NCBI RefSeq assembly: GCF_008271745.1
Contig: NZ_VKKZ01000020.1
Location: 558,001-622,000, forward strand
DNA from: Rufibacter glacialis
Lineage (GTDB): Bacteria > Bacteroidota > Bacteroidia > Cytophagales > Hymenobacteraceae
Length of the DNA stretch: 64,000 nt
Direction: 5' to 3'
The position numbers were made by a program, and so were the translations under genes. Positions within the stretch are counted from its first letter, which is position 1. Each line of letters opens with the position of its first letter. Of this stretch, positions 1 through 64,000 are shown one piece after another. Under the pieces are notes generated by a model, which searched no databases, had not been told where the DNA came from, and saw only the letters and a program-made list of their open reading frames with translations.

Positions 1-313
1 TATCGGCTACGCTGCGGTCAAACAGCAACTGGAAGTCCTGGAAGACAATGCCAATCTTGCGGCGCAGGAAAGGCACCTGGTTCCAGGTAAGGGACTGGAT
101 GCTGAACCCCGCCACCTGGGCCGTGCCTACTTTCAGGGGTAGGTCGCCGTAGAGGGTTTTCAGGAGAGAGCTTTTTCCGCTCCCCGTGCGCCCTACCAGG
201 TACACGAATTCGTCTTTTTCAATAGAGAAACTGACCTCGCTCAAGATGGTGTTCACATCCTGGAAGATGGAAACCTTGTGCAGCAGGACCACTGGGTTAG
301 ACGAAAATTCCAT
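1..313 (-). CDS. ftsE: FtsE-like ABC transporter ATP-binding protein (C-terminus outside window)
   Basis: The reading frame starts at the reverse-strand ATG at 311-313 and runs off the left edge, so only about 104 N-terminal residues are visible. The Walker A motif GRTGSGKS is at residues 41-48 and the Q-loop VFQDFQLL is near 90-97. The spacing and the RRKIGIVFQDFQLL stretch are typical of FtsE, the cytoplasmic ATPase that with FtsX controls septal peptidoglycan hydrolysis. The signature and Walker B motifs are not visible, so another small MacB/LolD-type ATPase is possible. The small gene at 419-622 lies upstream on the same strand with about 100 bases between them. Confidence 0.78.
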   Translation of the reverse strand, partial: MEFSSNPVVLLHKVSIFQDVNTILSEVSFSIEKDEFVYLVGRTGSGKSSLLKTLYGDLPLKVGTAQVAGFSIQSLTWNQVPFLRRKIGIVFQDFQLLFDRSVAD

Positions 314-418
314 AGAGAGTAATTGTAGACACCGGCCTCAGGAAACCGGTACCAAGGTTAAGCCAATAGTAAAAGATAAAAGCGCAAAAAATGACCCCGG
401 GAAGACCAGCCGACGTGG

Positions 419-622
419 TTAGATCTCCAGTTTCTGGAGTTTCCCAAAGTCAAGGCCGGCAATGACCGCGGCCAGGGCCTCTTCTTTGTTTTCCAGGCCG
501 TAGCGGTCCAGGTTCTTCAAAGGACGATCGGCCCGGAAATAGGCAATCAGCACGAAGTTCTCATCGCGCAGCTGAATATAATCCGGAATCTTGGCCTTGC
601 CTTTTACTTTTATAATGTACAC
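419..622 (-). CDS. small conserved hypothetical protein (67 aa)
   Basis: This is a 67-residue acidic/basic mixed protein with no signal peptide or membrane segment. It starts with GTG (620-622), preceded by a purine-rich AGAAGG. The visible pattern is a beta-rich N-terminus (YIIKVKGKAKIPDYIQL), a central AYFRADRPLKNL and a C-terminal helix. I do not recognise a named family. It sits between transaldolase and the FtsE-like gene on the same strand, and the gap to transaldolase is filled by the inverted heptamer arrays at 632-708. Its length and codon use look like a real gene, but the function is unknown. Confidence 0.6.
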   Translation of the reverse strand: MYIIKVKGKAKIPDYIQLRDENFVLIAYFRADRPLKNLDRYGLENKEEALAAVIAGLDFGKLQKLEI

Positions 623-631
623 CTTCTTTCA

Positions 632-708
632 ATTAGGAATTAGGAATTAAGAATTAGGAATGGTTTGCGCCATTTTTAATTCTTAATTCCTAATTCTAAA
701 TTCTTAAT
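632..708. repeat. inverted heptamer arrays forming a long hairpin
   Basis: The gap between transaldolase and the small gene is filled by four ATTAGGA-type heptamers (632-659), a small central hairpin AATGG/CCATT (659-675), and four heptamers of the complementary type TCTTAAT/TCCTAAT (681-708). The two arms can pair over almost their full length. The array begins 4 bases after the transaldolase stop. The design matches the arrays at 7965-8164, 19471-19698, 50574-50682 and 56891-57030, with a different unit sequence. Confidence 0.85.
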
Positions 709-712
709 TAAG

Positions 713-1369
713 TTACGCGTTCGCTTTCTTGTGGTCTGCCAGGAATTTGGCCAGGCCGCTGTCGGTGAGGGGGTGGTTCAAAAGACCGGTAATCACGTTC
801 AACGGACACGTCACCACATCGGCACCAATCTCGGCGCATTTCACCAGGTGCATCACGTGTCTCACGGAGGCGGCTAACACCTCTGTCGCGAAACCGTAGT
901 TCTGGTAGATGTTCACGATCTGGTCAATCAGGTCCAGGCCATCGGTCCCGATATCATCTAAACGGCCCACAAACGGGGAAACGTACGTAGCTCCGGCTTT
1001 GGCGGCCAGCAAAGCCTGCCCTGCAGAGAAAATCAGCGTGCAGTTGGTCTTGATGCCTTTGTCTGTGAAATATTTGATGGCTTTTACGCCGTCCTTCGTC
1101 ATAGGAACCTTTACCACAATGTTGGGGTGCAGCTGGGCCAGCTCCTCTCCTTCTTTCACCATGGTCTCAAAATCAGTAGCAATCACCTCCGCGCTGATGT
1201 CTCCGTCCACGATCTCACAGATGGCTTTGTAGTGCTTCATGACGTTGTCATAGCCTACTATGCCTTCTTTGGCCATAAGAGAGGGGTTGGTAGTCACACC
1301 ATCCAGAATGCCTAAATCATGGGCTTCCCGAATTTCGTTAAGGTTGGCGGTATCAATGAAAAATTTCAT
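713..1369 (-). CDS. tal: transaldolase, TalC/FSA-type short family
   Basis: At 218 residues this matches the short transaldolase/fructose-6-phosphate aldolase family. It transfers a dihydroxyacetone unit between sugar phosphates in the non-oxidative pentose phosphate pathway, in the cytosol. The Schiff-base lysine is K87 in NIVVKVPMT. The DTANL start, the TTNPSL motif (27-32), the NCTLIFS stretch and SPFVGRLDD support transaldolase over FSA. The start is the ATG at 1367-1369, and a TAGATTTG promoter motif (1391-1398, reverse) lies 21 bases upstream, so the gene probably has its own promoter. Confidence 0.93.
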
Positions 1370-1390
1370 AGCTCAATTGGGTTTGAAACA

Positions 1391-1398
1391 CAAATCTA
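1391..1398 (-). promoter_or_regulatory. -7 promoter motif TAnnTTTG for transaldolase
   Basis: TAGATTTG is read on the reverse strand, 21 bases before the start codon. It matches the Bacteroidota -7 consensus and implies a short leader of about 15 bases. No clear TTG -33 element is seen at the usual spacing. Confidence 0.55.
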
Positions 1399-1628
1399 GT
1401 TCAATCTGCCTTAAAACCGAACCCGGGGAGGAAGTATTTTCAATGCCCTCTGGCACCTTAAAAGAAGCCTTCAAAGTGGAAAGCAGACTCTGAATGGTGG
1501 CAATGGTCCTGGTTACCCAAAGTAACGGACAACCGGTTGGGAACCGATCTTAAAGGCAACCTAGAATGAAACCTCTAGTTCACCAAGAAGGGGCTTCAGG
1601 GCAAATTAAAAGTAAAAGGTAAAATTGG

Positions 1629-2873
1629 CTACGGCTGGGCTTCTTTTAATTGCAGAAAGAAGGTGGTTCCTATGCCTTCCTGGCTTTCCAGCCAAATTTT
1701 GCCTTTATGTAAGTCCACGATCTGCTTCACAATGAATAGACCTAATCCCGTGGTGTTTTCTCCCTCAGTACCTTGGCGGTTTGCTTTGGTGAACTTATCA
1801 AAGATACTTCCTTGCAATTCTTCGGGGATGCCAATGCCGTTGTCACGCACTTGCAGTAGTACTTTCTTGTTTTCCTTTTTTAAGGAAATGGTTACTTGTC
1901 CACCCGGTTTGGTAAATTTCACCGCATTGGAGATTAGGTTCTCCAGGGCCCTGGTGAACTTTTCCCTATTGATAAGCAAGAAGAGAGGAGTCTCTGAAGG
2001 ATGAAATGCCATGGCCACTCCCTTCTTCTTAGCATCTACGCTTAGATGACTTAGCTCAGAGGCTATAAAGGCGGAGACATCTACTGGCTCCAAAACTACA
2101 GGAGCATTCATATTACCAATGAAGAGCAAGTCTTTGATGATGTCAAAAGCCTTTTCACAGGTTTCCGCAATCATGGTGGTATAGGTGAGGTTTTCCTTCG
2201 TTTCCTCACTTCCTGCCCCGCCGGAATTAACCAGGTTCTCTTTCAGGAACCCGCCCAGCAACCTGATGTTATTCAGCGGGTTCTTCAAGTCATGCGCCAC
2301 CATGTGCAAAATGGTCTCTTGGGCCTCAAAAAGCGTTTTATTTTTCAGCTCCAGCTCTTTTCGTTCTTTGATATCTTCTACTATGGTATACCCCAAGGTA
2401 GAATTCTGGTCTCTGAAAAGGATAGACGTCACCTGGCACCACTGCACGGTCCCATCTTTCCTAATCAGGCACGTCTCAATCTGAAAAGAAGGAATTTTCC
2501 TGGACCAAAGGTGGTCTTGCAGGTCAAGCCAATGGTGGGCGAAGTCTTGGTGGGCGAAATCAATCACCCGGGAGCCCACCAATTCCTTCTCTGAATATCC
2601 CAGCATGGTTTGAAGCGCCTCATTTACCTGGATAATGCGGAGGTCTGGGGCTATGATTTTATTCCCCAACTTTGACTTGCTGAAGATAGTCTGGAACCGG
2701 GACTGGCTTTCTTTATACTGGGTCTCTATGGCAATCTGCTCTTCTAATTTGAAGAGAGCGTCAGAAACCTCAGCCCGCAAACTCCGGTTCTCGGCGCGCA
2801 AGGTTAAATTTTCGGCTACTAACTGCCGGTATTTTTCTTCAGAATATTCCTTGCTACCGTTCAGGCTCTGCAT
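1629..2873 (-). CDS. soluble PAS-domain sensor histidine kinase
   Basis: This is a 414-residue two-component kinase with no membrane segment, so it probably senses a cytoplasmic signal. The order is an N-terminal coiled coil (about 12-55), a PAS domain (about 55-170, with an RKDGTVQW turn and a VEDIKERKELE exit helix), a dimerisation/phosphoacceptor helix with H194 in MVAHDLKNPLNN, and the ATPase domain. That domain has the N box NLISNAVKF (312-320), G1 DNGIGI (344-349) and G2 TGLGLF (375-380). No response regulator is adjacent, so it is an orphan kinase here. The ligand is not predictable. Confidence 0.92.
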   Translation of the reverse strand: MQSLNGSKEYSEEKYRQLVAENLTLRAENRSLRAEVSDALFKLEEQIAIETQYKESQSRFQTIFSKSKLGNKIIAPDLRIIQVNEALQTMLGYSEKELVGSRVIDFAHQDFAHHWLDLQDHLWSRKIPSFQIETCLIRKDGTVQWCQVTSILFRDQNSTLGYTIVEDIKERKELELKNKTLFEAQETILHMVAHDLKNPLNNIRLLGGFLKENLVNSGGAGSEETKENLTYTTMIAETCEKAFDIIKDLLFIGNMNAPVVLEPVDVSAFIASELSHLSVDAKKKGVAMAFHPSETPLFLLINREKFTRALENLISNAVKFTKPGGQVTISLKKENKKVLLQVRDNGIGIPEELQGSIFDKFTKANRQGTEGENTTGLGLFIVKQIVDLHKGKIWLESQEGIGTTFFLQLKEAQP

Positions 2874-3410
2874 GGGGCAATAGTTTAATAGCTAATTAAT
2901 AAAAAGTACCTGCTTTCATGAGCCTGGACAGGAATGGGGAAATTCATTGAAGGACCTGCCCCTAAACAAACCAATGGGCTTTTTCTCCACCACCTAGCCA
3001 AGTAGGAAGCAGATTCAAAACCACATGCCAAACCTAAAAGTATTCGCTTTACTCCTTCTCCTTGCGGGTCAATAGACGAACAAGGAATTCTGGAACAGAA
3101 AAACAAGAAAATGAGAAGAAAAGGCGGACGCAGGCTCCAAGGAAGGCATTCGCCTCCTCTTCTTTCCTACATACGCAACTTCAATCAACTCATGTTACGT
3201 CCAAAGGGAACGTAAACGTACTCTATTTGGAGAAAGACGTCAAAAAACCTTCAGCCGCACCTAATCTACAAAGGGAGGAAAGGAACTTGAGGGCAAAGGA
3301 AGCAGGAGATTGGTTGATTTAGCTTTGTTTATAAGGAACCAGCAGAAAACAGGTAATGGAACAAAGCGAGAAACGGAAGAAAATCCGTTGGGGTATGGGC
3401 AAAAAAAAGC
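2874..3410. other. gap with no recognisable gene
   Basis: About 540 bases separate the kinase start from the SRP RNA. The open frames in it have poor composition and no family resemblance, and I see no strong hairpin, tRNA or promoter motif. It should contain the promoter of the kinase on the right-hand side of 2873. Confidence 0.5.
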
Positions 3411-3501
3411 GGCAAACCGAGTATCGCGCCGCTCAACCACCTACCCTTGCTCCCTTCCGGGCCTGGGGGAGTTCAGCAGGAGCTGGCCGTACCGATTTGC
3501 C
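3411..3501 (-). ncRNA. ffs: signal recognition particle RNA, small bacterial type
   Basis: Reading the reverse strand from 3501, the ends GGCAAATCG and CGGTTTGCC pair. The apical domain carries the diagnostic SRP core CAGGCCCGGAAGGGAGCA (reverse complement of 3449-3466), with the GGAA tetraloop and the symmetric and asymmetric loops that bind Ffh. The length is about 91 nt, a 4.5S-like RNA without an Alu domain. It forms the SRP with Ffh and targets membrane and secreted proteins to the translocon. A consensus promoter lies immediately upstream (3506-3535). End coordinates are set by the terminal helix and may be off by a few bases. Confidence 0.93.
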
Positions 3502-3505
3502 GTTA

Positions 3506-3535
3506 CAAAGATAAGAAGGCTTTCTTGCATAGCAA
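3506..3535 (-). promoter_or_regulatory. Bacteroidota promoter for SRP RNA (TTG-N19-TATCTTTG)
   Basis: On the reverse strand TTG (3533-3535) is followed after 19 bases by TATCTTTG (3506-3513). This matches both boxes of the Bacteroidota -33/-7 consensus. The predicted start falls at about 3500, exactly where the SRP RNA terminal helix begins, so the two calls support each other. Confidence 0.85.
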
Positions 3536-3674
3536 GCTGTTTCTGGCTTATTTTTCCTAAAACAGGCTATCTTCATCTTATTCAACGGATTAAAATAATA
3601 CCTTCCTGCCCCGGCAGCGGAATCTGTGGCCCGTAATCGCGCCGCCTTTCGCCTTCTACCTCCTACTAAAAGAA

Positions 3675-3728
3675 AGTAGCCCAGTTTTAGCGCCGTTTCT
3701 TTAAAAACGGAGTTAAAACTGGGCTACT
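3675..3728. terminator. two-tier palindrome, probable terminator of the 3764-4426 lipoprotein gene
   Basis: A perfect 15-bp outer stem (3675-3689 with 3714-3728) encloses a 6-bp inner stem CCGTTT/AAACGG. The arm includes CAGTTTTA, resembling the GTTTTAG arm of the dispersed palindrome family. It lies 36 bases after the reverse-strand lipoprotein stop, followed by a short T-rich stretch on that strand. Confidence 0.6.
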
Positions 3729-3763
3729 ATTATATATTATATAAGGAGCGAGAGGCTACCTGC

Positions 3764-4426
3764 CTAATCTGTTTTTCTGCGCTTCACGTTCTTAAAGGTC
3801 AGGTCCAGGTTTCTGGTGGACCCGCTTGTTTTTAACACGTTCCCATACCGGTTAGGGAAAGAGAACTGGGGTACGTAATATTCCAGGGAAAATTTAAGGT
3901 TTGAGACTGATCCGCTGATCACATCCGTGGCCGGGTCATATTGCAGATTAACGGTCCCGTTCAAGATGGTGTCACAACCCGGCGAAAGCGCTGAAGAACC
4001 ATCGGCGAAGCTTTGGCCATCCTCTACGCACACCACCTGCGCCTCTTTGGCGGAGAAAGTAGTGGGCAGTTGCTGCACCGTGCGGTTTTTGAAGGTGAAA
4101 GATACCCAGGGGTTCTCCCGTTCCTTTGATTTATCCCGAAAATACAGCACCACCTGGTTGTTGTGCTCCACGAAAAAGGCCTCTGCCTGGTTCCTGGAGG
4201 TCAGGGTGTAGGTCTTTCCGTTGAAGTTGGTGTACGCCTCTGGGTAAGAGCTCTGGAAGAACGGATTCACCTTAAGGCTGTCCACCATGGTGAAGCTGAC
4301 TTCCTGGGGGCCAGCGGCCATTACCGGTTCCTCCTCTGTTTCAGGGGAGCAGGAAACCATCACAAGCGAAAGGGCCAGGGCGCTTACCGCGGTGGTAACT
4401 TTATAAAAGAGTAAGGGTAGTCTCAT
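3764..4426 (-). CDS. hypothetical lipoprotein (220 aa)
   Basis: The N-terminus is a lipoprotein signal peptide ending in LVMVSC, with the acylated Cys at about residue 26, followed by an acidic SPETEEEP linker that suggests surface or outer-membrane sorting. The rest is a beta-rich domain with a pair of Cys residues (VVCVEDGQ and SPGCDTI) that could form a disulphide. The C-terminal half has repeated hydrophobic/aromatic strands (SLEYYVPQFSFPNRYG). I do not recognise the family. It stands alone between the palindrome at 3675 and the guaA promoter region. Confidence 0.75.
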   Translation of the reverse strand: MRLPLLFYKVTTAVSALALSLVMVSCSPETEEEPVMAAGPQEVSFTMVDSLKVNPFFQSSYPEAYTNFNGKTYTLTSRNQAEAFFVEHNNQVVLYFRDKSKERENPWVSFTFKNRTVQQLPTTFSAKEAQVVCVEDGQSFADGSSALSPGCDTILNGTVNLQYDPATDVISGSVSNLKFSLEYYVPQFSFPNRYGNVLKTSGSTRNLDLTFKNVKRRKTD

Positions 4427-4485
4427 CTAGTACAGCGGTTTCTGAAAGAAGTATAGAATCTTTTCTATGTTCCATTGCGAAAATC

Positions 4486-4541
4486 TTGCCAAAAGCGCAA
4501 CCAACTTTAGATTTTGTGCCTTATCATGCCCCTTTTGGCAA
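4486..4541. other. 10-bp inverted repeat in the lipoprotein/guaA divergent gap
   Basis: TTGCCAAAAG (4486-4495) and its exact complement CTTTTGGCAA (4532-4541) are separated by 36 bases. They lie upstream of both the reverse-strand lipoprotein gene and guaA. A two-site operator or a stem is possible; no regulator can be named. Confidence 0.35.
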
Positions 4542-4714
4542 AATTCAGTAAAAAGAAAGCTAATAACCGGAAGCCGGGGGCAGGAACCTCTGGGAAAAGA
4601 TAAGGCCTCTGCCAAGTAGTCTGTTCTCAACAGGGCAATATACTCTTTTCGTCTTCCCTTCCCTATCCTACTTCAAGCGGGTAATTTTCATTTTCAAGTT
4701 ATACCGGAGCCATG

Positions 4715-4722
4715 TACCTTTG
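4715..4722 (+). promoter_or_regulatory. -7 motif TACCTTTG directly before the guaA start codon
   Basis: TACCTTTG ends 3 bases before the guaA ATG at 4726. With the usual 5-7 base distance from motif to transcript start, transcription would begin at or inside the start codon, giving a leaderless guaA mRNA. No TTG box is seen at 19-21 bases upstream. Confidence 0.55.
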
Positions 4723-4725
4723 CAC

Positions 4726-6255
4726 ATGCCAGAAAAGATACTTATCCTCGATTTCGGTTCTCAGTACACCCAACTGATTGCCCGTCGCGTCCGCGAACTC
4801 AACGTTTACTGTGAGATTCACCCTTTCAACAAAGTCCCTGAAAACCTGACCGACCTGAAAGGTGTCATCCTGTCCGGGAGCCCTTGCTCTGTGCGGGAAG
4901 AGAATTACCCCAACCCAGACCTGTCGGCGTTTCTAGGAAACCTTCCCGTGCTGGGGGTTTGTTACGGGGCCCAGTTGATGGCCCAGGAAGGCGGCGGAGA
5001 GGTGATCGCTTCTACCATCAGAGAATATGGCCGGGCCAAGCTCAGCCACGTAGACCAGCACAACCGCCTGCTCAAGGAAATCACCATGGACTCCCAGGTT
5101 TGGATGAGCCACGGCGATACCATCAAGCAGATCCCAGATACCTTTGAGATCATTGCCAGCACAGAGTCTGTGCAGGTGGCGGCCTACAAAGTCAAAGACC
5201 AGGAAACCTACGGCATCCAGTTCCACCCAGAGGTAACGCACTCCACCGAAGGCAAGCGCCTGCTGCGTAACTTTGTGGTGCACATCTGCGGCTGCTCCCA
5301 GGACTGGACCCCAGACCAATTCATAGAAAGCACCGTGGCTGACCTGCGCGCGCAGATCGGCTCGGATAAAGTGATCCTAGGCCTTTCCGGGGGTGTGGAC
5401 TCCAGCGTGGCGGCCATGCTCATTCACCAGGCCATTGGCAAAAACCTCTACTGCATCTTCGTGGACAACGGGTTGTTGCGCAAGAACGAGTTTGAAGACG
5501 TGCTGCACTCCTACAAAGACATGGGCCTGAACGTGAAAGGCGTAGATGCCAAGAACCTGTTCTATGACGCATTGGCGGGTCTTACTGACCCGGAAGCCAA
5601 GCGCAAAGCCATTGGCAAGGTCTTCATTGATGTTTTTGACCAGGAGTCGCATCAGGTGGAAGACGCCAAATGGCTGGGCCAGGGCACCATTTACCCAGAC
5701 GTGATTGAGTCCGTCTCGGTGAAAGGACCATCGGCTACCATCAAGTCGCACCACAACGTGGGCGGATTACCGGATTACATGAAACTGCAGGTAGTGGAAC
5801 CCCTCAAGACTTTGTTCAAAGACGAGGTGCGGCTGGTAGGCAAAACGCTGGGTATCCCTGATACCATTATTGGCCGTCACCCCTTCCCGGGTCCGGGCCT
5901 GGCTATCCGTATCTTAGGAGATATCACCCCAGAGAAAGTAGCCATCTTGCAGGAGGTAGACCATATCTTCATCTCCTCGCTCAAGAACACCGGCTTGTAC
6001 GACCAGGTGTGGCAGGCAGGCGCCATGCTGCTGCCTATCCAGAGCGTGGGCGTAATGGGCGATGAGCGCACGTATGAGCGTGTGGTGGCCCTGCGCGCCG
6101 TGACCAGCATTGACGGCATGACCGCCGATTGGTGCCATTTGCCGTATGAGTTCCTGGCAGATGTCTCCAATGAGATCATCAACAAGGTGCGCGGCGTCAA
6201 CCGCGTGGTCTATGATATCAGCTCAAAGCCACCCGCTACCATTGAGTGGGAGTAA
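4726..6255 (+). CDS. guaA: GMP synthase (glutamine-hydrolysing)
   Basis: This 509-residue protein converts XMP, ATP and glutamine to GMP in the cytosol. The class I amidotransferase domain has the nucleophile C79 in LGVCYGAQ and the partners H167 and E169 in QFHPEVTHS. The ATP pyrophosphatase P-loop SGGVDSS is at 221-227. The C-terminal dimerisation domain has [11 protein letters not shown] and ends in KPPATIEWE, so the gene is full length. ATG 4726 is chosen because [13 protein letters not shown] is the family start; the TTG six bases earlier overlaps the promoter motif. Confidence 0.98.
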
Positions 6256-6282
6256 GCTTTAGGCATAGTTTTCTGAAAACAC

Positions 6283-7965
6283 ATGAAAAAACGAATAGTA
6301 CTTGCCGTTGCTGGGTTTGCCCTGTGCTGGAACGTGCAGGCTCAAACCAACGCTGATCTGAACATAAGCCTCCAAAACGGGAAGCTGTTGCTTGACCAGC
6401 AGAAGTATGAGTTGGCCATGGCCGAGTTGCTGCCCCTGACCGGGACCACAGGCAAAACGTTTGCCCCAGATGCCGCTTATCTGTACAGCGTAGCGGCTGC
6501 CAAACAGAAGAAGTGGGCAGAGGCAGACAAGATGCTCACAAAATTGACTGCGGAGCATTCCAATTGGGCCGGGCTGGCAGATGCGCACTTCCTGCACGGG
6601 CAAGTACTATTTGAGAAAAAGGAATACCTGCGGGCCCTCAACGCCTTACGCCCTATCAAGGATGCCTCCTTGGAAAAAGAGGTAGCGGCCATGAAACGGC
6701 ACTACATGCTGCAACTGCCAGACAAAACCACGTTCCAGTACCTCATGCGCCAGTTTCCGGAAGATGCCACCCTGGCCCAGGCCTATGCCGACAAACTGAT
6801 GAGCGGCTGGTACACAGAAAAGGACCGTCCGCAATTGGAAGCCATGGTTCGGCAGTTCAACCTGAACCGTGACTACCTGAAACGGCCGGAGCCGGTGAAA
6901 AAGCAAGCCTATAACGTAGCGGTGCTGCTGCCTTTCAACGTGACGGCCCAGGGCGTACGGGTAGACAAAAAAAACCTGTACATCACTGACTTCTACGCCG
7001 GTCTACTTTCTGCGCGGGATTCACTCCAACGGCAGGGAGTGCAAGTGAACGTGTTCCCGTATGACACCAGCAATGACACCGCCCAAGTGCGGCAGGTGAT
7101 GGAACTCCCGGAGATTGCCTCCATGGATCTGGTCATCGGCCCTATCTACAAAAACAACAGCGCCTTTGCCGCCAAAATAGCCCAGCAGCGGAACATCAAC
7201 ATGGTGAACCCCTTCTCAGATGATGTGGAGGTCACCAAAGGCAACCCTTACCTGTACCTGATGGAGACCTCATTGGCAACCCAAGGGAGACAGGCGGCCG
7301 CCTATGCTTACCAGACGTTCCCCAAGAAAACTGCGGCCATCGTGTTTGACAGCGAGAAGAATGACACCACCTTTGCCGGAAGCTTCCGGCGCGCGTATAC
7401 CGCCCTGGGCGGCAAGGTAGTGGCCTTTCAGAAGATAAACTCCAAGACCAGCGGCAACGTGCAAGGCGTGCTGGGAGCCCTGAACCTGAAAGACGTGGGC
7501 GTGCTGGTGGTGCAATCTACCGCGGCCAACGTAGCTACCAGTGCGGTAGGGTTCCTGGAGCAGCGGGCCTCTAAAGTTCCGGTCATGGTTCCCCAAGCCT
7601 GGCTAGAGGTGCCGCAATTAGGCTTAGATCAGTTAGACTTTCTGGAACTGTACTTCACGGCCCCCAAGTTTATTGACCAGGAGAGCCCGGCGGTGCAGAC
7701 CTTCAAGCGGGCCTATACCAACCGCTACAAGCTGCCTCCCTCCTCTTTCACCTATTCTGGTTTTGAGCTGCTGCACTACTTTGGCCGCCAACTACGGGAA
7801 TTCGGTTATTCTGCCCCTCCCAGGTTAAGCGAGGTACGGCCCGCCCTTTTCTACCAAGGCATCGGCTACCAGACTTCCGCCGGAAACCAAGCCCAAGACA
7901 ACCAGTACCTGCCCATTGTAAAATTAGAAAACGGCCGGCTGCTGGTCGTGAACCCGGTTCTTTAA
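6283..7965 (+). CDS. periplasmic binding-fold protein with TPR-like N-terminus (LpoA/penicillin-binding protein activator-like)
   Basis: The 560-residue product has a signal peptide (MKKRIVLAVAG... cut after NVQAQ), so it is periplasmic or secreted. Residues about 25-200 are helical TPR-like repeats (YELAMAELLPL, AYLYSVAAAKQKK, AHFLHGQVLFEKKEYLRALNAL). From about 207 (YNVAVLLPFNV) it is a type I periplasmic binding fold with the recurrent DTSNDTAQVRQVM and LVIGPIYKNNS elements. This architecture is shared with LpoA, which activates peptidoglycan synthases; amino-acid ABC receptors are the alternative, but no transporter genes are adjacent. It follows guaA by 27 bases and could be cotranscribed with it. 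Confidence 0.78.
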   Translation: MKKRIVLAVAGFALCWNVQAQTNADLNISLQNGKLLLDQQKYELAMAELLPLTGTTGKTFAPDAAYLYSVAAAKQKKWAEADKMLTKLTAEHSNWAGLADAHFLHGQVLFEKKEYLRALNALRPIKDASLEKEVAAMKRHYMLQLPDKTTFQYLMRQFPEDATLAQAYADKLMSGWYTEKDRPQLEAMVRQFNLNRDYLKRPEPVKKQAYNVAVLLPFNVTAQGVRVDKKNLYITDFYAGLLSARDSLQRQGVQVNVFPYDTSNDTAQVRQVMELPEIASMDLVIGPIYKNNSAFAAKIAQQRNINMVNPFSDDVEVTKGNPYLYLMETSLATQGRQAAAYAYQTFPKKTAAIVFDSEKNDTTFAGSFRRAYTALGGKVVAFQKINSKTSGNVQGVLGALNLKDVGVLVVQSTAANVATSAVGFLEQRASKVPVMVPQAWLEVPQLGLDQLDFLELYFTAPKFIDQESPAVQTFKRAYTNRYKLPPSSFTYSGFELLHYFGRQLREFGYSAPPRLSEVRPALFYQGIGYQTSAGNQAQDNQYLPIVKLENGRLLVVNPVL

Positions 7966-8164
7966 TTGAATGATTGAACGATTGAGAGAGTGAGTGAAGT
8001 GGAGTAGGTGTGAATTCAAGGAACCACACGTTTTCCTGTAAAAGCAATCCGTTTCCTTCCAGCTTTCCTTCTTCTAAACCACATTCACTCCGTCAATCAT
8101 TCATTCTCTCAATCTCTCAATCATTCACTCTCTCAATCATTCATTCTCTCAATCATTCAATCAC
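7965..8164. repeat. inverted octamer arrays filling the gap before hemL
   Basis: About five octamers of type ATTGAANG begin in the stop codon of the preceding gene (7965-8004). After an unrelated spacer, nine complementary octamers (TCAATCAT, TCATTCTC, TCACTCTC variants) run without interruption from 8093 to 8164. The array ends two bases before the hemL ATG, so the leader and ribosome-entry region of hemL is made of repeat units. Gain or loss of a unit would change the leader, not the reading frame. Confidence 0.9.
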
Positions 8165-8166
8165 CC

Positions 8167-9465
8167 ATGTCACTTACCCATACCACCAGCCAGGAATTGT
8201 TCAAACGCGCCCAACAGACTATCCCGGGAGGCGTTAATTCGCCCGTACGGGCGTTCAGAGCGGTAGGCGGTCAGCCTTTGTTCATGAAAGCGGCCAAAGG
8301 CGCCTATCTTTATGACGAAGACGGAAACCAATACCTGGACCTGATCAACTCCTGGGGCCCTATGATTCTGGGCCACGCCCATGAGGTGGTGGAGAAGGCT
8401 GTGCGTGATGCCTTACCGGGCTCGCTTTCCTTTGGTGCCCCTACCCGCCGCGAGGTGGAGATGGCCGAACTCATTGTATCCATGATTCCCAGCGTGGAGA
8501 AAGTACGCATGGTGAACTCCGGCACCGAGGCCACTATGTCGGCCATACGGGTGGCGCGCGGGTACACCGGCCGTGACAAGATCATCAAGTTTGAAGGCTG
8601 CTACCACGGACACGGTGATTCTTTCCTGATCGCTGCCGGTAGCGGGGCTATTACCTTGGGCGTGCCAGACAGCCCAGGCGTTACCAAAGGCGTAGCCAAT
8701 GACACCCTCACCGCCCCGTACAACGATCTGGCTGCGGTACAGACTTTGATCGATGCTAACCCTTCTCAGGTGGCAGCCATCATTCTGGAACCGGTGGTAG
8801 GCAACATGGGCCTGGTGCCTCCGGCCCAGGGGTTCCTGCAAGGTCTGCGTGACCTTTGTACCAAAGAAGGCATCGTGCTCATATTTGATGAAGTTATGAC
8901 CGGTTTCCGGTTAGCCAAAGGTGGAGCGCAGGAACTGTTTGGCGTAATGCCTGACATGACTACCCTGGGCAAGATCATTGGCGGGGGCATGCCCGTAGGC
9001 GCCTACGGCGGAAAGAAAGATATCATGAACGCGGTGGCACCGGCCGGACCGGTGTACCAGGCCGGAACCCTTTCCGGCAACCCTATTGCCATGGCAGCCG
9101 GAATGGCCGCGTTGACATACTTGAACGAGCACCCGGAAGTTTATACCAACCTTCAGCGCATCTCAGATAAACTGGTAAATGGCACTAAAGAAAACATGCG
9201 GCAACTGGGACTTAACTTCACGGTAAACCAGGTAGGCTCCATGTACAGCTTGTTTTTCACGGAACAACCGGTCACTGATTTTGACTCGGCGAAGACCTCA
9301 GACCTCCAGATGTTTGGCCGCTACTTCCATGAGATGCTCCAGCGGGGCATTTATCTGGCCCCGTCGCAGTTTGAGACCCTGTTTGTTTCCGCGGCCATCA
9401 CAGAGGATTTGGCTGATACTTACCTGGCAGCTAACCTGGAGGCTTTGAAAGCCTTGCAGGCCTAA
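8167..9465 (+). CDS. hemL: glutamate-1-semialdehyde 2,1-aminomutase
   Basis: The 432-residue PLP enzyme converts glutamate-1-semialdehyde to 5-aminolevulinate, the first committed precursor of heme and other tetrapyrroles by the C5 route. The PLP lysine is K269 in TTLGKIIGGGMP. The family start IPGGVNSPVRAF (19-30), the NSGTEATM cofactor-binding motif (117-124) and DEVMTGFR (241-248) are all present, at normal length. There is no Shine-Dalgarno sequence; the octamer array reaches to two bases before the ATG. A strong hairpin at 9481-9524 ends the unit. Confidence 0.97.
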   Translation: MSLTHTTSQELFKRAQQTIPGGVNSPVRAFRAVGGQPLFMKAAKGAYLYDEDGNQYLDLINSWGPMILGHAHEVVEKAVRDALPGSLSFGAPTRREVEMAELIVSMIPSVEKVRMVNSGTEATMSAIRVARGYTGRDKIIKFEGCYHGHGDSFLIAAGSGAITLGVPDSPGVTKGVANDTLTAPYNDLAAVQTLIDANPSQVAAIILEPVVGNMGLVPPAQGFLQGLRDLCTKEGIVLIFDEVMTGFRLAKGGAQELFGVMPDMTTLGKIIGGGMPVGAYGGKKDIMNAVAPAGPVYQAGTLSGNPIAMAAGMAALTYLNEHPEVYTNLQRISDKLVNGTKENMRQLGLNFTVNQVGSMYSLFFTEQPVTDFDSAKTSDLQMFGRYFHEMLQRGIYLAPSQFETLFVSAAITEDLADTYLAANLEALKALQA

Positions 9466-9480
9466 CCCAGGATCAACATA

Positions 9481-9524
9481 AAGCAGCAGCGGCACCCGGT
9501 ACCCACCAGGTGCCGCTGCTGCTT
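9481..9524 (+). terminator. hemL terminator hairpin
   Basis: A perfect 16-bp G+C-rich stem (9481-9496 with 9509-9524) and a 12-base loop lie 15 bases after the hemL stop, followed by a short T/C-rich tract. Confidence 0.75.
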
Positions 9525-9669
9525 TACTTCCCTCCCGCCCCCTCTCATACCTTAAAGGGAACGTATAGCCTTTGGCGGTTGATGGCCTGCTTCGGGTTAT
9601 CCCCCAGCTACGTTCCTTTTCCCTTTATTACCCGTAAACCAATCAGCTACTTTCCCTATTGCTTTGCCC

Positions 9670-10977
9670 ATGACCTCTTATTTTGAGCTGAAGAAATATG
9701 GCACCACGGTGCAAACCGAGATCATTGCCGGAATTTCCTCTTTCCTGGCCACCTCTTACATCATCATCGTGAACCCCAGCATCCTGAGCCAGGCTGGCAT
9801 GCCTTTCTCAGCGGTTCTGACCGCTACCGTACTGGTGTGTGCCTTCAGCAGCCTCATGATGGGCCTGTATGCCAAGAACCCTATTTTAGTGGCGCCAGGC
9901 ATGGGTTTGAACGCCTTCTTCACCTTCACGGCGGTGCTAGGTATGCAGGTGCCGTGGCCAGTGGCGTTGGGGGCCGTATTTTGGTCGGGGATCGTTTTCC
10001 TGCTGCTTTCGGCTTTCAACATCAGAACCTACATCATCAAGGCTATTCCCCGGCCGCTGCGATATGCCATTGCCGCGGGCATCGGGTTGTTCATCTCCCT
10101 AATCGGGTTCTCCAATGCCAAGTTCATCACCGCGAATCCCGCTACCATTCTGGGCCCGGGGGAACTGACCCCGGCCGTGCTCACCTTTCTGGCCGGGCTT
10201 CTGGTCACGGCGGTGCTGGTGACTAAACAGGTGAAGGGGGGCATCCTGATGGGGATTGTCTTTACCACGCTCGCGGCCTATCCCCTGGGCCGCTGGTGGG
10301 GAATGGAGGGCGCTGATCCGCTCATCACATGGCAAGGCATTTTCGCAGCCCCTGATTTCAGCCTCTTTTTCAGGTTAGACCTAGTAAACTCGCTGCAATG
10401 GGCGGTGGTGCCGGTCATCTTCGCCTTTGTATTCACCGACATGTTTGACAGCCTCTCCACCCTGGTGGGGCTGGCAGAGGCAGCGAACCTGCTGGACGAA
10501 CGCGGCGAGCCCCGCAACGTGAAAAGGTCGTTGATGGTAGATGCCATTGCCACCACCCTGGCCGGTTTGGTGGGCTCCAGCCCCGGTACTGCCTACATTG
10601 AGTCGGCGGTAGGGATTGAGGCGGGTGGGCGCACGGGACTCACCGCGGTGGTGGGGGCGCTGCTGTTCCTGCCCTTCCTTTTCCTGGCACCCCTGCTTTC
10701 TATGGTGCCCGCCATTGCCACCGCGCCGGCCGTGGTATTGGTTGGGGTTTTCATGGTTCGCCCGGTGGTGAAGATCAACTGGCAACAACTGGATGAGGCC
10801 ATCCCGGCTTTCCTGGCCATGGTCCTGATTCCCTTTACCCACTCTATCACCCAGGGCATTATCTGGGGCTTCCTCTCCTGGACGGTTCTGAAGATTCTCT
10901 CCGGCAAGAAACACGAGGTACCCCTGCCCCTGCTGATCGTGGACATTTTCTGTATTCTGGCCCTGCTTCTGGAATAG
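9670..10977 (+). CDS. NCS2-family purine permease (AzgA/PbuG type)
   Basis: This is a 435-residue integral membrane protein with about 12 to 14 hydrophobic segments. The N-terminus YFELKKYGTTVQTEIIAGISSFLATSYIIIVNP and the motif NPILVAPGMGLNAFF are typical of the adenine/guanine/hypoxanthine permease branch of NCS2. The conserved TDMFDSLSTLVGLAE and GSSPGTAYIESAVG segments of the transport core are intact. It probably imports purine bases by proton symport for salvage, which fits guaA in the same region. I chose ATG 9670 over the TTG at 9664 because TTG overlaps a near-consensus promoter motif (TTGCTTTG). Confidence 0.92.
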   Translation: MTSYFELKKYGTTVQTEIIAGISSFLATSYIIIVNPSILSQAGMPFSAVLTATVLVCAFSSLMMGLYAKNPILVAPGMGLNAFFTFTAVLGMQVPWPVALGAVFWSGIVFLLLSAFNIRTYIIKAIPRPLRYAIAAGIGLFISLIGFSNAKFITANPATILGPGELTPAVLTFLAGLLVTAVLVTKQVKGGILMGIVFTTLAAYPLGRWWGMEGADPLITWQGIFAAPDFSLFFRLDLVNSLQWAVVPVIFAFVFTDMFDSLSTLVGLAEAANLLDERGEPRNVKRSLMVDAIATTLAGLVGSSPGTAYIESAVGIEAGGRTGLTAVVGALLFLPFLFLAPLLSMVPAIATAPAVVLVGVFMVRPVVKINWQQLDEAIPAFLAMVLIPFTHSITQGIIWGFLSWTVLKILSGKKHEVPLPLLIVDIFCILALLLE

Positions 10978-11054
10978 CGCTGGTTTATGGCCTGCTTTTC
11001 CCGAATCACCCGTAAAAGTCTTCTTATCGGTACTCCTTTTTTAACCCCTTAGCT

Positions 11055-11459
11055 ATGGTGCCAACAGACCTTACCGCAACCTTCCAACTTACCATTCCCG
11101 TCACCGAGGCTGACATTGATGCCTTAGGGCACGTGAACAACGTAGTGTACCTCCGCTGGGTGCAGGAGGTATCGGCGGCGCATTGGGCTCAGGTGGCTCC
11201 GGCAGCGCTTCAAGAAAAGTATTTATGGGTGGTGCTTCGGCACGAGATAGATTTCCATAAACCCGCTTTCAGGGAAGACACCATCAAAGGGTACACGTGG
11301 GTGGGTGACTACCAGGGTGCTAAGTTTGAGCGTTTCGTGGCCCTGTACCGCGAAGGAACAGAGCTGATGCTGGCCTCGGCCAAAACCACCTGGTGCCTGG
11401 TAGACGCCAAAACGCTACGCCCTAAACGCATTGACCAGGAGGTGGTGGCTTTACTGTAA
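11055..11459 (+). CDS. acyl-CoA thioesterase, hotdog fold (4HBT/YbgC-like)
   Basis: The 134-residue single hotdog domain has the 4-hydroxybenzoyl-CoA thioesterase motif DALGHVNNVVYLRW at residues 22-35, with D22 the likely catalytic Asp. It probably hydrolyses a cytosolic acyl-CoA; the substrate cannot be read from the sequence. It lies 77 bases after the permease on the same strand. Confidence 0.85.
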   Translation: MVPTDLTATFQLTIPVTEADIDALGHVNNVVYLRWVQEVSAAHWAQVAPAALQEKYLWVVLRHEIDFHKPAFREDTIKGYTWVGDYQGAKFERFVALYREGTELMLASAKTTWCLVDAKTLRPKRIDQEVVALL

Positions 11460-11639
11460 TAGAGGTTATCGTCGGCAGGCCTAACCACCAATCCTGGAAT
11501 TACTGGAGCCTTACTTCCCAAGGGGATCTTCGGTATTTTTGGTTTTAGGGCTCTTTTCTGAAAAGAATGGATAAAGTAGTGCTATACCTTGCTTGGGTAA
11601 AATCCTTTTCTTTGGGTTTCACCACCTTTAAGAAGGATT

Positions 11640-12608
11640 ATGACTCTCAGGAAATCCCTTTGTGCCTTGCTCCTGGTCAGCGGCAGTTACCTGGCCTCGG
11701 CCCAAACCGTGAAAGAACATGGCTCCTTGCGCGTGAAGGGCACCCAACTGGAAGATCAGAAAGGCCAGCCCGTGATGCTGAGGGGCATGAGTTTTGGCTG
11801 GCATAATTTCTGGCCCCGTTTCTATACCGCTGAGACAGTGAGCTGGCTCAAGAAAGACTGGCGGATCAACGTGATCAGGGCTGCCATGGGCGTAGAACCG
11901 ACTAATGGGTACCTGCAAAAACCGGAGTGGTCTAAAGAGAAGGTTAAAACTGTGGTAGATGCCGCCATCAAAGAGAACCTGTACGTGATCATTGACTGGC
12001 ACAGCCACAACATCAACCTGCCAGAGGCCAAAGCCTTTTTCATAGAAATGGCCCGCACCTACGGAAAGAACCCGCACGTGATCTATGAGATCTTCAACGA
12101 ACCCGATGAAGAGACCTGGCCCCAGGTGAAAGCTTACTCAGAGGAAATGATTGCCGCCATCAGAGCCATTGACCCTGACAATCTTATTCTGGTTGGCACG
12201 CCCCATTGGGACCAGGACGTGCACCTGGCCGCCGATGATCCTATCAAAGGCGCGCAGAACCTCATGTACACGCTCCACTTCTACGCCGCCACCCACAAAC
12301 AGGAACTGCGCGACCGCGCCGATTACGCCCTGCGCAAAGGCCTTCCGCTCTTCATCTCAGAATCGGCGGGCATGGAAGCCACCGGAGATGGACCGCTGAA
12401 TGAAGGAGAATGGCAGAAATGGATTGACTGGGCAGAGAAGAACAAGGTAAGTTGGGTCACCTGGTCGGTGTCAGATAAAAACGAGACGTGCTCAGTCCTG
12501 CTTCCTTCGGCCTCTGCCACCGGTAACTGGCAAGATACAGACTTGAAACCGTCTGGCTTGAAAACCAGGGCCCTGCTGAGAAAATACGCATCCCCCGCCA
12601 AACAATAA
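11640..12608 (+). CDS. secreted glycoside hydrolase family 5 (endoglucanase-like)
   Basis: The 322-residue protein has a signal peptide ending SYLASAQ, so it is exported. The (beta/alpha)8 barrel shows the GH5 pattern: GQPVMLRGMSFGWHN (43-57), the general acid E154 in IFNEPDEETW, HFYAATH (213-219), and the nucleophile E241 in LFISESAG. The overall sequence resembles GH5 subfamily 2 cellulases acting on beta-1,4-glucans. It has no carbohydrate-binding module, no SusCD partner and no type IX secretion tail, so it is a stand-alone periplasmic or secreted enzyme. The first ATG after the leader is used. Confidence 0.9.
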   Translation: MTLRKSLCALLLVSGSYLASAQTVKEHGSLRVKGTQLEDQKGQPVMLRGMSFGWHNFWPRFYTAETVSWLKKDWRINVIRAAMGVEPTNGYLQKPEWSKEKVKTVVDAAIKENLYVIIDWHSHNINLPEAKAFFIEMARTYGKNPHVIYEIFNEPDEETWPQVKAYSEEMIAAIRAIDPDNLILVGTPHWDQDVHLAADDPIKGAQNLMYTLHFYAATHKQELRDRADYALRKGLPLFISESAGMEATGDGPLNEGEWQKWIDWAEKNKVSWVTWSVSDKNETCSVLLPSASATGNWQDTDLKPSGLKTRALLRKYASPAKQ

Positions 12609-12810
12609 GCAACGGCAAGCGGAGGGTTAGGAGCTACTTTTAAGAAAACTCCTTCTAATCGCCTGTCACGTATTCTCATGCCTTTTTTATCTCAGCGTTT
12701 ACGGGGTAATTTCAGAAAAGAACCTTCTAACCGTTCTGGCACCAGGGCCAGGCATGGTATCAAACGGATTTTACCCGTACCTTGCGGCCCTAAAATTAGC
12801 TCCTTACCGC

Positions 12811-13347
12811 ATGATCCTCACTGACCGTCAGATCCTGGAAGAAATAGACAAAGGCACCATCCTGATCCAACCCTATGACCGCTCCTGCCTGGGCACCAAC
12901 TCCTATGATGTGCACCTGGGCAAGTACCTGGCTTTTTACAAAGACGAGGTACTGGATGCCCGCAAACACAACCAGATAGAGGTGTTTGAGATACCCGAGG
13001 AAGGTTACATTCTGGAACCGGGCCGGCTGTACCTGGGCGTCACCGAGGAATACACCGAGACCCACGCTCACGTCCCGTTTCTGGAAGGCAAATCAAGCGT
13101 AGGCCGCCTGGGCATTGATATCCACGCCACCGCCGGGAAAGGTGACGTGGGGTTCTGCAACCACTGGACGCTGGAAATATCTGTAAGCCAGAAAGTGCGG
13201 GTATACCACAACATGCCCATAGGCCAGCTGATCTATTTTGTGGTAAACGGTGGGATTGAGAACTACTACAACCAGAAAAGTAACGCCAAATACAACCAGC
13301 GGTCCGTGTACCCGGTGGAGTCTATGATGTGGAAGAACAAGTTCTAA
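12811..13347 (+). CDS. dcd: dCTP deaminase
   Basis: The 178-residue protein deaminates dCTP to dUTP for thymidylate synthesis and belongs to the trimeric dCTP deaminase/dUTPase fold. The motif EGKSSVGRLGIDIHATAG contains the conserved Ser and Arg of the nucleotide site, and WTLEISV carries the catalytic Glu that activates water. The N-terminus MILTDRQILEEIDKG fits family starts, so ATG 12811 is used in place of the upstream in-frame ATG at 12754. Length is slightly below that of the E. coli enzyme, usual for this phylum. Confidence 0.93.
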   Translation: MILTDRQILEEIDKGTILIQPYDRSCLGTNSYDVHLGKYLAFYKDEVLDARKHNQIEVFEIPEEGYILEPGRLYLGVTEEYTETHAHVPFLEGKSSVGRLGIDIHATAGKGDVGFCNHWTLEISVSQKVRVYHNMPIGQLIYFVVNGGIENYYNQKSNAKYNQRSVYPVESMMWKNKF

Positions 13348-13568
13348 GGTCTGTTGGCACCCTCTTCCCGCACAAATTTGTATAATACCAACTATCTAAT
13401 TGCAATACAGGAAGAACTTTATTTTCAGGCGGTTAAATCAGCTTCTGGGCAAAACAAACTCCAGAGGAACACGTTCATTTTTATCAAGAAGTCAACTTTT
13501 TTGCTATCGGTTTTGTTCAACAAAAGATGGCACAGGAATTGTGTAGAACCTCTCAAAACTGAACAACC

Positions 13569-14045
13569 ATGAAAAGATTAGTGTATACCTTAGCCCTTGT
13601 TCTCCTGGTAAGTCTGACCACGTTTGCCCAAACTGGTACTGCTGAACAACGTGCCAAGAACCTATCAGATAAGATGATCCGGGAACTGCAGTTGAACAAC
13701 TTCCAGTCTAGGAAACTGCGGGAAATCAACCTGAAGAACGCTCAGAAAATGGTTGATTTTGAGAACAAGTTCGCCAACAACCCAGCCGAACTGGAAAAAT
13801 GTATCAACGGGGTTTGTAAGGAGCGTGATGTGGAATTGGAAAGGCTCTTGAGCACTGCTCAGTATTCACAGTACTACGGCGCCCGCAAGTCTTTCAACAG
13901 CTTTGACCGCCAGTACGCTCAGCTCCTGCAGAAAGAGAACGGCCGGGTAGCCAAAACCCTGGTAGCCCAGGATAAGACAGATGCCAAGCGCTCGTTCCCT
14001 GAGCCGCAAGCCGCCATCATCAAAGAGTCATCGCCTAAAAATTAA
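13569..14045 (+). CDS. secreted helical hypothetical protein (Spy/CpxP-like)
   Basis: The 158-residue protein has a cleavable signal peptide (MKRLVYTLALVLLVSLTTFAQ). The mature part is almost all charged helix, with LSDKMIRELQLNNFQSRKLREINL near residues 32-55 resembling the LTxxQ-type helices of periplasmic Spy/CpxP chaperone-like proteins. A Cys pair (KCINGVC) sits mid-protein. The function is unknown; a periplasmic chaperone or stress protein is only a guess from shape. It ends 4 bases before a strong bidirectional terminator. Confidence 0.72.
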   Translation: MKRLVYTLALVLLVSLTTFAQTGTAEQRAKNLSDKMIRELQLNNFQSRKLREINLKNAQKMVDFENKFANNPAELEKCINGVCKERDVELERLLSTAQYSQYYGARKSFNSFDRQYAQLLQKENGRVAKTLVAQDKTDAKRSFPEPQAAIIKESSPKN

Positions 14046-14049
14046 GTAT

Positions 14050-14103
14050 AGCTTACGCATAAAAAAAGCCACTTCTTCAAGTGGCTTTTTTTATGCGTAA
14101 GCT
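14050..14103. terminator. bidirectional terminator, perfect 25-bp stem
   Basis: Arms 14050-14074 and 14079-14103 are exactly complementary with a 4-base loop CTTC, and the stem carries A7 and T7 tracts. It sits between the convergent Spy-like gene and gldC, and can terminate in both directions. Confidence 0.92.
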
Positions 14104-14108
14104 TTTGG

Positions 14109-14459
14109 TTATAGAGGGTTCTGCGCGTTGCGCTTTTGCTGCTCTTCCACATGCTGCATGAGTTCCTGGCAAAGGCTCCGCATTTTTTCGGCCATCAGTT
14201 TGTCATTGGTGGCGGTTTCAATGCTTTGGGCCATGGCACCCATGGTGTCAATGTAGAAATACTTCATCTCATCTACGGGCATGTCTTTGGTCCAGAGGTC
14301 AATTTTCATGGTACCGGAATCATTGCGGTCCCACAAAGCGATGTTGATGGCTTTGGCGAAATGGATATCGTTACCGGCATCTGTGGCGGTCCAACTGATG
14401 GCCTCTGGCACGCGCTGATCATCCAAGGCAATACTGAAGTGTATCTCTGATTTTTTCAT
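14109..14459 (-). CDS. gldC: gliding motility protein GldC
   Basis: The 116-residue cytoplasmic protein begins MKKSEIHFSIALDDQRVPEAISW and contains SGTMKIDLWTKDMPVDEMKYFY, the hallmark of GldC. In Flavobacterium GldC is accessory to the gliding/type IX secretion machinery; many non-gliding Bacteroidota keep it. No other gld gene is adjacent. ATG 14459 is chosen over the TTG three codons earlier. A TACCTTTG promoter motif lies 44 bases upstream. Confidence 0.93.
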   Translation of the reverse strand: MKKSEIHFSIALDDQRVPEAISWTATDAGNDIHFAKAINIALWDRNDSGTMKIDLWTKDMPVDEMKYFYIDTMGAMAQSIETATNDKLMAEKMRSLCQELMQHVEEQQKRNAQNPL

Positions 14460-14503
14460 TTGTTTCAAGGGCTTTGGCGCTGAGGGCGCTTAGGTTCAAA
14501 CCA

Positions 14504-14511
14504 CAAAGGTA
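14504..14511 (-). promoter_or_regulatory. -7 motif TACCTTTG for gldC
   Basis: TACCTTTG on the reverse strand would start the transcript about 40 bases before the gldC ATG. No clear -33 TTG is seen. Confidence 0.55.
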
Positions 14512-14855
14512 AAATGTTTTTCGGAGTTCCATGGCTAGTTGCTCCTCCAATCCTACTCCTCCCTCCTATTTTAGCCTCAGTTTGATAAAATCTGCCGTTT
14601 AACGGACCTCCTGTGCCTGCACCTGTAGACATTCAGCCTTGCTTCTGGTTTTTCCCTGCCATCCTATACCCCTCCAGAGTTGCGGAGAGCCTTACAAAGA
14701 CGGTTGGCGATAAATTGGTAATTGCAGAAGAAATGGGGATTTCGGGTGAAAAGCCGCTCGGGCTCCTAAATAATATATGCGTTCTTAGCCTACTTTCTTT
14801 AGATTAGATTCTTGATTAAATGCATTTATATACCTTAACTATCCAGTAAACATTC
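14512..14855. other. gap without gene
   Basis: About 340 bases separate the gldC promoter from the MORN/TonB gene. Short frames here have no family resemblance. The right end (14770-14830) is A+T-rich and presumably holds the promoter of the TonB gene, but no exact TAnnTTTG is present. Confidence 0.4.
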
Positions 14856-15713
14856 ATGAAAAAATTTCTTCTGTTTTCCTTTCTTGCCTTTTCCAGCCTG
14901 GCAGCTTTAAGTCAACCAGATCCAGAATACCTGGACCAATACTACCGCACCATTAAAAACAAGCAGGAGGCCGTGTATTATAGGTTTACCACCTATTCTG
15001 GGGCTAAGAAAGAGAAAAGACACTTGACCACCCATTACCTGACGGGAGAGAAGTATTATGAGGAGGAAGCGGTCAAAGAAGCAAAAGGGAAATACCGGAA
15101 AGAAGGCCCCACCAGGTACTTCTATAAGAATGGACAAGTCAAAGAAGAACAGCTGTTTACAGGCCATGAGGTGCAACTAACCAAGTGGCATGAGAATGGG
15201 CAAGTGTATTACAAGGGCCTCAAGGTCAACGGGAAGTTGGAAGGAGAAGCCCTGGGGTTTTACCCTTCGGGCCAATTGCGAAGGCGGGAACAGTTTACCA
15301 AAGGAGAACTCACTACAGGAGAATGCTACGCAGAGAACGGTTCCATGGTGCCTTATTACCCGCACTTCACGCAGCCTGAATTCCCAGGTGGCACCAGTAT
15401 CCTTATGAAACTGATCACCTCCAGTTTCAGGATGCCCAGAGAAGCCGCACGAAGCGAGGCTTCCGGCGTGACGGTCGTTCAATTCATAGTTTCAGAAAAA
15501 GGAGCGGTGCATGAGGCAAGAATCCTTCAATCCATTCACCCAGATATTGATGACGAAGCCTTACGGGTAGTGAATTCCTTGCCCAACTTCAGCCCGGCCA
15601 CCGAGGAAGGACAGCCCAAGGAGTTTTCCTATTCGGTCCCTATTAAAGTGAAAACCCGCGTGGTAACGCAACCTGATACCCAACGCCCCAAAACCCGTCC
15701 GGGAATGAGGTAA
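14856..15713 (+). CDS. MORN-repeat protein with C-terminal TonB domain
   Basis: The 285-residue protein starts with a signal peptide (MKKFLLFSFLAFSSLAALSQ). Residues about 85-165 contain three to four YwqK-type MORN-like repeats (TRYFYKNGQVKEEQLF, TKWHENGQVYYKG, LGFYPSGQLRRREQF). From about 180 it is a TonB C-terminal domain (FPGGTSILMKLI, VVQFIVSEKGAVHEARILQS, DDEALRVVNSLPNFSPA). The predicted N-terminal segment is cleavable and not a stable anchor, so it may be periplasmic and not a classical energy transducer. No TonB-dependent receptor is adjacent. Confidence 0.85.
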   Translation: MKKFLLFSFLAFSSLAALSQPDPEYLDQYYRTIKNKQEAVYYRFTTYSGAKKEKRHLTTHYLTGEKYYEEEAVKEAKGKYRKEGPTRYFYKNGQVKEEQLFTGHEVQLTKWHENGQVYYKGLKVNGKLEGEALGFYPSGQLRRREQFTKGELTTGECYAENGSMVPYYPHFTQPEFPGGTSILMKLITSSFRMPREAARSEASGVTVVQFIVSEKGAVHEARILQSIHPDIDDEALRVVNSLPNFSPATEEGQPKEFSYSVPIKVKTRVVTQPDTQRPKTRPGMR

Positions 15714-15760
15714 AGCCAGCCAGTCCGCCTCATTGCCTATGGTAAACCGCTTAAAACAAA

Positions 15761-15793
15761 AAAGCCTCTCCAGCAACAAACTGGAGAGGCTTT
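15761..15793. terminator. bidirectional terminator between the TonB gene and dnaN
   Basis: A 13-bp perfect stem (15761-15773 with 15781-15793), 7-base loop, with A-rich and T-rich flanks, serves two convergent genes. Confidence 0.85.
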
Positions 15794-15812
15794 CCTTTGG
15801 TGTTTAAACCGC

Positions 15813-16937
15813 TTACACGTAGTTGTTCAGCATGACCGGCATTACCAGCATCAGGATGCTCTCGTCTTCATCATTGGTAGAAGGCATCAAGAGGCCCGCG
15901 CGGTTAGGCGTAGACAGCTCCAGGGTGATTTCATCTGAATCAATGTTGCTCAGCATCTCCGTCAGGAACTTCGCGTTGAAGCCAATCTCCATGTCCTCGC
16001 CGTCGTACTGGCAGGTCAGGCGCTCGTTTGCCTCATTGGAGAAATCAAGATCCTCGGCCGAAATTTGCAGCTCACTGCCCGTGATGCGAAGGCGCACCTG
16101 GTGGGTGGTTTTGTTGGAGTAGATAGAGATCCGTTTCACAGAACTCAGGAAGTCGTACCGGTCTATAGTCAATTTGTTGGGGTTCTGGGCCGGAATCACG
16201 TTCTCATAATCTGGGTAGCGCTCATCAATGAGGCGGCAGATCATTCTGATGTTGTCAAAGCTGAAGAACGCGTTGGAGGTATTGAACTCTACTCGTACCG
16301 CCGTTGCCTCACTGGGCAAGGTAGATTTAAGTAAGTTGAAGGCTTTCTTAGGGATGATGATGGAAGCGGCGTTCTCACTGCTCACATCTTGACGGCGGTA
16401 GCGCAACAGGCGGTGCCCGTCAGTAGCCACAAACGTGATGTTGCCGCTGCTCAACTGTACAAAGATACCAGTCATGGCAGGGCGCAACTCATCATTGCTC
16501 ACCGCGAAGATGGTTTTGTTGATGGCACGTCCCAACACGTTAGAAGGTATCTCAATGGCGTTTCCGCCCCTTACTACCGGAACCTTAGGGAAGTCGGTGG
16601 CATTCTCACCAGACAGTTTGTACCGGCCATTAGAAGAGCTGATCTCAATGGTATAGGTTTCCTCGTCAATAGTGAAGGTCACCGGCTGATCTGGCAGGTT
16701 TTTCAAGGTATCTATCAAGATACGGGCGGGGGCAGCAATACGGCCATTCTCTCTGGCCTCCACGTGTATCTCCGTGATCATGGAGGTTTCCAGGTCACTT
16801 GCCGTGATGGTCAGGACACCGTCGTTGATCTCGAACAAGAAGTTCTCCAAGATCGGCACCACCGGGTTGTTGGCCACTACCCCGTTGATGCTGGTAAGCT
16901 GCTTCAGCAGCGCCGTAGAAGATACAATGAATTTCAT
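15813..16937 (-). CDS. dnaN: DNA polymerase III beta subunit (sliding clamp)
   Basis: The 374-residue protein matches the beta clamp: MKFIVSSTALLKQL start, three similar domains, the PDNRYPDYENV-like linker (DERYPDYENVIPAQN), FVATDGHRL, and a C-terminus ending LMLVMPVMLNNYV, equivalent to the family PMRL end. The ring tethers DNA polymerase III and partners to DNA. It is not next to dnaA or recF here, as is common in this phylum. A TAACTTTG promoter motif lies 38 bases upstream of the ATG. Confidence 0.97.
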   Translation of the reverse strand: MKFIVSSTALLKQLTSINGVVANNPVVPILENFLFEINDGVLTITASDLETSMITEIHVEARENGRIAAPARILIDTLKNLPDQPVTFTIDEETYTIEISSSNGRYKLSGENATDFPKVPVVRGGNAIEIPSNVLGRAINKTIFAVSNDELRPAMTGIFVQLSSGNITFVATDGHRLLRYRRQDVSSENAASIIIPKKAFNLLKSTLPSEATAVRVEFNTSNAFFSFDNIRMICRLIDERYPDYENVIPAQNPNKLTIDRYDFLSSVKRISIYSNKTTHQVRLRITGSELQISAEDLDFSNEANERLTCQYDGEDMEIGFNAKFLTEMLSNIDSDEITLELSTPNRAGLLMPSTNDEDESILMLVMPVMLNNYV

Positions 16938-16974
16938 CCGTTATAGTTCAGTTAGGATAAGGTCGATTACCGGG

Positions 16975-16982
16975 CAAAGTTA
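16975..16982 (-). promoter_or_regulatory. -7 motif TAACTTTG for dnaN
   Basis: TAACTTTG on the reverse strand predicts a start at about 16969 and a leader of about 30 bases. Confidence 0.55.
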
Positions 16983-17044
16983 ACCAAAAAAGGATTTTTT
17001 CCTACCTGGAAGGCGGTTTTTATCTGGCCTTGTCCCCTATTTAC

Positions 17045-17068
17045 GGGCTGTTTTTCGGGAAACGGCCC
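17045..17068. repeat. small palindrome of the dispersed GGGC-TTTT/GAAA-GCCC family
   Basis: GGGCTGTTT (17045-17053) and AAACGGCCC (17060-17068) form a 9-bp stem around TTCGGG in the 420-base gap between dnaN and the lipoprotein gene. The rest of that gap holds only the dnaN promoter and the terminator at 17282-17321. Confidence 0.5.
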
Positions 17069-17281
17069 AGAAACCACCTGGGCAGTTCCTAGCGAGGTTC
17101 TTGCCCGGGTATTCCGCCTCCCCAGTAGCTGCCATTTCCTTCTTTTTTACGCAGCAGAACCCACTCATGGTCAGATAATAGGGAGTGTCCTAAACTTAAA
17201 AGCAACTCGCCGGAAAAGACATCCTGATTTACCCCTGGTTTAGCCAAAACAGTTCATTAACCCTTGCCTAGATTATAATGA

Positions 17282-17321
17282 AAAAGACCCTGCCGTGCTT
17301 TCACGCACAACAGGGTCTTTT
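17282..17321 (-). terminator. terminator of the 17361-18107 lipoprotein gene
   Basis: An 11-bp stem AAAAGACCCTG / CAGGGTCTTTT (17282-17292 with 17311-17321) lies 40 bases after the reverse-strand stop; the loop contains a second small GTGC/GCAC stem. Confidence 0.8.
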
Positions 17322-17360
17322 CAAGCAGTTATGTTCCGCTATGGTCTTCTGGTCAATCAG

Positions 17361-18107
17361 TTATTTATTGCGCTTATAAGCATTCTGGTTTTTTCCTTTC
17401 ACGGTTTCATAAGTCACGCCGCCAGAGGCAAGGGCGGGGAAGCTATAAACCAGGTTCGGCTCTGCCGAGGTCACAAAAGCCTGTTGGTTAAACTTAGTGC
17501 AGATGTCCAGAATGCTGCCGGCAGAATTCTTATCGGCGCTCAGCACATGGATTTCATCTGAGAAGGAAAAAACGATCTTGGTGTTGGTCTCCGCAATGAA
17601 CTGCTCCAGTTCCTGCAGGGTACCGCTGCCTTCAATAGAGACCATGAACTCATTGGAAAGCCCGGTCATGGGTGCCTCTGGGTCGGCGGGGTTTTCTTCA
17701 AAAAATGGGTGGGCAAAAGAGATAGACGGTTCCTTCACCAGTTTCACCAGCAGTTTCTCAACGTCTGAGCAATTGGTACCCGTTGACAGCCTCACTACTG
17801 TGATCACGCCAGAATCCATGGCCACCTCTCCTTCTATGCCCTGGAAATGCGGGAAACGGCCCAAAAGCTGCTGTTTTTCCTGCATCGTGAGGCCTTCCAC
17901 GAATCCTACAAGTACTACTTCTCCTCTGGCTTTGCCAAAATCTACCATTCCCGACTGTTTGTTGAAATACGAGTAATTGAGACAGCTGATGGCCCGGGCA
18001 TCAGACGCCGTGGTACCGGTTAAAAGTGGCTCCACCTCTTCTTTTTCACAAGACATCAGAAAGGAAGCGGCAAAAGAAAAGAACGCGAGAGATAGAATTC
18101 GTTTCAT
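17361..18107 (-). CDS. hypothetical lipoprotein resembling a peptidase prodomain
   Basis: The 248-residue protein has a lipoprotein signal peptide ending FLMSC (Cys20) and an acidic EKEEVEP linker. It seems to hold two similar alpha/beta halves, each with a strand-helix-strand pattern ending in SISFAHPFF or AEPNLVYSF. That ending resembles the VxxAEPN end of subtilase/fervidolysin propeptide domains. No protease is adjacent, so a stand-alone inhibitor or prodomain-like lipoprotein is an inference only. It has its own terminator. Confidence 0.65.
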   Translation of the reverse strand: MKRILSLAFFSFAASFLMSCEKEEVEPLLTGTTASDARAISCLNYSYFNKQSGMVDFGKARGEVVLVGFVEGLTMQEKQQLLGRFPHFQGIEGEVAMDSGVITVVRLSTGTNCSDVEKLLVKLVKEPSISFAHPFFEENPADPEAPMTGLSNEFMVSIEGSGTLQELEQFIAETNTKIVFSFSDEIHVLSADKNSAGSILDICTKFNQQAFVTSAEPNLVYSFPALASGGVTYETVKGKNQNAYKRNK

Positions 18108-18355
18108 AAAAGAAGGAGTTGTAAATATTCAAATGCTCCTTCTACGCTATTCCAATGAAAAAGAAATAGTTTTATAATTAAATTAATCCATTAATTTATA
18201 ACGCCTTCATTATCAAGAAAATAATTTTTCCACTTTGGAATACTAAGTCTAATCCTCTGTTTTAGATACCAATAGAAGCAAATACAAATTCCCTCTTGAA
18301 TACCAAAACCCAGACAGAAACATGACCCCGCAGTAGATGCCAAAGTGATGGTCTT

Positions 18356-19450
18356 TTAAAGCAGCGCCAAGCCGCTACGGCGGTCTAACTTTCCGGTAGC
18401 CGTCTCTGGTAAGCGGGGCAGGTAGCCAAACTGTTTCGGGATTTCATATTTAGACAGCGACTGCGTTAATTTACCCTGTAGGTTGGCCTCCTCTGTGTCG
18501 GTTAAGGGTGTACCTTCCAGAACGGCAATCAAGCGGTCGCCTAGTTTTTCATCGGGCAGGGAGGCCGCAAAAAACCGGCGCGAGATGCCAAGCTCCGCCA
18601 GGGCTTCGCCTAGGGCCGCCTCTACCTTCTCCAACTGCACCTTCACCCCACCAGAATTCACCGTGTTATCGGCCCGGCCCAACCAACGGAACGAATTGGC
18701 TTCTCCCAGCTCTACCAGGTCATTGGTCACCAGGGTTTCCTGGCCAGTCACCTCGGCGGCAATGGTCAGACAGCCACGGTCATCCTGCCCCAGGGTGATT
18801 TCCGGGGGAGCCGTGTAAAACTCAGATTTGCCTTTGCCATTGAGCCGGCGCACGGCAATATGGGAGATGGTCTCGGTCATGCCGTAGCTCTGGTACACAG
18901 GTACTTCCCACGCCTGCACCGCCTCTTCCAGCGGTTTGGCAATGGGGGCACCTCCTAACAAAATCGCCTTCATCTGGTTAAGCTTGGGTACTTTCTCAGG
19001 GGTCTGCTCCAGAATGGTCTGTAATTGCAGCGGCACCAGTGACACGAAATCAAAGTCAGCGGCAGGGTCAATACTAGCCAGAGGGTTGCCCAAAGGCTCA
19101 ATGATGGTCAGGTGCAGGTTGCCCACCAATCCGCGTACCAGCATCATCATGCCGGCTATATATTCGGTATTGAGGCATACCAATACCCGGTCCTCTGGCT
19201 GCAGGTCAAAAATACGCAGGGTGCGCCGCGCACTTGCCTCCATCCGGTCCCGGTGCAGCTCTATCAGCTTGGGGGTACCGGTGCTTCCGGAGGTCTGCAC
19301 CGGAAATTCCTGCACGCCTTGCAGCCAATTTTTACAGAACTCCAGGGTCTTAGCCTCATAACCGTCCAGGGGGATGCTTTCCCGGAAGGAGTAATGCTGG
19401 ATTTCGTCTAGGTAAAATTTCTTTCCGTTCAGGAGCAGGTGGTCAGGCAT
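18356..19450 (-). CDS. menE: o-succinylbenzoate-CoA ligase (MenE)
   Basis: The 364-residue ANL-superfamily enzyme activates o-succinylbenzoate with ATP and CoA in menaquinone synthesis. The phosphate-binding loop TSGSTGTPK is at 53-61, QSYGMTETISH marks the acyl-binding region, and the C-terminal RADNTVNSGGVKVQLEKVE hinge and LPETATGKLDRR lysine loop are present. It is shorter than typical MenE (about 450 residues), as usual in Bacteroidota. The ATG at 19448-19450 (MPDHLLLNGKKFY) is used because the upstream extension is encoded by repeats. It follows menB with a 256-base repeat-filled gap. Confidence 0.9.
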   Translation of the reverse strand: MPDHLLLNGKKFYLDEIQHYSFRESIPLDGYEAKTLEFCKNWLQGVQEFPVQTSGSTGTPKLIELHRDRMEASARRTLRIFDLQPEDRVLVCLNTEYIAGMMMLVRGLVGNLHLTIIEPLGNPLASIDPAADFDFVSLVPLQLQTILEQTPEKVPKLNQMKAILLGGAPIAKPLEEAVQAWEVPVYQSYGMTETISHIAVRRLNGKGKSEFYTAPPEITLGQDDRGCLTIAAEVTGQETLVTNDLVELGEANSFRWLGRADNTVNSGGVKVQLEKVEAALGEALAELGISRRFFAASLPDEKLGDRLIAVLEGTPLTDTEEANLQGKLTQSLSKYEIPKQFGYLPRLPETATGKLDRRSGLALL

Positions 19451-19470
19451 AGGTACAGTGTTTGGGAATT

Positions 19471-19698
19471 GGACGTAAGGCACAAGACTTAAGGGACGTA
19501 AGACACAAGACTTAAGGGACGTAAGACACAAGACTTAAGGGACGTAAGACACAAGACATAAGATTCAAGACTTTTCTTGAAAACCTATGAAGGAAGCCTA
19601 CAAAGGCAAGGTAAGTTGTAAAAGGAAAGAGGTAGCTTTTATAAAAGCTACCTCTTGGAGAGAAAAAATCTTGGGTCTTATATCTAGCGTCTTGAGTC
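19471..19698. repeat. heptamer arrays around a perfect palindrome between menB and menE
   Basis: Left arm: four copies of a 23-bp unit (19471-19562), each made of three GACNNAA heptamers plus GG. Centre: a perfect 30-bp palindrome without loop (19627-19656, core AGCTTTTATAAAAGCT). Right arm: four inverted heptamers of type NNNNGTC (19671-19698), starting 8 bases after the menB stop. The right arm, reverse complemented, is nearly identical to the array at 56891-56925, so the two gaps carry copies of one element. Confidence 0.9.
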
Positions 19699-19706
19699 TT
19701 AAAAAA

Positions 19707-20531
19707 TCAAGGGAATTTAGGGTACTTGGAAAAATCCGGCTTGCGTTTTTCCAGGAAGGCGTTTTTACCTTCTTTGGCTTCATCAGAGAGGTAATACAAC
19801 AGTGTGGCGTCGCCGGCCAGCTGCTGGATGCCTGACTGACCGTCTAATTCGGCGTTGAAAGAGGCCTTGAGCATGCGCAGGGCCAGCGGGCTTTTCTCCA
19901 GGATTTTCTGGCACCACTCCACGGTGGTAGCCTCCAGTTGCTCCAACGGCACCACTTTGTTCACCAAGCCCATATCCAGCGCTTCCTGGGCATTGTATTG
20001 GTCACAGAGGTACCAGATTTCACGGGCCTTCTTCTGCCCCACCACACGGGCCAGGTAAGAGGCGCCAAATCCGCCGTCAAAAGATCCTACTTTAGGGCCA
20101 GTCTGGCCGAACCGGGCATTTTCCGCTGCAATGGAAAGATCACATACCACGTGTAGTACGTGCCCGCCGCCAATGGCCCAGCCGGCCACCATAGCAATCA
20201 CCGGTTTAGGAATCCGGCGGATCTGCATCTGCAGGTCCAGCACGTTGAGGCGGGGAACGGTGTCTTCGCCAATGTAGCCGCCATGGCCGCGCACGCTTTG
20301 GTCACCGCCCGAACAGAAAGCCTTGCCGCCTTCGCCGGTTAAGATGATGGCGCCAATCTCGGCGTTGTCGCGGCAGATGTTCATGGCATCAATCATCTCG
20401 GCTACCGTGCGGGGCGTGAAGGCGTTGTGCACGTGCGGCCGGTTGATGCTGATCTTGGCAATGCCGTTATAAAATTGGAAGAGTATTTCCTGATATTCTT
20501 TTAGGGTAGTCCAGTGGATGGTGCTTTGCAT
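19707..20531 (-). CDS. menB: 1,4-dihydroxy-2-naphthoyl-CoA synthase
   Basis: The 274-residue crotonase-fold enzyme cyclises o-succinylbenzoyl-CoA to DHNA-CoA in menaquinone synthesis. The oxyanion-hole region [19 protein letters not shown], the [17 protein letters not shown] segment, and the MenB-specific [25 protein letters not shown] are present, at normal length. A TACCTTTG promoter motif 62 bases upstream suggests that menB starts its own transcript separately from menF-menD. Confidence 0.97.
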
Positions 20532-20592
20532 GAACCTCAGTTTTGGTGGAACTTTTCAGGGCATAAAGGTACAATGCCCTTGCCGGAATATG

Positions 20593-20600
20593 CAAAGGTA
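20593..20600 (-). promoter_or_regulatory. -7 motif TACCTTTG for menB
   Basis: TACCTTTG on the reverse strand; a TTG lies 22 bases further upstream (20623-20625), slightly longer than the usual 19-21. It lies between the doxX stop at 20631 and menB. Confidence 0.55.
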
Positions 20601-20630
20601 GGCGGAGAAATGCGCTCATCCGCAAGAATT

Positions 20631-21098
20631 TTAAACAGACATACCCCTCTTCTTCTCTTGCAGCCTTTTCTCGTTCATCTCAAATTTGTGGTCTACTGAG
20701 TAATACCCAGAACCGCCTACAAAGTAAAAAATGAGGGCAATCAAGGTCACCAGAGAAACCGCGAACTGGGGGTTACCGGAGAAAAAACCCTGGTCAGGGT
20801 TGAAGAAGAAAACCGCCCCCACCAGAATAGGAATCTGGAACCCCACTGCCACCCGCGTGATCAGCCCCAGGGCAATCAGAACCCCTCCCACCAAATGCGC
20901 GAACGCCACATAATGCGCTAGTCCCAGGGCCACAAAATGGAATTGGCTGTTCTGGATGATCTGGGCCAGGCCCGAGGTGTCAGAGATGAACATGATGCCT
21001 TTGTACAGGATAAAAAGGCCCAGAATGATTCTACCGTAGTCATACGCCACCGGATGGTGCTCATGTTGCCACCGGTCTACTTGTTGTACCCAACTCAT
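20631..21098 (-). CDS. DoxX family membrane protein, copy 2 of the men cluster
   Basis: The 155-residue protein has four hydrophobic helices of the DoxX/DoxD type (GRIILGLFILYKGIMFI, ALGLAHYVAFAHLVGGVLIALGLITRVA, VGFQIPILVGAVFFF, FAVSLVTLIALIFYFVGGSGYYSVDHK). It is clearly paralogous to the next gene (shared HHKHR/HEHHPV start, YDYGRI, GGSGYYSxDHK end). DoxX proteins are integral membrane proteins, some linked to quinone or thiosulfate redox chemistry; the role here is unknown. Confidence 0.85.
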   Translation of the reverse strand: MSWVQQVDRWQHEHHPVAYDYGRIILGLFILYKGIMFISDTSGLAQIIQNSQFHFVALGLAHYVAFAHLVGGVLIALGLITRVAVGFQIPILVGAVFFFNPDQGFFSGNPQFAVSLVTLIALIFYFVGGSGYYSVDHKFEMNEKRLQEKKRGMSV

Positions 21099-21268
21099 CT
21101 TTTTTCGCTTCTGCTAAGCGCCTCCGTTTGAATTCAAGCACTCCTACTCACGCGTCAGATAACCTTTCTTGGGGACCACACTGCCTTTAAAACAGCGAAA
21201 GGCAGGTGCATCCAAGGGTGGGGAGCCATCGTCGCCTTATCTAAATCTAAAGAAGGGCCGTAGTGGTC

Positions 21269-21799
21269 CTACATTTGGGGCAGGCCGGTATTCACCCCCC
21301 GGTCCTCGCGCATCAGGCGGGCCTTAAGGGTCTGGGATTTATGTCTTTTGAGCAGATGTTTCCGCTCTACCATCTGTTTGTGGTCAAAAGAATAGTACCC
21401 TGAGCCCCCTACCAGGTAGAACGCCAGAAAGAGCAAGGTGTACAGCGCCACCGCAAACGGGGAGTACAGGGAGAACAGATCATGGGTTGGACTGAAAAAC
21501 AGAACGGCACACATCACAATGGGGATCTGCACCAGGCAGGCGATGCGGGTGTGCCAGCCCACCATGATCATCAGGCCGCCCACTACGTGGATGCTGGCAA
21601 TGGTGTAGGCCAGAAAGGTAGAAAGAGAATATAACTTACTTTCCAGAAGGATTTGCTCCAGCGCGGTGATGTTGAACAGAAACTGAACCCCTTTGAATAA
21701 GAGAAAACACCCTAACGCAATTCTGCCGTAGTCATACAGCACCACCCGGTGTTTATGGTGCCATTTCTCAACATCTTTGGTAAACTCCATGATTTTCAC
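21269..21799 (-). CDS. DoxX family membrane protein, copy 1 of the men cluster
   Basis: The 176-residue, four-helix DoxX paralogue starts MKIMEFTKDVEKWHHKHRVVLYDYGRIALG and ends its membrane part with YLVGGSGYYSFDHKQM, then has a basic cytoplasmic tail of about 30 residues that copy 2 lacks. It lies between menD and copy 2 on the same strand with gaps of about 100 and 170 bases. Its position between menaquinone genes suggests a quinone-related role, but this is inference. Confidence 0.85.
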   Translation of the reverse strand: MKIMEFTKDVEKWHHKHRVVLYDYGRIALGCFLLFKGVQFLFNITALEQILLESKLYSLSTFLAYTIASIHVVGGLMIMVGWHTRIACLVQIPIVMCAVLFFSPTHDLFSLYSPFAVALYTLLFLAFYLVGGSGYYSFDHKQMVERKHLLKRHKSQTLKARLMREDRGVNTGLPQM

Positions 21800-21897
21800 G
21801 CCATTACAGCAGCGTCTCCAATAGGAATTTACGACTTATTTTTCCCTAAGTCAATGACCAGGATGTTAATTATTTCCAAATATTTCAAAGATGAATG

Positions 21898-23607
21898 CTA
21901 ACCATTGCTAATTTTTGCCACCTGTTCTTTGTACAAAGAAAAAGCGGCAAAATTTTCGGAACTGTCTGTCACTACTTCTATCAGCTGGGGACCGGCAGCC
22001 AGGTCAAAGAAAGTAGGGAACAAGGCGGTCAACGCGGCGGCATCAGTAACCTGGTGGTACTGCAAGCCCATATCTTCCGCAGTTCTTTGGGCGGTTTGCC
22101 GTTGGTCCGTCTCAAAATAAGCCCGTAACTCAGGCTGGCTTCTGGGGCCTTCCAGCATTCTGAAGATCCCGCCCCCGTGGTTGTTCAACACTAAAATGCG
22201 CAGGTTCTGGGGCAGGTAATTGTGCCAAAGAGCGTTGCGGTCGTATAGGAAGGCCATGTCACCGGTGAGTAGAGTCACCAATGTATCTGTGCTCAACGCA
22301 GCTCCTACCGCCGTACTGGTGCTGCCGTCAATTCCGCTGGTGCCCCGGTTGGCAAATACCTCTACCCCCTCCTTTTCGGCTACGCCGATGAGGTTGGCGT
22401 ACCGCACGCTCATGCTGTTAGCCAGGTGCACCTGGCTCTGGGCAGGCAGGCTCCGCAAAAAGTGGTAACAGGCCTGGAATTCGGAAAAGGGGCTGTTTTC
22501 CTGAAAAGCCTCTAAAACGGCCTTGCCTTTCTGGTCCAGATTAAACCAGGCTTGGGCAAAGGCGGGCGAGACTGGAAGCCTAGGTCCAGCAGCCATCTGC
22601 CGGAAGAATTCCTGGGGTGTGGTCCTGATGATCTGGGTCAGGGCCTGGAAGGTATCGGCTACCATGCCGGCGGGCTGGATGTGCCAATGGTGCAATTGCT
22701 TCTGCTTGCGCAGGAAGAGTTTCAGGTTTTTGGAAATAAGGGATTTGTGGAAGGTGATCAACAGATCCGGTGCCAGCGCGGTAGAGTCCGAAACGTTCTT
22801 CGCCCCCAGGAACACGTCATGGTAATTAATGCTTTCTCCGGCTACCTGCTGGTTACTGATGGCATCGGTGACAAAGACCGCCCCGGTGGCCTGGCAGAAC
22901 TGCTTTACCTGCGCATACAGCGCTTCGTCTTTTTTATTCTGCCCTGCTACCACCAGTACGCGTTGGTACCGCTGCATTTCCTTCTTCAGATGCTCCCACG
23001 CCTCGGGCGCCAGCCCGAAACTGGAGGGAAGTTCGGCTATTACCTTCACGTCCTGGGAAAAGGCAAACTCCTCCCCCGGCTCCGGATAAAAGGGTTCCCG
23101 CAGGGGAATATTGATATGCACCGGCCCGGGGGGGTAAGCCGCCACCTCGTTCAGGCCTTCGTTGATCAAGCGGCCCGCAAACCAAAGGTCATCCGTGTGG
23201 GTGCTCCCTACCGGAAAATCCAGGCTACGCTTTACGTGCCCACCGTAAATATGCGACTGCCTGATGGTTTGCCCGTCCAGCTGGTCTATCCATTCCGGCG
23301 GCCGGTCGGCGGTTAAGACCAACAGCGGGATGTGCTGGTAAAAGGCTTCGGCCACGGCCGGGGCGTAATTATAGGCGGCAGTGCCGGAAGTGCACACTAG
23401 AACTACCGGGAGGCCTGTCTGCTGCGCGATGCCTAAACCTATGAAGGCGGCACTCCGCTCATCGGGTACCGTGCGCACCCGTAGCTGGGGGTGCCGGGCA
23501 AAAGCCAGCGTTAAAGGCGCGCACCGTGACCCCGGCGACAAAACAATATCCTGCACCCCTTTTCGGGCACAGATCTCGGCAATATCTATTACGGCTTGCA
23601 AGATCAT
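21898..23607 (-). CDS. menD: SEPHCHC synthase (MenD)
   Basis: The 569-residue thiamine-diphosphate enzyme joins isochorismate and 2-oxoglutarate, the first committed step of menaquinone synthesis. The N-terminal domain has VLSPGSRCAPLTLAFA and the cofactor-activating E50 in VPDERSAAF. CTSGTAAYNYAPAVAEA and LTADRPPEW follow, and the C-terminal ThDP motif is GDMAFLYDRNALW...NNHGGGIF. Its start overlaps the menF stop by 4 bases (ATGA type), so the two are translationally coupled. Confidence 0.97.
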   Translation of the reverse strand: MILQAVIDIAEICARKGVQDIVLSPGSRCAPLTLAFARHPQLRVRTVPDERSAAFIGLGIAQQTGLPVVLVCTSGTAAYNYAPAVAEAFYQHIPLLVLTADRPPEWIDQLDGQTIRQSHIYGGHVKRSLDFPVGSTHTDDLWFAGRLINEGLNEVAAYPPGPVHINIPLREPFYPEPGEEFAFSQDVKVIAELPSSFGLAPEAWEHLKKEMQRYQRVLVVAGQNKKDEALYAQVKQFCQATGAVFVTDAISNQQVAGESINYHDVFLGAKNVSDSTALAPDLLITFHKSLISKNLKLFLRKQKQLHHWHIQPAGMVADTFQALTQIIRTTPQEFFRQMAAGPRLPVSPAFAQAWFNLDQKGKAVLEAFQENSPFSEFQACYHFLRSLPAQSQVHLANSMSVRYANLIGVAEKEGVEVFANRGTSGIDGSTSTAVGAALSTDTLVTLLTGDMAFLYDRNALWHNYLPQNLRILVLNNHGGGIFRMLEGPRSQPELRAYFETDQRQTAQRTAEDMGLQYHQVTDAAALTALFPTFFDLAAGPQLIEVVTDSSENFAAFSLYKEQVAKISNG

Positions 23608-24818
23608 GATTCAGAGGCTTTAAATAAACGGAGCACGGTTTGCATCTTGTGCTCGGTCTCTACCCACTCCTGGGCAGGGTTGGAATCAGCAGTCATACCG
23701 GCCCCACCGTAAGCGGTTACTGTACCCTCGCCCAATTCCACGCACCGCAGGTTCACGAACAGGTTCGTTTCCTGCCCCAACTGGATTGGTCCCAAATAAC
23801 CGCTGTAGTACCGTCGGTCATGCTGTTCCAGATCGTTGATCATCTGCAGAGCGGCTTTTTTAGGCATGCCCCCTACCGCCGAGGTTGGATGCAGGAGTTC
23901 CAACATCTGCGTGCCCAGATGAGGGAAACCCACCTCTTCCATGGCCGCACTATACTCTGAGCGAAGGTGCAGCAGATTACCTGCCGCCACCGTGCGCGGA
24001 CCCATCTCTACATAATCGCGGAGCCTGATGTGCTTGAAACAACTGATGATGTAGCGCTGCACCAGGGCCTGTTCCTCTATCTCTTTCTGACGCCAGATGG
24101 CATCTGCGGGCGTAAGGCCATTGGTAGAGACTTGGGTTCCAGCTAAAGCCACGGTCCGGAAGACCTGGTGCCGGTCTATCTGCACCAGCAGTTCGGGGGT
24201 GGCTCCCAGCCAGGTACCCAGGCCGGGAATGGCCACCAGGGAAACAAAGGCCGTAGGGTAGAGCTTCTCCAGCTGGGAAAATGCCTGCAGTACCTCAAAC
24301 CCGTCATACAGGGGCAAGGTTTTAGTACGGGAAAGAACCACCTTCTCCAGACAACCAGCTTGCATGGCTTTGATGGCAGCGGTAGCTGATTGCTCAAAGG
24401 CGTCTCTGGGGATGGTCTTTGGCGCCCCCGCCGGATGGCACGGCCACGGTTCCAGCTGCCCCCGAATTTGCGCCTGTTTTTCTAATTCCTGCCAAAAAAC
24501 AGGAGGTAAATCTTGGTTCCCTTTCTCTGGCTGGGCACCCGGTTTCCCGGAAAAATAAAGGTCGGCGGGCAGGAAGACGTTAGGACTGGCTTCAGAAACC
24601 TGGAAAGGGCAAAACGCGAACCCTTGCTGAGGACCTTCCAAGGGCGGCACGGTGGGCTGGATTTCGGAAGCTACTACCACCTGAAGTGCCTGGGTGTTGG
24701 GCAGCCGCCAGACTGCCACGGGAAGGTGGGCGGCTAACGCGGCCCTGAAAATATGGTGGGCAGTTTCTTCTACGGAACCTGCCAGATGGGGGGAAGAGTA
24801 AAGGGTTTCTTGGGACAT
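23604..24818 (-). CDS. menF: isochorismate synthase (MenF)
   Basis: The 404-residue chorismate-utilising enzyme isomerises chorismate to isochorismate at the entry to menaquinone synthesis. The conserved C-terminal domain is complete: EKVVLSRTKTLPL, GTWLGATPELLV, FRTVALAGTQ, the HPTSAVGGMPK signature, RRYYSGYLGPI, and GAGMTADSNPAQEWVETEHKM. The N-terminal about 130 residues are variable. It overlaps menD by 4 bases and follows the thioesterase gene by 6, forming a tight unit. Confidence 0.95.
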   Translation of the reverse strand: MSQETLYSSPHLAGSVEETAHHIFRAALAAHLPVAVWRLPNTQALQVVVASEIQPTVPPLEGPQQGFAFCPFQVSEASPNVFLPADLYFSGKPGAQPEKGNQDLPPVFWQELEKQAQIRGQLEPWPCHPAGAPKTIPRDAFEQSATAAIKAMQAGCLEKVVLSRTKTLPLYDGFEVLQAFSQLEKLYPTAFVSLVAIPGLGTWLGATPELLVQIDRHQVFRTVALAGTQVSTNGLTPADAIWRQKEIEEQALVQRYIISCFKHIRLRDYVEMGPRTVAAGNLLHLRSEYSAAMEEVGFPHLGTQMLELLHPTSAVGGMPKKAALQMINDLEQHDRRYYSGYLGPIQLGQETNLFVNLRCVELGEGTVTAYGGAGMTADSNPAQEWVETEHKMQTVLRLFKASES

Positions 24819-24824
24819 GGAAGG

Positions 24825-25247
24825 TTATCTATCCAGAACGGCCATGGTGATGCGGCTGATGCAGACCAGGTCACCGGCTTCTGAGGTAATACGGATTTCC
24901 CAGACCTGGGTCTTGCGGCCCACGTGCAGGGCCGTGGCCTTGCCGTAAACATAGCCGCTGCGCACGCTCTTGATGTGGTTGGCGTTGATCTCCAGCCCCA
25001 CGCAATACTGTTTATCCAGATCCAGGAACATGGTGGCCCCAACACTGCCCAGGGTCTCGGCCAGGGCCACAGAGGCACCCCCGTGCAGGAGGCCCAACGG
25101 CTGGTGCGTGCGGTGGTCCACCGGCATGCGCCCTATCAGGTAGTCATCACCTATTTCAGTGTACTCCATGCCCAGATGCTCCCCTAAGGTGTTTTTGTTC
25201 CAGGCATTTAACTGTTCCAGGGTTACATCTGCGCGTCTTTTCATCAA
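24825..25247 (-). CDS. hotdog thioesterase, probable DHNA-CoA thioesterase (MenI-like)
   Basis: The 140-residue PaaI/YdiI-type hotdog protein has the motif PLGLLHGGASVALAETLGSVGA, with the Glu of ALAETLGS in the catalytic position of this branch. As the first gene of the men unit, 6 bases before menF, it most likely hydrolyses 1,4-dihydroxy-2-naphthoyl-CoA, the step between MenB and MenA. The general family also includes other aryl-CoA thioesterases, so the role rests on context. Confidence 0.85.
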   Translation of the reverse strand: MMKRRADVTLEQLNAWNKNTLGEHLGMEYTEIGDDYLIGRMPVDHRTHQPLGLLHGGASVALAETLGSVGATMFLDLDKQYCVGLEINANHIKSVRSGYVYGKATALHVGRKTQVWEIRITSEAGDLVCISRITMAVLDR

Positions 25248-25296
25248 GAGTTCTCGTAATTATGGCCTATCTTAGAGGCTGCAAATTAGCGTAAAA

Positions 25297-25911
25297 TTGA
25301 GCCTCAAAAAAATCTACCTCGTTCGCCACGGTCAAACGGATCTTAACCTGCAGGGTATTGTGCAGGGAAGCGGGATTGACAGTATCCTCAATGAAACCGG
25401 CCTTTGGCAAGCCGATAAATTTTTCCAGGCCTACAAAGACATCGCCTTTGACAAGGTCTATACCTCGGTGCTGCAGCGGAGCGTGCAGAGTGTGCAGGGC
25501 TTCCTTGACCTGGGCATTCCGCATGAGCGGCACGCCGGGCTCAATGAGATTTGCTGGGGCACCCGGGAAGGCACCCGCATTACCCCAGAGGAAGACGCCT
25601 ATTACTTTGACATGCTCCAGCGGTGGCAGAACGGGGAGACCAGCGAACCCATTGAAGGCGGCGAGAGCCCCCAAGACGTGGCCGACCGGCAGAGACCGGT
25701 CATTGACCTGATCCTTTCCCGGCCCCAGGAAAAGACGATTCTGATCTGCATGCACGGCCGAGCCATGCGCGTGCTGCTGGCCCAACTGCTGCGCTACCCG
25801 CTGCACCAGATGGACCGCTTCCTGCACCAGAACCTGTGCATGTACCAGCTCAATTACACAGGTTCTATGTTCTGGGTAGAGCGCTTTGCCGATGTGTCAC
25901 ATTTAACCTAG
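25297..25911 (+). CDS. histidine phosphatase family protein
   Basis: The 204-residue phosphoglycerate-mutase-fold protein has the phosphohistidine motif LVRHGQT (H11), a second Arg in SVLQRSVQS, the acid NEICWGTREG and the second His in CMHGRAMRVLL. It acts as a phosphatase or mutase; the substrate is unknown. The start is TTG (25297-25299, MSLKKIYLVRHG); the only upstream ATG at 25262 is out of frame and stops at once. It is divergent from the men unit with a 49-base gap, so the promoters overlap. Confidence 0.88.
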   Translation: MSLKKIYLVRHGQTDLNLQGIVQGSGIDSILNETGLWQADKFFQAYKDIAFDKVYTSVLQRSVQSVQGFLDLGIPHERHAGLNEICWGTREGTRITPEEDAYYFDMLQRWQNGETSEPIEGGESPQDVADRQRPVIDLILSRPQEKTILICMHGRAMRVLLAQLLRYPLHQMDRFLHQNLCMYQLNYTGSMFWVERFADVSHLT

Positions 25912-25929
25912 AGAAAACAACAACTTTCC

Positions 25930-25968
25930 GGTTTTTGGCCCTAATTCTTGAAAACTAGCCAAAAAACC
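25930..25968. repeat. palindrome GGTTTTTGGC / GCCAAAAAACC
   Basis: A stem of 10-11 bp with an 18-base TTCTTGAAAA-containing centre, 19 bases after the phosphatase stop. It belongs to the dispersed palindrome family and may terminate that gene. Confidence 0.5.
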
Positions 25969-26048
25969 ACCCAGAATCTCTTAAACGCATATTTGTATTA
26001 CAGCATTTTTGCCTCTATTTTTGAGGCCTTAAAACCGAGCAAAAAACT

Positions 26049-27791
26049 ATGGCCGAAATCATCCGAATGCCCAAGATGAGTGACACTATGACCGATGGGG
26101 TCATTGCCTCATGGTTAAAGAAAGTTGGTGACTCTGTGAAATCTGGGGACGTTCTTGCTGAAGTGGAAACCGATAAGGCAACCATGGAATTGGAATCTTA
26201 CGAAGATGGGACGTTACTGTACATCGGCCCTAAAAATGGTGAATCTGTTCCTGTTGACGGCGTTTTGGCCATCATTGGGAAACAAGGTGAAGATATCTCT
26301 GGCCTTATGGCCGAAGTAAACGGTGGAGGCGCTGCCCCCGCTGCCCAGGAAGCTCCTAAAACCGAGGCGCCCAAGGAAGAACCGAAACCAGCCGCCACTC
26401 CTGCCCCTGCTGCCCAACCGGCCGCTGCCGCCAACGTGAACGCCGAGGTGGTACGCATGCCCAAGATGAGCGACACCATGCAGGAAGGCACCATTGTGGC
26501 CTGGCACAAGAAAGTGGGCGACAAGGTGAAATCCGGTGACTTGCTGGCCGAGGTGGAAACCGACAAAGCCACCATGGAACTGGAGTCTTATGAAGACGGA
26601 ACCCTTTTATATATTGGTGTAGAAGCCGGCGCTTCTGTGCAGGTGGACGGCGTACTGGCCATCATCGGCGAAGCCGGTGCTGACTTCCAGGCCCTCCTGA
26701 ACGGTGGTGGCAACACCTCTGGCGGCAACGCCAATCCGGCAGAAGCAACCAGCAACGAAGAAGCCACCCGCCGCGAAGAGCATAAAACCGAAGAGCAGTC
26801 CCAGTCCGGTGACGGCGTGAATGAAACCGCTGGTGCCCCGGTACCCGGCCAAGGAACTTCCACTGCAGACGCTGCCGCTGGTTCTTCTGCAAACCAAGGC
26901 CGCGTACTGGCCTCTCCCCTGGCCAAGAAAGTGGCCCAGGAAAAAGGCATCAGCCTGGCAGACGTGAAAGGCTCAGGCGAGAACGGCCGTATTGTGCTGC
27001 GTGACGTGGAGAACTTCACCCCTGGTGCCGCTGCTCCCAAAACCCAAGCCCAACCCGCCGCGGCTTCGGCCCCAGCTCCCCAGGCGGCCGCTGTGCCTGC
27101 CCAAACTGGTGAGGCCTTCACCGAGGTTCCGGTATCACAGATGCGCAAGGTGATTGCCCGCCGTCTGTCTGAGAGCTTGTTCACCGCCCCGCACTTTTAC
27201 CTGACCATGGAGATTGACATGGACAAAGCCATGGAAGCCCGCGTGAGCATGAATGAGGTGGCCCCGGTAAAAGTATCTTTCAACGACATGGTGATCAAAG
27301 CCGCCGCTGCTGCCCTACGCAAGCACCCAGCCGTGAACTCTTCTTGGTTAGGCGACAAGATTCGCTACAACAACGTGGTGAACATTGGAGTGGCCGTAGC
27401 CGTGGAAGAAGGCTTATTGGTTCCAGTGGTGCGCAATGCGGATCAGAAATCTCTGTCCACCATCTCTGCGGAGGTGAAAGACCTGGGCGGGAAAGCCAAA
27501 TCCAAAAAATTACAGCCATCTGACTGGGAAGGAAGCACCTTCACCATCTCTAACCTGGGCATGTTCGGGATTGAGGAATTCACCGCCATCATCAACCCAC
27601 CAGATGCCTGTATCCTGGCAGTTGGCGGTATCAAGCAGACGCCAGTGGTGAAAAACGGCCAGATCCAAATCGGTAACGTGATGAAAGTAACCCTTTCCTG
27701 CGACCACCGTGTGGTAGACGGCGCCGTAGGTTCCGCCTTCCTACAGACCTTGAAAGGCTTCCTGGAAGACCCGGTGAGAATGCTGGTGTGA
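26049..27791 (+). CDS. aceF: pyruvate dehydrogenase E2, dihydrolipoyl acetyltransferase
   Basis: The 580-residue E2 core subunit transfers acetyl groups to CoA. It has two lipoyl domains (about 1-80 and 135-215), each with the lipoylated Lys in EVETDKATMELESYE, Ala/Pro-rich linkers, the E3/E1-binding domain (ASPLAKKVAQEKGISLADVKGSGENGRI, about 290-320), and the catalytic domain ending with SCDHRVVDGAVGSAFLQ, whose His is the catalytic base. E1 and E3 genes are not adjacent. A hairpin at 27846-27873 terminates it. A related 2-oxoacid dehydrogenase E2 is possible, but the MPKMSDTM start is typical of the pyruvate complex. Confidence 0.94.
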   Translation: MAEIIRMPKMSDTMTDGVIASWLKKVGDSVKSGDVLAEVETDKATMELESYEDGTLLYIGPKNGESVPVDGVLAIIGKQGEDISGLMAEVNGGGAAPAAQEAPKTEAPKEEPKPAATPAPAAQPAAAANVNAEVVRMPKMSDTMQEGTIVAWHKKVGDKVKSGDLLAEVETDKATMELESYEDGTLLYIGVEAGASVQVDGVLAIIGEAGADFQALLNGGGNTSGGNANPAEATSNEEATRREEHKTEEQSQSGDGVNETAGAPVPGQGTSTADAAAGSSANQGRVLASPLAKKVAQEKGISLADVKGSGENGRIVLRDVENFTPGAAAPKTQAQPAAASAPAPQAAAVPAQTGEAFTEVPVSQMRKVIARRLSESLFTAPHFYLTMEIDMDKAMEARVSMNEVAPVKVSFNDMVIKAAAAALRKHPAVNSSWLGDKIRYNNVVNIGVAVAVEEGLLVPVVRNADQKSLSTISAEVKDLGGKAKSKKLQPSDWEGSTFTISNLGMFGIEEFTAIINPPDACILAVGGIKQTPVVKNGQIQIGNVMKVTLSCDHRVVDGAVGSAFLQTLKGFLEDPVRMLV

Positions 27792-27845
27792 GGTAGGGAT
27801 TAGTTGATAGTTGTTCGTTCTTAGAAGACGAACTTTATATAGGAG

Positions 27846-27873
27846 AGAGCCGGTGGAGAGATTCACCGGCTCT
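27846..27873 (+). terminator. terminator after the E2 gene
   Basis: A 10-bp stem AGAGCCGGTG/CACCGGCTCT with an 8-base loop is followed by TTCTGTTTTT, 55 bases after the stop. Confidence 0.8.
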
Positions 27874-27930
27874 TTCTGTTTTTCAGCTGTTTTAGAGAAA
27901 ATAGGCCCTAAACTGGATCATTGGTAGTAA

Positions 27931-27995
27931 CGTTTCCAAAGGCCGGACTCCCCCCTTGAGGGGGGCGAAGGGGGGTGTTTACACACGTGGAAACG
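27931..27995. repeat. C6/G6 repeat element bounded by 8-bp inverted repeats
   Basis: Terminal repeats CGTTTCCA (27931-27938) and TGGAAACG (27988-27995) enclose a core hairpin of C6-TTGA-G6 type (27950-27966) followed by a second G6 run and GTGTTTACAC. Similar C-run/G-run intergenic repeats are common in Bacteroidota genomes as I recall. It carries no gene. Together with 28068-28100 it makes up most of the 590-base gap. Confidence 0.65.
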
Positions 27996-28067
27996 CTTAT
28001 AGGATGAATCGGAAAGCAAGGCACGTAATTTACTTAGACTTTGTGCGGGGAGAGAAGCCTCCAACTA

Positions 28068-28100
28068 AGACACTCGTAGGACCTGCGGACACTACGAGGT
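28068..28100 (-). repeat. copy A of a 33-bp dispersed repeat
   Basis: On the reverse strand this segment matches 39546-39578 at 25 of 33 positions, starting ACCTCGT and ending GTCT. It also contains a CTCGTAG/CTACGAG stem. See copy B. Confidence 0.55.
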
Positions 28101-28380
28101 CTGTTGAGCCAGCGATGAAGCGAAAACATACAGAGGAATGCCTCCCATTACCTTTAGCCTAAACACAAGGGATTGCCCTTACCAGCTGTTTCTGGCCTAT
28201 TTTAGAAAAAGAGCCGATAAATCTCCTTTTAGCCGTTTCCCAAGGGATTGCACTACAGCTGCATGTAGAGGCTATTTCCCTGGAAACTGCCTCTAAATGC
28301 AGAGTAATACCAAAAAGCAAAAAGCCGCTTCAGGGGTTACCCGAAGCGGCTTTGCGTTAATCTAATATTCTTGTTTCAGA

Positions 28381-30303
28381 TTAATAATGGAACCGGACAA
28401 AGGCTTCCATGGCCTCATAGTCCGCTAGGCCCAGGCGGTCATAGCGGCGGGCAGTGGCGCGGTTGCGTTCCTGGGCGCGTACCCAGAACTCGCGCTCGTC
28501 ATCTCCCGGGAAAACCGGACGGTCTTTCTGGCTCTGGTGTTTGAAGATCGCGATCTTCTTGCGCTCCACCTCCTGCGGCGAAAGCGGCACGGCCATCTCA
28601 ATCTCATAGGTCTCAAACTCATGCCAGGCTCCGCGGTACATCCACAGCCAGCAATCCTTCACCCACTCCTCACCTGCATCGCGCAGCCTTCTCAGGGCCT
28701 CCACAATGATGTTGAAGCAGACTATGTGAGTACCATGCGGGTCTTCAAAGTCGCCGGCAGCGAACACCTGGTGAGGCTCCACCTGGCGCAACAGGTCCAT
28801 GGTCAATTGCACGTCCAGATCAGTGACCGGGTTCTTCTTGGTCTTGCCACTCTCGTAGAATGGCAGGGCTTGGAAATGGATGTGGTCATCAGGAAGGCCT
28901 GCGTACCGGGCGCCGGCAATGGCTTCACTTTTCCGGATGAACGCCTTCACGTCCTGAATTTCCTTGGGGTCTACCTGGTTCGGCTGCTTCTGGCCAATGA
29001 AGGTGCGCATGTTCTCATAGATGGCCGTCAAGCTCACTCCGTCCTGTCCAATGCTCTTGCTGAAGTCAATGGCAAACTCCATATAGCGCAACACGTCATC
29101 GTCCCATACGGCCGTGTTGCCGGAGGTCTGGTAAGCCACGTGCACATCATGCCCCTGGTCCACGAGCCGGATGAACGTTCCTCCCATAGAGATCACGTCA
29201 TCATCTGGGTGCGGAGAGAAGATGAGGGCCCGCTTCTTGGCTGGTACCGCCCGCTCCGGACGGTCTGTGTCGTCAGCGTTGGGTTTCCCGCCGGGCCAGC
29301 CGGTGATGGTGCGCTGGAGCTGGTTGAAGACATCAATATTGATGTTGTACACCGGGCCGCGGTCTACGGCTAGCTGGGCCATGCCGTGGGCGTTGTAATC
29401 TTCTTCAGTGAGTTTTAGGATAGGTTTCTTTACGGTGTCAGAAAGCCAGATAACGGCTTTTCTGGTCAATTGGGCATCCCAGGCGCAGTCTTTCACGAGC
29501 CAAGGGGTACCAAAACGGGTCAAGCCGGAAGCAGCGTCCTGGTCCAGCACGAATTCCACGTTGTCAGACAATTGGAGGTAGGTGGCAGGAACCTCGCCCG
29601 AGATCTCGCCTTCTACCGCCTTACGCACGATGGAAGCTTTTTTCCCGTTCCAGGCCATGAGCACGATCTCACGGGCCTTGAAGATGGTGCCAATCCCCAT
29701 GGTGATGGCCTTGGTAGGAACATTCTCCTTGCCCCCGAAGTCACGCGAAGCGTCACGGCGGGTCAGGTCATCAAGCGTCACTAACCGCGTACCGGAGTTA
29801 GGCGCAGAGCCCGGCTCATTGAAACCAATGTGACCCGTACGTCCGATCCCGAGTACCTGTAAGTCAAGGCCTCCTAGTTCTTCAATCTTTTTCTCATAGG
29901 CCAGGCAAAACGCCGGAATCTCTTCCAAAGCGAGCGTGCCGTCTGGGATGTTCACGTTGGCCTTGTCAATGTCTATGTGGTTGAACAGGTTCTCGTCCAT
30001 GAAGCGCACGTAGCTCTGGGGGGCTTCCGGGCGCATGGGATAGTATTCGTCCAGGTTGAAGGTGATCACATCCCGAAAGCTCAATCCTTCCTCCCGGTGC
30101 AGGCGGGCCAGTTCAGAATACACCCCTACCGGAGTGGCTCCCGTGGCCAGGCCCAGCACGGTCTTGGCTCCCTGGGCCTGCTTGTTCCTGATCAGCTCCG
30201 CAATTCGGCGAGCCACTGCCTTAGAAGCCTCTGCTTGGTCTGCGTACACCGTCACCGGGACCTTCTCGTAACGCGTCTCCTCCAATAGATTAAGCCTGCT
30301 CAT
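28381..30303 (-). CDS. glucosamine-6-phosphate deaminase fused to a LmbE/PIG-L deacetylase domain
   Basis: The 640-residue protein has an N-terminal NagB domain: phosphate loop GLATGATPVG (51-60), catalytic D85/E86 in FNLDEYY, and H158 in GIGRTGHIGFNEPG. It turns glucosamine-6-phosphate into fructose-6-phosphate. After a linker, residues about 355-640 form a PIG-L/LmbE domain with the zinc motif SPHPDDD (363-369), in the family of N-acetylglucosamine deacetylases. The fusion suggests one chain that removes the acetyl and then the amino group of an amino sugar. This architecture is known in Bacteroidota, but the deacetylase activity is inferred. It has its own promoter at 30344. Confidence 0.92.
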   Translation of the reverse strand: MSRLNLLEETRYEKVPVTVYADQAEASKAVARRIAELIRNKQAQGAKTVLGLATGATPVGVYSELARLHREEGLSFRDVITFNLDEYYPMRPEAPQSYVRFMDENLFNHIDIDKANVNIPDGTLALEEIPAFCLAYEKKIEELGGLDLQVLGIGRTGHIGFNEPGSAPNSGTRLVTLDDLTRRDASRDFGGKENVPTKAITMGIGTIFKAREIVLMAWNGKKASIVRKAVEGEISGEVPATYLQLSDNVEFVLDQDAASGLTRFGTPWLVKDCAWDAQLTRKAVIWLSDTVKKPILKLTEEDYNAHGMAQLAVDRGPVYNINIDVFNQLQRTITGWPGGKPNADDTDRPERAVPAKKRALIFSPHPDDDVISMGGTFIRLVDQGHDVHVAYQTSGNTAVWDDDVLRYMEFAIDFSKSIGQDGVSLTAIYENMRTFIGQKQPNQVDPKEIQDVKAFIRKSEAIAGARYAGLPDDHIHFQALPFYESGKTKKNPVTDLDVQLTMDLLRQVEPHQVFAAGDFEDPHGTHIVCFNIIVEALRRLRDAGEEWVKDCWLWMYRGAWHEFETYEIEMAVPLSPQEVERKKIAIFKHQSQKDRPVFPGDDEREFWVRAQERNRATARRYDRLGLADYEAMEAFVRFHY

Positions 30304-30343
30304 AGTTTTTTCTCTGTTTGATGTTTAAAAGGGAGTGAACCCG

Positions 30344-30372
30344 CAAAGGTAAAAAGACCTACTATTTTACAA
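30344..30372 (-). promoter_or_regulatory. promoter of the NagB-LmbE gene (TTTTG-N18-TACCTTTG)
   Basis: TACCTTTG (30344-30351, reverse) with TTG (30370-30372) 18 bases upstream. The predicted start is near 30338, about 35 bases before the ATG. Confidence 0.65.
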
Positions 30373-30623
30373 AATTTAAGAACATCTAAATTATTTTAAA
30401 AATTATTAAATATCCTAATAAAAGTTGCCTTACTGGCCTTCTTCGCCCTATCCATTGAGTAGTTTGGTTGGAAAGGGATTCTTAAGGGTGTGTCTCTACC
30501 CCCACCTCCATTAAGCAGGCAATAGTCTCATTTAAGGAGCAGGTTCGGGTATTAGGAAAGTTTGTCGTACTTTCGTGGTTGATGGACTTAACGCTAAGCT
30601 CGTCTTATTTAAGAAAGAAAAAC

Positions 30624-31163
30624 ATGCCGAAAATACGTTCTACCACCGTATTGGGGATCTACCATAACGGGGAAGTAGCCTTGGGAGCCGATGGCCAGGC
30701 CACCATGGATAAATATATCGCCAAAAGTAACGTGCGCAAAGTGCGGAAGCTGCAAGATGGAAAAATAGTGACGGGTTTTGCCGGTTCCACCGCCGATGCC
30801 TTCACCTTGTTGGAGCGCTTTGAGGAGAAACTGGGGGCCTACGGCAACAACATGAAGCGGGCTGCCATTGAACTGGCCAAAGACTGGCGCAAAGACCAGT
30901 ACCTGCGCAAGCTGGAAGCCATGATGGTGGTGGCTAACAAAGAGGAGTTGCTCATTATCTCCGGTACCGGAGATGTGCTGGAACCAGACCACCAGATAGC
31001 GGCTATTGGGTCTGGCAGCACCTATGCCCAATCTGCCGCGCTGGCACTCAAGAAACATGCCCCGCACCTGACCGCTGAGGAAATGGTACGCGAGGCCCTG
31101 ACCATTGCCGCCGATATCTGTATCTACACAAATCATAACCTCATCATAGAGAAACCGAACTAA
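30624..31163 (+). CDS. hslV: HslV peptidase subunit of the HslUV protease
   Basis: The 179-residue proteasome-beta-like peptidase begins MPKIRSTTVLGIYHNG. Processing before T7 would expose the catalytic Thr, so it has a six-residue propeptide where E. coli loses only the Met. GADGQATM, GFAGSTADAFTL and IGSGSTYAQSAA are the family motifs. HslV forms a double hexamer capped by the HslU ATPase, which is not in this window. ATG 30624 is chosen over the upstream ATGs near 30579 because it gives the family start. Confidence 0.95.
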   Translation: MPKIRSTTVLGIYHNGEVALGADGQATMDKYIAKSNVRKVRKLQDGKIVTGFAGSTADAFTLLERFEEKLGAYGNNMKRAAIELAKDWRKDQYLRKLEAMMVVANKEELLIISGTGDVLEPDHQIAAIGSGSTYAQSAALALKKHAPHLTAEEMVREALTIAADICIYTNHNLIIEKPN

Positions 31164-31263
31164 CCCCGGTCATTTCCTGTTTGGTCCATGGTTCTCTTAA
31201 ACAGAGGCTAAAAAGCTTATAACAGAAGTACTAATAACCTATTTCCAAACCTATTTGAACAGC

Positions 31264-32235
31264 ATGAAGGTAACGCAGTTCCTGAAAGATCATTACAAGC
31301 ATTTTAACGCAGCCGCTCTTATTGATGCCGCTGAAGGTTATAAAACCCATTTGAACGAGGGTGGTAAAATGATGATTACCCTGGCGGGTGCTATGAGTAC
31401 CGCCGAACTGGGCATCATTCTGGCTGAAATGATCCGGCAGGATAAAGTACAGGCCATTACCTGTACCGGAGCCAACCTGGAAGAAGACATCTTCAACCTG
31501 GTGGCGCATGATTTCTATGAGCGCATTCCTAATTACCGTGACCTGACGCCTCAGGACGAGCAAGACCTGCTGGACCGCCACCTGAACCGGGTGACAGACA
31601 CCTGTATTCCAGAGGAAGAGGCCATGCGCCGTTTAGAGCATGTGGTGCTGAAATACTGGCAAAAGGCCGACCAGGCCGGTGAAGCCTATTTCCCGCACCA
31701 GTTCTTCTACCAGATCCTGCTTTCTGGTGAATTGGAGCAGCATTACCAAATTGACCCCAAAAACAGCTGGATGCTGGAAGCGGCCAAGAAAAACCTGCCC
31801 ATCTTTGTACCGGGCTGGGAAGATTCTACCCTGGGTAACATCTACACGGGCCACGTGATCTCCGGTGACATCAAGAACGTACACACCATGAGAACGGGCA
31901 TCCAGTACATGATGGAGCTGGCCGAGTGGTATACGAATACAGCCAAAGAAGATTCCACCATCGGGTTCTTCCAGATTGGCGGCGGTATTGCCGGCGACTT
32001 CCCTATCTGTGTGGTACCTATGCTGCACCAAGATCTGCAGCGCACAGGCGTTCCATTGTGGGGTTATTTTGCTCAGATCTCTGACTCCACCACATCTTAC
32101 GGGTCGTATTCCGGTGCCGTGCCCAATGAGAAAATCACCTGGGGCAAGCTGGGCATCCACACGCCTAAATTCGTGATAGAGTCTGACGCGACCATTGTGG
32201 CTCCCTTGATTTTTGCCATTGTGTTAGATATGTAA
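31264..32235 (+). CDS. deoxyhypusine synthase family protein
   Basis: The 323-residue protein belongs to the deoxyhypusine synthase/homospermidine synthase fold (Rossmann-like, NAD and spermidine binding). GGKMMITLAGAMSTAELG, the TCTGANLEEDIF NAD loop, and GIYTGHVISG-like segments are visible. The lysine that carries the butylamine intermediate is kept as K295 in ITWGKLG, followed by SDATIVAPLIFA. Bacteria have no hypusinated eIF5A, so the product is more likely a polyamine such as homospermidine, or a novel modification; this is inference. It is not near efp. ATG 31264 is preferred over TTG 31255. Confidence 0.9.
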   Translation: MKVTQFLKDHYKHFNAAALIDAAEGYKTHLNEGGKMMITLAGAMSTAELGIILAEMIRQDKVQAITCTGANLEEDIFNLVAHDFYERIPNYRDLTPQDEQDLLDRHLNRVTDTCIPEEEAMRRLEHVVLKYWQKADQAGEAYFPHQFFYQILLSGELEQHYQIDPKNSWMLEAAKKNLPIFVPGWEDSTLGNIYTGHVISGDIKNVHTMRTGIQYMMELAEWYTNTAKEDSTIGFFQIGGGIAGDFPICVVPMLHQDLQRTGVPLWGYFAQISDSTTSYGSYSGAVPNEKITWGKLGIHTPKFVIESDATIVAPLIFAIVLDM

Positions 32236-32259
32236 GGCTTAGCTTTGATAAAAACAGAA

Positions 32260-32280
32260 AGGCGGGACTTGTTCCCGCCT
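32260..32280 (+). terminator. terminator of the deoxyhypusine synthase-like gene
   Basis: AGGCGGGA / TCCCGCCT stem with a 5-base loop followed by T7, 24 bases after the stop. Confidence 0.9.
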
Positions 32281-32745
32281 TTTTTTGTGCCCTTTTTGTA
32301 AAACAATACAAATATAATTTTGTACCTTGAAGAGAAGACTTAAGATACCAATTACCTAAACGCATTGGTACTCATGGCCATACGCCCGCTATTCTTTAGT
32401 GCCCCTGCTCCTACCGGACATCGGCAATGTTCAACCCAATGGCTTAACCCGCCCTTGGTAAGGCCTACTGCCTCTGCTTTTCCCCTAAAAGCGATACCGT
32501 TCTCTTCCGTTTTGGGCCTGTTTTGTCCAAACTCCCTCCCCCTGCCTTCACCTGAATTTCTCACTTAATTACCGTCAAATGCTATGGTGATAGAATACCT
32601 TACAAATTCTTAAGGTAATCTTCCAATTATTCTACCAATTTTAAGCAAGTAAATAACTGTTTTTACTTTTCTTATATTAATTAGAACCTTCCCTGAATAG
32701 AATGCCGTAAGTATCGGATAAGCAGAACCTTAAAGCCGGAAGAAA
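32281..32745. other. gap without recognised gene
   Basis: About 465 bases. A half-palindrome of the dispersed family (CCGTTTTGGGCCTGTTTT, about 32506-32523) is present. The short open frames on both strands have no family resemblance. The right half (32580-32700) is clearly more A+T-rich than its surroundings. Confidence 0.4.
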
Positions 32746-33339
32746 ATGAGAAATCTTAACCACCTATCCACCCTTCTACTAGTGTTGTTAATAGGCACAT
32801 TAAGTAGCTGCCTTGGTTTTGGCAATCGTAAGTTTGGGTCAGATTACAGTTACGCGGGTGCCTTCCATAAGTACCGCACCTTCAATTTTATCACCCACGC
32901 CTCTGAAGAAGATAGCGCTACGCTGAAGAACTATGAAGTGCTGAAGAAATACATCCGGGAGCGGCTGGAAATCCAGGGTTACGAGTTTAGCGACAAGAAG
33001 CCTGATCTTTTGGTCAGCTATTACATTTACTACAATGACCTGAACATGAAAGGATATGAGCAGGAGGAATTTGATATCTGGCTGGTGAACAATGAGGAAC
33101 CTACCAAAGAACACGAAGCCTATAGGCCCATCAAAATGTACATGAGCCAAGGCACGCTTCTGGTGACCTTGCTGGACCACAAGAAGCAGAACGCTGTCTG
33201 GCAGGGGTACACGTCAGGGGTTCTCTCAGATCCCAACACAGAAAGCACCGCCTACCTGAACCGGGCCGTAAGGACCATCTTTGACCAGTACCGCGTTTTC
33301 CGGAAAGGCTACCTGCGCGAGAACTCTTCTGCTAATTAA
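32746..33339 (+). CDS. DUF4136 lipoprotein
   Basis: The 197-residue protein has a lipoprotein signal peptide ending TLSSC (Cys22). The domain contains the DUF4136 pattern: DYSYAGAFHKYRTFNF, IRERLEIQGYEFSDKKPDLLVSYYIYY, TLLVTLLDHKKQNAVWQGYTSGVL and a C-terminal VRTIFDQY helix. DUF4136 proteins are small outer-membrane or periplasmic lipoproteins of unknown role. It ends 28 bases before a strong palindromic terminator. Confidence 0.9.
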   Translation: MRNLNHLSTLLLVLLIGTLSSCLGFGNRKFGSDYSYAGAFHKYRTFNFITHASEEDSATLKNYEVLKKYIRERLEIQGYEFSDKKPDLLVSYYIYYNDLNMKGYEQEEFDIWLVNNEEPTKEHEAYRPIKMYMSQGTLLVTLLDHKKQNAVWQGYTSGVLSDPNTESTAYLNRAVRTIFDQYRVFRKGYLRENSSAN

Positions 33340-33366
33340 CTTTAATTTGCCAGGTTGATTCCTGGC

Positions 33367-33417
33367 AGAGGCTGGTTTAGGGCGTCTTTTTATAAAAAGG
33401 CCCCTAAACCGGCCTCT
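33367..33417. terminator. palindromic terminator of the GTTTAGGG family
   Basis: Arms 33367-33384 and 33400-33417 pair with few mismatches (one G-T), and the centre CTTTTTATAAAAAG continues the stem, so almost 51 bases form one hairpin, followed by T7. It is one of the best copies of the dispersed palindrome. Confidence 0.85.
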
Positions 33418-33522
33418 TTTTTTGCCTTCGCTTTCCCAAAGCCCAAAAGACCTGTCCACTAAATAGTAACTTGGAAGTTGCTATTAGAACAAGAACTCCT
33501 TTCCATAACCAGCCTGTTTGTG

Positions 33523-34962
33523 ATGCACCCTTCCTCTTATCCCCTGGAACCCAATGAAGCTGACCGGCTCCAGGTTCAGCAAGCCGTAGAGACCTACGTG
33601 CAGTCCTTCTTGCGCCAGTTGCCCTCTTTGCCTGCCTTCATAGCCTCGCCCGTTAAAGGAGCCGGCCTGCTAGAAAGTCCCTTTGAGGAACATCCCGGCC
33701 ACATTGAAGAAGCTCTGCGCCTCTTGCAGACCGAAGTGAACGAACCCGGTATCACGGCCGCCTCTGGAGGGCATCTTGGTTACATACCGGGTGGAGGGTT
33801 GTACTACTCTGGCTTAGGGGATTACCTGGCCGCGGTGACGAACAAATACGCCGGGATTTTCTTTGCCGCACCGGGGGCCGTACGCATGGAGAACATGCTG
33901 CTGCGGTGGATGGCGGGTATGATCGGGTTTCCGGCACAGGCCGTGGGCAACCTCACCTCCGGCGGAAGCATCGCCACCCTTATTGCCTTGGCTACGGCCC
34001 GCGACGCCCAGGGCATCAAGTCCCGCCAGATCCCAGACGCGGTAGTGTACCTGACGGAACATGCCCACCATTGCCTTGACAAAGCCCTCCGGATTGCTGG
34101 CCTGGGAGAATGCCCCCTGCGCTATGTTGCCATGGACACCCAGTACCGGATGGACCCCAAGGCCCTGGAAAAAGCGGTTATCGCGGACAAAGCGGCCGGG
34201 TTAACGCCCTGGCTCGTGATTGCCTCCGCCGGCACCACTGACGTGGGAGCCATTGATCCGCTCCCTGCGCTGGCCCAGATAGCCCGGCAGCACCGCCTCT
34301 GGTTCCACGTAGATGCGGCGTACGGCGGGTTCTTCGCCCTGGCGGCTTCTGGCAAGGAGAAGTTGACCGGTATTGAAGCCGCCGATTCTGTGGTGATGGA
34401 CCCGCACAAGGGCTTGTTTATCCCCTATGGCTTGGGGGCAGTGCTCATCAAAAACGCGGAGCAGACGGCAGCCACCCACCATTACCAGGCCAATTACATG
34501 CAAGACGCCCTCTCCGCCACCCAGGAACTATCTCCCGCCGACTTATCGCCGGAATTGAGCAAACACTTCAGAGGACTTAGGCTGTGGCTTCCGCTTAAAC
34601 TGCATGGGGTAGCGGCTTTTAGGGAGGCGCTGGAGGAAAAACTTACCCTAGCCCAGTACGCGTACGATCAATTACGTCAACATCCTGCCTTTGAGGTACC
34701 GGTGGCTCCGGAACTGTCGGTGGTGATTTTCCGGTATCTTCCCGCGGCCGGCCTAGAGGCCAATGAGTTCAACCAGAATCTGATCAAAGCCGTGCAGTCT
34801 GATGGACGGGTGTTTCTGTCTTCTACCCTGCTGAACGGGGTGTTCATGCTGCGTCTGGCCATTCTCTCTTTCAGAACGCACCAAGACACCATTGACCTGG
34901 CCCTGGAGATCCTGCTAGAGAAGGCGCAACAACTGGAGCAGTCGCATAAAGAAGAGAAATAA
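33523..34962 (+). CDS. PLP-dependent group II amino-acid decarboxylase
   Basis: The 479-residue protein is in the aromatic-L-amino-acid/glutamate decarboxylase family. The PLP-binding lysine is K296 in VMDPHKGLF; the ring-stacking and Asp residues are in FHVDAAYGGFF (261-271); SGGHLGYIPG and LTSGGSIATL are typical of the DDC branch. Substrate is uncertain (tryptophan, tyrosine or DOPA-like, or a biosynthetic role). ATG 33523 (MHPSSYPLEPNEADRL) is used; the longer frame starts with TTG and an implausible leader. The gene after it is convergent with only 17 bases between stops. Confidence 0.9.
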   Translation: MHPSSYPLEPNEADRLQVQQAVETYVQSFLRQLPSLPAFIASPVKGAGLLESPFEEHPGHIEEALRLLQTEVNEPGITAASGGHLGYIPGGGLYYSGLGDYLAAVTNKYAGIFFAAPGAVRMENMLLRWMAGMIGFPAQAVGNLTSGGSIATLIALATARDAQGIKSRQIPDAVVYLTEHAHHCLDKALRIAGLGECPLRYVAMDTQYRMDPKALEKAVIADKAAGLTPWLVIASAGTTDVGAIDPLPALAQIARQHRLWFHVDAAYGGFFALAASGKEKLTGIEAADSVVMDPHKGLFIPYGLGAVLIKNAEQTAATHHYQANYMQDALSATQELSPADLSPELSKHFRGLRLWLPLKLHGVAAFREALEEKLTLAQYAYDQLRQHPAFEVPVAPELSVVIFRYLPAAGLEANEFNQNLIKAVQSDGRVFLSSTLLNGVFMLRLAILSFRTHQDTIDLALEILLEKAQQLEQSHKEEK

Positions 34963-34979
34963 AAAGTGGGAGGGTCTGC

Positions 34980-35564
34980 CTAGAGTCGGACTTTCCCTGC
35001 AGAAAACGGAACAGAAGCTTTCGCTTCCTCCCCCACCAGAGGGAACACGTCATCTTTGAGGAACAGGTCCCCGTGCTTGGTGAGCAGGGCAAGATTGTCC
35101 AGTTCCACCTGCCAGTTGAAATTCTCCCGGCTCAGGAAAAGCAGGGCCTGAGCCACTACCTCAGGCGTGGTGTCACCCAAAGCTAACGACAGGTGCGGCA
35201 TCCAAAGGTTGGGATGGTACAGCGGACCCACCTCCTGGCACACCAGGCTCACCTCCCGGTGCAGTTGGGCATGGAAGTGGTTGAGGTCGGCAGTTCTGAG
35301 GATGGGGATGTACAGGATAGGCTTTTCGCCGGTGAAGATACCCAAACCAGTGGTAGTGACCTTGAGCCGGCAGCAGACCCCGGAGGTTTTCCCTAGGATT
35401 TCCTTCAGGTTAGGCAAGCTCCCGTCATTCACCGTGACCAGGGTAAGGTGCGGGTACGGGGTCATTTGCACGCCCTTCAACCCAAACTCCCTCTCCAAGC
35501 TAAAAATCAGTTGATTTACTTTATCTGAATCCTGTGCGTTGAGGAGGGATACAATTGCTACCAT
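34980..35564 (-). CDS. 2H phosphoesterase / 2'-5' RNA ligase family protein
   Basis: The 194-residue protein carries the two H-x-T/S-L motifs of the 2H superfamily: H39 in PYPHLTL and H124 in MPHLSLALG. The family includes RNA 2',3'-cyclic phosphodiesterases (ThpR/LigT) and related enzymes that act on cyclic nucleotide ends. The substrate is unknown. ATG at 35562-35564 is preferred over the TTG three codons upstream. Confidence 0.87.
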   Translation of the reverse strand: MVAIVSLLNAQDSDKVNQLIFSLEREFGLKGVQMTPYPHLTLVTVNDGSLPNLKEILGKTSGVCCRLKVTTTGLGIFTGEKPILYIPILRTADLNHFHAQLHREVSLVCQEVGPLYHPNLWMPHLSLALGDTTPEVVAQALLFLSRENFNWQVELDNLALLTKHGDLFLKDDVFPLVGEEAKASVPFSAGKVRL

Positions 35565-35779
35565 AGACGGCAAGTTTAAGGTTTATTGGTCTTTTCCCAA
35601 ACATAACGGCAAAAACCAAATTAACTTTTACCCACAACGAGATTAGAAGGCCAGGGTTTAAAAGGAGGTTAAAATCAGTAGTTACCCCACCTCAAAGCCC
35701 CTGCCGCTACCCGGTATAGAAACGGGCCGGCTCTCTTTCCCCCTGGAAAACCTGAGAATAAGGTTTGTACAGAATTGCG

Positions 35780-35787
35780 TACCTTTG
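35780..35787 (+). promoter_or_regulatory. -7 motif TACCTTTG for the ABC-F gene
   Basis: TACCTTTG 21 bases before ATG 35809, predicting a leader of about 15 bases. This also excludes the upstream in-frame GTG/TTG starts. Confidence 0.6.
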
Positions 35788-35808
35788 CGCCTTATCACGC
35801 GTTTATCC

Positions 35809-37740
35809 ATGATTTCCATTAATAACCTACAATTCCATTTCGGGAGCCGTACCCTGTATGAAGACGCCAACCTGCACATCAAGCCCAAAGACAAAATAGG
35901 GTTGGTAGGGCTGAACGGGACTGGCAAGTCTACCTTGCTGCGCCTGTTGGTGGGGGAATACAAGCCAGATGGCGGCAGCATCCAGATGAGCCGTGAGACC
36001 ACCCTGGGTTTCCTGAACCAGGACCTGCTTTCTTATGACACCCATGAGAGCATCCTTAACGTGGCCATGCAAGCCTTTGAGGAGGCCATTCAGCTGCAGC
36101 ACCAGATAGACGAGGTACTGCACCAGATGGAAACCGACTACCAGGACGAACACATTGATAAACTGGCCCGGCTTCAGGAGCATTTTGAGGCCCTGGACGG
36201 ATATAACATGCAGATAAAGGCCGAGGAAATCCTGGAAGGCCTGGGCTTTACGACCCAGGAACTGCAGCAGCCCCTCAAGACCTTCTCCGGAGGATGGCGT
36301 ATGCGCGTGATGCTGGCCAAAATCCTCTTGCAGAAACCCTCCTTACTGTTACTGGATGAGCCTACCAACCACTTGGACTTACCGTCCATCAAGTGGATTG
36401 AAAACTACCTCAGCGCGTATGAAGGAGCCCTGGTGATTGTTTCTCACGACCGCGAATTCCTGGACCGGACTACCAACGTCACCGTGGAAGTCTCCGGTGG
36501 TAAACTGAACGTGTATGCCGGTAACTACAGCTTCTACCTGGAGGAAAAAGAGCTTCGGAACGAGATCCAGAAAGGCGCCTATGAGAACCAGCAGCAGCAG
36601 ATCAAGCAGGCCGAGCAGTTTATAGCCCGTTTTAAGGCAAAAGCCACCAAAGCCAAGCAGGCCCAAAGCCGCATGAAAGCCCTGGACAAGATGGAACGCA
36701 TTGAAGACGTGGCCGGTGACGCCCCCGTGGTGAACTTTAAGTTCCAGTTTACCGTGCAGCCGGGCCGCAACATCCTGCGCCTGGAGAACGTGAGCAAAAG
36801 CTACGGCGAGAAGCTGATCTTCCAGAACACGCACGTCAACATTGAGCGCGGCGACAAGATTGCCTTGATAGGCGCCAACGGAAAAGGAAAGTCCACGCTC
36901 ATGCGCATCATTGCCGGTGACGAGCCCATTAAAGGCGAGCGCCAGCTGGGCCACAACGTGATCATGGCCTTCTACGCCCAGCACCAGCTGGAGAGCCTGC
37001 ACGTGGAGAATGAGATCCTGCAGGAGATGGTACAGGCCGGTAGCCGCCGTACCGAGATGGAACTGCGCGGGGTACTGGGCTCCTTCCTCTTCACCGGCGA
37101 CACCGTGTTCAAGAAGATCAAGGTACTTTCCGGGGGAGAGAAAAGCCGGGTTGCCCTGGCCAAAACCCTGATTTCAGAAGCCAACTTCCTGCTGCTGGAT
37201 GAGCCTACCAACCACTTGGACATGCAGTCGGTGAACATCCTGATCCAGGCGCTGGAGCAATACGAGGGTACCTTTGTGGTCATCTCCCACGACCGGTATT
37301 TTGTGGAGAACGTGGCCAACAAGATCTGGTACATTGAAGACCATGTGCTGAAAGAATACCCCGGCACCTACCACGAATATGAGTATTGGATGGAACAGCG
37401 CGATAAAGGCCTTAAACGACCCACTCCGCAACAGACCGCCTCCAATGCGAAGGCTCCGGCCAAGCCCAAGCCCACCCCCAGCCAGCAACAGGAACTGGAG
37501 CAGGAACTGAAAAAAGTAAACCAGAAACTGAAACAGGTAGAAGGCCTGGTGAACGAACTGGAAGGCAAACTGAAGAACTGCGAAAGCAAACTGGCTCTCC
37601 CCAGCACCTACGCTGACCCCAATGCCTTGCATGAGGCCACCCAACAGTTCAACAAGATCAAGGGCCAGCTAGACAAGGAACAAGGCGCCTGGGAACAGCT
37701 CATGCTCCAGGCAGATGAACTGGAAAACCAACTTAAATAA
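35809..37740 (+). CDS. ABC-F family ATPase
   Basis: The 643-residue protein holds two ABC cassettes and no membrane segments. Walker A motifs are GLNGTGKST and GANGKGKST, signatures FSGGWRMRV and LSGGEKSRVALAK, and both Walker B motifs read LLLLDEPTNHLD. The linker between cassettes (about 240-300) is the charged helical arm typical of ABC-F factors, which bind the ribosomal E site and rescue or regulate translation. The C-terminal about 100 residues form a coiled coil (LEQELKKVNQKLKQVEGLVNEL). It looks like a housekeeping Uup/EttA-type protein, not a specialised antibiotic-resistance factor, but this is not certain. Confidence 0.92.
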   Translation: MISINNLQFHFGSRTLYEDANLHIKPKDKIGLVGLNGTGKSTLLRLLVGEYKPDGGSIQMSRETTLGFLNQDLLSYDTHESILNVAMQAFEEAIQLQHQIDEVLHQMETDYQDEHIDKLARLQEHFEALDGYNMQIKAEEILEGLGFTTQELQQPLKTFSGGWRMRVMLAKILLQKPSLLLLDEPTNHLDLPSIKWIENYLSAYEGALVIVSHDREFLDRTTNVTVEVSGGKLNVYAGNYSFYLEEKELRNEIQKGAYENQQQQIKQAEQFIARFKAKATKAKQAQSRMKALDKMERIEDVAGDAPVVNFKFQFTVQPGRNILRLENVSKSYGEKLIFQNTHVNIERGDKIALIGANGKGKSTLMRIIAGDEPIKGERQLGHNVIMAFYAQHQLESLHVENEILQEMVQAGSRRTEMELRGVLGSFLFTGDTVFKKIKVLSGGEKSRVALAKTLISEANFLLLDEPTNHLDMQSVNILIQALEQYEGTFVVISHDRYFVENVANKIWYIEDHVLKEYPGTYHEYEYWMEQRDKGLKRPTPQQTASNAKAPAKPKPTPSQQQELEQELKKVNQKLKQVEGLVNELEGKLKNCESKLALPSTYADPNALHEATQQFNKIKGQLDKEQGAWEQLMLQADELENQLK

Positions 37741-37746
37741 AATAGG

Positions 37747-37777
37747 AACCTCACTGGCCTCAAGAACCGGTGAGGTT
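37747..37777 (+). terminator. terminator of the ABC-F gene
   Basis: AACCTCACTGG / CCGGTGAGGTT (11 bp with one G-T) followed by TTCTGTTT, 6 bases after the stop. A degenerate copy of the dispersed palindrome (GTTTAGGGGTTCTTTTCAGGAAA) follows at about 37782-37818. Confidence 0.82.
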
Positions 37778-37948
37778 TTCTGTTTAGGGGTTCTTTTCAG
37801 GAAATTGGCCAGAAACCGAAAATAAATCCAGCTCCGGAGCGTACGTAAAAACAGGTACTACCCAAACTTATCAGACATCAGCCGGAAGTTTTTATCTTGC
37901 CTTCCGCTCTTGCGGCGCTGTCGCCCAGATACTATTAACTTGACCAAC

Positions 37949-39274
37949 ATGACCTTCCCCTTCAACTGGAAAACCACCCTCCTGGCCTTCACCCTGCTGG
38001 GTACTTCGCTTACCGGCTGCGTCCCGGTTGAGTCAACGGGCTCGGGAACCGGGGCCACCCGCACCAGCGCCTTGACCTATACAGATGCCGTCTATTCCGC
38101 TGACGTGCACTCAGTGCAGTTTTATGCCAGAAACAACAACCTAGGCGACGTGCTGGCCCCGCCGGTGATTCCCATGGATCAAAGCACACCCCTCCTGCTG
38201 GAATTTGACCGCATGGCTGCCCCGCGGGCGCGGGCCGTGGTAAAACTGCACCATTGCAATGCCAATTGGCAGCCTTCCCAATTGCAGCCCCTCCAATATG
38301 TTCAGGATTACAACGAATTCTTCATTCTGGAGGTAGACCCGTCTACTGCCACCAAGGTGCCTTACTGGCATTACCGTTTTCAGGTTCCTCCTGTAAAAGT
38401 AAGCGGGAATTATGTTCTGGAAGTGTCTGAGGAAGGCGGCAACCTGCTGCTGAGCCGGCGGTTCTCGGTGTATGAGCAACAAGTGTCTATCGCTTTAAGG
38501 CCGGTGGCCACGGCGGGTGCCGGAGACCGGTACCAGCGGCAACAGATGGACTTCAACGTCTTCTACCCGCAATACCCCCTGGTGAACCCGGCCCAGGAAG
38601 TGAAAGTGGTGTTGCGCCAGAACCACCGCTGGGACAATGCCAAGCTGTTCACCCGTCCCACCTTTATCCAGGAAGCCCAGCGCCGGCTGGAATACCAGTT
38701 GTTTGAACCCAACCAGGCATTCCTGGGCCTGTCTGAATTCCGACCCCTGGACACGCGCAGTGAGCGCTTCAGCGGCGTAGGGGTAGAACGCAGGGACAAT
38801 TCCGCCATCCCAGACCGCGTGTACACCGTGGTAGGCCGGAGCCGGGGGACGGAAGTCTACAGCAGCCAGCCAGACGCCAACGGCAAGTTCCTCTTCGGCA
38901 GCCGCGAATACGGGAACGCTCCCCTCAACGCCGATTACCAACAGGTCGTCTTCCAGCTTCAAGCCCCTGAGCCGGCTCCCGGCCCCGTGTACGTGTTTGG
39001 TGGCCTCACGGACTGGCAACTGAAGGAACCCTTCAAGATGACATATGACGCTGAGAAGCAGCTCTACACCGCCACCGCCTTGCTCAAGCAAGGCTACTAC
39101 AACTATTACTTTGCCCTGAAAGGACCCGATGGCCAAGCCGCCCCCCAATATTTTGAAGGCAGCCACTTCGCCACCGAGAACGAGTATGACGCCCTGGTCT
39201 ACTACCGCCCCCCCGGCTCCAGAGCCGACCTGCTCATAGGATACTCCACCATCACCTTCAATGGCCAGCGGTAA
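37949..39274 (+). CDS. type IX secretion system plug protein (DUF5103)
   Basis: The 441-residue protein has a lipoprotein signal ending SLTGC (Cys24). The mature sequence matches the DUF5103 family: YTDAVYSADVHSVQFYARNNNLGDVLAPPVIPM, the LEFDRM domain, HHCNANWQPS, the YNEFFILEVDPSTATKVPYWHY segment and a C-terminal immunoglobulin/carbohydrate-binding-like part (VYVFGGLTDWQL, LKQGYYNYYF). PlugA in Flavobacterium plugs the SprA translocon of the type IX system, so the cell probably exports proteins by T9SS. ATG 37949 is chosen because the upstream extension has no signal-like sequence. Confidence 0.9.
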   Translation: MTFPFNWKTTLLAFTLLGTSLTGCVPVESTGSGTGATRTSALTYTDAVYSADVHSVQFYARNNNLGDVLAPPVIPMDQSTPLLLEFDRMAAPRARAVVKLHHCNANWQPSQLQPLQYVQDYNEFFILEVDPSTATKVPYWHYRFQVPPVKVSGNYVLEVSEEGGNLLLSRRFSVYEQQVSIALRPVATAGAGDRYQRQQMDFNVFYPQYPLVNPAQEVKVVLRQNHRWDNAKLFTRPTFIQEAQRRLEYQLFEPNQAFLGLSEFRPLDTRSERFSGVGVERRDNSAIPDRVYTVVGRSRGTEVYSSQPDANGKFLFGSREYGNAPLNADYQQVVFQLQAPEPAPGPVYVFGGLTDWQLKEPFKMTYDAEKQLYTATALLKQGYYNYYFALKGPDGQAAPQYFEGSHFATENEYDALVYYRPPGSRADLLIGYSTITFNGQR

Positions 39275-39278
39275 GGTA

Positions 39279-39327
39279 GTGCTAGTTGTTAGTGTTTAGT
39301 AGTTAGTGTTTAGGAGTTGGTGATTAG
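39279..39327 (+). repeat. single-arm heptamer array, unit NNNTTAG
   Basis: Seven consecutive heptamers ending in TAG or similar (GTGCTAG, TTGTTAG, TGTTTAG, TAGTTAG, TGTTTAG, GAGTTGG, TGATTAG) begin 4 bases after the stop of the plug-protein gene. No inverted partner arm is seen further on, unlike the other five arrays. Confidence 0.75.
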
Positions 39328-39399
39328 GAGGATTTTATTAGAAGTAGTTTGGTAGACGTCCAAGCTGGCGCGTGTTTGCAACTCTTGCCTATAGATGCC

Positions 39400-39485
39400 G
39401 GGGAGCTTCCAGTCTCCCCTCGCTGCGGGAGCAGCGAAACTTGTGCTGTTAATAGGTGATACTTCTTTAACTATTCTCGCACAAG
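39400..39485. other. three consecutive hairpins, possible structured RNA or repeat element
   Basis: GGGGAG/CTCCCC (39400-39419), TCGCTGC/GCAGCGA with a GGGA loop (39420-39437) and CTTGTGC/GCACAAG (39440-39485) follow each other almost without gaps. No open frame here looks real. It could be a small RNA or a decayed repeat; it shares the gap with the dispersed repeat at 39546. Confidence 0.45.
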
Positions 39486-39545
39486 CCTATAACAGGCACC
39501 TTCCTTCTTTTGAAATGAAGTTCCCCCTTCCATATGCCGCTAAAG

Positions 39546-39578
39546 ACCTCGTTGCGTCTGGAAGACCTGCGAGAGTCT
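39546..39578 (+). repeat. copy B of the 33-bp dispersed repeat
   Basis: It matches the reverse complement of 28068-28100 at 25 of 33 positions, and the flanks share weaker similarity. The remainder of the gap up to 39771 shows nothing else. Confidence 0.55.
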
Positions 39579-39771
39579 ATGGCACAACCCCTGGCTCCCG
39601 GCGAGTTTAGAGACTCACGTCATCCTTAGGCACGAGACACCAATCACGCACCAGGTAAAAAAACGTTTTGTATAGGTTAATGCCCTCCAATGAGAAGAAC
39701 CTTCCTTCAGTAAAGGATAGCCGGAAGCTTGAGGCTTTTGCTGCGTTTATACAAAAACAGCCCTGAAACAT

Positions 39772-40743
39772 CTATTTATTTCTGACAGCCAGATAGGTGG
39801 TTAGTTTGCTTACCAGGACTTCGTTGATGCGCACGTAGGATTCCTGCGTCCAGCCGGCCACGTGGGGAGTCAGAATCACGCGGGGGTGCTCCTTTAAATA
39901 CATCAGCCGTTCCTGCTGCTCAGGCCTGAGGGCGTTTAGCTTCTCGTTTTCCAGCACATCTAAGGCAGCTCCCCGTATGCGGCCTACCTTCATGGCATCC
40001 ACCAGAGCGGCATGGTCTAACACTTCGCCCCGGGCAGTGTTCAGGAGCCACAGCGGCTGTTGAAACCCGGCCAGTAACTGCTCATTGACAAAGGAATGGT
40101 TTTCTTTTGTGTACGGGATGTGCAGACTCAGGACCTGGGCTTTTTGCTGGAGTTCTTCCAGAGAGCAAAGCCGCACGTGCGGAAAGGGATTCTCCACCGG
40201 CTGTTGGTCATAGGCCAGCACCTCGCAATCAAAGCCCTGCAGGCGCATAGCGAAGGCCTTGCCCATGTGCCCGAAGCCAATCAAACCGATGGTCTTCCCA
40301 CCTACCTCTTCACCACGGTTGTCTTCGCGCAGCCATTGCCCCTGCCGAATCTGCCGGTCGCCTTGGTTGATTTTCCGGAACAGGGTGAGCAGCAGGCCAA
40401 GGGTATGTTCGCCCACGGCATCGCGGTTTCCTTCGGGGGCATTGATCAAGGTGATGCCACGGGCCTCTAACACCCCATCGTCAATGTTATCTACGCCGGC
40501 CCCTGCCCGGGCCAGCACTTCCAGTTTTGGGGCGTTTTTCAATAAATCGGCCGTAATCCGCATTTTGCTGCGCACCACCAGCATGTGGTACTCCGGCAGA
40601 AGCGCCGGGACTTCTTCTTTTTTCACCTGAGGCAGGTAGGTAACCTCCACGCCGTGGCTTTCCAGCATGGGCAGCAGGCTTTCGTGCATAAGGTCAATAA
40701 GGAGACAGCGGAAGGCAGAAGCAGAAGCAGAAGCAAGGGACAT
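39772..40743 (-). CDS. D-isomer-specific 2-hydroxyacid dehydrogenase (phosphoglycerate dehydrogenase-like)
   Basis: The 323-residue NAD-dependent dehydrogenase has RAGAGVDNID and NAPEGNRDAVGEHTLGLLL in the substrate domain. The Rossmann loop is GLIGFGHMGKAFA, and the catalytic Arg, Glu and His lie in LLNTARGEV, LDVLENEKL and LTPHVAGWT. The absence of an ACT domain leaves open whether it is a serine-pathway SerA or another 2-hydroxyacid dehydrogenase. The N-terminus SASASA is coded by a (GCAGAA)3 microsatellite, so the true start could be a few codons later, at a point before FRCLLID. Confidence 0.88.
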   Translation of the reverse strand: MSLASASASAFRCLLIDLMHESLLPMLESHGVEVTYLPQVKKEEVPALLPEYHMLVVRSKMRITADLLKNAPKLEVLARAGAGVDNIDDGVLEARGITLINAPEGNRDAVGEHTLGLLLTLFRKINQGDRQIRQGQWLREDNRGEEVGGKTIGLIGFGHMGKAFAMRLQGFDCEVLAYDQQPVENPFPHVRLCSLEELQQKAQVLSLHIPYTKENHSFVNEQLLAGFQQPLWLLNTARGEVLDHAALVDAMKVGRIRGAALDVLENEKLNALRPEQQERLMYLKEHPRVILTPHVAGWTQESYVRINEVLVSKLTTYLAVRNK

Positions 40744-40792
40744 AGGTACTAGGTTGTATTTATGAGGTGATTTCAGGAAAATGAGCCGGAAA

Positions 40793-42145
40793 TCAAAGGT
40801 TCAACAAGAGGTGCGCCACCAGGAAATAAACTCCCAGGCCCAGTAAGTCATTGGCGGTGGTGATAAAGGGCCCGGCAGCGACTGCGGGGTTTACACCGTA
40901 TTTATCCAGAATCATAGGTGTAACGGTGCCCATGAACGAAGAAAGCAACACCACACTGAACAAGGCCACGGCCACCACCAAAGATAAGGTGAGCTGCACC
41001 CCAAACAGGATGTTGAAGCCCAGCACCAGCCCAGACATGACCAGCCCGTTGATGACCGCCACCAGCAACACCTTGATGATACGCGAGGTGAAGTTGTCAA
41101 ACATGATGGTTTTGTTCGCCAGGGTCTGGATGATGATGGACGAAGACTGAATGCCCACGTTTCCGCCGGTGGCGGTGATAAGCGGCGTGAACATGGCCAA
41201 AGCCGGAATGATGGCAATATCCCCCTCAAAGAGCCCGATGAACCGAGCCCCCAGCAAACCGCCCACCATGCCCACCATAAGCCAGGGCAACCGCGCCCGG
41301 GAGAGCCGGAACACGCTGTCGTCTTCCTCAATGTTCTCGGTGATACCCGTCATCAGTTGGCGGCTCAACTCGGCCTGTTCCTGGATCACGTCAATGACGT
41401 CATCAATGGTGATGCGGCCCAGCAACCGCCCCTGGATGTTCACCACCGGGATGGCCTCCAGGTCGTATTTCTGCATGACGGCTGCCACCTCCTGGTCGCT
41501 TTTGAACGACTCAATGGAAATCACATCGGCCTCATAGATCTGAGAGATGGGGGTCTGGTCATTGGAGAGCAACAGGGTTTTCATGCCCAGCCGCCCTACC
41601 AGCTTGTCACGGTCGTCTACCACGTAAATGGCATAGACCTTTTCCACGTTCTCGGCTTGGCGCCTGATCTCCTCGGTGCATTGGCCAACCCGCCAGTTGA
41701 TGTTCACCTTGATCAGCTCTTTGGCCATAAGCCCGCCGGCGCAGTCCTCATCATAGTGCAACAACTCAATGATGTCGGCTACGTGTTCCTGGTCTTCCAG
41801 CTGGGCGATGATCTCCTCTTTGCGTTGTACGGGCTGCTCGTTGAGCAAATCCACCGCGTCATCAGAGTCCATCTCGCCTATGTAGCGGGCAATCTCCTCA
41901 ATGGTGAAGTTCTTCAGGAAACTGGCGCGCACGTCAGAGTCCAGGTCACTGAGGATCTCAGCGCCTACCTCGGCGGGCAGCACATCCATCACGTACTTGC
42001 TTTGCTCCGTGTTGAGCTCGTACAAGACGGTGGTGATGTCCACGGGGTACATTTCCTCCATGTTGGAGAGAATGAACTCCGCATCGCGCCGCTCAATGGC
42101 GTCTTCTATCTGGTCAATGAACTCGCGGGTGATTTCAGACGGCAT
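40793..42145 (-). CDS. mgtE: magnesium transporter MgtE
   Basis: The 450-residue protein has the MgtE order: an N-terminal helical Mg2+-sensing domain (1-130), two CBS domains (about 135-260, with YVVDDRDKLVGRLGMKTLLL and IPVVNIQGRLLGRITIDDVIDVI), a plug helix, and five membrane helices (RLPWLMVGMVGGLLG, LVAVINGLVMSGLVLG, PMILDKYGVNPAVAAGPFITTANDLLGL). The last motif, PAVAAGPFITT, lines the pore. It imports Mg2+ with gating by internal Mg2+. Its start overlaps the rsmA stop by 11 bases, so they are one transcription unit. Confidence 0.96.
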   Translation of the reverse strand: MPSEITREFIDQIEDAIERRDAEFILSNMEEMYPVDITTVLYELNTEQSKYVMDVLPAEVGAEILSDLDSDVRASFLKNFTIEEIARYIGEMDSDDAVDLLNEQPVQRKEEIIAQLEDQEHVADIIELLHYDEDCAGGLMAKELIKVNINWRVGQCTEEIRRQAENVEKVYAIYVVDDRDKLVGRLGMKTLLLSNDQTPISQIYEADVISIESFKSDQEVAAVMQKYDLEAIPVVNIQGRLLGRITIDDVIDVIQEQAELSRQLMTGITENIEEDDSVFRLSRARLPWLMVGMVGGLLGARFIGLFEGDIAIIPALAMFTPLITATGGNVGIQSSSIIIQTLANKTIMFDNFTSRIIKVLLVAVINGLVMSGLVLGFNILFGVQLTLSLVVAVALFSVVLLSSFMGTVTPMILDKYGVNPAVAAGPFITTANDLLGLGVYFLVAHLLLNL

Positions 42146-42917
42146 GCTGCTGGATCAGAAGGGTCAGGTTGATGAAATCGGTCACGGAAAGCTGTTCGGC
42201 GCGTTTGTCAAACAGGGTATCCTGGGTTACCTCTACGGGAAGGTTAAAAGGCTTGAGGCAGTTACGCAAGGTTTTGCGGCGGGTGGCAAAGCTGGCTTTC
42301 ACCACCTTGAAGAACAGTTTCTCATCGCAGGGCAAATGAGTCACCTCATTGCGCGTGAGCCGCACCACCGCGCTTTTCACCTTAGGCGGCGGGTTGAACA
42401 CGTGCTCGTGCACCGTGAACAGGTACTCAATAGTATAGAAGGCCTGCAAGAGCACGCTCATGATGCCGTAGGTCTTAGAGCCGTGCGGGGCGGCAATGCG
42501 TTCGGCCACCTCTTTCTGGATCATGCCCACCACCTCGGGCACCTGGTCGCGGTGGTCCAGCACGGTGAAGAAGATCTGGCTGGAGATGTTGTACGGAAAA
42601 TTCCCGATGACGGCGAATGGTCCGGAGAATAGCGTTTTCAGGTCGGTTTTCAGAAAATCAGCCAAAAGCACACGGCCCTCCAACTGCGGGAAATGCTCGT
42701 TGAGCCAGGCAATGGAGTCGCGGTCAATGTCCACGATGGTGGTTTTGTACGCAGGGTGCTGGATCAGGTATTGGGTGAGCACGCCCATGCCGGGGCCTAC
42801 CTCTAACACCTCCTGCACGCCGTTGGGCAGGCGCAAGGCCTCCACTATTTTCTGGGCGATGTTGAGGTCGGTGAGGAAATGCTGACCTAGGTGTTTCTTG
42901 GGCTGGACGGGCTTCAC
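42135..42917 (-). CDS. rsmA: 16S rRNA dimethyladenosine transferase RsmA/KsgA
   Basis: The 260-residue enzyme dimethylates two adjacent adenosines near the 3' end of 16S rRNA (A1518/A1519 in E. coli numbering). KKHLGQHFLTD, SAM motif LEVGPGMGVLT, and the catalytic NFPYNIS are intact. I use the GTG at 42915-42917 (MKPVQPKKHLGQ), because the longer frame would begin inside pepA and upstream of the TATCTTTG promoter at 42957. It precedes mgtE with an 11-base overlap. Confidence 0.94.
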   Translation of the reverse strand: MKPVQPKKHLGQHFLTDLNIAQKIVEALRLPNGVQEVLEVGPGMGVLTQYLIQHPAYKTTIVDIDRDSIAWLNEHFPQLEGRVLLADFLKTDLKTLFSGPFAVIGNFPYNISSQIFFTVLDHRDQVPEVVGMIQKEVAERIAAPHGSKTYGIMSVLLQAFYTIEYLFTVHEHVFNPPPKVKSAVVRLTRNEVTHLPCDEKLFFKVVKASFATRRKTLRNCLKPFNLPVEVTQDTLFDKRAEQLSVTDFINLTLLIQQHAV

Positions 42918-42956
42918 TGGTTTTCGGTTTCCGTTTGTTAGGGCTATATTGCAGCT

Positions 42957-42964
42957 CAAAGATA
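42957..42964 (-). promoter_or_regulatory. -7 motif TATCTTTG for rsmA-mgtE
   Basis: TATCTTTG on the reverse strand puts the transcript start near 42951, about 34 bases before the GTG start. The upstream part of the promoter extends into the 5' end of pepA. Confidence 0.65.
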
Positions 42965-42972
42965 CACATCTT

Positions 42973-44409
42973 ATGCGCACAGAACTGACCTACGCCGCAA
43001 CATTACCGGCTAATACCAGCACCGCCGTCTTGGTTCCGGGCCCTGAGCACCTCCCCCAGGAACTTTTCTCCCCCCAAGAACAGGAATACATCACCCGCCA
43101 GCTGGGGTTGAAGAGCACCCTGGTGGCCATCAACCGGTTCACGCACCAGCTGTATCTGGTCATGACGGAGCCTAAGGCCAAAGAAACCCTCACCCAGGAA
43201 GCCCTGCGCAAAGCGGGCCACGCCCTGCACCAACGCCTGGTCGCCGACAAGGTGGAAAGGGTAGTGCTACTGGATGGCGCGGACGGCGAGGCCGCTCTGT
43301 GCGTGGCCGAAGGATTGGTCTTGAGCAATTATGCTTTCCAGCGCTATAAAACCGAGAAGGTGACGCCTCCCCTCCTTCAGTCAGTGATGATCTCAGGGGT
43401 GGGCGTTTCCACTACCCAAGTCTCTGAACTGGCGCACCTGCTGGAAGCGGTCTATCAAACCCGCGACCTCATCAACACGCCACCCAACCTGCAGACCGCT
43501 ACGCTCCTGAGCGAGCAGATCCAGGAAATGCTGGCCGATACAGACATTAAAATAGAAGTGCTGGACCAGGTGCAGATCCAATCCCTGAAAATGGGCGGCC
43601 TTTTAAGCGTGAACCAGGCTTCTGATGAGTCGGCCGCGTTTATCATTCTGGAGTGGAAACCTGAGAACGCCGCTAACGAGCAACCAGTGGTTTTAGTAGG
43701 CAAAGGCGTGGTGTATGACACCGGCGGGCTCAGCCTGAAGCCAACGCCCAACTCAATGGACTACATGAAGTCAGACATGTCTGGGGCGGCCGCTGTGGCG
43801 GGTACCCTGGCAGCCCTGGCCAGAAATAAAGTACCGCAGTACGTGATCGGGTTGATCCCGGCCACCGACAACCTGATCAGTGCCAAAGGATTCGCCCCCG
43901 GCGACGTGATCACCATGCACAGCGGCCATACTGTGGAAGTCCTGAACACCGACGCTGAAGGCCGGTTGATCTTAGCCGATGCCCTGCATTTCGCCAAGCG
44001 CTACAACCCAGCTCTGGTCATTGACATTGCCACCCTTACCGGGGCCGCCGCCCGCGCCGTGGGCCGCGAAGGCATTGTCATGATGGGCACTGCCGATGAT
44101 TTGGTAAAAACAGACCTGAAACTGGCCGGGGAAATGACCCACGAGCGCTTGGTGGAGTTCCCGCTGTGGGACGAGTACCACGAGCACCTGAAATCGGAGA
44201 TTGCCGACCTCAAGAACATCGGCGGTGCCGAAGCCGGGGCCATTTCCGCGGGTAAGTTCCTGGAGTTCTTCACCAACTACCCTTGGGTGCACCTGGACAT
44301 CGCCGGCACGGCCTATCTGTTGAGCCCAGACTCTTACCGTGGCAAGCACGCCACCGGCAGCAGCGTACGGTTGCTCTACCATTTCCTTTCTTCCTACGCC
44401 ACCGCCTAA
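42973..44409 (+). CDS. pepA: M17 leucyl aminopeptidase family protein
   Basis: The 478-residue two-zinc aminopeptidase has K244 and D249 in GKGVVYDTGGLSLK, YMKSDMSGAAAV and the signature NTDAEGRL (325-332), all zinc or catalytic residues of M17. It trims N-terminal residues from peptides in the cytosol. ATG 42973 is used; the longer frame overlaps rsmA. The pdxA start lies 5 bases after its stop, so the two are probably cotranscribed. Confidence 0.94.
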   Translation: MRTELTYAATLPANTSTAVLVPGPEHLPQELFSPQEQEYITRQLGLKSTLVAINRFTHQLYLVMTEPKAKETLTQEALRKAGHALHQRLVADKVERVVLLDGADGEAALCVAEGLVLSNYAFQRYKTEKVTPPLLQSVMISGVGVSTTQVSELAHLLEAVYQTRDLINTPPNLQTATLLSEQIQEMLADTDIKIEVLDQVQIQSLKMGGLLSVNQASDESAAFIILEWKPENAANEQPVVLVGKGVVYDTGGLSLKPTPNSMDYMKSDMSGAAAVAGTLAALARNKVPQYVIGLIPATDNLISAKGFAPGDVITMHSGHTVEVLNTDAEGRLILADALHFAKRYNPALVIDIATLTGAAARAVGREGIVMMGTADDLVKTDLKLAGEMTHERLVEFPLWDEYHEHLKSEIADLKNIGGAEAGAISAGKFLEFFTNYPWVHLDIAGTAYLLSPDSYRGKHATGSSVRLLYHFLSSYATA

Positions 44410-44413
44410 ATTA

Positions 44414-45421
44414 ATGGAGCAAAAAACCAAACCCCGCATAGGGATCACCATAGGAGACATTGCCGGTATAGGCCTGGAGGTAGCGTTGAAGGCCCTCGCA
44501 GATAACCGGGTGTTGCACTACTGCACGCCCATTATCTATGGCAGCGCCTCAGTGGTGAACCGGTACCGGAAGCTTCTGGCGCTGGAGAACTTCAGTTTCC
44601 ATCAGGTGCAGGCTTTTGACCAATTGCACCCCAAGAAGGTGAACGTGCTCAACTGCCTGGAAGAGGAGCTGGAGTTTACGCCCGGAGTACCATCTCCGGC
44701 TACCGGAGCCCTGGCCCGGGCTGCCTTGCTGCGCGCGGCTCAGGACCTGAAGGAAGGCCACATCCAGGCCGTGGTGACCGCGCCCATTGACAAAGACAAC
44801 ACCCAGGGCGAAGGGTTCCAATTCCCCGGCCACACCGAGTTCTTCACCACGTATTTCAATGCACCGGAGAGCCTGATGTTCCTGGTGGCCGACGGCCTGA
44901 GAGTAGCCACCCTGACCGGGCATATTCCCTTGAAGGAGGTAGCCAGCCGCCTTACTGCAGACTTGCTCATCCGTAAACTCACCATCCTGGACAATTCCCT
45001 GCGCAAGGACTTCAGTATTCAGAAGCCCAAGATCGCCGTGCTGGGCCTCAACCCGCACGCCGGGGAGAACGGACTGCTGGGAACGGAGGAAACCGAGATC
45101 GTATTGCCGGTCATTGAACAGTTCAAAAACAAAGGCAACCTGGTTTTCGGGCCTTTCCCCGCCGATGGTTTCTTTGGCACGCGCAGCTTCCAGAAGTTTG
45201 ATGCCACCCTAGCGCTCTACCATGACCAGGGCCTGATCCCGTTCAAGACGCTTGCCTTTGAACGTGGAGTGAACTTCACGGCTGGTTTGCCTATTGTGCG
45301 CACCTCGCCTGACCACGGCACCGCCTATGACATTGCGGGGCAGAACAAGGCAGATGAGACCTCTTTCCGGGAGGCCTTGTTTGCCGCCATTGATATCCTA
45401 CGGGCCAGAGCCGGGGTTTAA
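44414..45421 (+). CDS. pdxA: 4-hydroxythreonine-4-phosphate dehydrogenase
   Basis: The 335-residue NAD-dependent enzyme acts in the DXP-dependent pyridoxal phosphate pathway. GITIGDIAGIGLEV, the metal-binding PGHTEFF, LNPHAGENGLLG and ALYHDQGLIPFK motifs are present, and the C-terminal TSPDHGTAYDIAGQNKAD is complete. ATG 44414 (MEQKTKPRIGIT) lies 5 bases past the pepA stop. Confidence 0.96.
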   Translation: MEQKTKPRIGITIGDIAGIGLEVALKALADNRVLHYCTPIIYGSASVVNRYRKLLALENFSFHQVQAFDQLHPKKVNVLNCLEEELEFTPGVPSPATGALARAALLRAAQDLKEGHIQAVVTAPIDKDNTQGEGFQFPGHTEFFTTYFNAPESLMFLVADGLRVATLTGHIPLKEVASRLTADLLIRKLTILDNSLRKDFSIQKPKIAVLGLNPHAGENGLLGTEETEIVLPVIEQFKNKGNLVFGPFPADGFFGTRSFQKFDATLALYHDQGLIPFKTLAFERGVNFTAGLPIVRTSPDHGTAYDIAGQNKADETSFREALFAAIDILRARAGV

Positions 45422-45447
45422 CCCTTTACCAGGTATAAAAAGGAATG

Positions 45448-45496
45448 AAAGCGTTTTAGGGCTGTTTATGGGGGAACGGTTCTAAAACGCTTTTTT
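45448..45496. terminator. palindromic terminator after pdxA (GCGTTTTAG arm)
   Basis: AAAGCGTTTTAG (45448-45459) pairs with CTAAAACGCTTT (45482-45493) across a 22-base loop, followed by TTT. It belongs to the dispersed palindrome family. Confidence 0.75.
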
Positions 45497-45537
45497 ATTC
45501 TTCTTATTGCCCCAAAGAAGATGCGTATATTAGGTAT

Positions 45538-45765
45538 ATGAGAACAGTTGTTTTAAACTTGCCAGAGAACGTGGATTTAGATGAAAGGCAGACGGTCCGT
45601 TTCTTGGCCGCTAAGTTGTACGAGTCGGGGAAATTGTCTCTGGGCCATGCAGCCGAACTAGCAGGTCTTTCTAAAGTAGCCTTCGCAGAAATTCTGAGCG
45701 ACTTCAATGTTTCGCTATTCAATTATCCAGCCAGTGAAATAATACAAGATGCCGCTGCCATCTAG
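45538..45765 (+). CDS. UPF0175 family antitoxin-like protein
   Basis: The 75-residue protein matches UPF0175: VVLNLPENVDLDERQTVRFLAAKLYESGKLSLGHAAELAGLSKVAFAEIL, with a helix-turn-helix in the AAELAGLSKVAF part. UPF0175 proteins are usually the first gene of a pair with a DUF3368 PIN-like protein and are thought to be the antitoxin and possible autoregulator. Its 3' end overlaps the next gene by 17 bases. The pair is less G+C-rich than the neighbours, which suggests acquisition. Confidence 0.88.
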   Translation: MRTVVLNLPENVDLDERQTVRFLAAKLYESGKLSLGHAAELAGLSKVAFAEILSDFNVSLFNYPASEIIQDAAAI

Positions 45766-46216
45766 AGTAGTAATCGCTGACACCAGCTGCTTTATTCTTT
45801 TAGACAAGATTGGCGAGCTCATCCTGCTCAGGCACTTATTCATTCAGGTGGTTACCACCACCGTTATCGCCTCTGAGTTCGGCAGCGTCTTACCTGATTG
45901 GATTTCTATTGAAGAAGTTACCAATACGAAATATCAGAGGCTTTTAGAGTTGGAGGTAGACAAAGGGGAAGCCAGCGCCATAGCTCTTGGATCTGAAAAA
46001 GAAAACAGCCTGCTGATCCTAGACGATCTGCAAACTCGTAACTTAGCACAAAGGTTAGGCTTATCTTTCACCGGTACGTTGGGTCTTATTGCCAAAGCCA
46101 AACAAGAAGGCATTATACCATCTGTGAAACCCATCGTTCAGAAGATAAGGGAAACCAATTTCAGGTTCAGCGAGGAAGTCTTTACTAACATGCTTAAAGC
46201 AGCAGGTGAACTCTGA
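45749..46216 (+). CDS. DUF3368 PIN-like toxin
   Basis: The 155-residue protein has a PIN-like nuclease fold: D11 in VIADTSCF, E43 in ASEFG, E74 in DKGEASAIAL and the pair D92/D93 in LLILDDLQTR. These are the acidic metal-binding positions of PIN ribonucleases. The C-terminal GTLGLIAKAKQEGIIPSVKP and KIRETNFRFSEEVF are typical of DUF3368. Overlap with UPF0175 indicates a toxin-antitoxin operon; the RNA target is unknown. Confidence 0.88.
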   Translation: MPLPSRVVIADTSCFILLDKIGELILLRHLFIQVVTTTVIASEFGSVLPDWISIEEVTNTKYQRLLELEVDKGEASAIALGSEKENSLLILDDLQTRNLAQRLGLSFTGTLGLIAKAKQEGIIPSVKPIVQKIRETNFRFSEEVFTNMLKAAGEL

Positions 46217-46538
46217 ACAAAATGAACCCTGCGCGGGCGCGAGGAAATAAACTTCGCGGGATTCATAGGTTCTAATTTTCCCATGATGAAGGTACCTCAA
46301 CTCCCATTAAGGTGCTTTTACTGGAAGCAAGAGTTTCAGAAGATAAAAGAAGTAGTTTCTGACAAAATCACCCTTGGCTTCATGGTTATATTTTACTACC
46401 CCTATCCAATCGAATCTATCTTCCTCACAATGAACTAGTCCCACAAACGTGCTGTTTTACCCAAGACAAGCCCAAAAATGGGTATTTATTAACCAGCGCA
46501 AAAAAGGCATTTGGATTTTATAATTCAGATATTCTTGC
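46217..46538. other. gap without recognised gene
   Basis: About 320 bases after the toxin gene, A+T-rich toward the right, with no hairpin or family-like frame that I can support. Confidence 0.4.
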
Positions 46539-46546
46539 TAATTTTG
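46539..46546 (+). promoter_or_regulatory. -7 motif TAATTTTG for the DUF177-rpmF-plsX-fabH unit
   Basis: TAATTTTG lies 23 bases before the GTG start at 46570. Confidence 0.55.
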
Positions 46547-46569
46547 CGACTTGCAAAAAAAGAGGCAAC

Positions 46570-47127
46570 GTGAAGGAGATTAAGAAATACGACATTCACC
46601 TTGTGAAGCTGGGCAACAAGAGCCACAGCTACGAGTTTGAGTTGGATAATAACTTCTTTGGGTTGTTTGAGCAGGAGCTGATCCTGGGCGGCAACTTGAA
46701 GGCAGACGTCGTGCTGCACAAGTCGGAGCTTCTTTTGCAGTTCGATTTCCACATCACGGGGACGGTTCGTCTGATCTGCGACCGGAGTTTGGAGGAGTTT
46801 GAGCATCCCCTGGAAGTTCAGCAGACGCTTCTTGCACGGTTTGGGCCCGAAGACCTGGAACTGGATGAGAACGTGCTGCAGATTGTACCAGAGACCCAAT
46901 ACATCAACATTGCCCAGCACCTCTATGATTATATAGGCCTGGCCATCCCCATGAAAAAGCTGCATCCGCGGTTTGTGGAGGAAGACCAGGAATTGGAAGA
47001 TGACCCACAAGCTGAAGGCTTGCTGATCTACTCCACCGGCTCTGAGGAAGATGAGGAAGAAAATGGCGACGAGGACGGAGACGGTCCGGTGGACCCGCGC
47101 TTTGCCGCCCTTAAAAAGTTAAAATAA
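46570..47127 (+). CDS. DUF177 (YceD) family protein
   Basis: The 185-residue protein starts with GTG and has the DUF177 core: ADVVLHKSELLLQFDFHITGTVRLICDRSLEEFEHPL, then YINIAQHLYDYIGLAIPMKKLHP, and an acidic Glu/Asp tail. YceD is linked to 23S rRNA maturation or accumulation and is almost always upstream of rpmF, as here (32 bases). One Cys of the usual CxxC pair region is visible (LICDRS). Confidence 0.92.
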   Translation: MKEIKKYDIHLVKLGNKSHSYEFELDNNFFGLFEQELILGGNLKADVVLHKSELLLQFDFHITGTVRLICDRSLEEFEHPLEVQQTLLARFGPEDLELDENVLQIVPETQYINIAQHLYDYIGLAIPMKKLHPRFVEEDQELEDDPQAEGLLIYSTGSEEDEEENGDEDGDGPVDPRFAALKKLK

Positions 47128-47159
47128 GTTTATAACCAATTTTGTAATAATTACCTGCG

Positions 47160-47354
47160 ATGGCACATCCTAAGCGAAAAATCTCCAAAACCAGAAGAGA
47201 TAAGAGAAGAACGCACGACAAAATCACTCCAAAGGCGATTTCTATCTGCCCTAACACCGGGGAGGTGCACCAATACCACAGAGCTTACGTGGTAGACGGA
47301 GATTTGTACCACAACGGTAAAGTGGCGATCAAAAATTATACCTCTGTTGCCTAA
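47160..47354 (+). CDS. rpmF: 50S ribosomal protein L32, form without the zinc ribbon
   Basis: The 64-residue protein starts [21 protein letters not shown] as expected for L32. Zinc-binding L32 has four Cys in a CxxC...CxxC ribbon; here only one Cys remains ([16 protein letters not shown]) and the second pair is replaced by VVDGDLYHN. It is therefore a Cys-minus form. It is the only L32 visible and sits in the normal yceD-rpmF-plsX place, so it is probably the main copy. Confidence 0.95.
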
Positions 47355-47382
47355 TAAAGCTTGCCTGTTCAGGCTTTATTTT
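47353..47382 (+). terminator. weak hairpin between rpmF and plsX
   Basis: AATAAAGC and GCTTTATT with an inner CCTG/CAGG stem, followed by TT. It may act as a partial terminator that separates high rpmF expression from plsX. Confidence 0.5.
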
Positions 47383-47418
47383 AGTTACTTGTAGGATAAT
47401 TTACGAAACACGCTTTAC

Positions 47419-48360
47419 ATGAAAATAGCTCTGGATGCAATGGGCGGCGATTTCGCCCCCGACGCAGTTGTAGAAGGCGCACTTTTGGCGGCTGAGACAT
47501 TAAAGGATAAGGTGGAGATTTTCCTCATAGGAGATGAAGACCGCATCCATTCCCTCCTTCAAAAGCACCACTACACTGGTTCCAGAGTACAGGTTGTTCA
47601 CGCATCTCAAGTCATTGGGATGGGTGAACACCCTACTAAAGCCCTTACCCAGAAACCTGATTCCAGTATTGCGGTAGGGTACGGCATGCTGGCCTCTAAG
47701 AAAGTAGACGCCTTCTGCAGCGCTGGCAACACCGGCGCCATGCTGGTGGGGGCCGTGTTCAGCGTGAAACAGGTAGAAGGCATTCTTCGGCCGGCGCTGG
47801 CCAGCTTTGTGCCCAAACTCACTGGCGGGTACGGGGTCATGTTAGACGTAGGCGCCATTGCCGATTGCAAACCAGAGATTCTGGAGCAGTTTGGAGAAAT
47901 TGGCTCTATCTGCGCAGAGTTCCTGCTGGACATTGAGAAACCCCGCGTGGGCCTCATGAACCTGGGAGAGGAAGAAGGCAAAGGCACCATGGTGACCCAG
48001 CCTACCTACAAACTCCTCAAAGAAAACAAATCCATCAACTTTATCGGGAACATTGAAGGCCGCGACCTGTTCAATGACAAAGCCGATGTCATCGTTTGCG
48101 ATGGCTTCACCGGAAACGTCATTCTGAAACTGGCTGAGTCTATCTATGACATCCTGGTAGAGAAAAAAATCAATGATCCCTTCTTTGACCGCTTCAACTA
48201 TGAGGCGGTTGGCGGAAGCCCCATTTTAGGGGTGAACGGGAACGCGGTCATTGGCCACGGCGTCTCCACCCCTACTGCTATCTGCAATATGCTGCACCTG
48301 GCCAACAAAATGGCAGAGTCCCATATCTCAGACAGATTCAGAAAATACTTTGGTGCCTAA
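47419..48360 (+). CDS. plsX: phosphate acyltransferase PlsX
   Basis: The 313-residue enzyme makes acyl-phosphate from acyl-ACP for phospholipid synthesis. MKIALDAMGGDFAPDAVVEGA, SAGNTGAMLVGAVF, LGEEEGKGT and VCDGFTGNVILK are the family motifs, at normal length. It lies between rpmF and fabH, the usual arrangement. Confidence 0.97.
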   Translation: MKIALDAMGGDFAPDAVVEGALLAAETLKDKVEIFLIGDEDRIHSLLQKHHYTGSRVQVVHASQVIGMGEHPTKALTQKPDSSIAVGYGMLASKKVDAFCSAGNTGAMLVGAVFSVKQVEGILRPALASFVPKLTGGYGVMLDVGAIADCKPEILEQFGEIGSICAEFLLDIEKPRVGLMNLGEEEGKGTMVTQPTYKLLKENKSINFIGNIEGRDLFNDKADVIVCDGFTGNVILKLAESIYDILVEKKINDPFFDRFNYEAVGGSPILGVNGNAVIGHGVSTPTAICNMLHLANKMAESHISDRFRKYFGA

Positions 48361-48396
48361 CAGGCACTCCTTCACCAGACAACCCTTCAGAACGAT

Positions 48397-49395
48397 ATGA
48401 GCAAAATAACCGCCGCGATCACCGGTGTGAGCGGATATGCCCCAGAGTATGTGATGACCAACCACGAGTTGGAGACCATGGTGGACACCAACGACGAATG
48501 GATCGTGAGCCGCACGGGCATCAAGGAAAGGCGCATCCTGAAGGGGGAAGACCAGGGCACCTCGGCCATTGCCATTCCGGCCGTGTTAGACCTCCTGAAA
48601 AAAACCAACACCGACCCTGCTGAGGTGGAAATGCTCATCTGCGCCACCACCACCCCAGACCTGGTGTTCCCGGCTACGGCCAATATCATCACTGCTGAAA
48701 CCGGCTGTGTCAACGCCTTTGGCTATGACCTGCAGGCTGCTTGCTCTGGTTTCCTGTTTGCCCTGGCCACTGGGGCGCAGTTCATAGAGACAGGTAAATA
48801 CAAGAAAATCATCATCGTGGGCGCTGATAAGATGTCCGCTATTGTAGACTATACAGACCGCGCTACTTGCATCATCTTCGGAGATGGTGGCGGAGCGGTC
48901 ATGCTGGAGCCCAACACAGAAGGATTAGGGGTGCAGGACAGCATCCTGAAGTCCGATGGGTCCGGGGTTCCTTTCCTGCACCAGAAAGCGGGCGGCAGCC
49001 GCCGTCCGGCCACGCAGGAGACGCTTGACCGCCGCGAGCACTTCGCGTTCCAGGAAGGGCAGCAAGTATTCAAGTTCGCGGTGAAAGGCATGGCCGATGT
49101 GTCTGCCGAGATCATGGAGCGCAACCACCTGACCGCCGACGACATTGCCTGGCTTGTGCCGCACCAGGCCAACAAGCGCATCATTGACGCTACGGCCAAC
49201 CGTATGGGCGTAGGCCCTGAGAAGGTGATGATCAACATCCAGAAATATGGCAATACCACCAGCGGCACCATTCCCTTGTGCCTGTGGGAGTATGAAAATC
49301 AACTTAAAAAAGGAGATAATGTGGTTCTAGCGGCTTTTGGCGGTGGATTTACCTGGGGCTCCATTTACCTCAAGTGGGCGTATGACCCCAAGTAA
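48397..49395 (+). CDS. fabH: 3-oxoacyl-ACP synthase III (FabH)
   Basis: The 332-residue ketoacyl synthase starts fatty acid elongation from acyl-CoA and malonyl-ACP. The triad is C116 in [13 protein letters not shown]256 in VPHQANKRI, and N286 in [22 protein letters not shown] and the C-terminal [16 protein letters not shown] are conserved. The terminator at 49432-49463 follows. Confidence 0.97.
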
Positions 49396-49431
49396 GCAGA
49401 CTGTTTTTCGTCTTCTTTTATAAAATAGATC

Positions 49432-49463
49432 AAAAAATTCGGCTATCTTTGGCCGAATTTTTT
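49432..49463 (+). promoter_or_regulatory. terminator hairpin of fabH whose loop is the efp -7 promoter motif
   Basis: A perfect 12-bp stem AAAAAATTCGGC / GCCGAATTTTTT (49432-49443 with 49452-49463) has exactly the 8-base loop TATCTTTG (49444-49451). The hairpin followed by T-rich sequence fits a fabH terminator; the loop is a perfect TAnnTTTG for efp, with a predicted start near 49457. Confidence 0.75.
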
Positions 49464-49518
49464 TATGTCCAAACGGGAAAAACCCGTAGACATTTTAAAC
49501 CGAAATACACCATACCCT

Positions 49519-50082
49519 ATGGCAACAACCGCTGATTTCCGCAACGGGCTTTGCATTGAATTCAACGGCGACTTATGGCTCATCTCTGAGTTTCAGCACG
49601 TGAAACCAGGCAAGGGCCCCGCTTTCGTTCGCACCAAACTGAGAAACATCAAAACCGGTAAAGTACTGGACAACACCTTTACCGCCGGGGTGAAAGTAAC
49701 CACCGCCCGGGTTGAGCAGCGGCCCCACCAATTCATCTTCAAAGACGATTACGGCTACAATTTCATGGACCTGGAGTCTTTTGAGCAGGTAAGCCTGGAA
49801 GAGCGTATGGTGCCTTTCGCTGACCTGATGAAGGAAGGCCAGGAAGTGACCATCCTGTTCCACGCGGAGACAGAAACGCCGCTCACCGCTGAACTTCCTA
49901 CGTATGTAGAGCTGGTGATCACGTATACAGAACCGGGCATCAAAGGAGATACCGCCACCAATACCCTAAAACCAGCCATTGTTGAAACCGGAGCCACTAT
50001 TTCTGTGCCCCTGTTCATTGGCCAGGACGAGAAAATCAAGGTAGACACGCGTACCTATACCTACGCCGAACGAGTAAAATAG
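49519..50082 (+). CDS. efp: elongation factor P
   Basis: The 187-residue three-domain factor helps ribosomes through polyproline stretches. It starts MATTADFRNGLCIEFNGDLW; the loop HVKPGKGPAFVRTKLRN carries the lysine at about 35 that is modified in other species. The C-terminal domain has GDTATNTLKPAIVETGATISVPLFI. ATG 49519 is used, not the earlier in-frame ATG inside the fabH terminator tail. The accB start is 4 bases past its stop. Confidence 0.96.
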   Translation: MATTADFRNGLCIEFNGDLWLISEFQHVKPGKGPAFVRTKLRNIKTGKVLDNTFTAGVKVTTARVEQRPHQFIFKDDYGYNFMDLESFEQVSLEERMVPFADLMKEGQEVTILFHAETETPLTAELPTYVELVITYTEPGIKGDTATNTLKPAIVETGATISVPLFIGQDEKIKVDTRTYTYAERVK

Positions 50083-50086
50083 AACT

Positions 50087-50569
50087 ATGAAAGCCAAGGA
50101 AATCCAAGAACTGATTGATTTCATCGCGAAATCAGGCCTGAACAAAGTTGACATTGAGACCGAGGAGTTTAAAATCTCCGTGCAACGGGAAGCCAGCCAG
50201 AAAGTGAAATACACTACTGGCCCTGCGCAGGCACCACAGGCGCCTCAGGCCCTGCCAGCTGCCCCGGCCCCACAGGCCGCCCCTGCCGCACCCGCAGCCC
50301 CTCAACCGGCCGCTGATGACTCCAGCAAATACCTCACCATCAAGGCGCCTATGATTGGTACCCTTTACCGGTCAGCCAACCCAGAAACACCAGCGTTCGT
50401 GAACGTGGGCGACGAGGTGAAAAAAGGCCAGGTCATCTGTATCATTGAAGCCATGAAACTGTTCAACGAGATTGAATCTGAAGTTTCAGGCAGAATTGTA
50501 AAGGTATTGGTTGACAATTCCACCCCAGTGGAATACGACCAACCCCTGTTCTTGGTAGACCCTAGCTAA
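50087..50569 (+). CDS. accB: biotin carboxyl carrier protein of acetyl-CoA carboxylase
   Basis: The 160-residue protein carries the biotinylated K124 in IIEAMKLFNEI. The N-terminal helical part (1-35) is followed by an Ala/Pro/Gln linker (about 45-80) and the biotinyl barrel (LTIKAPMIGTLY... to PLFLVDPS). It moves carboxyl groups between AccC and the carboxyltransferase for malonyl-CoA synthesis. It is coupled to efp upstream and followed by accC. Confidence 0.96.
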   Translation: MKAKEIQELIDFIAKSGLNKVDIETEEFKISVQREASQKVKYTTGPAQAPQAPQALPAAPAPQAAPAAPAAPQPAADDSSKYLTIKAPMIGTLYRSANPETPAFVNVGDEVKKGQVICIIEAMKLFNEIESEVSGRIVKVLVDNSTPVEYDQPLFLVDPS

Positions 50570-50573
50570 TTCA

Positions 50574-50682
50574 ATTTGAATATTTGAAAATTAGATGATT
50601 TGGAAATGGAGATACTATTTGTGTCTCCTTTTTCATCATATCATCTTCCCATCTCCAAATCTTCAAATCTTCTAATCTGACA
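50574..50682. repeat. inverted octamer arrays filling the accB-accC gap
   Basis: Left: five octamers of type ATTTGAAN (50574-50613). Centre: GGAGATACTATTTGTGTCTCC hairpin-like region (50608-50628, GGAGA/GTCTCC). Right: six octamers of type ATCTTCAA (50635-50682). The right array ends two bases before the accC ATG at 50685, as in the hemL case. Arms are complementary and can form a long hairpin between two genes of the same operon. Confidence 0.88.
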
Positions 50683-50684
50683 AC

Positions 50685-52028
50685 ATGTTCAAAAAAATAC
50701 TAATTGCCAACCGTGGCGAGATTGCGCTTAGGGTGATCCGAACGTGCAAAGAAATGGGAATCAAGACGGTAGCCGTGTACTCTACCGCCGATAAGGAAAG
50801 CCTGCACGTGCGTTTCGCGGATGAGGCCGTTTGCATTGGGCCTGCCTCTAGTGCCCTCTCTTACCTCAACATGCCTAACCTGATTGCCGCCGCGGAGATC
50901 ACCAACGCCGACGCCATCCATCCTGGTTATGGTTTCTTGTCTGAAAACGCGGAGTTTTCCAGAATCTGCGCTGAAAACGGCATCAAGTTCATTGGCGCCT
51001 CCCCAGAGATGATCAACTCCATGGGTGACAAATCCTCGGCCAAGGAATACATGAAAAGAGCCGGGGTGCCTACCATTCCAGGTTCTGACGGGTTATTAGA
51101 GTCGGCTGAGCAAGGCAAGAAACTGGCCGCCAAAATCAAGTACCCGGTGATCATCAAAGCCACCGCTGGTGGTGGTGGGCGCGGGATGCGCATCATCAAA
51201 TCAGCTGATGAATTTGACAAAGCCTGGAACGATGCCCGCCAGGAAGCCAAAGCGGCCTTCGGGAACGACGGCATGTACCTGGAGAAATTCGTGGAGGAAC
51301 CCCGTCACATCGAGATCCAGATCGTGGGCGACCAGTTTGGCAAGGTATGTCACCTGTCTGAGCGGGATTGCAGCATCCAGCGCCGCCACCAGAAACTGAT
51401 TGAAGAAACCCCCTCTCCTTTTATTGACGACGACCTGCGCGAGCGCATGGGCCAGGCAGCCATTGCCGGTGCTGCCGCCATCAACTATGAAGGCGTGGGA
51501 ACCATTGAATTCCTGGTGGACAAGCACAAGGACTTCTACTTCATGGAGATGAACACCCGTATTCAGGTGGAGCACCCCATCACCGAGGAAGTAGTGAACT
51601 ATGACCTGATCAAAGAGCAGATCAAAGTAGCGGCCGGTATCCCTATCTCGGGCAAGAACTACTACCCGCAGATGCACGCCATTGAGTGCCGCATCAACGC
51701 CGAGGATCCTAAGGCCAACTTCCGCCCTAGCCCCGGCAAGATCAACGTGCTGCACATTCCAGGTGGTCACGGGGTACGCGTAGACACGCACGTTTATGCG
51801 GGTTACACCATTCCAGCTAACTATGACTCCATGATCGCGAAACTGATTGTGAGCGCCCAAACGCGCGAAGAGGCGTTGGTGAAGATGAAGCGGGCCTTGA
51901 GCGAGTTTGTGATTGAAGGCGTAAAAACCACCATTCCGTTCCACTTAGCCATGATGGATGATGAAGGCTTCAAATCCGGAAACTTCACCACCAGCTACCT
52001 GGATAGCTACGATTTCACGCAGTTGTAA
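50685..52028 (+). CDS. accC: biotin carboxylase subunit of acetyl-CoA carboxylase
   Basis: The 447-residue ATP-grasp enzyme carboxylates biotin on Acc[25 protein letters not shown], the glycine-rich ATP loop [31 protein letters not shown]-type motif ([15 protein letters not shown]) and the catalytic [13 protein letters not shown] are intact. It has standard length. A long hairpin after the stop is its terminator. Confidence 0.97.
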
Positions 52029-52044
52029 GAAGCTTGCCACTTTA

Positions 52045-52093
52045 CCCACCAACAGAAAAGCAGCCTCACCCGGGCTGCTTTTCCGTTGGTGGG
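52045..52093 (+). terminator. two-part terminator hairpin after accC
   Basis: Inner stem GAAAAGCAGCC / GGCTGCTTTTC (52055-52065 with 52073-52083) extended by outer stem CCCACCAAC / GTTGGTGGG (52045-52053 with 52085-52093). Confidence 0.85.
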
Positions 52094-52140
52094 CTTTTCA
52101 GATTCTTATCCTAGGATTTAGTTACTCCTCCCTTTTAAGA

Positions 52141-52491
52141 ATGCATTCGTTTTTTAGATGGTGCCTCTCCGGGCTGTTACTGGCGTGTACCGGTTGTACA
52201 GATCAGCTGTATATGAAAGTGCAGCAACCAGCAGCGGTTTCCTTCGCCTCCGCTCCTGCCCAATTTTTGGTACTCTCTCTGGATAATGTCCCTATAAAAG
52301 GATCCTCTGAGAAAACGAAGGCGGTTTATTCCAAGGCCAGACAGCAAGCCTTGGCCAGCGTTCAGGAAGAGGTAGCTAAAAGAAATATCACCAAGGCCAT
52401 CCTGGCAGACAGTGCCGATGGGGTCCCAACCCTTTTGCAGAAGTCCCCCCTTTCGCGGGAAGTGGTGCAGGAACTGTGTCTCCAGAAATAA
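52141..52491 (+). CDS. N-terminal fragment of the DUF6340-like lipoprotein
   Basis: Encodes 116 residues with the lipoprotein signal peptide and the first domain half, ending at the in-frame TAA. ATG 52141 is the first codon that gives the lipobox signal; an earlier in-frame frame start lies inside accC. Confidence 0.6.
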   Translation: MHSFFRWCLSGLLLACTGCTDQLYMKVQQPAAVSFASAPAQFLVLSLDNVPIKGSSEKTKAVYSKARQQALASVQEEVAKRNITKAILADSADGVPTLLQKSPLSREVVQELCLQK

Positions 52492-52500
52492 ACCACGCAT

Positions 52501-53100
52501 GTGCTGGCCCTGCATTCTTTGACGGCAGACATCCAAAGAACCGGAGTCACCATAGGCGACCAGGTGCCGGTTCACCCCAAGGTAGGGCGCCCAGGTTATA
52601 TATGGCATTACACCGTTCTGGTTTCCGCGCAGTGGGTACTGTATGACCGCCAAGGCTTGGTAGTGGATTCTGCTCTGGTTTCTGCCCGCACCCCCTTCGT
52701 GTTCTCCGCAGAGAATACCCGAAGCCTCACTATTCTTACCCCCTCCCCGGCCCAGTCTGGTGCTTCCATTAGTGCGGCCGCCAAGGCCAATGGTCAGATA
52801 TATGCCCAGCGCTTGAGTGCAAAAGACATAGTGGTGAATCGCCCCTACTACCGTACTGGTGATCTGGCGCCGGCTGCTGAATGGATCAAGGCCAGAAACT
52901 GGCCCGTAGCCGCTGCTTTGCTTCTGCCCCTGGCCTCTTCCGGCTCTTCTCCGGTATCCATCAAAGCAGCGTACAACCTGGCCATACTCTCTGAGGCGCA
53001 GGGCAACCGAGAAGAAGCCAGGCTATGGGCCCAACAGGCTGCCCAGGCAGGAGATGGGTTGGCACGCAAGATGCTGGCCGACCTGGATAAAAACCGATAG
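52501..53100 (+). CDS. C-terminal fragment of the DUF6340-like lipoprotein
   Basis: A 199-residue frame that could only start at GTG 52501, three codons after the stop. It has no signal peptide, although its partner is a lipoprotein. The end contains a TPR-like helix pair (SIKAAYNLAILSEAQGNREEARLWAQQA). Independent translation is doubtful. Confidence 0.55.
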   Translation: MLALHSLTADIQRTGVTIGDQVPVHPKVGRPGYIWHYTVLVSAQWVLYDRQGLVVDSALVSARTPFVFSAENTRSLTILTPSPAQSGASISAAAKANGQIYAQRLSAKDIVVNRPYYRTGDLAPAAEWIKARNWPVAAALLLPLASSGSSPVSIKAAYNLAILSEAQGNREEARLWAQQAAQAGDGLARKMLADLDKNR

Positions 53101-53104
53101 CCCT

Positions 53105-53170
53105 AAAAGCAATTCACCCGTTTGGGGCCTGTTTTTCAATAAACAGGCCCCAAACGGGTGAATTGCTTTT
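53105..53170. terminator. perfect 30-bp palindromic hairpin between convergent genes
   Basis: Arms 53105-53134 and 53141-53170 are exactly complementary, with loop TTCAAT. The inner arm reads CCCGTTTGGGGCCTGTTT, a member of the dispersed palindrome family. With A4 and T4 at the ends it can terminate both the lipoprotein gene and DUF3109. Confidence 0.9.
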
Positions 53171-53186
53171 TATCCAGGACAGGTGC

Positions 53187-53762
53187 TTATTTCACCAAGG
53201 CTTCATTCGTTACCAATTCCTCCAACTCCTGGAACCACTCCTGGCCGTAGCGCCGGATGAGCGGTTCCCGCAGAAACTTGTAAACTGGTACGCCTAACTC
53301 CTGCCCAAAAGAGCAGGCAGGGTTGCAGATTTCCCAGCGGTCGTAGTTCAAGGCCTCAAATCCGTCATATTTGGTGATTCGGATGGGGTACAGATGGCAG
53401 GAAATAGGCTTCTTCCAAGAGATCTTACCATCCAGGTAGGCTGCCTCAATGGCACACTTGAGGGTAAGGTTCTCGTCATAGATAGCGTATGCGCACTCGC
53501 GGTTCCCAATGGTGGTGGTACTGAAGTCGCCGTTGAATTCTTCTACAAATAAACCCTGCGCTTCCACGGCGGCTACGCCTTCTGCTGACATATATGGCTT
53601 TACGTAGGCATAGACCTCCGCCAGGATAGGCAATTCATCTTGTTCCAGCGGGGCACCTAAATCCCCCTCCACGCAGCAGGCGCCTTTGCATTTCTCCAGA
53701 TTGCAGACAAAGAACTTTTCTTTTAGGTCGTCTGAGAGAACGGTGTTTTGTAGTACTATCAT
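53187..53762 (-). CDS. DUF3109 cysteine-rich protein
   Basis: The 191-residue cytoplasmic protein has a Cys cluster near the N-terminus ([17 protein letters not shown]), then [27 protein letters not shown] and ICNPACSFG, the pattern of DUF3109/YkgJ-like metal-binding proteins, possibly holding an iron-sulfur or zinc site. Function unknown. ATG 53762 ([12 protein letters not shown]) is used because the promoter at 53787 would place the transcript start near 53781, downstream of the longer frame's first codon. Confidence 0.9.
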
Positions 53763-53786
53763 GAGCTTCTTCTTACAGCAGAAAGA

Positions 53787-53817
53787 CAAAAGTACCGCTA
53801 TTTAAGTTCGACCGCAA
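53787..53817 (-). promoter_or_regulatory. Bacteroidota promoter for DUF3109 (TTG-N20-TACTTTTG)
   Basis: TACTTTTG (53787-53794, reverse) and TTTTTG ending at 53815 with 20 bases between TTG and the -7 box. Both boxes fit; the leader is about 19 bases. Confidence 0.78.
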
Positions 53818-53892
53818 AAACAGGAATAAGAATATCAGAAATCAGGAACACCGCCTTTTTTGTGGAGGTTTTTTACAAAAAGGACAAAATAC

Positions 53893-54321
53893 CTAAACCT
53901 CCATAACCCAAGCCAGGGCTTTTGTCTCGTTTTCAAAAAAATGGGTGTCAAACGCCACTCCTCCGCCCCCTTTCATAAGCATGTTCTCTACGGCCATCTT
54001 GTTGAAAATATCAGTAGCCACAATCACCGCCATCCGTTTTACCTGCCCCCTCCTTGAAAACTCGGGCGCCCACTCCCGGGCGGTCCATTCCTGGTCTGCG
54101 GGTCTGATGGCTTTCGCGTTGGTATTGTCCCCTATCCATCGGGTTACCGGATGTTCTGTGACCAGTTGGAGGTAAATGTCAAGAATTTGCCGGTATTCCT
54201 CACTGTTGACAAAGTCTTGCCACTGGGTCCGGACCAACTTGAGGTTCTCATCATAGGTAATGATGATTTTATCGTTTTTGAAATATATCATGTTGTGGTC
54301 TGTCTGTTTGTCTATGGGCAT
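53893..54321 (-). CDS. SpoIIAA-like / STAS-type hypothetical protein
   Basis: About 142 residues from ATG 54321. The pattern NMIYFKNDKIIITYDENLKLVRTQWQDFVNSEEYRQILD and a C-terminal VKRMAVIVATDIFNKMAVENML resembles the SpoIIAA-like STAS family, small soluble alpha/beta proteins common in this phylum. A longer frame from 54387 exists but adds a low-complexity leader. The gap from 54322 to the pcrA start holds only the pcrA promoter. Confidence 0.7.
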   Translation of the reverse strand: MPIDKQTDHNMIYFKNDKIIITYDENLKLVRTQWQDFVNSEEYRQILDIYLQLVTEHPVTRWIGDNTNAKAIRPADQEWTAREWAPEFSRRGQVKRMAVIVATDIFNKMAVENMLMKGGGGVAFDTHFFENETKALAWVMEV

Positions 54322-54608
54322 GGGAGATCTATTCTTTCTGAAATGACCGATAATACCCTGCTTTGAGCTATTCGTATTATCAGGCACTTCCTTCTCCAGC
54401 GCACTGCCCTAGGAACAAATGTAAGAAATAACCCTATTCTTTTCTTCCCATCTTCAACAAGGCCCTGACCTCCGGGTTAAGGCAGGCCCCAAAAGAATTT
54501 TGGGTTAAATTTTAAAGGAATGAAGCATCCTCGTTATATAATTGGAACCGCTACAGGCAAACCAGCAGGAATGCAGAACATGCCCTCTGATAATGCCACT
54601 TTATTCCG

Positions 54609-54616
54609 TAATTTTG
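54609..54616 (+). promoter_or_regulatory. -7 motif TAATTTTG for the helicase gene
   Basis: TAATTTTG lies 31 bases before ATG 54648, giving a leader of about 26 bases. Confidence 0.58.
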
Positions 54617-54647
54617 TGTTCTCCCTGAAGATAGAATTATTGTGAGC

Positions 54648-56885
54648 ATGGATTACCTGAAACTCCTGAATGAGTCACAGCGAGCCGCTGTTTTAAATAC
54701 CGAAGGCCCTTGTATGATTATTGCCGGGGCGGGCTCCGGCAAAACCCGGGTGCTGACCTACCGCATTGCGCATTTGCTGGAGAAAGGGATTGATCCGTTC
54801 AATATCCTCTCCCTCACCTTTACTAACAAGGCCGCCAAAGAAATGCGGGGCCGGATTGAGAAAGTAGTGGGCCCCGAGGCCAAGAACCTTTGGATGGGAA
54901 CCTTCCACTCCGTTTTCTCGCGTATCCTTCGGGCCGAGGCCCAGAAAATAGGCTATCCCAGCCACTTCACCATCTATGACTCTGATGATTCCAAAACGCT
55001 CATCCGGAACATTGTGAAGGAGATGAACCTGGATGACAAGCTCTACAAGCCCAACATGGTGCTGGGGCGCATCTCGGCGGCCAAAAACAAACTCATTTCG
55101 GTAGCGCAGTACCTGCGCGACCCGGCCATCCAAGCTGATGACGAAGCCGCGCTCCGCCCGAAAATAGGCCAGATTTTCAAAACCTATGCGGAACGCTGCT
55201 TCAAGGCCGGCGCCATGGACTTTGACGATTTGCTATTCAACACCAACGTGCTCTTCAGAGACCATGTGGACGTGCTGAACAAATACCAGCATATTTTCAG
55301 GTACGTGATGGTAGACGAGTACCAGGATACCAACTATAGCCAGTACCTGATCACCCGCAAACTTTCGGCGAAAGACCGCAACATCTGCGTGGTAGGGGAT
55401 GATGCCCAGAGTATCTACGCCTTCCGCGGCGCGGATATCCAGAATATCCTCAACTTTGAGCGTGATTACCCAGAACTGGAAGTCTTCAAACTGGAGCAGA
55501 ACTACCGCTCTACCCAGCACATTGTAAAGGCGGCCAACAGCGTCATCAAGAACAACAAGGCCCAGCTGCGCAAAGACGTGTTCTCTGAAAACGAGGAAGG
55601 CCAGCTCATTGACGTGATCAAAGCCAGCTCAGACAACGAGGAAGGTAAACTGGTAGCCCACGCCATCTTTGAGGAGAAGATGAACCAGCACCTCTCCTAT
55701 GAGGATTTCGCCATCCTTTATAGAACCAACGCCCAAAGCCGGGCCATGGAAGAGGCCCTGCGGAAGATGAACATCAAATACCGCATTGTGGGCGGTTTGT
55801 CGTTCTACCAACGCAAGGAGATCAAGGATTTGATTTCGTATTTGCGCCTGGCCATTAACCATAACGACGAGCAGGCCCTGCGCCGGGTGATCAACTACCC
55901 TAAACGCGGCATTGGCGACACCACCATTGAGAAACTGATTGTGACCGCCAATGAAACCGACCACAGCCTCTGGGAAGTGGTGAGTCACGCCACCCAACTG
56001 GTAGGCGGAAGAGCGGGCGCGGCCATTGATGATTTCGCCACTAAGATCAAGAGCTTCGCGGTTATTGCCGAACAGAAGGACGCATTTGAGGCGGCTACTT
56101 ATATTGCGAAGCACTCCGGGTTGGTAGACGACCTATACGCTGACAAATCTGTAGAGGGGCTAGCCCGGTACGAGAACATCCAGGAGCTGCTGAACGCCAT
56201 CAAAGAGTTCGTGGACGACCCCGAGAAGGAAGACAATTCGCTGGCGCTGTTCCTGCAAGACATTGCCCTGCTCACCGACTCTGACACCAAGAAGGAAGAG
56301 GAAGGCGAGTACGTGACCATGATGACCATCCACTCGGCCAAAGGCTTGGAGTTCCGGAACGTGTTCATTGTGGGCATGGAAGAGAACCTGTTCCCGAGCC
56401 AGATGATGCTGCAAAGCCGCGCCGACCTGGAAGAGGAACGCCGTCTGTTCTACGTGGCCATCACCCGCGCTGAGAAGAAACTGACCCTCTCCTACGCCAC
56501 CAGCCGCTACCAGTGGGGGAACCTGCGGGCCGCCGAGAAAAGCCGGTTTATTGACGAGATAGACCCAACCTTCCTCAACTTCAAATTCGGGGAGGAGCGC
56601 CCCACGTTTGAGAAGGTACTGCAGCGGAAAACGCCGGTTTCACAACTGGTTTCGCCGGTGAAGAAGCCGTCTGCGGCCCCTAACTACAACCCTCCGGCCG
56701 ACTTTACGCCTAGTGACACCTCTAACCTACAGGCCGGTATGCGCGTAGAGCACCCTAAATTCGGGTTTGGCACGGTGGCCAAAATGGACACCCAGGGAAA
56801 CTCTGTGAAAGCCATTATTGACTTTGAAGGGGTGGGCGAGAAAACCCTGCTCCTCAGTTTCGCCAAGCTGCGCATACACGCCTAA
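54648..56885 (+). CDS. pcrA: UvrD/PcrA-type superfamily 1A DNA helicase
   Basis: The 745-residue 3'-5' helicase works in repair and replication-conflict resolution. Motif I is AGAGSGKT (26-33), motif II DEYQDTN, then VGDDAQSIYAFRGA, QNYRST and motif VI FYVAITRAEKKL. The C-terminal about 60 residues (GMRVEHPKFGFGTVAKMD) form the Tudor-like RNA-polymerase-binding domain seen in PcrA. ATG 54648 (MDYLKLLNESQ) is preferred over GTG 54642. A heptamer array starts 5 bases after its stop. Confidence 0.95.
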   Translation: MDYLKLLNESQRAAVLNTEGPCMIIAGAGSGKTRVLTYRIAHLLEKGIDPFNILSLTFTNKAAKEMRGRIEKVVGPEAKNLWMGTFHSVFSRILRAEAQKIGYPSHFTIYDSDDSKTLIRNIVKEMNLDDKLYKPNMVLGRISAAKNKLISVAQYLRDPAIQADDEAALRPKIGQIFKTYAERCFKAGAMDFDDLLFNTNVLFRDHVDVLNKYQHIFRYVMVDEYQDTNYSQYLITRKLSAKDRNICVVGDDAQSIYAFRGADIQNILNFERDYPELEVFKLEQNYRSTQHIVKAANSVIKNNKAQLRKDVFSENEEGQLIDVIKASSDNEEGKLVAHAIFEEKMNQHLSYEDFAILYRTNAQSRAMEEALRKMNIKYRIVGGLSFYQRKEIKDLISYLRLAINHNDEQALRRVINYPKRGIGDTTIEKLIVTANETDHSLWEVVSHATQLVGGRAGAAIDDFATKIKSFAVIAEQKDAFEAATYIAKHSGLVDDLYADKSVEGLARYENIQELLNAIKEFVDDPEKEDNSLALFLQDIALLTDSDTKKEEEGEYVTMMTIHSAKGLEFRNVFIVGMEENLFPSQMMLQSRADLEEERRLFYVAITRAEKKLTLSYATSRYQWGNLRAAEKSRFIDEIDPTFLNFKFGEERPTFEKVLQRKTPVSQLVSPVKKPSAAPNYNPPADFTPSDTSNLQAGMRVEHPKFGFGTVAKMDTQGNSVKAIIDFEGVGEKTLLLSFAKLRIHA

Positions 56886-56890
56886 ACGAA

Positions 56891-57030
56891 GACTCAAGAC
56901 GTAAGATATAAGACAGAAGACTTCCCTTACTACCCGTTTTAGGCTTTATTTCCTGAATCAGGCCTAAAACGGGTAAGTTAATCATGACACCCTGGAAAAT
57001 CTTGTGTCTTATGTCTGGTGTCTTATGTCC
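56891..57030. repeat. heptamer arrays around a palindrome, pcrA-DUF4290 gap
   Basis: Left arm: five GACNNAA-type heptamers (56891-56925). Centre: palindrome ACCCGTTTTAGGC / GCCTAAAACGGGT (56932-56944 with 56962-56974), a member of the dispersed palindrome family. Right arm: four inverted heptamers TCTTNTG (57000-57027). The left arm is nearly identical to the reverse complement of 19671-19698 next to menB. Total architecture equals the menB-menE gap. Confidence 0.9.
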
Positions 57031-57046
57031 ATCCGTATTTAATTCT

Positions 57047-57054
57047 TACTTTTG
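57047..57054 (+). promoter_or_regulatory. -7 motif TACTTTTG for DUF4290-murA
   Basis: TACTTTTG 23 bases before ATG 57078; it lies just after the right arm of the heptamer array. Confidence 0.6.
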
Positions 57055-57077
57055 ACCTTGCAACACACACTATCACC

Positions 57078-57746
57078 ATGGTAGCCAGTTCCTCATTTAA
57101 ACAAGAGCTTTTGCTGCGGGAGTACGGCCGCAACGTTCAGAACATTGTACAGTACATTCTCACCGTAGAGGACCGCACCAAACGCAACCAGCTGGCCCAG
57201 CTGCTGGTGAACCTGATGGGACGCCTGAACCCCAACGTAAAGGACATCCAGGATGCCCAGCACACCCTCTGGAATCACTTGTTTGTGATGTCTGACGGCA
57301 AACTGGACGTAGACGCCCCGTTTGAGCTGAGCGCCATGGACTACCTGAATGACAAGCCCCAGCGGGTAGATTACCCTACGCAGACGCCCCGTTACAAGCA
57401 CTATGGCTCTAACCTGGAACGGCTCATTGACAAAGCCAAGCAGATCAATGATCCGCAGGAACGGGAAGCCGCCATCATCTCCATCGGGAAACTGATGAAA
57501 GTCCTGTACCGCACCTACAACAAGGACAGCGTCACAGATGAGGTCATTCTGGAGAACCTCCGCGAACTTTCCAAGAAAGAGCTGGACCTGGATCCTTCTC
57601 TGCTGGAAAAAGGCAATTTGTTTGAAAGTACCATTAAAACGCCGCAGGGCCCTGGAAACAACTTCCAACGGGAACAAAGCAACCAGAAGTACAAGAACAA
57701 CAACAACCAGAACAAGAATAATCAGAATCGCAGCAAGAATAAATAA
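57078..57746 (+). CDS. DUF4290 family protein
   Basis: The 222-residue soluble protein matches DUF4290: LLLREYGRNVQNIVQYILTVEDRTKRNQLAQLLVNLMGRLNP, HTLWNHLFVMSDGKLDVDAPFE, and INDPQEREAAIISIGKLMKVLYRTYN. It ends in an Asn/Gln/Lys-rich tail (about 195-222) likely to be disordered. It is a phylum-specific gene of unknown role that regularly precedes murA; here 6 bases separate them, suggesting a link to envelope synthesis. Confidence 0.92.
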   Translation: MVASSSFKQELLLREYGRNVQNIVQYILTVEDRTKRNQLAQLLVNLMGRLNPNVKDIQDAQHTLWNHLFVMSDGKLDVDAPFELSAMDYLNDKPQRVDYPTQTPRYKHYGSNLERLIDKAKQINDPQEREAAIISIGKLMKVLYRTYNKDSVTDEVILENLRELSKKELDLDPSLLEKGNLFESTIKTPQGPGNNFQREQSNQKYKNNNNQNKNNQNRSKNK

Positions 57747-57752
57747 GAACGC

Positions 57753-59057
57753 ATGGCTTCTTTTGAAGTAATAGGCGGCCGTACTTTACACGGCGAGATT
57801 ATCCCACAGGGAGCAAAAAATGAGGCGTTACAGATCCTGTGCGCTGTATTACTTACCCCAGAACCAGTTACCATTTCCAATGTCCCCAACATCAGGGACG
57901 TGAACAAGCTGATTGAGCTCTTGGGCGACATGGGGGTAGACGTGGAGCAGACTGCTCCAGACACCTATGTGTTCAAAGCCGAGAACGTCAACCTGGACTA
58001 CCTCTCCTCAGAAAGATTTGTGGAGCAGGCGCGTGCCATCAGAGGCTCTGTGATGATCCTGGGCCCTATGCTGGCCCGCTACGGGGTGGCCAAACTGCCT
58101 AAGCCCGGCGGAGACAAGATTGGTCGCAGAAGGCTGGACACGCACTTTCTGGCGTTTGAGAAGTTAGGTGCTAAGTTCACCTATGACGCCAATGACAGCT
58201 TCTACCACCTGGAAGGAAAAAACCTGAAAGGCACCTACATGCTGCTGGACGAGGCCTCCGTAACCGGGACCGCCAACATTGTGATGGCGGCCGTTTTGGC
58301 CGAAGGCATTACCACCATCTACAATGCCGCCTGTGAGCCTTATTTGCAGCAGCTGTGCAAGATGCTGGTACGCATGGGCGCCAAGATCAGCGGCATAGGT
58401 TCTAACATGCTCATCATTGACGGCGTGGAGAAACTAGGCGGGACCGAGCACCGCATGCTGCCCGACATGATCGAGATTGGCTCTTTCATAGGCCTGGCGG
58501 GCATGACCGGCTCAGAGATCACCATCAAAGACGCCCAGATAAGGGAATTGGGTCTGATCCCGGACACGTTCCGGCGGTTAGGCATCAAAATGGAGTTCCA
58601 TGGCGATGACATCTTCATCCCGGCCCAGGATTCCTACGAGATTGACACCTACATTGACGGCAGTATCCTGACCGTTTCTGACCATACCTGGCCTGGCTTC
58701 ACGCCTGACTTGCTGAGCATTGCCTTGGTAGTGGCTACGCAGGCCAAGGGTACGGTACTCATTCACCAGAAGATGTTTGAGAGCCGCTTGTTCTTCGTGG
58801 ACAAACTCATTGACATGGGCGCGCAGATCATCCTCTGCGATCCGCACCGCGCCAACGTGATCGGGCAGAACAAGCAGGTGCCTCTACGCGGAATCTCCAT
58901 GACCTCGCCTGACATCAGAGCAGGGGTTGCCTTGTTGATTGCCGCCCTTTCGGCCGAAGGTCGCAGTGTGATCCACAACATTGAGCAGATTGACCGCGGG
59001 TACCAGAACATTGACGGCAGGTTGAACGCCCTGGGCGCGCAGATCACCCGTATCTAG
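57753..59057 (+). CDS. murA: UDP-N-acetylglucosamine 1-carboxyvinyltransferase, Asp-type
   Basis: The 434-residue enzyme adds enolpyruvate from PEP to UDP-GlcNAc, the first committed step of peptidoglycan synthesis. K22/N23 in GAKNEALQ and the repeated alpha/beta lobes are present. The active-site loop reads PKPGGDKIGRRRLDTH, so D121 replaces the usual Cys (C115 in E. coli) to which fosfomycin binds covalently. Cys-to-Asp enzymes are active but insensitive to fosfomycin. It ends with a terminator at 59091-59126. Confidence 0.96.
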   Translation: MASFEVIGGRTLHGEIIPQGAKNEALQILCAVLLTPEPVTISNVPNIRDVNKLIELLGDMGVDVEQTAPDTYVFKAENVNLDYLSSERFVEQARAIRGSVMILGPMLARYGVAKLPKPGGDKIGRRRLDTHFLAFEKLGAKFTYDANDSFYHLEGKNLKGTYMLLDEASVTGTANIVMAAVLAEGITTIYNAACEPYLQQLCKMLVRMGAKISGIGSNMLIIDGVEKLGGTEHRMLPDMIEIGSFIGLAGMTGSEITIKDAQIRELGLIPDTFRRLGIKMEFHGDDIFIPAQDSYEIDTYIDGSILTVSDHTWPGFTPDLLSIALVVATQAKGTVLIHQKMFESRLFFVDKLIDMGAQIILCDPHRANVIGQNKQVPLRGISMTSPDIRAGVALLIAALSAEGRSVIHNIEQIDRGYQNIDGRLNALGAQITRI

Positions 59058-59090
59058 CGATCACAATAACGGCCATAGCCGATTTATATC

Positions 59091-59126
59091 AAAAAAGGGA
59101 AGTCATGTACATGGCTTCCCTTTTTT
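59091..59126 (+). terminator. murA terminator
   Basis: AAAAAAGGGAAGTCAT pairs with ATGGCTTCCCTTTTTT (one G-T), 4-base loop GTAC, T-rich tail. Confidence 0.88.
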
Positions 59127-59252
59127 TGTCTTGCTTTCCTGACGGCCTTTTTAAACCAGGAAACGAAGGCTCAAACGATTACACCTGCTAACTTATTGCT
59201 GCCCCTTTTGCGGGTTACTTATTGGTACTGACGGCATTAAGGCTAAAAACCT

Positions 59253-60056
59253 ATGCCTATGAAAACTGTTCAGACTGTACCCGTATGGATGCTCTTGTTG
59301 GGGATCTTTTCCCTGTTGATGGCCTGTGAGTCATCCCCGAAACAATCCTCTTCAGAGGCGATGGAAGCTACCGCTTCCCCAGATGCCACTGCGGAAAATA
59401 AGGAAACCCCACCCCAGCAAAATATCATCAAACATGCGGCTGTCCGGTTTCAGGTGCAGGACATGGCAAGCACTACCCAATACATTGAAAGTACCGCCCG
59501 AAAGCACCAAGGCCTGATTACCAATACGGGTCAACATACGGAGGGAGACGAGCACACCATAGACTTCGAGATCAGGGTGAGCCCCCAGAACTTCCTGCCT
59601 TTGCTAGACCAACTACAACAGCACAGCACCAAACTGGACTACCGCACCCTTTCCACGGATGATGTCTCCCTTGAGATGGTGGATGTGGCCGCTCGCCTTA
59701 AGGCCAAAAGAACGACAGAGGAAAGGTTTCTTAGCCTCCTGAAGGAAGCCAAAACCATAGAGGAGATCATCAAGGTGGAATATGAGTTGCAGCGGATCAG
59801 AGAAGACATTGAGCGGGCTGATGCCCGGCTAAGGCACCTTTCTGATCAGACTGCCTACAGCACCATCAAGCTGAGTATCTACCAAATAGTGCCCATGAGT
59901 TTCTCAGAACGGGTGGGTTTGGGGAGCCGCTTCTACAATGCCTTTGGCACCGGATGGCAGTTGTTCATTTCTTTGCTGGTAGGCGTCTGTTATCTATGGC
60001 CAGTGGTGCTTCTCCTGCTAGGGTTCTGGCTGGCTCGCAAGCATAGAATGGTGTAA
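59253..60056 (+). CDS. DUF4349 lipoprotein
   Basis: The 267-residue protein has a lipobox signal ending LLMAC, an acidic, Ser/Glu/Pro-rich linker, and the DUF4349 domain (AAVRFQVQDMASTTQYIESTARKHQGLITNTG, then LDYRTLSTDDVSLEMVDVAARLKAKRTTEERFLSLL and a coiled coil IEEIIKVEYELQRIREDIERADARL). One hydrophobic helix at the C-terminus (LFISLLVGVCYLWPVVLLLLG) ends in ARKHR. With a lipid anchor at one end and a membrane helix at the other, it probably sits in the periplasm between the two. Function unknown. Confidence 0.9.
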   Translation: MPMKTVQTVPVWMLLLGIFSLLMACESSPKQSSSEAMEATASPDATAENKETPPQQNIIKHAAVRFQVQDMASTTQYIESTARKHQGLITNTGQHTEGDEHTIDFEIRVSPQNFLPLLDQLQQHSTKLDYRTLSTDDVSLEMVDVAARLKAKRTTEERFLSLLKEAKTIEEIIKVEYELQRIREDIERADARLRHLSDQTAYSTIKLSIYQIVPMSFSERVGLGSRFYNAFGTGWQLFISLLVGVCYLWPVVLLLLGFWLARKHRMV

Positions 60057-60060
60057 AACA

Positions 60061-60112
60061 AACTTCCTGTTTAGGGGTCCTTTTCTAATAAGAAGCCCCT
60101 AAACAGGAAGTT
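60061..60112. terminator. palindromic terminator between convergent genes (GTTTAGGGG arm)
   Basis: A perfect 17-bp stem AACTTCCTGTTTAGGGG / CCCCTAAACAGGAAGTT (60061-60077 with 60096-60112) around TTTTCTAATAAGAAG. Family member; serves DUF4349 and the RNA methyltransferase. Confidence 0.88.
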
Positions 60113-60115
60113 ACC

Positions 60116-61300
60116 TCAATCCTCAGATCCTTCTTTCTCCCTCCGGCTGCCGCGGTAGAGTTCGTACTTAAACAATCGGCATTCTATAGGCCCATTGTAC
60201 AGCGGAATACGCCGTGAAGGCTTTAAGCCGATGTGTTTGGCGGCTTCCAGGTTTCCGGTGAAGAGGCAGGCGTCCCAGTTCTGGAAATTGGTCTTAAGCG
60301 TGTCTCCGATCATTTTGTAGAGGCCATTGATCTCGCTTTCCTCCCCTATCCGCTCGCCGTAAGGGGGATTCATGACAACCATTCCTTGTTCGGCTGGTTT
60401 CACGGCCTCTTTGAAGTCCAGTTGCTTTACCCGTACCAGATGCTCCAGTTCTGCATACTCCAGGTTCTGGAAAGCGGCCTCCACAAAGTCAGGGTCCACG
60501 TCAGACCCAAAGATCTCCACCTCAACCGTTGGGTCTTCCAGGGCCAGGGCGTCTTGGCGTACGCGCTCATACAAGGCAGCGTCATAATCAGGCCAGCGCA
60601 TGAACCCGAAATCCTTGCGGTACAGGCCAGGCGCAATGTTATGGGCCAGCATGGCTGCCTCGGCCAGGAACGTACCCGAGCCGCACATGGGGTCATAGAG
60701 CGGGGTTCTCTTGTCCCAGCCACTCAGCAGCAGGATACCGGCCGCCAGCACTTCATTGAGCGGGGCCACGTTCGTCTGCTGGCGGTAACCACGACGGTGC
60801 AGAGAATCGCCGGAAGAATCAAGCGCCAAAGTCACGATGTTCTCGTGCATGTGCAGGTTGATGCGTACATCTGGGGTGGTCACGTCTACGCTGGGCCGCT
60901 GGCCGGTCTTGTCCCGGAACTGGTCTACAATGGCGTCTTTGGTGAGCTGCGACACAAACAACGAGTGCTCAAAAGTGGAACGGGCCACCACCGCGTTGAT
61001 GGCGAAGGTGTCGTTCACTCCCAGGAACTGGCTCCAGTCCTGCTCCCTCACTTTCAGGTAGAGTTCCTTCTCATCACGGGCTTTGAACTGGGCAAAAGGC
61101 TTCAGGATCCTGATGGCGGTGCGGCACCAGAGGTTGGCCTGGTACAGCAGGTACTGGTTTCCGCTGAAGGTGACGGCCCGCACGCCTACTTTCACATATT
61201 GCGCCCCTAGGTCGCGGAGTTCCTGCGCCAGTACTTCCTCTAAACCAGCCAGGGTGGTGGCCGTCATGTTGAAATTGGCAGATGTTTTTGATTTAGCCAT
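60116..61300 (-). CDS. THUMP-domain RNA guanine-N2 methyltransferase (RlmL/Trm14-like)
   Basis: The 394-residue SAM-dependent enzyme has an N-terminal ferredoxin-like plus THUMP domain (about 10-165, TTLAGLEEVLAQELRDLG; FAINAVVARSTFEHSLFVSQLTKDAI) and a Rossmann methyltransferase. The latter has YDPMCGSGTFLAEAAMLA as the SAM motif and MNPPYGERIGEE as the catalytic NPPY. Relatives methylate guanine N2 in 23S rRNA (RlmL) or tRNA (Trm14); the single domain here, without RlmK, matches the short bacterial type. It is convergent with DUF4349. Confidence 0.9.
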   Translation of the reverse strand: MAKSKTSANFNMTATTLAGLEEVLAQELRDLGAQYVKVGVRAVTFSGNQYLLYQANLWCRTAIRILKPFAQFKARDEKELYLKVREQDWSQFLGVNDTFAINAVVARSTFEHSLFVSQLTKDAIVDQFRDKTGQRPSVDVTTPDVRINLHMHENIVTLALDSSGDSLHRRGYRQQTNVAPLNEVLAAGILLLSGWDKRTPLYDPMCGSGTFLAEAAMLAHNIAPGLYRKDFGFMRWPDYDAALYERVRQDALALEDPTVEVEIFGSDVDPDFVEAAFQNLEYAELEHLVRVKQLDFKEAVKPAEQGMVVMNPPYGERIGEESEINGLYKMIGDTLKTNFQNWDACLFTGNLEAAKHIGLKPSRRIPLYNGPIECRLFKYELYRGSRREKEGSED

Positions 61301-61550
61301 AGAATGCCTGAAATAGTTTGTGCGGGCGGTGGCCCGACAGATTCAAAAGAAGGGGCAATTTCGGAAAAAATACGGGGCTGCCACACACCTGTTTTGTCAA
61401 CTTAGGTGCATTGACCAAATGGGTTAGTGAATAAACGCTCGCACTTATTAAAAAAATTTATTTTAATTAGCGGTATACCTGCACCTAAAACAAGATTTTT
61501 CCCGCATATTTGGTATTCCACGCACCTCTATCAAACTCTACTTAATTTAC

Positions 61551-62846
61551 ATGTCAAAAGTAATGTCTTCTCACCCCTCTGATCAAGCAGCCCAGGGCAG
61601 CCAGGTAAATTACACCCGGTCCATGGCCATCATCGGGGCCTTGTTTTTTGTGTTCGGGTTTGTAACCTGGCTCAACTCAGTCCTCATCCCCTACCTCAAG
61701 ATCGCCTGCGAACTTAATAACTTTGAGTCGTATCTGGTCGCATTCGCCTTTTACATCGCGTATCTGGTCATGGGCATTCCTGCCGGCTGGCTTCTGAAAA
61801 AAACCGGCTACAAAAAAGGCATGTCAGCGGGCTTGCTGATCATTGCCATTGGGGCCCTGATTTTCATTCCGGCGGCCATGAGCCGTACCTATGCGTTGTT
61901 CCTACTGGGCTTGTTTGTGCAGGGTACCGGCTTAACAGTATTGCAGGCGGCGGTGAACCCCTACGTGTCCATCATCGGACCGGCGGAGAGTGCCGCCAAA
62001 CGCATCAGTATCATGGGTATCTGTAACAAGATAGCCGGTTCTGCCGCTCCTTTTATCTTAGGTAGTATCTTACTGGCAGGCGCCGATGACCTGGTAGCCG
62101 GATTGGAGAACATGGACCTGGCGCAGAAAGCAGCCGGTCTGGATGCGCTTGCTTCGCGCGTGATCACTCCTTATCTGGTGATCACCGGTATTCTGGTAAT
62201 CCTGGCGGTGTTCACCTATTTCTCAGGTCTGCCTGAAGTAGACACCGAGCAGGAGGACGAAACCGTAGCGGCCGCCAACACGGGCAAAACCAGCGTATTC
62301 CAATTCCCTCACCTGGTGATTGGGGCATTGAGCTTGTTCCTGTACGTGGGCGTGGAAGTAATGGCCGGTGATACCGTGATCAGCTACGCCTCCAGCCAGG
62401 GCATTCCCTTAGACGAAGCCACCCGCTTTACCACCTTCACCTTATGGGCCATGATTGCCGGTTACATTGTGGGAATTATTGCCATTCCAAAGTATTTGAC
62501 TCAGCAGAAGGCTTTGCAGATCTGTGCCATTTTGGGAGTGGTTTTCACCTTATCGGCCATTTTCACCGAAGGGTATGTGTCTGTATTGAGCATTTCCTTG
62601 CTGGGTATCGCTAACTCATTGATGTGGCCTGCTATTTTCCCGCTGGCCATTGCTGATCTGGGCCGCTTCACCAAAATGGGTTCTTCCCTCCTCATTATGG
62701 GTATCGCTGGAGGCGCACTCCTTCCGCTTCTGTACGGTTTACTGGCTGACATCATCAATCCGCAGCAAGCTTACTGGATGATGGTACCGTGCTACCTGTT
62801 TATCTGGTATTTCGCGGCCATTGGGTATAGAATCAGAACCCGGTAA
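61551..62846 (+). CDS. sugar MFS transporter, FucP/GluP family
   Basis: The 431-residue membrane protein has 12 predicted helices in two sets of six, with the fucose/glucose-galactose permease features FFVFGFVTWLNSVLIPYLK in helix 1, GIPAGWLLKKTGYKKGM loop, VQGTGLTVLQAAVNPYVS in helix 4, and IFPLAIADLGRFTKMGSSLLIMGIAGGALLP. These transport hexoses with protons. The sugar cannot be decided (glucose, galactose, fucose or GlcNAc). It is alone, with a terminator after it and an A+T-rich 250-base upstream region that presumably holds its promoter. Confidence 0.9.
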   Translation: MSKVMSSHPSDQAAQGSQVNYTRSMAIIGALFFVFGFVTWLNSVLIPYLKIACELNNFESYLVAFAFYIAYLVMGIPAGWLLKKTGYKKGMSAGLLIIAIGALIFIPAAMSRTYALFLLGLFVQGTGLTVLQAAVNPYVSIIGPAESAAKRISIMGICNKIAGSAAPFILGSILLAGADDLVAGLENMDLAQKAAGLDALASRVITPYLVITGILVILAVFTYFSGLPEVDTEQEDETVAAANTGKTSVFQFPHLVIGALSLFLYVGVEVMAGDTVISYASSQGIPLDEATRFTTFTLWAMIAGYIVGIIAIPKYLTQQKALQICAILGVVFTLSAIFTEGYVSVLSISLLGIANSLMWPAIFPLAIADLGRFTKMGSSLLIMGIAGGALLPLLYGLLADIINPQQAYWMMVPCYLFIWYFAAIGYRIRTR

Positions 62847-62888
62847 GTCCTTCCGTATTCAGCCTGCTTTTTGATAAGACGGCCAAAC

Positions 62889-62930
62889 CCATAGAAAAAG
62901 CCACCCCAACCCGGGTGGCTTTTTCTATGG
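62889..62930 (+). terminator. terminator after the sugar transporter
   Basis: An 18-bp perfect stem (62889-62906 with 62913-62930) with a 6-base loop and A5/T5 tracts, 43 bases after the stop. Confidence 0.9.
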
Positions 62931-62964
62931 TAACCAGGTCTGCCGTTTTCTCTGCGCATTTCCG

Positions 62965-62972
62965 TACTTTTG
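62965..62972 (+). promoter_or_regulatory. -7 motif TACTTTTG for murB
   Basis: TACTTTTG 23 bases before ATG 62996, following the transporter terminator, so murB starts a new unit. Confidence 0.6.
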
Positions 62973-62995
62973 CCCCACACTCAGCGTACCCGTTC

Positions 62996-64000
62996 ATGAT
63001 GATTCAAAAAGAGGCGTCTTTGCAGCCTTACAACACCTTTGGTATAGACGCAAAAGCCAGCCTTCTGGCAGAGTTCTCTTCGGTGGAAGAACTCCGGGAA
63101 CTCCTTCAAAACCCCGAGGTACAGGCCCTGCCTACGTTAGTCTTAGGAGGAGGCAGCAACGTGCTCTTCACCCAGGATGTGGAAGCAGCGGTGCTTTTAA
63201 ACCGGATCAAAGGCATTACCCAAACCCCAGAGGCAGACGGAAAACACGTGCTGGTTACCTCAGGCAGCGGCGAGACATGGCACGACCTGGTCCTTTACAC
63301 GCTGGAGAACGACCTGGGTGGGATTGAGAACCTGTCGCTTATTCCGGGAACGGTGGGCGCGGCTCCGCTTCAAAACATAGGCGCCTACGGCGTAGAGTTG
63401 AAAGACACTTTCCAATCATTGGAAGCCTTGGTAATGGCTACTGGGAACGTGGTCACCTTTAATAAAGAGCAATGCGGTTTTGGATACCGTGAAAGCGTCT
63501 TCAAGAAGGAAGCCAAAGGTCAGTTTATTGTCACCTCAGTTACGCTGCGGCTAACCAAAGAGCACCAGTTCAATACCTCCTACGGGGCTATCCAGGATAC
63601 CCTGGCCCAGCAACAGGTGAAGGAACTGAGCTTGAAAGCCATCAGTGAGGCGGTGTGCCACATCAGGAGAAGCAAATTACCAGACCCGGCCAAAATCGGG
63701 AATGCCGGCTCCTTTTTCAAAAACCCCGAGATTCCGCTGGCCCTGTTTGAAATTTTGAAATCACAGTACCCCGGCATCCCAGGCTACCCGGTTACCCCTG
63801 AAACCGTGAAAGTACCCGCCGGATGGCTCATTGAGCAATGCGGCTGGAAAGGCAAGGTATTGGGGGCTCATGGCGTGCACAAAGACCAGGCGCTGGTGCT
63901 GGTCAACTACGGCGGTGCCGCCGGAAATGACGTAAAAACCCTCGCCTACGAGATCATCACATCCGTAGAGGAGAAATTCGGCATCCGCCTTACCCCAGAG
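62996..64000 (+). CDS. murB: UDP-N-acetylenolpyruvoylglucosamine reductase (3' end outside window)
   Basis: About 335 residues are visible without a stop. The flavoenzyme reduces the MurA product to UDP-MurNAc. LVLGGGSNVLF and LSLIPGTVGAAPLQNIGAYG are FAD motifs; the proton-donating Ser is in IGNAGSFFKNP; the visible end RLTPE corresponds to the region of the last catalytic Glu, so only a few residues are missing. Two adjacent ATGs (62996, 62999) are possible starts. It belongs to the same pathway as murA, 4 kb upstream. Confidence 0.94.
   Translation, partial: MMIQKEASLQPYNTFGIDAKASLLAEFSSVEELRELLQNPEVQALPTLVLGGGSNVLFTQDVEAAVLLNRIKGITQTPEADGKHVLVTSGSGETWHDLVLYTLENDLGGIENLSLIPGTVGAAPLQNIGAYGVELKDTFQSLEALVMATGNVVTFNKEQCGFGYRESVFKKEAKGQFIVTSVTLRLTKEHQFNTSYGAIQDTLAQQQVKELSLKAISEAVCHIRRSKLPDPAKIGNAGSFFKNPEIPLALFEILKSQYPGIPGYPVTPETVKVPAGWLIEQCGWKGKVLGAHGVHKDQALVLVNYGGAAGNDVKTLAYEIITSVEEKFGIRLTPE

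Follow-up and report, generated by a model that had tools for sequence, protein, structure and literature searches.

In Rufibacter glacialis, the 32 bases at positions 49432–49463 of the window (the whole stretch of 64,000 nucleotides analyzed here, contig NZ_VKKZ01000020.1, positions 558,001 to 622,000) probably act as a compact stop-and-start signal, where an intrinsic terminator for rpmF-plsX-fabH would carry, as its loop, the −7 promoter box of efp-accB. On the strength of sequence comparisons, we place the probability of this reading at about three in four. Terminators and promoters are usually annotated apart, and here one 32-base sequence appears to serve both. Strongly conserved and specific to this locus, the element fuses a predicted terminator with a predicted promoter, both parts being of known kinds. 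In the part of the literature that was covered, no account of a terminator loop carrying a promoter box at the fabH-efp junction was found; PMC7055797, which matched the term “terminator-promoter overlap”, appears to concern gene order.

Gene Context and Anatomy of the Hairpin

The anatomy of the element, its conservation and its promoter-like box are read directly from the sequence. The inverted repeat consists of 12 perfect pairs around an 8-base loop (Table 1), and the initial annotation, which had described a hairpin with a 12-bp stem and an 8-base loop corresponding to a promoter motif, was correct to the base with regard to both sequence and fold. The fabH stop codon is 36 nt upstream of the hairpin, and the efp start codon follows 55 nt downstream of it. 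The plus-strand RNA of 49428–49467 has a minimum free energy of −16.8 kcal/mol (z −5.9; equally stable shuffles 0/200), and its fold adds two weak pairs (U-G and A-U) that shrink the loop to UCUU. A stable stem-loop is also predicted in 16 of 16 congeners, with energies from −12.6 to −19.0 kcal/mol, and seven T residues are found in and directly after the 8-bp core stem. The minus-strand RNA folds at −14.1 kcal/mol, and a simple terminator scan listed the hairpin on this strand only. Judging from the scan rule, the plus strand was missed because the T residues were counted into the 12-pair stem, leaving no T-rich tail; with the 8-bp core AATTCGGC/GCCGAATT taken as the stem, the T-tract comes next on the plus strand. 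The hairpin thus resembles intrinsic (Rho-independent) terminators in having a GC-containing stem followed by a T-tract soon after a stop codon, and in that the A-tract together with the T-tract gives a terminator-like form on the other strand too. It differs from them in that its loop is a near-invariant promoter-like box and in its identity between congeners, which exceeds that of 26 other predicted terminators (see below).

Family matches give the gene order rpmF-plsX-fabH, element, efp-accB-accC. The suggestion of a transcriptional reset separating lipid from translation genes is contradicted by this order, as both sides are mixed, with rpmF next to plsX and fabH upstream and efp next to accB and accC downstream. 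The closest named relatives of the EF-P protein are from Rufibacter and 93–94% identical. Its start codon was set at 49519, because the family model NF001810 aligned from residue 1. An alternative start at the ATG at 49465, which is open in frame in the window, was rejected: the frame from that ATG meets a stop in one congener (G012), another (G002) is without an ATG there, and two more (G007 and G014) have GTG and then a stop. We also refrain from proposing a second, weak hairpin in the efp leader, at approximately 49465–49493. Most congeners can form it, but the mean z is −1.28, with z < −2 in 3 of 16, and 94.0% of the cells pair as compared with 92.9% in shuffles. The 13 aligned leaders (L086, L094 and L095, which have other layouts, were left out) contain 0 pairs changed on both sides and hence give no covariation support.

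The gap between accB and accC measures 115 nt and contains another terminator-like hairpin, so that accC could belong to the efp transcript or lie outside it. That hairpin (50608–50628, GGAGATACTATTTGTGTCTCC then TTTTT) is poorly conserved in the congener G006. Inspected by eye, the region 50570–50684 and the equivalent gaps in L081–L096 diverge strongly between species, and several of them contain long imperfect inverted repeats, e.g., of the TTTGAAAATTTG.. or TTAGCACATTAGCACATT.. types, resembling inserted repeat elements.

Table 1. Features of the fabH-efp junction and its surroundings, in window coordinates.
Feature	Position	Strand	Basis or remark
rpmF, 50S ribosomal protein L32, upstream unit	47160..47354	+	NCBIfam TIGR01031 above cutoff
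plsX, phosphate acyltransferase, upstream unit	47419..48360	+	NCBIfam TIGR00182 above cutoff
fabH, beta-ketoacyl-ACP synthase III; transcripts presumably ended by the hairpin	48397..49395	+	NCBIfam TIGR00747 above cutoff; stop codon 49393–49395
Hairpin 5′ arm, AAAAAATTCGGC	49432..49443	+	sequence, fold; upstream of the −7 box, within the promoter region
Loop, candidate Bacteroidota −7 promoter box TATCTTTG (consensus TAnnTTTG)	49444..49451	+	sequence, box orientation, conservation
Hairpin 3′ arm, GCCGAATTTTTT	49452..49463	+	sequence, fold
Predicted efp transcription start (A)	49456	+	box placed at −12 to −5 (available excerpts of PMC9723704)
Predicted efp leader, 63 nt	49456..49518	+	predicted start to start codon
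Seven-T tract; predicted fabH 3′-end region, positions +3 to +9 in the putative efp RNA	49458..49464	+	sequence
efp, elongation factor P	49519..50082	+	NCBIfam TIGR00038 above cutoff
accB, biotin carboxyl carrier protein; 4 nt past the efp stop	50087..50569	+	NCBIfam TIGR00531 above cutoff
accC, biotin carboxylase	50685..52028	+	NCBIfam TIGR00514 above cutoff

Conservation of the Element in Rufibacter

In the genus set of 16 Rufibacter genomes, the genome of the window (G000) included, a hairpin is found between fabH and efp in 16/16 and the loop is exact in 15/16, which argues that the overlap of terminator and box is not due to chance; conservation in relatives, put forward as a check by the initial annotation, is thus confirmed. 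The exact core CGGCTATCTTTGGCCG occurs as a single copy per genome in 15 of the 16, in every case a short distance upstream of the efp match. The exception, G013, has the loop TATCTTTA, in which the last base of the box is lost (TTTA), and has also lost two inner stem pairs, but its hairpin still folds (−12.6 kcal/mol). Among the 16 genomes, mean pairwise identity reaches 0.981 in the hairpin, as compared with 0.656 in the preceding gap, 0.642 in the efp leader and 0.785 at the 3′ end of fabH. Invariant columns number 28/32 in the hairpin vs. 13/97 in the flanks (Fisher p ~2e-14, assuming independent columns, in a region that the initial annotation had fixed beforehand). Both the seven-T tract and the inner 5′ arm are invariant in 16/16, whereas the A-tract that pairs with the T-tract varies, with A changed to G in G007, G008 and G014. 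A fixed T-tract facing a variable mirror A-tract fits a role for the U-tract of the RNA.

Other predicted terminators provide a yardstick for this conservation. Predicted terminators of G000 were compared between both genomes where the gene upstream of them had an ortholog within the 800 kb of G006 that were covered. This hairpin alone among 27 was fully identical; the next reached 0.93 and the median was 0.68, although misplaced alignments may account for low values where coverage was also low. In this sample, conservation of stem and loop is stricter than in the other predicted terminators.

The Loop as a Probable Promoter Box

The −7 consensus of Bacteroidota promoters is given as TAnnTTTG in the available excerpts of PMC9723704 and PMC7366714. 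The loop sequence TATCTTTG occurs 6 times in the window vs. 1.97 expected, and at least 6 occurrences were seen in 2/100 shuffles. With rough gene calls based on the length of open reading frames, and counting gaps of at least 40 bp only, intergenic TATCTTTG is oriented toward a gene start in 18/19 cases in 800 kb of G000, and its reversed-letter control GTTTCTAT in 6/8. The degenerate box TAnnTTTG, scored in the same way, points toward a gene start in 111 of 149 cases (111 in 116,582 bp vs. 38 in 106,886 bp), while the controls GTTTnnAT and TTnnTATG give 57 toward vs. 38 away (57/95) and 26 vs. 42 (26/68), respectively. Moreover, among genes comparable with G006, TATCTTTG is retained upstream of 6/7 orthologs, efp included. 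By these measures, TATCTTTG is promoter-like in the Rufibacter genome.

At the locus itself, the box is oriented toward efp and ends 67 nt before its start codon. As far as the available excerpts of PMC9723704 indicate, the −7 box of Flavobacterium psychrophilum is located at −12 to −5, and the predicted efp transcript, positioned likewise, begins with AAUUUUUUU. The 45 nt upstream of the loop box contain zero TTG, whereas TTG is over-represented 18–22 nt upstream of TAnnTTTG-type boxes in the G000 genome. In F. johnsoniae, no −33 motif could be identified, according to the excerpts of PMC7366714, and thus a −33 element is perhaps no strict requirement. The idea of a combined terminator and promoter, advanced by the initial annotation, finds good support in conservation, box orientation and the comparison with other terminators; the −7 box is perfect, but the missing TTG counts against it. 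Compared with known primary-sigma promoters of Bacteroidota (−7 TAnnTTTG, −33 TTTG), the element shares a perfect −7 box, its aim at a gene start and a purine at the predicted +1; it differs by the missing −33 TTG and by having hairpin arms as its spacer and start region. It is well known that reiterative transcription of the pyrBI type occurs at a T-tract at the start site. The predicted beginning of the efp transcript resembles this arrangement, but the T-tract here is fully accounted for by the terminator.

Loop promoters as a genome-wide design are not supported. Using a crude detector that misses some true cases, in samples from three genomes a box was found in the loop of 3/123 predicted terminators preceding a co-directional gene, vs. 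~1.1 expected: 2/47 in G000 (0.38 expected), 0/32 in the first 400 kb of G006 (0.33 expected), and 1/33 and 0/11 in two parts of G016 (0.33 and 0.08 expected). Two of the three are fabH-efp junctions. The third case, at C19:435436–435466 of G000 (L132:15436–15466), has TAGATTTG across its loop and follows a large mutase-like gene (named by eye). Its GGGAGCC/GGCTCCC stem is kept at the orthologous G006 site and in congener matches, of which those in G002 and G014 cover the hairpin only and may sit at other genes, while the loop has changed and contains no TAnnTTTG. As its box is lost in relatives, this candidate for a second functional loop promoter was rejected as probably due to chance. Folding around boxes is not unusual either (54/130, vs. 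17/38, 23/60 and 16/40 for controls and 683/1684 for random positions).

Proposed Mechanism and Alternative Explanations

Under the preferred stop-and-start reading, a polymerase coming from rpmF-plsX-fabH would transcribe both arms, and the RNA hairpin together with the U-tract would release the transcript at approximately 49459–49464. Independently, a primary-sigma holoenzyme would bind TATCTTTG, the hairpin loop in DNA, and start efp(-accB) transcription at approximately 49456, within the 3′ arm. Since efp transcripts would begin past the 5′ arm, the hairpin could not form in them and would not terminate them. This amounts to a simple direction rule, where the terminator would be visible only to incoming polymerases, i.e., those transcribing the 5′ arm. 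The loop would be held fixed by its promoter function, and the arms by serving together as terminator stem, promoter spacer and start region. Within the T-tract, the end of the fabH RNA and the beginning of the efp RNA would have a few bases in common. We infer the actual termination and start sites, the use of the sigma factor and the independence of both functions from the conserved layout.

Another possibility is that this is an ordinary fabH terminator whose likeness to TAnnTTTG arose by chance, efp being expressed via read-through or from another promoter. We consider it unlikely. The lack of a −33 TTG would suit it, the loop box at C19:435436–435466 looks like exactly such a chance match, and the fabH-efp gap in distant Cytophagales such as Algoriphagus is operon-like (~20–30 nt), which suggests an ancestral operon; the exact loop in 15/16 genomes though other predicted terminators diverge, the box orientation statistics and a Pontibacter box at a similar distance from efp (see below) all speak against it. 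Conservation of the arms could also reflect a DNA operator, in which a dimeric regulator binding AATTCGGC-N8-GCCGAATT over the −7 box would repress efp-accB. Half-sites symmetric about the box would agree with this model, as would arms whose sequence itself is conserved and shows no compensatory changes, a pattern that fits protein binding. The invariant T-tract facing a non-invariant mirror A-tract is not expected from it, and TTCGGC-N8-GCCGAA is present elsewhere in only 4/16 genomes, at one site each and with different middles, i.e., less often than the reversed control. Allowing at most 3 mismatches, 17 matches per strand are found in the own genome vs. 18 for the control, and the same inverted repeat at several promoters, as in a regulon, was not seen in excess over the control pattern in the 16 genomes. 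A repressor site is quite unlikely, although one confined to this single location would be compatible with these counts.

The two functions might also be coupled, the polymerase that releases the fabH RNA staying on the DNA, taking up sigma and restarting at the adjacent box, so that efp would follow fabH. The predicted release site lies ~3–8 nt from the predicted start, and a box without a −33 element suits a polymerase already on site. According to the available excerpts of PMC6978380 and PMC6978322, E. coli polymerase can be retained on DNA after intrinsic termination and restart; in an in-vitro assay, restart at a downstream promoter followed 37% of terminations, or 55% with added sigma (excerpts of PMC6978380). 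As the excerpts of PMC6978322 state, restarts were mostly antisense, and same-direction restarts concerned <2% of the retained polymerases, on a template that had its sense promoter at the other DNA end. The present case offers an arrangement that restart of the E. coli kind could use, namely a promoter-like box that coincides with a terminator; it differs in that the box is located within the terminator and faces the same way, and in that the phylum is another one (comparison with the excerpts of PMC6978380 and PMC6978322). The precedent does not come from Bacteroidota, and this scheme has no need of a hairpin around the box. Physically, a polymerase hand-over at this site is plausible in view of the E. 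coli single-molecule work, yet we regard the terminator-fed promoter as most improbable. That fabH-ending polymerases are handed to the loop box and restart as efp polymerases, EF-P and acetyl-CoA carboxylase output thereby tracking the L32-PlsX-FabH unit, is very unlikely as well; as a part of this scenario, the seven-T region shared by both RNA ends could add UTP-dependent slippage. If hand-over did take place, the missing −33 element would reflect recruitment by hand-over and not from solution. Being nearly invariant within the genus and having an analogue in a second one, the locus offers a natural test of on-the-spot restart by a terminator-released polymerase.

Relatives Outside Rufibacter

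The analogue is found in 2/2 genomes of a second genus (G016, Adhaeribacter terrigena BT258, and G021), where a different and longer hairpin between fabH and efp has TAATTTTG in its loop region. These hairpins fold at −20.9 and −25.0 kcal/mol, with TAATTTTG 109 and 114 nt upstream of the efp start, respectively. Among 130 distinct efp upstream stretches, scored by a crude rule that misses the hairpins of Rufibacter L088 and L092 and of L110 (G021), which are seen in folds, 24 have a terminator-like hairpin and 14 of these have the box in its loop, namely 13 from Rufibacter plus A. terrigena. Outside L081–L096, a hairpin without the box is present in 10 stretches and no hairpin by this rule in 103; in the same pass, L096 was without the exact box and L215, at a contig end, was too short.

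In Pontibacter, TAnnTTTG is located 66–79 nt before the efp start in 13/15 named loci (vs. 75 nt in the window), and also in 9/11 further distinct g3 loci, counted after removal of identical 110-nt stretches and leaving out L227–L231 (too little coding sequence). L231 has TACCTTTG upstream of its efp gene. A look at the 1.5 kb preceding efp revealed no FabH end in 13 of the 15 named Pontibacter loci; a FabH-like motif is seen in L016 and L018, its end lying 461 and 419 nt from efp, respectively. The rule-based pass found no terminator-like hairpin containing the box in Pontibacter efp upstream regions. A second box-like sequence, TACTTTTA, is present 33–46 nt from the efp start codon in 12/15 named loci, and as it is nearer to efp, the homologous Pontibacter box may not be the one used. 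Note also that a conserved block, TAA(C/T)TTTGTTTGCAAGACAGCG..TATACTTTTATC, is visible by eye in Pontibacter efp upstream regions (e.g., L004, L005 and L008), with TTTG ~20 nt before TACTTTTA; this block hints at a further promoter, or else a regulatory site, ahead of efp.

Finally, we would like to mention Hymenobacter-type fabH-efp junctions, where TATACTTGCA is observed 8–9 nt before a GC-rich hairpin, ACGTGCCG..CGGCACGT, and where TATACTTG is one mismatch from TAnnTTTG. The 18 loci of this type (L216–L221, L223, L225, L226, L020, L021, L023, L027, L030, L031, L104, L106 and L109) were picked by eye for TATACTTGCA and the hairpin; some represent one genome twice, and L223 has the box without the full hairpin. 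If it is true that TATACTTGCA is the −7 box of efp in these genomes, the efp RNA would open with a hairpin, in an attenuator-like manner.
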